A stretch of DNA of 10,837 nt from Verrucomicrobiota bacterium (GTDB lineage: Bacteria > Verrucomicrobiota > Verrucomicrobiia > Opitutales > UBA2995). Both the position numbers and the translations under genes were made by a program. Location: contig JAPUIL010000519.1 of NCBI GenBank assembly GCA_027297085.1, positions 1 to 10,837 of the forward strand. Reading direction: 5' to 3'. The notes beneath the pieces were generated by a model. It saw only the letters and a list, made by a program, of their open reading frames with translations. It ran no database searches and was not told the DNA's origin. Shown here in pieces: positions 1 to 10,837 of the stretch; the stretch's first letter is position 1; each line of letters starts with the position of its first letter.

Positions 1-1
1 G

Positions 2-90
2 GGGGTCAAACCTTAAATCCCGCATTGGCATGCACCAGCCGTCGCCTTAGCAGGCTATGGTTAGGCACGGCGATTGCAAGGAATGACCCC
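2..90. repeat. Imperfect palindromic element (REP/MITE-like)
   Basis: The ends form an imperfect inverted repeat: GGGGTCAAACCTT at 2-14 against AAGGAATGACCCC at 78-90, with 11 of 13 positions pairing. Inside, AATC (16-19) pairs with GATT (72-75), TGG (26-28) with CCA (35-37), GCCGT (38-42) with ACGGC (67-71), and GCCT (44-47) with AGGC (52-55) around a TAGC loop. A single strand would fold into a branched, cloverleaf-like shape. GGGGTCA/TGACCCC ends next to a TTGCAA motif recall, from memory, sequences beside REP-associated Y1 (IS200-like) transposases in environmental bacteria; no transposase is seen here. The + strand is also open in frame 1 from 1 to a TGA at 133-135, so the start could instead be the end of an unseen gene. 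Only one copy is visible. Confidence 0.5.
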
Positions 91-158
91 GAAGCCGGTC
101 TTGCTTCGATATTTGACAAAAAACCGCTTAAGTGAGTGCCATTCGGGTTACCACACAT

Positions 159-187
159 ATCTGGTTAGAGCCGCAGATTATTTTTTT
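159..187 (+). terminator. Weak hairpin plus T7 tract, possible terminator
   Basis: ATCTG (159-163) pairs with CAGAT (174-178) around a 10-nt loop, followed by TA and seven T residues (181-187). CCACA (151-155) and TGTGG (187-191) could add an outer stem. It lies after the TGA at 133-135 and before the sigma operon, so it could end upstream transcription. The stem is short and partly AU, so this is tentative. Confidence 0.25.
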
Positions 188-193
188 GTGGTT

Positions 194-224
194 TAGACAA
201 AATACGGGTACAGTGCCGTTTAAC
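194..224 (+). promoter_or_regulatory. Candidate promoter of the sigma operon
   Basis: TAGACA (194-199) matches TTGACA at 5 of 6 positions, and TTTAAC (219-224) matches TATAAT at 4 of 6. The 19-bp spacer is longer than ideal. A start near 231 would give a very short leader before the ATG at 240. No GGAAC-type ECF -35 box is obvious, so autoregulation by the encoded sigma factor cannot be read from the sequence. Confidence 0.2.
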
Positions 225-239
225 TGATAATCACGCTCA

Positions 240-743
240 ATGGCTGACAATTCCGCATCTTGGAAATATTATTTCGACCAATGGGGTCCTGCACTCCTGC
301 TTTTCGCGAGGCAACAGACAGGATACCTGGCGGATGCGGAAGATGTCGTTCAGGACGCGTTTATCAAGGTATGGAAAAAATATGACCAGAAAACCCCCAT
401 CACCAAGTCTCTGCTATTCACCGCTGTCCGGACAACGGCTATCGACCATGCCCGATCTCAAGGTCGGCGCCAAAAGCGGGAAAACCGAGTCTATGAAGAA
501 GCCGGTGGGAATACGACTCTGTTTCAGAGAACCCTGGAAACACAGGAACGGAATTCGATTCTGGAAGATGCAGTATGGAAACTCACCAAAAACCAACAGG
601 AAGTCCTGGTTCTCAAAATATGGGGTGAACTTACTTTCGACGAAATTGGCAAGTCTCTTGACATTTCAACCAATACAGCTGCTTCCCGCTACCGCTACGC
701 ATTGGAACACTTAAAGAAACAACTAACGCCATCACTCATATGA
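240..743 (+). CDS. ECF-type RNA polymerase sigma factor
   Basis: A 167-residue sigma-70 family protein with only regions 2 and 4, the size and layout of extracytoplasmic-function sigma factors. Region 2 (about 8-78) contains the helix with AEDVVQDAFIKVW (33-45), the classic core-binding and -10 recognition segment. Region 4 (about 107-161) has the LTFDEIGKSLDIS helix-turn-helix (131-143) followed by NTAASRYRYAL, which would read the -35 element. There is no C-terminal extension. The ATG at 240 has no clear Shine-Dalgarno sequence. The stop overlaps the next start as ATGA, implying translational coupling to the downstream membrane protein, a common arrangement of a sigma factor with its anti-sigma. 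Family assignment is firm; the ECF group and regulon cannot be told from the sequence. Confidence 0.9.
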   Translation: MADNSASWKYYFDQWGPALLLFARQQTGYLADAEDVVQDAFIKVWKKYDQKTPITKSLLFTAVRTTAIDHARSQGRRQKRENRVYEEAGGNTTLFQRTLETQERNSILEDAVWKLTKNQQEVLVLKIWGELTFDEIGKSLDISTNTAASRYRYALEHLKKQLTPSLI

Positions 744-1225
744 CATTTTCAAACGAAGAGCTGGAAAAAGAACTGGCGTCCCTGAAACCACAAGCGCCGT
801 CAGAGATACTGGAAGCCAAAATTGATACGGCACTTCGGGGTCCGGAGGAAAATTATCAGAACTTCCCTAATCGGTTCTGGCCCAACATTGTCTGGGCCGC
901 TGCAGCCAGCCTGGCCCTCGTCGCCGCTATTTTCTTTTTCGGACCAGGTACTGAAGACGAGTCTCTATCGATTAATCTGACTCAATATAATTCCACAGAA
1001 ACAATCTCCACTGAGTTCAATGGCTACGAACCCATTGAGGCCGAGCAACACTTAATCGAAGCACTGGATGAAGGCATAATCTTCAACTCAGACAACGAAC
1101 CCATGCGTAGACTGCGTTACCAATTTGTGGATACGGTAACGCTTGTCCACAAAACAGACGGAAGCGTATTCAGAATGGAAGTACCGAGAGAAGAAGTGCT
1201 CTACGTTCCACTTACCCTATTATAA
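740..1225 (+). CDS. One-pass membrane protein, candidate anti-sigma factor
   Basis: A 161-residue protein not assigned to a named family. Residues 1-47 are charged and probably cytoplasmic; the first part is helix-forming (NEELEKELASLKPQAPSEIL). Residues 48-68 form one hydrophobic segment rich in Ala, Leu and Phe. The remaining roughly 90 residues are acidic and would be periplasmic, ending in a beta-like stretch (QFVDTVTLVHKTDGSVFRMEVPREEVLYVP). The start overlaps the sigma gene stop by 4 bp. Position, size and topology fit an anti-sigma factor that holds the sigma factor at the membrane. The zinc-binding HxxxCxxC motif of many anti-sigma factors is absent, so the role rests on context. It could instead be an accessory envelope protein. 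Confidence 0.6.
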   Translation: MTFSNEELEKELASLKPQAPSEILEAKIDTALRGPEENYQNFPNRFWPNIVWAAAASLALVAAIFFFGPGTEDESLSINLTQYNSTETISTEFNGYEPIEAEQHLIEALDEGIIFNSDNEPMRRLRYQFVDTVTLVHKTDGSVFRMEVPREEVLYVPLTLL

Positions 1226-1246
1226 CCTTTCAACCCATCAATCGTC

Positions 1247-2206
1247 ATGAAATCTAAACTAAGTCTCATTACAGCATTCAGTTTAATCTTAAGCTCCCTG
1301 GTCGCACCACTCACAAACGCACAATCTAACGTGAAGGAAGTCACGGAAGAGGTCGAGATGGTAACCTTCCTTGGTGTTGAAACCAGCAGGGTTAGCAACG
1401 CATTGCGCAACCACATCGATATACCAGACGGTGTTGGCTTAACAATCGACCATGTCGCAGAGGGTTCAAGCGCCGAAAAAGCCGGTCTTCAACAGTATGA
1501 TATTCTTTTAAATCTGAACGACCAGATCATAATCAACCAGGAACAGTTAAGCACCTTGATCCAATCGAAAAAACCGGGAGACACGGTGAAAATCGAGGTC
1601 CTGCGAAAAGCCAAGAAACTCAATTTCAAAGTGAAGCTCGGTGAAAAAGAAGCGACCAAATACCATCGATTCCGGCACAATTTAAAAATGCCTTTCATGC
1701 CTCAGCATTCTATGCCAGCGAAAGGCCATTGGGATTTTAATTTCAACATGGAGGAATTTGGGAAGCGGATGGAGGAATTCGTTGAACATGCAGCCGAAAT
1801 GGGAAATAAAGCCCTACAGTATCTCCCGGAGATCATCATCGAACGCGAAGAGGAGGATGGCACCAAGCGGATCACGACTATAGGCAAGGGACAAAAGAGG
1901 GTTTCGATAGCACATGAAAACCTGATTGCCACCATGGAAACTAAAGACGGTAAAAAACATTATACTATTTCCGAAAAAGATGGCGAAAAGGTCGAAACAC
2001 TCTACGAAGGCGAGGAACTAACCGAGGACGAAATCGCAAAATTTCCTGACAATGTTCAGGCCATCATCAAACGATTGCAGGACATGAAGACCTTCGGCTG
2101 GGAGTCCATGGGCAACATAAACAGCAAAAATATTCGAGTCATCATCAATACCGGCAAAGAAGAAGCCAGGGCACCTGAACCGCCCACCAGCGAAGACGAC
2201 GCCTGA
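1247..2206 (+). CDS. Secreted PDZ-domain protein
   Basis: A 319-residue protein with a clear signal peptide (1-25: KSK, then a hydrophobic stretch, ending LTNA before QS). A PDZ domain spans about 41-131: GVGLTIDHVAEGSSAEKAGL is the typical carboxylate-loop and beta-strand region, followed by YDILLNLNDQIIINQEQL and a GDTVKIEVLRKAKKLNFKVKL ending. Residues 140-190 are rich in His, Met and Phe. Residues 195-260 look like repeated short beta strands (TKDGKKHYTISEKDGEKVETLYEGE), then TEDEIAKFPDNVQAII. The tail is acidic and Pro-rich. No trypsin-like or metalloprotease motif is present, so it is not a DegS- or RseP-type protease by itself. It follows the membrane protein by 21 bp in the same operon. 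A binding or sensing role at the envelope is inferred. Confidence 0.8.
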   Translation: MKSKLSLITAFSLILSSLVAPLTNAQSNVKEVTEEVEMVTFLGVETSRVSNALRNHIDIPDGVGLTIDHVAEGSSAEKAGLQQYDILLNLNDQIIINQEQLSTLIQSKKPGDTVKIEVLRKAKKLNFKVKLGEKEATKYHRFRHNLKMPFMPQHSMPAKGHWDFNFNMEEFGKRMEEFVEHAAEMGNKALQYLPEIIIEREEEDGTKRITTIGKGQKRVSIAHENLIATMETKDGKKHYTISEKDGEKVETLYEGEELTEDEIAKFPDNVQAIIKRLQDMKTFGWESMGNINSKNIRVIINTGKEEARAPEPPTSEDDA

Positions 2207-2229
2207 GAAAAACTTTCTACGAGGATTAA

Positions 2230-2261
2230 TACCATTTTATCATTCTAAATCTAAAGTGGTA
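2230..2261. terminator. AU-rich hairpin between convergent operons
   Basis: TACCATTTTA (2230-2239) pairs with TAAAGTGGTA (2252-2261) through 10 bp with one G-U wobble and a 12-nt loop. It sits between the PDZ gene (ends 2206) and ribF (ends 2339), which converge, so it could slow transcription from both sides. It lacks a GC-rich stem and a T tract, so it is not a standard intrinsic terminator. The rest of 2207-2338 shows no gene. A TATAAT hexamer at 2260-2265 has no convincing -35 partner. Confidence 0.3.
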
Positions 2262-2338
2262 TAATACCTTAAGCGTTGAAATCACTCTTTAGCCCGGATG
2301 GCTCTCCTATGCTGACCGGACTTTTTCTTGTAGGACAA

Positions 2339-3289
2339 TCAGGACCAGAATTTGCGAGCCTCTTCCACGTCCAATCCGATCTGATTCCTCAACGCTTCCA
2401 AGTCTTCGAATTTCTGCTCAGGACGAAGGAAATGAAACCATCGGACTTTCAAACGATCGCCGACTCCGAAGGGACAATCCGCCAACACATGGACTTCAAG
2501 CACCAGATCATCCGATCGCTCCACCGTCGGCCGGACACCAAAGTTTGCGACTCCTTTCACCGAGATGGTTTCGCCCTCTTTGATCCCTTCTACCTCCACG
2601 CAGTAGACACCCAAGGGTGGTTTTAATTCAAGAGACCAGGGAAGATTGAGCGTGGGAAATCCTACCTTCGAACCGAGTTGCTTACCTGCGACCACCCTCC
2701 CGATGGAAAAGTAAACTTCGCCCAATAACGCATTGGCGAGTTCCATTTCACCTGCGGTAAGGTGTTTTCGGATACGGGTACTACTAATCGGTTCGCCATC
2801 ATAAAATACGCGTTCGACATTTATTACGTGTACACCGGCATCCAACCCAAGCCGCACGAGCATTGGTATATCTCCCACCCGACGCTTACCAAAACGCCAA
2901 TTGGAACCCACGTGGATTGAACTCAAATTCGGCAAACAACGCTTTAAATAATCCACTAAATCTTCCGCTTCAATAGCAGCGAAGGCTGCATCAAACGGTT
3001 GCTGAATAATATATTCGATATTGTGAGCCTGCAACAACTCAGCTTTTATCCCGGGTGACATTATCATCTCTACCGGATCTTCTGGACGAAACAACCGGCT
3101 AGGATGTGGCCAAAAAGTAAGCACTCCGCACACACCATTAGAAGCATGCGCCGATTGAACCGCCGTTTCTATAACGGCCTGATGGCCCAGGTGAACGCCA
3201 TCGAACATACCAACCGCAAGATGCAGAGGCTTGTCGGGAAAACCGACAGCCTTAAGGCTTTCAAACTGGATGGTGGTTTCTGCTGCCAC
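2339..3289 (-). CDS. ribF: Bifunctional riboflavin kinase / FAD synthetase
   Basis: Phosphorylates riboflavin to FMN and adenylylates FMN to FAD in the cytoplasm. At 316 residues it has normal RibF length (E. coli 313). The N-terminal nucleotidyltransferase domain carries GMFDGVHLGHQ (27-37), the HxGH-type site, with Met where Asn is more usual; GSNWRFGKRRVGD (128-140); and ISSTRIR (168-174). The C-terminal flavokinase domain has GKQLGSKVGFPTLNL (202-216), GVANFGVRPTV (246-256) and LEVHV with the expected catalytic Glu at 265. The usual DLYG segment is replaced by CPFGVG. The start is GTG at 3289: the frame is closed upstream soon after, and the next Met (28) lies inside the active-site motif. 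It is the last gene of the operon, 7 bp after truB, with no visible Shine-Dalgarno sequence. Confidence 0.95.
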   Translation of the reverse strand: MAAETTIQFESLKAVGFPDKPLHLAVGMFDGVHLGHQAVIETAVQSAHASNGVCGVLTFWPHPSRLFRPEDPVEMIMSPGIKAELLQAHNIEYIIQQPFDAAFAAIEAEDLVDYLKRCLPNLSSIHVGSNWRFGKRRVGDIPMLVRLGLDAGVHVINVERVFYDGEPISSTRIRKHLTAGEMELANALLGEVYFSIGRVVAGKQLGSKVGFPTLNLPWSLELKPPLGVYCVEVEGIKEGETISVKGVANFGVRPTVERSDDLVLEVHVLADCPFGVGDRLKVRWFHFLRPEQKFEDLEALRNQIGLDVEEARKFWS

Positions 3290-3296
3290 AACGTTA

Positions 3297-4025
3297 TTAA
3301 TCCGCGTCTGGTGTAAGTGCGCGGTACCCGGGTATCAGGTATTTACTGATTTCGGAAAGTGGTTGCTCTTCAAATTCTTTAAGCTCAACCGCGTCTTTTA
3401 TATTTAAATTATTCGATGCCGTTCTACGCAACTGCGTTAGAATTCCACCACAACCCAAATTCTTACCAAGATCATGCACAAGGCTTCGAATGTAGGTTCC
3501 TTTGGTGCAATAGACGTAAAACTTGCCCGAGGGACGCTCCCAGGAATTTAAAGTGTATTTTGAAAGGCGAATGAAACGTGGTTCCCGGTGCACTTCCTTG
3601 CCCTTTCGGGCGTGTTTGTAGAGCGGCACGCCATTCACCTTGACAGCGGAAAACATGGGAGGCGTTTGATATTGGTCACCAATAAAGATGTTCATCTGCT
3701 CGACGATCAATTCCTCTGTTATGGATTCCGGAACCTCGTGGATCTCCAGGATTTCTCCATCAATGTCGTGTGAGTCTGATACCTTTCCGAGCTCGAACGT
3801 TCCTTCATACTCCTTGTCCAGACTCATGAGACGGGACGAAAGTTTCGTAGCTTTGCCGACCAGAATAATGAGCAAGCCTGTAGCCAGTGGATCCAGGGTG
3901 CCTGCATGCCCCACGCGTTTCATTTTCAATTTGCGCCGTACCCGGTCAACCACGTCATGGGACGTGATGCCGGTTGGCTTATCAATCAACAAGACACCTT
4001 CAAAATCATTTTGTAACTGGGCCAT
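3297..4025 (-). CDS. truB: tRNA pseudouridine(55) synthase
   Basis: Converts U55 in the T loop of tRNAs to pseudouridine. The 242-residue protein opens with [17 protein letters not shown] (10-26). It has the catalytic motif [12 protein letters not shown] (39-50) with Asp45 as nucleophile, then KEYEG (71-75), [21 protein letters not shown] (120-140) and GTYIRSL (176-182). E. coli TruB is about 70 residues longer; here little more than 30 residues follow the catalytic core region, so the C-terminal PUA-like domain is missing or minimal. The ATG at 4025 lies 13 bp after the nrnA-like gene, with at most a weak TAGG before it. Its place beside rbfA and ribF is the conserved bacterial arrangement. 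Confidence 0.95.
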
Positions 4026-4038
4026 AACCTACATAAAA

Positions 4039-5034
4039 TCAGGAAGCTGAACTTACATTCTCCAATTGCACTTCGATCGCTTTGAGCAATAAAGGAAGAA
4101 ACTCTTCGATGGTCGAATCGAAATTCAACCCTGCCGCAGCGGCGTGACCTCCGCCGTTGAACTGCTTGGCAATGGTATCGACCCGGTACTTCTGCTCCTT
4201 AGCTCGCAGACTACCCTTAATCTTACCAGCGTTTTCTTCAACTAGTACTCCGATATCCACCCCGTCGATACTGCGGGCATAATCTACCAGACCTTCAGAG
4301 TCTTCGGTCCTGGCACCCACTTGCTCGTAGATACCGTCCGTTAACAATCCAACGCAAACTCGGCCGTCGAAATGAAGAGTGAATGATTTTAAGAAACTTT
4401 GCAGCAACTCCAATTTGGCAAAACTCTCCCGCTCATAGAGCTCCAAATTCACGCGATTGAGATCAACTCCACATTCAATCAATATGCCCGCCAAATCAAA
4501 GGTATGCTTGGTAGTGGAAGGAAAACGAAACTGACCCGTATCAGTGGCAATACCTACGTAAAGAGCATTGGCCGTATCGCTATCGATCTCATACCCGCAA
4601 TCCAGAAAGTATCCGGCAAGAATCTCACCCGTAGCCGAAGAAGTGCCTTCGATCAAATTCGTTTCGCCATACAAGGTATTCGAAATATGATGATCGATAT
4701 TGCCTAAGGGCTTGGGTATCCGGCTTGCAACATCGGCTCCGGACCGTTTGTCGTCGGCACAATCCACGGCTACAACCTCCCAACCTGAAAAGTCGAAGTC
4801 TGCCCCCAAATGGAAAGGTGTATTTTCCACTAAAAATTTCAAAGTGGCTGGAACATCGTCCTGATTAACACACACAGACTCAATGCTTAAAGACCGCAGA
4901 ACCCTGCAAAGAGCTACCTGCGAACCTATGCAATCGCCGTCGGGTCGAACATGACCGATAACGGCCACTTTCTTTCCTGCCAGAGATTCAACAAGCGATT
5001 TAAACTCAGGAGCGGTTTTTGGATAGTAAGGCAT
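4039..5034 (-). CDS. nrnA: DHH-family phosphoesterase (NrnA/pAp phosphatase-like)
   Basis: Probably degrades 2-5 nt RNA fragments (nanoRNase) and/or 3'-phosphoadenosine 5'-phosphate, using two metal ions. The 331 residues contain the DHH motifs in order: [12 protein letters not shown] (27-38; His28, Asp32, Asp34), VAVDCAD (88-94; Asp91), NIDHHISN (112-119) and ATDTGQFRF (163-171; Asp165). The C-terminal DHHA1 domain ends with GGGHAAAAG (294-302), which binds substrate. The size fits NrnA rather than the larger RecJ. The ATG overlaps the rbfA stop by one base (TGATG), so translation is likely coupled. The rbfA-DHH-truB order is found in many bacteria, including Firmicutes and Bacteroidetes relatives. 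Exact substrate preference cannot be read from sequence; the symbol is by similarity. Confidence 0.88.
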
Positions 5035-5396
5035 CAGTCTAAAATTTCGGGAGGTAATTCTTCTTGGGCAACTTCATCGATCAGATCAACCATCTCAACG
5101 CCGCGTTTAATGGATGGATCATAGAAAAACTTCAGAAAAGGAAGATACTTTAGCACAATCCGTTTACCCAACTGGAAACGAATATTATGTGCATTTTTCC
5201 GAAAAAATTTCTCGGCCTTCTTTTTTTCATCCTCTCCACCTATGACTGAGTAGTAGACGCGCCCGTTTCGAAGATCGGGAGATATCGAGACATCGGTAAT
5301 GGTTATATAAACCGTCTCGCCCTGGAATCGAGTGTGGAGCAAATGGCTGACTTCCTGTTGGACCAGGACATTAACACGTAGATTTCTCTGGCCCAT
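5034..5396 (-). CDS. rbfA: 30S ribosome-binding factor A
   Basis: RbfA binds immature 30S subunits and helps 16S rRNA 5'-end maturation, notably in the cold. The 120-residue protein is one KH-type domain: GQRNLRVNVLVQQEVSHLL (2-20) is the standard N-terminal helix, DVSISPDLRNGRVYYSVIG (35-53) the central strands, and GKRIVLKYLPFLKFFYDPSIKRG (77-99) the conserved C-terminal half. The reading frame continues to a TTG at 5405, but the ATG at 5396 is preferred because MGQRNLRVN matches the usual start of the family. Neither site has a Shine-Dalgarno sequence. It sits 42 bp after infB and overlaps the DHH gene by one base. Confidence 0.93.
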   Translation of the reverse strand: MGQRNLRVNVLVQQEVSHLLHTRFQGETVYITITDVSISPDLRNGRVYYSVIGGEDEKKKAEKFFRKNAHNIRFQLGKRIVLKYLPFLKFFYDPSIKRGVEMVDLIDEVAQEELPPEILD

Positions 5397-5438
5397 GATC
5401 GGCAATCGTTAGTTGTATCCGAGTATTCGCTACACGCT

Positions 5439-7832
5439 CTACAGAGAGGCCCGTTTCTTCTCGATTTCGTAGCACTCAATGACGTCGCCTTCCTGAAAGG
5501 ATCCAAAGTCAGTCAATTGAACACCGCACTCATAACCTGTGCGCACTTCGGTAACATCGTCCTTGAAACGCTTAAGCATGGATACCTTGCTGTCGAAAAT
5601 CGATTCACCGTTGCGAAGAACCCGCGCTTTGGCGTCACGGGCAATACGTCCATCGGACACAAAACACCCCGCAACCATCGTGCGACCTACTGGGAAGAGC
5701 TGGCGAACCTCTGCTGTACCCATCTTCTTTTCAACCAATTCTGGATCGAGCTTGTCAGCCATCACCTCCATCACCTGATCCACCATTTCGTAAATGATAT
5801 TGAATTGCATGATTTTAACGCCCGCGTGTTTGGCGATAGGAGCCACACCACTTTCAAGTCGCACATTGAATCCGATAACTGTGGCATCCGACGTACTGGC
5901 AAGATCCACGTCCTGCTTAGTGATGCCACCAACTTCGGCGGAAATCACTTCCAGATCCACCTTGGGACTTTCAATCGCTTCAAGAATATCCACCACCGCT
6001 TCCACAGAGCCGTAAACATCGCATTTAACAACGACTTTCAGAACCTTCTTCCGTGTCTGTTCAATCGCTTCAAACAAAGTTTCGATCGTGGCAGGTTTGA
6101 CCTCTTCATCCTCGACCACATTGCTTTCGCGCTGATGCTCGATGCGGCGTTCTTCGGCCATACGTTTGGCGGCCTTTTCGTTTTTCACCACTTCAAATTC
6201 TGAACCACTGTCAGGAGTGTCTGACCAGCCGACTATGCGAACCGGGGTGGAAGGTGTGGCCTGTTTCACAGTTTGGCCGTTCTCGTCTATCATGGCTCGC
6301 ACTTTGGCGTAGCTTGTCCCGCAAATGACCGCATCGCCAACTTTTAGAGTACCCTTCTGAACGATGACCGTGGCAGTGGGGCCACGACCCACTTCCATTT
6401 GCGATTCAATCACGGTACCTGCGGCTGCACCCTTGGGGCTGGCCTTCAATTCCATGACCTCGGCCTGCAGATTGATCATCTCGAGAAGCTCCTCTACATT
6501 CTCACCTTTCAGGGCAGACAGGGCTACTGCAATGGTTTCACCGCCCCAGTCTTCCGGCGTAATATTACGCTCCTGCATCTGAGTTTTTACCCGGTCCAAA
6601 TTCGCGCCCTTGGAATCTATCTTGTTGATCGCCACAATAATGGGATCTCCTGATTGCTCGGCAAACTTCAGCGCTTCATCCGTCTGGGGCATAAAACCGT
6701 CGTCGGCGGCAACCACCAGAATGGCCAAGTCGGTTACATGGGCTCCCCGTTCGCGCATTTTAGAAAACGCGGCGTGACCCGGGGTATCGAGGAAAGTAAT
6801 TTTATTATCCCCATGCTCCACCTGATAGGCACCGATGTGCTGGGTAATTCCGCCGAATTCGCCAGCTACTACATCGGTTTTGCGAATGTAGTCGAGCAGC
6901 GTGGTTTTTCCATGGTCGACATGACCCAGAATACAGACAACCGGAGGTCTTGGCTCAAGAAACTGACTTTCATCGACTTTGACTTCCTCCTTCTTTGGAG
7001 CTGGTGGTTTTTCTTCACCGCGGTGTTTCACCTCGAGTAGAAAGCCATGTCTTTCGGCCAGTTTAACAGCTACTTCTTCGTCAATAAACTGATTCATGGA
7101 GGAGAATATCCCCATTTCCATGAGTTCAGATATGAGACGGAAAGGTTTCAGGCCGATGAGCAATGCAAACTCCTTAACCACGATAGGTGGTTTCACAGTC
7201 ACCATTTTCACATCTCCATCAGCTGGAACCTCAGAACTTTCGGACTGATCGGTAACGGCAACTGGAACAGGCGGAGGAGCACTAATGCCAGGTGTGGCGG
7301 GAGCTCGGCCAGCAAGTGGAGGCGGTGCGCCAGGCGCATTGGAAATAGGAGTGCTCGGACTCACTGGAGCGGGAGCAGCAGGAACTGACGGCGGTTTGGG
7401 CGCATTTCCGGTAGGCAAAGTCGGCGGCACAGCTGGCGCAGCTTTTACCAGGGGCGGAGGCGGAGGGGGAGCAGCTGGGGCAGGCGTAGCGGCAGATTTC
7501 CGCTTCTCCTCTTCTTCGAGACGCTTCTCCTCTTTTTCCCTGTCTATATCCGCTTTTGACCGAACGAATGCACTGAGGGGAGGTGGGGCCGGATGCGTTG
7601 GGGCCTCCTTCGGTTCTTCGACGGGAGCGGGAGCCTCTGGCTCAGGAGCACTTGCCTCTTCAGCGACAGGTTCCTTGTCCTTGGTTAGTTCCTCAATCAA
7701 GGATTCTGCAGAAATCGGGTCAATACCACTCGACGCGGTAGATACTGCATATCCCCGTTCCTTGAGTAGCTCGACGATTTCCTTGCTGGCAATCCCGGTC
7801 TGTTTCGAAATTTCGTGAATTCTGACACTCAT
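5439..7832 (-). CDS. infB: Translation initiation factor IF-2
   Basis: GTPase that places initiator fMet-tRNA on the 30S subunit and promotes subunit joining. At 797 residues it is a long-form IF2. An IF2_N module fills 1-50 (VRIHEISKQTGIASKEIVELL). A Pro/Ala/Glu-rich disordered linker runs to about 210, including six consecutive prolines (122-127) and a charged coiled stretch near 95-113. A second IF2_N module lies at about 215-270. The G domain has G1 GHVDHGKTT (303-311), G2 GGIT (327-330), G3 DTPGH (349-353), G4 NKID (403-406) and G5 SAL (439-441), followed by domains II-IV ending in the fMet-tRNA-binding barrel (VFPVGRT-like LFPVGRTMVAGC). The ATG at 7832 is preceded by GGCGGAAC, a weak ribosome site. 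It follows nusA by 51 bp. Confidence 0.97.
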   Translation of the reverse strand: MSVRIHEISKQTGIASKEIVELLKERGYAVSTASSGIDPISAESLIEELTKDKEPVAEEASAPEPEAPAPVEEPKEAPTHPAPPPLSAFVRSKADIDREKEEKRLEEEEKRKSAATPAPAAPPPPPPLVKAAPAVPPTLPTGNAPKPPSVPAAPAPVSPSTPISNAPGAPPPLAGRAPATPGISAPPPVPVAVTDQSESSEVPADGDVKMVTVKPPIVVKEFALLIGLKPFRLISELMEMGIFSSMNQFIDEEVAVKLAERHGFLLEVKHRGEEKPPAPKKEEVKVDESQFLEPRPPVVCILGHVDHGKTTLLDYIRKTDVVAGEFGGITQHIGAYQVEHGDNKITFLDTPGHAAFSKMRERGAHVTDLAILVVAADDGFMPQTDEALKFAEQSGDPIIVAINKIDSKGANLDRVKTQMQERNITPEDWGGETIAVALSALKGENVEELLEMINLQAEVMELKASPKGAAAGTVIESQMEVGRGPTATVIVQKGTLKVGDAVICGTSYAKVRAMIDENGQTVKQATPSTPVRIVGWSDTPDSGSEFEVVKNEKAAKRMAEERRIEHQRESNVVEDEEVKPATIETLFEAIEQTRKKVLKVVVKCDVYGSVEAVVDILEAIESPKVDLEVISAEVGGITKQDVDLASTSDATVIGFNVRLESGVAPIAKHAGVKIMQFNIIYEMVDQVMEVMADKLDPELVEKKMGTAEVRQLFPVGRTMVAGCFVSDGRIARDAKARVLRNGESIFDSKVSMLKRFKDDVTEVRTGYECGVQLTDFGSFQEGDVIECYEIEKKRASL

Positions 7833-7883
7833 ATGTTCGTTCCGCCAAATTGCTGGCAGTAGGGTTTGGACCTATATGACTTT

Positions 7884-9128
7884 TTATTCCTTGGAATGGA
7901 ATTCGCTGACTTTGGTTAAAATGATATTCGCTTCTTCATCGGTAAATCCGGAATCAACCAAGTCGGAGGTTTCAACGCCTGTAAATGCATCGGGACTCAC
8001 CAGTCCAACCGCAACCAGACGGTTGGCGAGCTCATCGCTGATACCGGGGATTTGGTTAAGACCCGCTATAGCGCGCTCCTTGCGATCCTCAAATCCTCCA
8101 GCTACCTTTTCCTTGCTGATGTCCAGACGCCAGCCCATCAGGCGTGATGTGAGACGCGCATTCTGACCACGCCGGCCAATCGCCACAGATAAATCGCGAT
8201 CGTTTACTTCAAAGTGAATGCGCTTGTTGCGCTCGTCGATTTCCACATTCAACGGCACCGCAGGTTTTAAAGCCTCGGCCAACATTTCCTTCGGATCATC
8301 GAAATGACGGATGATATCAATCTTTTCGCCACCGAGCTCTCGGACAATGCTCTTAACACGAGCTCCGCGGGCACCCACACAAGCGCCTACTGGATCCACT
8401 TTCTTGTCCCGGCTGGCAACAGCGATCTTGGTGCGGTAACCCGGCTCGCGGGCCAGGGCCTTGATAACAACGGTTCCATCGGAGATCTCGGTAACTTCCA
8501 ATTCCATAAGTCGACGGATAAATTTCGGATGTGCGCGGGAAAGGATCAATTCCGGACCACGGTTGGTTTGCTCAATGGCCAAAAGTAAACAGCGAATCCG
8601 CTCACCCGGTGCATAATCTTCGCCAAAAACTTTTTCACGTCCGGGCAAAAGAGCCTCGGCCTTACCAAGATCAATAATCAGGTCGTTGCGCTCACGCCTT
8701 CGCACGATACCGGAAACCACATCGCCAATTGAATCTTTGTAATCATCGAAAATGCGTTCCTTTTCGAACTGGCGCACCTGTTGCATAATGGCCTGCCTGG
8801 CAGTTTGCGCAGCAATCCGTCCCAGGAAAGCCGGGTCGATTGGCTTTTCCAACACACCTCCAAGCTCAGCATTCCGGTCGATCAGCTTGGCCTTTTCAAT
8901 ATGGATCTGGGTACGCGGATCACTTATGGAATCTACAATATCCAGGAGGATAGATGCGTGAAGGCCACCGGTCTTCGGGTCGATTTCAACTTTAAGCTCT
9001 TGACCAGCGTTCACGCCCTTGGCGGCCGCTGTTTTAATAGCAAGAGAAATGGCTCCGATCATATCTTCACGATCGATACCCTTCTCCTTCTCCATGTATT
9101 CCAGGACGGATAGAATTTCGCTGCTCAT
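7884..9128 (-). CDS. nusA: Transcription termination/antitermination factor NusA
   Basis: NusA binds RNA polymerase and nascent RNA and modulates pausing, intrinsic termination and antitermination. The 414 residues from the ATG at 9128 show the N-terminal polymerase-binding domain (1-130, starting [21 protein letters not shown]), an S1 domain (about 135-198), KH1 ([25 protein letters not shown], 234-258), KH2 ([14 protein letters not shown], 313-326) and a C-terminal helix-hairpin-helix unit ([15 protein letters not shown], 357-371). One such unit is present, not the two acidic repeats of E. coli NusA. The frame stays open to an ATG at 9203, but that extension is encoded by the terminator hairpin and does not resemble NusA, so 9128 is chosen. 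No Shine-Dalgarno sequence precedes it; the leader is U-rich. First gene of the operon. Confidence 0.96.
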
Positions 9129-9143
9129 GTCAAAAAAAGTGAT

Positions 9144-9171
9144 AAAAAAAAGCGGGCTGAATAGCCCACTT
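9144..9171 (-). terminator. Intrinsic terminator in the nusA leader
   Basis: On the minus strand AAGTGGGCT (9171-9163), loop ATTC (9162-9159) and AGCCCGCTT (9158-9150) form a 9-bp stem with one G-U pair, running into eight T residues (9151-9144). It ends 15 nt before the nusA ATG, leaving no room for another promoter. All transcription into nusA from upstream must pass it. It may also end the DUF2851 transcript. Confidence 0.85.
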
Positions 9172-9189
9172 CCCAGTGTTGGAAAAGTG
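9167..9189 (-). promoter_or_regulatory. Alternative hairpin overlapping the terminator (candidate antiterminator)
   Basis: Minus-strand CACTTTTC (9189-9182) pairs with GGGAAGTG (9174-9167) through 8 bp, two of them G-U, with a 7-nt loop. Its 3' arm uses five bases (9171-9167) of the terminator's 5' arm, so the two stems cannot both form fully. It is transcribed first. Whether it is stable enough to matter needs a folding calculation. Confidence 0.45.
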
Positions 9190-9202
9190 TTGAAAGGCAG
9201 CA

Positions 9203-9231
9203 TAGTTAAACCCCTGCCAGACCCATGTCAA
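9203..9231 (-). promoter_or_regulatory. Candidate promoter of the nusA-ribF operon
   Basis: A perfect TTGACA lies at 9231-9226 on the minus strand, 29 nt after the DUF2851 stop. The -10 element falls in TTAACTAT (9209-9202): TTAACT at 16-bp or AACTAT at 18-bp spacing each match 3 of 6. Transcription would begin near 9195 and give a leader of about 65 nt that contains the two overlapping hairpins. The -35 is strong, the -10 imperfect. Confidence 0.55.
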
Positions 9232-9259
9232 GTGTCCATAAAGCGGGAGTTTGGGTTAC

Positions 9260-10456
9260 CTATTTTTCCCGGGTTGGAGCAGTTAAATCGAGCAATTGCT
9301 GCAGAATCCCCTGCAAGCCTCCGTTGCAGATCGGGATTGGCCGGGATGCCCCTGCCGTTACTTCCTTTGACACTTGCTTCATAACAGCCGGCACATCTCC
9401 GGGAAACCAGTGAAACCACACAGAAAACAGAGTTCTGTCCGACTGGGCGGCCAGAAGGGGCAAAAACCCGTCGCTCACCAGATTTTCAATGCGGGTCCCC
9501 CCTACGGTATCAGCCAGGACCGTTTTCGAGAGTGCCGACCGAACAGAGTTGAGCTCCAGGTCCTTTCTGCGGACTTCGAGCACCTGGTCATTCTCGACCC
9601 GAGGAAGCTTGTGAAGGAACCCTTCCATCTCGTCCGGCCAAAGCGGCCGTTGACCAACCCAGTCCAGGTATTGCTCCAGTCGCTGCCGTGGGTGATTAGC
9701 CGGTCGTGTACCAGAAACTCGCCAACGTCGCTGACCGGCCTCATATAGGTCGGCGGCTTTATAATTTCCGGAACGCAGGGCATTTAGAGAATAATCGCCG
9801 GCCACAAACAACATCACCGCCCGGTTATACCTGTAGCCTAAAATTTCAAGCGCGGTTTGATGGCAGGCTTCCTCCCAACCAAGAGCTTCAATTCGTTTCC
9901 TGGCATAGACCACCTTGCCTCGCCACCGTTTATGGGCTGAGTCAACCAAGAGGGATAGCCGGTCGGAAAGCGGCATGGTAAGAAGCGTCTCACTCAAAGC
10001 CGGCTCGCTTCCAACCGTCAGAGCACCAAGCGCTTCCTCCTCGGCATAGCTCTCCAGCCCCTGAGGCAAAAGTTCCAGAAAAAGCAAAGAGTTATCTACT
10101 GAGCATTGAACGAGACGACGTCGCGCTTTGGGAGGAAAAACAAGTATGTGCAGAACCACGTTCCGAAAAGCTGGATCGGTTTCATGGCCATGGGCCTCCC
10201 AGTCGGACTCAAAAAAGTGCAGCTCCGCATCGCCCGAAATTTTCTGCCCGTCTACCAAAATCGAAACGTCCTTAAAGTCCGGGCCAGCTAGTAAGTTCCA
10301 CTTTCCCAAGTCGACAATTTCAAGAGAAGAGCCTTCCAACGTTTTCAAATCCGTCCGGCGAAACTCTCCACGAGCCCAAATCTTTTGGACCAGGCGTTCT
10401 GAAATAGTAAGAGGACCATACTCTCCCTCAATCTCTGCTATAATTTCCGGCTTCAC
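9260..10456 (-). CDS. DUF2851 family protein
   Basis: A 398-residue protein matching, by recognisable motifs, the uncharacterised DUF2851 family. The N-terminal block has the features typical of it: RLVQKIWARGEF (21-32), LKTLEGSSLEIVDLGKWNLLAGPDFKD (37-63), GDAELHFFESDWEAHGHE (75-92) and NVVLHIL (99-105). The many Asp, Glu and His residues in GPDF, GDAELH and DWEAHGH would suit a metal-dependent enzyme, but no activity is known to me. The C-terminus carries ICNGGLQGILQQLLDL, a family-like end in which the second Cys often seen is not obvious. There is no signal peptide or membrane segment. The start is GTG at 10456: a TAA closes the frame shortly upstream, and no ATG is in frame before it. 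It stands where rimP often precedes nusA but bears no resemblance to RimP. Confidence 0.8.
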   Translation of the reverse strand: MKPEIIAEIEGEYGPLTISERLVQKIWARGEFRRTDLKTLEGSSLEIVDLGKWNLLAGPDFKDVSILVDGQKISGDAELHFFESDWEAHGHETDPAFRNVVLHILVFPPKARRRLVQCSVDNSLLFLELLPQGLESYAEEEALGALTVGSEPALSETLLTMPLSDRLSLLVDSAHKRWRGKVVYARKRIEALGWEEACHQTALEILGYRYNRAVMLFVAGDYSLNALRSGNYKAADLYEAGQRRWRVSGTRPANHPRQRLEQYLDWVGQRPLWPDEMEGFLHKLPRVENDQVLEVRRKDLELNSVRSALSKTVLADTVGGTRIENLVSDGFLPLLAAQSDRTLFSVWFHWFPGDVPAVMKQVSKEVTAGASRPIPICNGGLQGILQQLLDLTAPTREK

Positions 10457-10468
10457 TGACTCATGAGA

Positions 10469-10496
10469 GATTTAGGCCAACAGAAATCTTTTTCAA
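10469..10496 (-). promoter_or_regulatory. Weak candidate promoter of the DUF2851 gene
   Basis: On the minus strand TTGAAA (10496-10491) is followed after 16 bp by TAAATC (10474-10469). A start near 10462 would leave almost no leader before the GTG at 10456. The -35 matches 5 of 6, but the -10 is poor. Confidence 0.22.
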
Positions 10497-10508
10497 GTGC
10501 CATAAACG

Positions 10509-10549
10509 TTTTCCCAAAAAAATCACTTGGAAAAGAACAGAGTTCTGTT
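10509..10549. promoter_or_regulatory. Inverted repeats in a divergent intergenic region
   Basis: Two inverted repeats lie in the 107-bp gap between the divergent DUF2851 and symporter-like genes. TTTTCC (10509-10514) mirrors GGAAAA (10529-10534). AACAGA (10536-10541) mirrors TCTGTT (10544-10549) with a 2-bp centre. The second could be a repressor operator placed about 15 bp before the ATG at 10564. It does not match the TGTTC-N4-GAACA LexA motif described for Verrucomicrobia. No regulator is assigned. Confidence 0.25.
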
Positions 10550-10563
10550 GGGTTGAGAAACGA

Positions 10564-10837
10564 ATGAACGGTCTATCTCGCACTGTCTGTATCTTTGGAG
10601 TCTTTATGCTCGGTGCGATATTTCCATACATGGTATCATTCGACTTTCTCATAAAGTACATGGTGATGGTCATGCTGTTTTTAGCTTACATTTCCATGCC
10701 CATCACCGGCAACCCGATACGACGAACCCATATTTGGATACTTTTGGCCAACCTGTCTCTAGGATTTATACCTTACCTGATACTAAAACCCTTTTTAGAC
10801 GATTACGCCCTCACCGCCTTCATGTCTGGCATCGCAC
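10564..10837 (+). CDS. Bile acid:sodium symporter-like membrane protein (partial)
   Basis: An open frame of 91 codons from ATG 10564 runs off the window end, so only the N-terminal part is seen. It encodes three hydrophobic segments: about 7-26 (VCIFGVFMLGAIFPYMVS), 30-47 (LIKYMVMVMLFLAYISM) and 58-76 (HIWILLANLSLGFIPYLIL). These are followed by DDYALTAFMSGIA, where a fourth helix begins. The early LGAIFP, the Met-rich second helix ending LAYISM, and an AF(M)xGIA segment resemble the start of BASS/SBF transporters, which move organic anions with sodium. The family call is by pattern memory; another multi-pass transporter is possible. A weak GAGA precedes the ATG. The gene diverges from DUF2851. 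Confidence 0.6.
   Translation, partial: MNGLSRTVCIFGVFMLGAIFPYMVSFDFLIKYMVMVMLFLAYISMPITGNPIRRTHIWILLANLSLGFIPYLILKPFLDDYALTAFMSGIA

Follow-up and report, generated by a model that had tools for sequence, protein, structure and literature searches.

A conserved, attenuator-like leader with a predicted antiterminator directly upstream of nusA in Opitutales (Verrucomicrobiota)

In this work, we focused on the leader of the nusA operon in a 10,837-nucleotide stretch of DNA from a Verrucomicrobiota bacterium of the order Opitutales (contig JAPUIL010000519.1, hereafter the window). The closest named relatives by nusA likewise place the host in Opitutales. A preliminary description had read this leader as attenuator-like, and comparison with related genomes supported that reading: the element is conserved, specific to nusA and not the terminator of the upstream gene. 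We propose, with a probability of roughly two thirds, that NusA exerts feedback attenuation on nusA-infB-rbfA-nrnA-truB-ribF via a promoter-proximal terminator opposed by a mutually exclusive antiterminator. A two-state RNA of about 50 nt with a co-evolving antiterminator would provide a defined system for NusA feedback.

The operon lies on the minus strand, and the order previously given for its genes behind the terminator was confirmed by Pfam annotation: nusA (7884..9128; NusA_N, KH_5), which comes first, then, in the read-through operon, infB encoding IF-2 (5439..7832), rbfA (5034..5405; RBFA), an nrnA-like gene for a DHH/DHHA1 phosphoesterase (4039..5034), truB (3297..4025) and ribF (2339..3289). 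The start of nusA reads ATGAG in 109/109 loci with upstream sequence. An in-frame ATG at 9203, which would add 25 codons, was rejected as the nusA start because its frame is open in the window alone of eight genus and family loci; the open frame 9203-9129 (minus strand, through the terminator) is probably due to chance. On the plus strand, positions 240-2206 encode an ECF-type sigma factor, a 161-aa protein and a PDZ-domain protein, convergent with ribF; by its position only, the 161-aa protein is possibly the anti-sigma of the neighbouring sigma factor.

The whole leader is contained, on the minus strand, in the 131-nt gap between a DUF2851 gene and nusA. It comprises a putative -35 box of the operon promoter, CTTGACA (9226..9232), a weak -10 region of uncertain position (TTTAAC or TAACTA, 9203..9210, spacer 15-17) and, as judged from the -35 box, a predicted transcript start region, where the leader RNA would begin with many pyrimidines and few G (9190..9200). 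Segment 1 (CACTTTTCC, 9181..9189), assigned from fold energy and from the better energy of its own pairing than of swapped ones (see below), is the 5' arm of the candidate antiterminator hairpin. Segment 2 (GGGAAGTGGGCT, 9163..9174) is the shared arm, which may pair through 9174-9167 with segment 1 or through 9172-9163 with segment 3 (AGCCCGCTTT, 9149..9158), the 3' arm of the terminator, assigned from folding and from a signature that, over 53 genomes, is confined to nusA. The terminator stem (9172-9163 with 9158-9149) has 9 bp plus a basal G.U pair and a loop ATTC (minus strand); it reads GGGCTATTCAGCCC and fits the motif GGGC...GCCC. The U-tract (T8, 9144..9151), with a T-run in aligned relatives, is the predicted termination zone, the T-run lying 15 nt and the stem end 20 nt before the nusA ATG (9128-9126). 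The preliminary description had placed TTGACA (9231-9226), the 9-bp stem, the T8 and the 15-nt gap correctly to the base. The 8-bp hairpin (9189-9167) that it had described as competing for five bases of the terminator stem is likewise present: 9189-9181 and 9174-9167 form eight pairs with one bulge, and AAGTG (9171-9167) is common to both structures. Among these bases, U9168 would pair with A9188 in the antiterminator or form a wobble with G9153 in the terminator.

In the single sequence, these signals were of unequal strength. The terminator 39-mer folded at -16.8 kcal/mol, far better than its shuffles (z -4.14, 0/200 as good), in keeping with the strong terminator claimed earlier. The competing hairpin alone was weak (z -1.67, 17/200 shuffles as good), also when seven more bases were included (z -1.91, 10/200). 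When the two proposed states were compared, the hairpin reached -6.6 to -7.1 kcal/mol vs -16.8 for the terminator; being less stable, the antiterminator loses by equilibrium energy alone. TTGACA was observed 6 times for 5.9 expected on both strands of the window. A promoter scan of the window yielded no -35/-10 consensus pair at the nusA leader, and a generic terminator scan omitted the leader terminator, which folding detects, i.e. by consensus promoter and terminator scans the site is not separable from chance. Against Rfam, the window had no match at the gathering threshold; when E up to 10 was allowed, the matches were to other families and all below threshold. In the window sequence alone, the competing hairpin and TTGACA are thus not clearly above chance; both are lifted by the comparison of relatives, in which CTTGAC is found in all 92 leaders and the hairpin co-evolves with the terminator.

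To this end, nusA upstream regions were collected from 110 Opitutales loci, i.e. the best 80 of 341 confirmed loci and the best 30 of a second set; one (L015) came without upstream sequence and the other 109 gave 95 distinct last-100-nt sequences. The following criteria were considered: a terminator folding at -7 kcal/mol or lower, with 15-40 nt between the end of its stem and the ATG, together with TTGAC[AT] upstream. This composite was found in 92 of the 95 distinct regions, vs 0/475 mononucleotide-shuffled regions (terminator in 47) and 0/467 stretches further upstream in the same loci (terminator in 60). Over the 92 leaders, the terminator had a median energy of -14 kcal/mol and its stem ended a median of 21 nt before the ATG, TTGAC[AT] being a median of 58 nt from the stem (5-95% range 52-64, full range 44-75). 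TTGAC[AT] was itself a selection criterion; the C before it was unselected and is present in all 92 leaders with the arrangement. Only a weak T/A preference was seen at the offset expected for the -10 box. Stems with at least one G.U pair, basal pairs counted, occur in 90/92 leaders, and in an alignment of 43 of the 92 leaders, selected as GTGGG-type, the final core pair can be C-G, U-A, U-G or G-U. The loss of the hairpin from close relatives had been named beforehand as an argument against the element; in eight genus and family loci, conservation is high at the -35 box, at segments 1 and 2 (and with them the hairpin), along the stem and in the U-tract.

As the 95-leader set was drawn from the best loci and leans to close kin, 18 more distant Opitutales leaders were added as an offset under the same criteria, an overlap with the 95 being possible: 13/18 had the terminator and 12/18 the composite. 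The six genomes lacking the composite are G031, G032, G035, G048 and G049 (0.8-1.1 Mb) and G021 (64% complete, 1.3 Mb); G013, a genome of 0.9 Mb, retains it. The usual terminator is missing from the leaders L186, L188, L189, L190 and L192, all of them from genomes of 0.8-1.1 Mb, so genome reduction may entail loss of this leader. The exceptions among the 95 regions were L092, L094 and L103; the first two, from the same genus, retain CTTGACATGA though without the usual terminator.

The 5' part of the leader bears on a rival reading, in which the same attenuator is run by another factor: examples would be a ribosomal or Nus-complex protein that binds the G-poor stretch at the 5' end, or RNA chaperones of the cold-shock type that unwind the hairpins. 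Ahead of the hairpin, the leader does contain little G and many pyrimidines (over 92 leaders, the weighted G frequency 36-48 nt past the start of the -35 box is 0 to 0.12), as expected of a single-stranded protein site, and the operon encodes IF-2 and RbfA; antitermination by CspA-family proteins at E. coli nusA, infB, rbfA and pnp has also been proposed, and disputed. However, the Opitutales leader alignment showed as conserved parts the -35 box, the terminator and the U-tract, with no long conserved structure seen, and NusA was the effector favoured by Naville and Gautheret (PMC2965389) for a related leader. We consider control by such a factor unlikely, and NusA feedback remains the preferred reading.

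In order to assess the antiterminator, each 1:2 hairpin was compared with shuffles of its own sequence, which gave z below -1 in 48/92 leaders and below -2 in 21/92 (two gave no z), with on average 6.8 arm pairs vs 5.7 in shuffles. Because these per-sequence shuffles were weak, we adopted a swap test, in which the segment 1 of a leader is paired with its own shared arm vs the arms of other clades. Over 32 clusters, own 1:2 pairs reached -6.56 vs -5.12 kcal/mol for swapped ones (p at the floor of 1/301); the negative controls, i.e. the promoter spacer and nusA codons 2-10, gave p of 0.97 and 0.40, and the positive control, segment 3, p at the floor. The result varied with cluster number (p 0.0005 for 67 and for 34 clusters, 0.010 for 6 and 0.17 for 3), and in a first version of the test own pairs were better in 20/32 clusters (permutation p 0.002, Wilcoxon p 0.03). 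The comparison across related leaders suggested in the preliminary description thus backs the second hairpin by co-evolution: as computed, the predicted 1:2 and 2:3 pairings co-evolve within Opitutales, and the alternative partners of the shared arm are under selection, as in a mutually exclusive attenuator. For the 26 GTGGG-core leaders of the class and phylum samples (25 of them outside Opitutales), co-evolution was weak (p 0.045; controls 0.51 and 0.79). The RNAalifold consensus shows the terminator alone because MAFFT leaves segment 1 out of register.

At the position of the shared arm corresponding to U9168, 65 leaders carry T and the other 27 carry C; the segment 3 partner of this base was G in 91/92 (A in L067). 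In T leaders, the segment 1 partner was A in 57/65 (7 unpaired, 1 G); in C leaders, it was G in 18/27 (9 unpaired). As these partners are read from minimum-energy folds, more weight is given to the swap test. A strict rule, by which the U.G wobble would occur only where the U pairs with an A of segment 1, was rejected: among 64 U.G leaders, this partner was A in 56, unpaired in 7 and G in 1. With C at this position, 25 of the 27 leaders carry a G.U pair elsewhere in the stem.

Co-evolution of segments 1 and 2 would be equally expected of an unregulated attenuator, in which the balance of 1:2 and 2:3 sets a constant read-through fraction and tunes the operon without a sensor. We regard such a fixed ratio as quite unlikely, since in B. 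subtilis the NusA level feeds back on its leader terminator, as stated in a review passage (PMC12288461), and a terminator core specific to nusA suggests more than a ratio.

That specificity was assessed within genomes. Across 53 whole genomes, the signature AGTGGG-N(5-9)-CCCGCTTTTTT had 19 occurrences, no genome having more than one; coordinate comparison assigned 19/19 to the position directly before nusA. The fully paired variant AGCGGG...CCCGC occurred 9 times, of which 4 at nusA (G024, G042, G009, G043) and 5 elsewhere. A search of the window's own genome for the antiterminator motif, tolerating up to 3 mismatches, found it once. Additionally, a covariance model was built from 43 leaders and run over 18 genomes, at most 150 first-look candidates being scored per genome; among the candidates scored, 19 matches with E up to 1 were obtained. 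All 14 matches with E below 0.1 were at nusA; 10 of them are expected by construction, since the leaders of their genomes are in the model, and 4 come from genomes outside it (G005, G009, G015, G017). The five weaker matches were divided between nusA (G013, G016) and other places (three), and G012 gave no match among the first-look candidates scored. These searches support the leader as a conserved, attenuator-like element specific to nusA in the genomes searched, and its signature may be used to locate nusA leaders in unannotated genomes.

The terminator might instead be the ordinary 3' terminator of the DUF2851 gene (9260..10456, minus strand, Pfam; upstream neighbour outside the element), with nusA transcribed from an undetected promoter. 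In the window, this gene is co-directional with nusA and ends 131 nt before the nusA ATG, and its protein belongs to a cluster of 35 co-directional upstream proteins, in which the Pfam match to DUF2851 rests on the window protein. However, different genes occupy the upstream position among relatives, and the terminator persists beside divergent ones in several of the loci tested: QueC (one locus tested; its cluster holds 20 divergent loci), TetR and undecaprenyl-phosphate-translocase-like genes in Opitutales, PanB and amino-acid kinase genes in other orders (Pfam, one locus each). Orientation was called by the longest ORF, so some of the 134 calls are uncertain. The distance from CTTGAC to the terminator is also narrow, and a stem ending 15-40 nt before the ATG leaves little room for a separate promoter, so that nusA mRNA would nearly always read through the terminator; with a putative CTTGAC[AT] -35 box upstream in 92/95 regions, this agrees with the earlier claim that transcripts must read through to reach the operon. 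The divergent neighbours contradict the reading of the leader terminator as the upstream gene's own, and its probability is very low. Apart from this, the DUF2851 protein is a frequent co-directional neighbour of nusA in Opitutales (the cluster of 35). A tRNA gene was sought upstream of L003 with ARAGORN and none was found.

Leaders were further surveyed outside Opitutales, in class and phylum samples hand-picked roughly for family spread before the leaders were viewed. With looser criteria and without a shuffled control, the class sample (40 genomes, i.e. 39 outside Opitutales and G025 inside) had a terminator before nusA in 37/40, also with TTGAC upstream in 34/40, and other classes of the phylum in 14/20 and 11/20, respectively; L121 and L145 are doubtful cases in these counts. 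In L153, L168 and L169, from other classes, a terminator was noted by eye further upstream. Terminator stem sequences differ between orders, AAGTCGG or GTGGAAAC stems being found elsewhere in the phylum, and the GGGc...gCCC stem motif present in the window is not phylum-wide.

Other leader designs were observed in this survey. Leaders from other orders (L115, L120, L125, L131, L133, L136, L142) have a hairpin of the type GCTGG...CCAGC followed closely by a terminator of the type AAGTCGG...CCGACTT; TTGAC lies about 70 rather than 58 nt ahead of the stem, and variants occur in L127, L141 and L146; from its sequence, this looks like a second leader design. A third type, with GTGGAAAC...GTTTCCAC-like stems before nusA, was seen in L114, L116, L123, L132, L137 and L144. 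In L114, L116, L137 and L144, the nearest upstream ORF is divergent and falls in one protein cluster, putatively LpxI-like.

RimP_N (PF02576) was found in 0/53 relatives, 0/113 class genomes and 0/79 phylum genomes (overlapping samples), vs 10/14 controls; a diverged RimP below detection may exist in the phylum. The nusA-infB-rbfA order is present in the window, rimP being undetected in the sampled Verrucomicrobiota genomes. That a rimP-type leader persists where no RimP was detected in the phylum argues against RimP as effector and for control by NusA.

We propose that NusA feedback would operate as follows. Transcription would start about 50 nt before the terminator, and the nascent RNA would first fold the small 1:2 antiterminator hairpin. 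Once segment 3 emerges, the stronger 2:3 terminator could displace it, and the outcome of 1:2 vs 2:3 would set how often polymerase enters nusA. Polymerase-bound NusA would favour terminator folding and pausing, so that ample NusA would lead to termination in vivo, and scarce NusA to the 1:2 fold and read-through; the feedback would cover nusA, infB, rbfA, nrnA, truB and ribF. What computation shows is the anatomy, its conservation, its confinement to nusA within the genomes searched, the lack of dependence on the neighbouring gene and the co-evolution of 1:2 and 2:3; the transcript start, termination in the cell, the role of NusA as effector and the response to its level are inferred. One point against NusA feedback is that a strong stem with an unbroken U8 departs from the profile classically associated with NusA-dependent terminators.

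A more specific scenario, which we offer tentatively and with more doubt than confidence, is that after the apparent loss of rimP in the phylum the Opitutales nusA leader turned into a genuine RNA switch with two states, in which the terminator faces competition from a short antiterminator that starts near the predicted transcript start. The near-fixed U.G wobble would be kept because a single U has to serve both folds, opposite A in the antiterminator and opposite G in the terminator, and an RNA of about 50 nt would read NusA occupancy of polymerase directly. The same short, discrete predicted RNA could in principle act in trans as a small RNA, but segment 1 varies from clade to clade in step with segment 2, and matches to Rfam sRNA families were far below cut-off, so that this is barely conceivable compared with NusA feedback attenuation.

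The closest known system is the rimP-leader (RF01770; Naville and Gautheret 2010, PMC2965389), a short terminator with a conserved GGGc...gCCC stem directly before the nusA-infB operon and said to be specific to it. It has been described as the most ubiquitous of attenuators, NusA and RimP being the candidate effectors and NusA the favoured one; the general rimP-leader has no visible antiterminator, some Gammaproteobacteria having one on a second tandem terminator (PMC2965389). The leader described here resembles it in having a terminator directly upstream of the nusA-infB operon and, in the window, a GGGC...GCCC stem. It differs in that RimP is elsewhere the operon's first gene whereas here nusA is first and rimP undetected, and in its predicted, co-evolving antiterminator. 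The RF01770 model gave 0/18 genomes over cut-off and no listed weak match at nusA (mostly 126 first-look candidates scored per genome), nor did it match the window stretch when E values up to 10 were allowed; the model is narrow, as shown by a control over cut-off in 1/14 genomes.

As in leaders autoregulated by NusA, a terminator lies between the putative promoter and the operon. The precedent invoked in the preliminary description is borne out for B. subtilis, where a passage of a review (PMC12288461, after Mondal 2016) states that NusA is autoregulated by intrinsic termination in its 5' leader. Both leaders thus resemble each other in that intrinsic termination would govern transcription into nusA, but NusA dependence was measured there and is presumed here, and the review passage describes no nusA antiterminator (PMC12288461). 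In B. subtilis, NusA stimulates intrinsic termination, and NusA-dependent terminators tend towards weak hairpins or distally interrupted U-tracts; in contrast, the window has a strong stem and an uninterrupted U8. For S. agalactiae rimP-nusA, RNA-seq revealed a short terminated RNA and a long transcript with the same start, the short RNA ending 31 nt downstream of it at an intrinsic terminator, and NusA feedback was proposed (PMC4448216). The likeness lies in this short terminator-ended RNA before a nusA operon and in the feedback proposed, the difference in an operon that starts with rimP, a shorter leader and, in the passage describing it, no mention of an antiterminator (PMC4448216). NusA feedback was also reported, or proposed, for E. 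coli metY-rimP-nusA-infB, as cited in PMC2965389 and PMC4448216. There, terminators likewise lie upstream of rimP; the leader, however, is complex and includes a tRNA gene, sites for RNase III and more than one promoter. The suggestion that the fold and its use in this lineage may be undescribed is consistent with the open-licence full-text literature, in which no Verrucomicrobiota nusA leader or attenuation was found, by title or start of abstract, among the matches listed. NusA feedback is thus a known kind of control, of which the nusA-first leader with a predicted, mutually exclusive antiterminator appears to be a new form.
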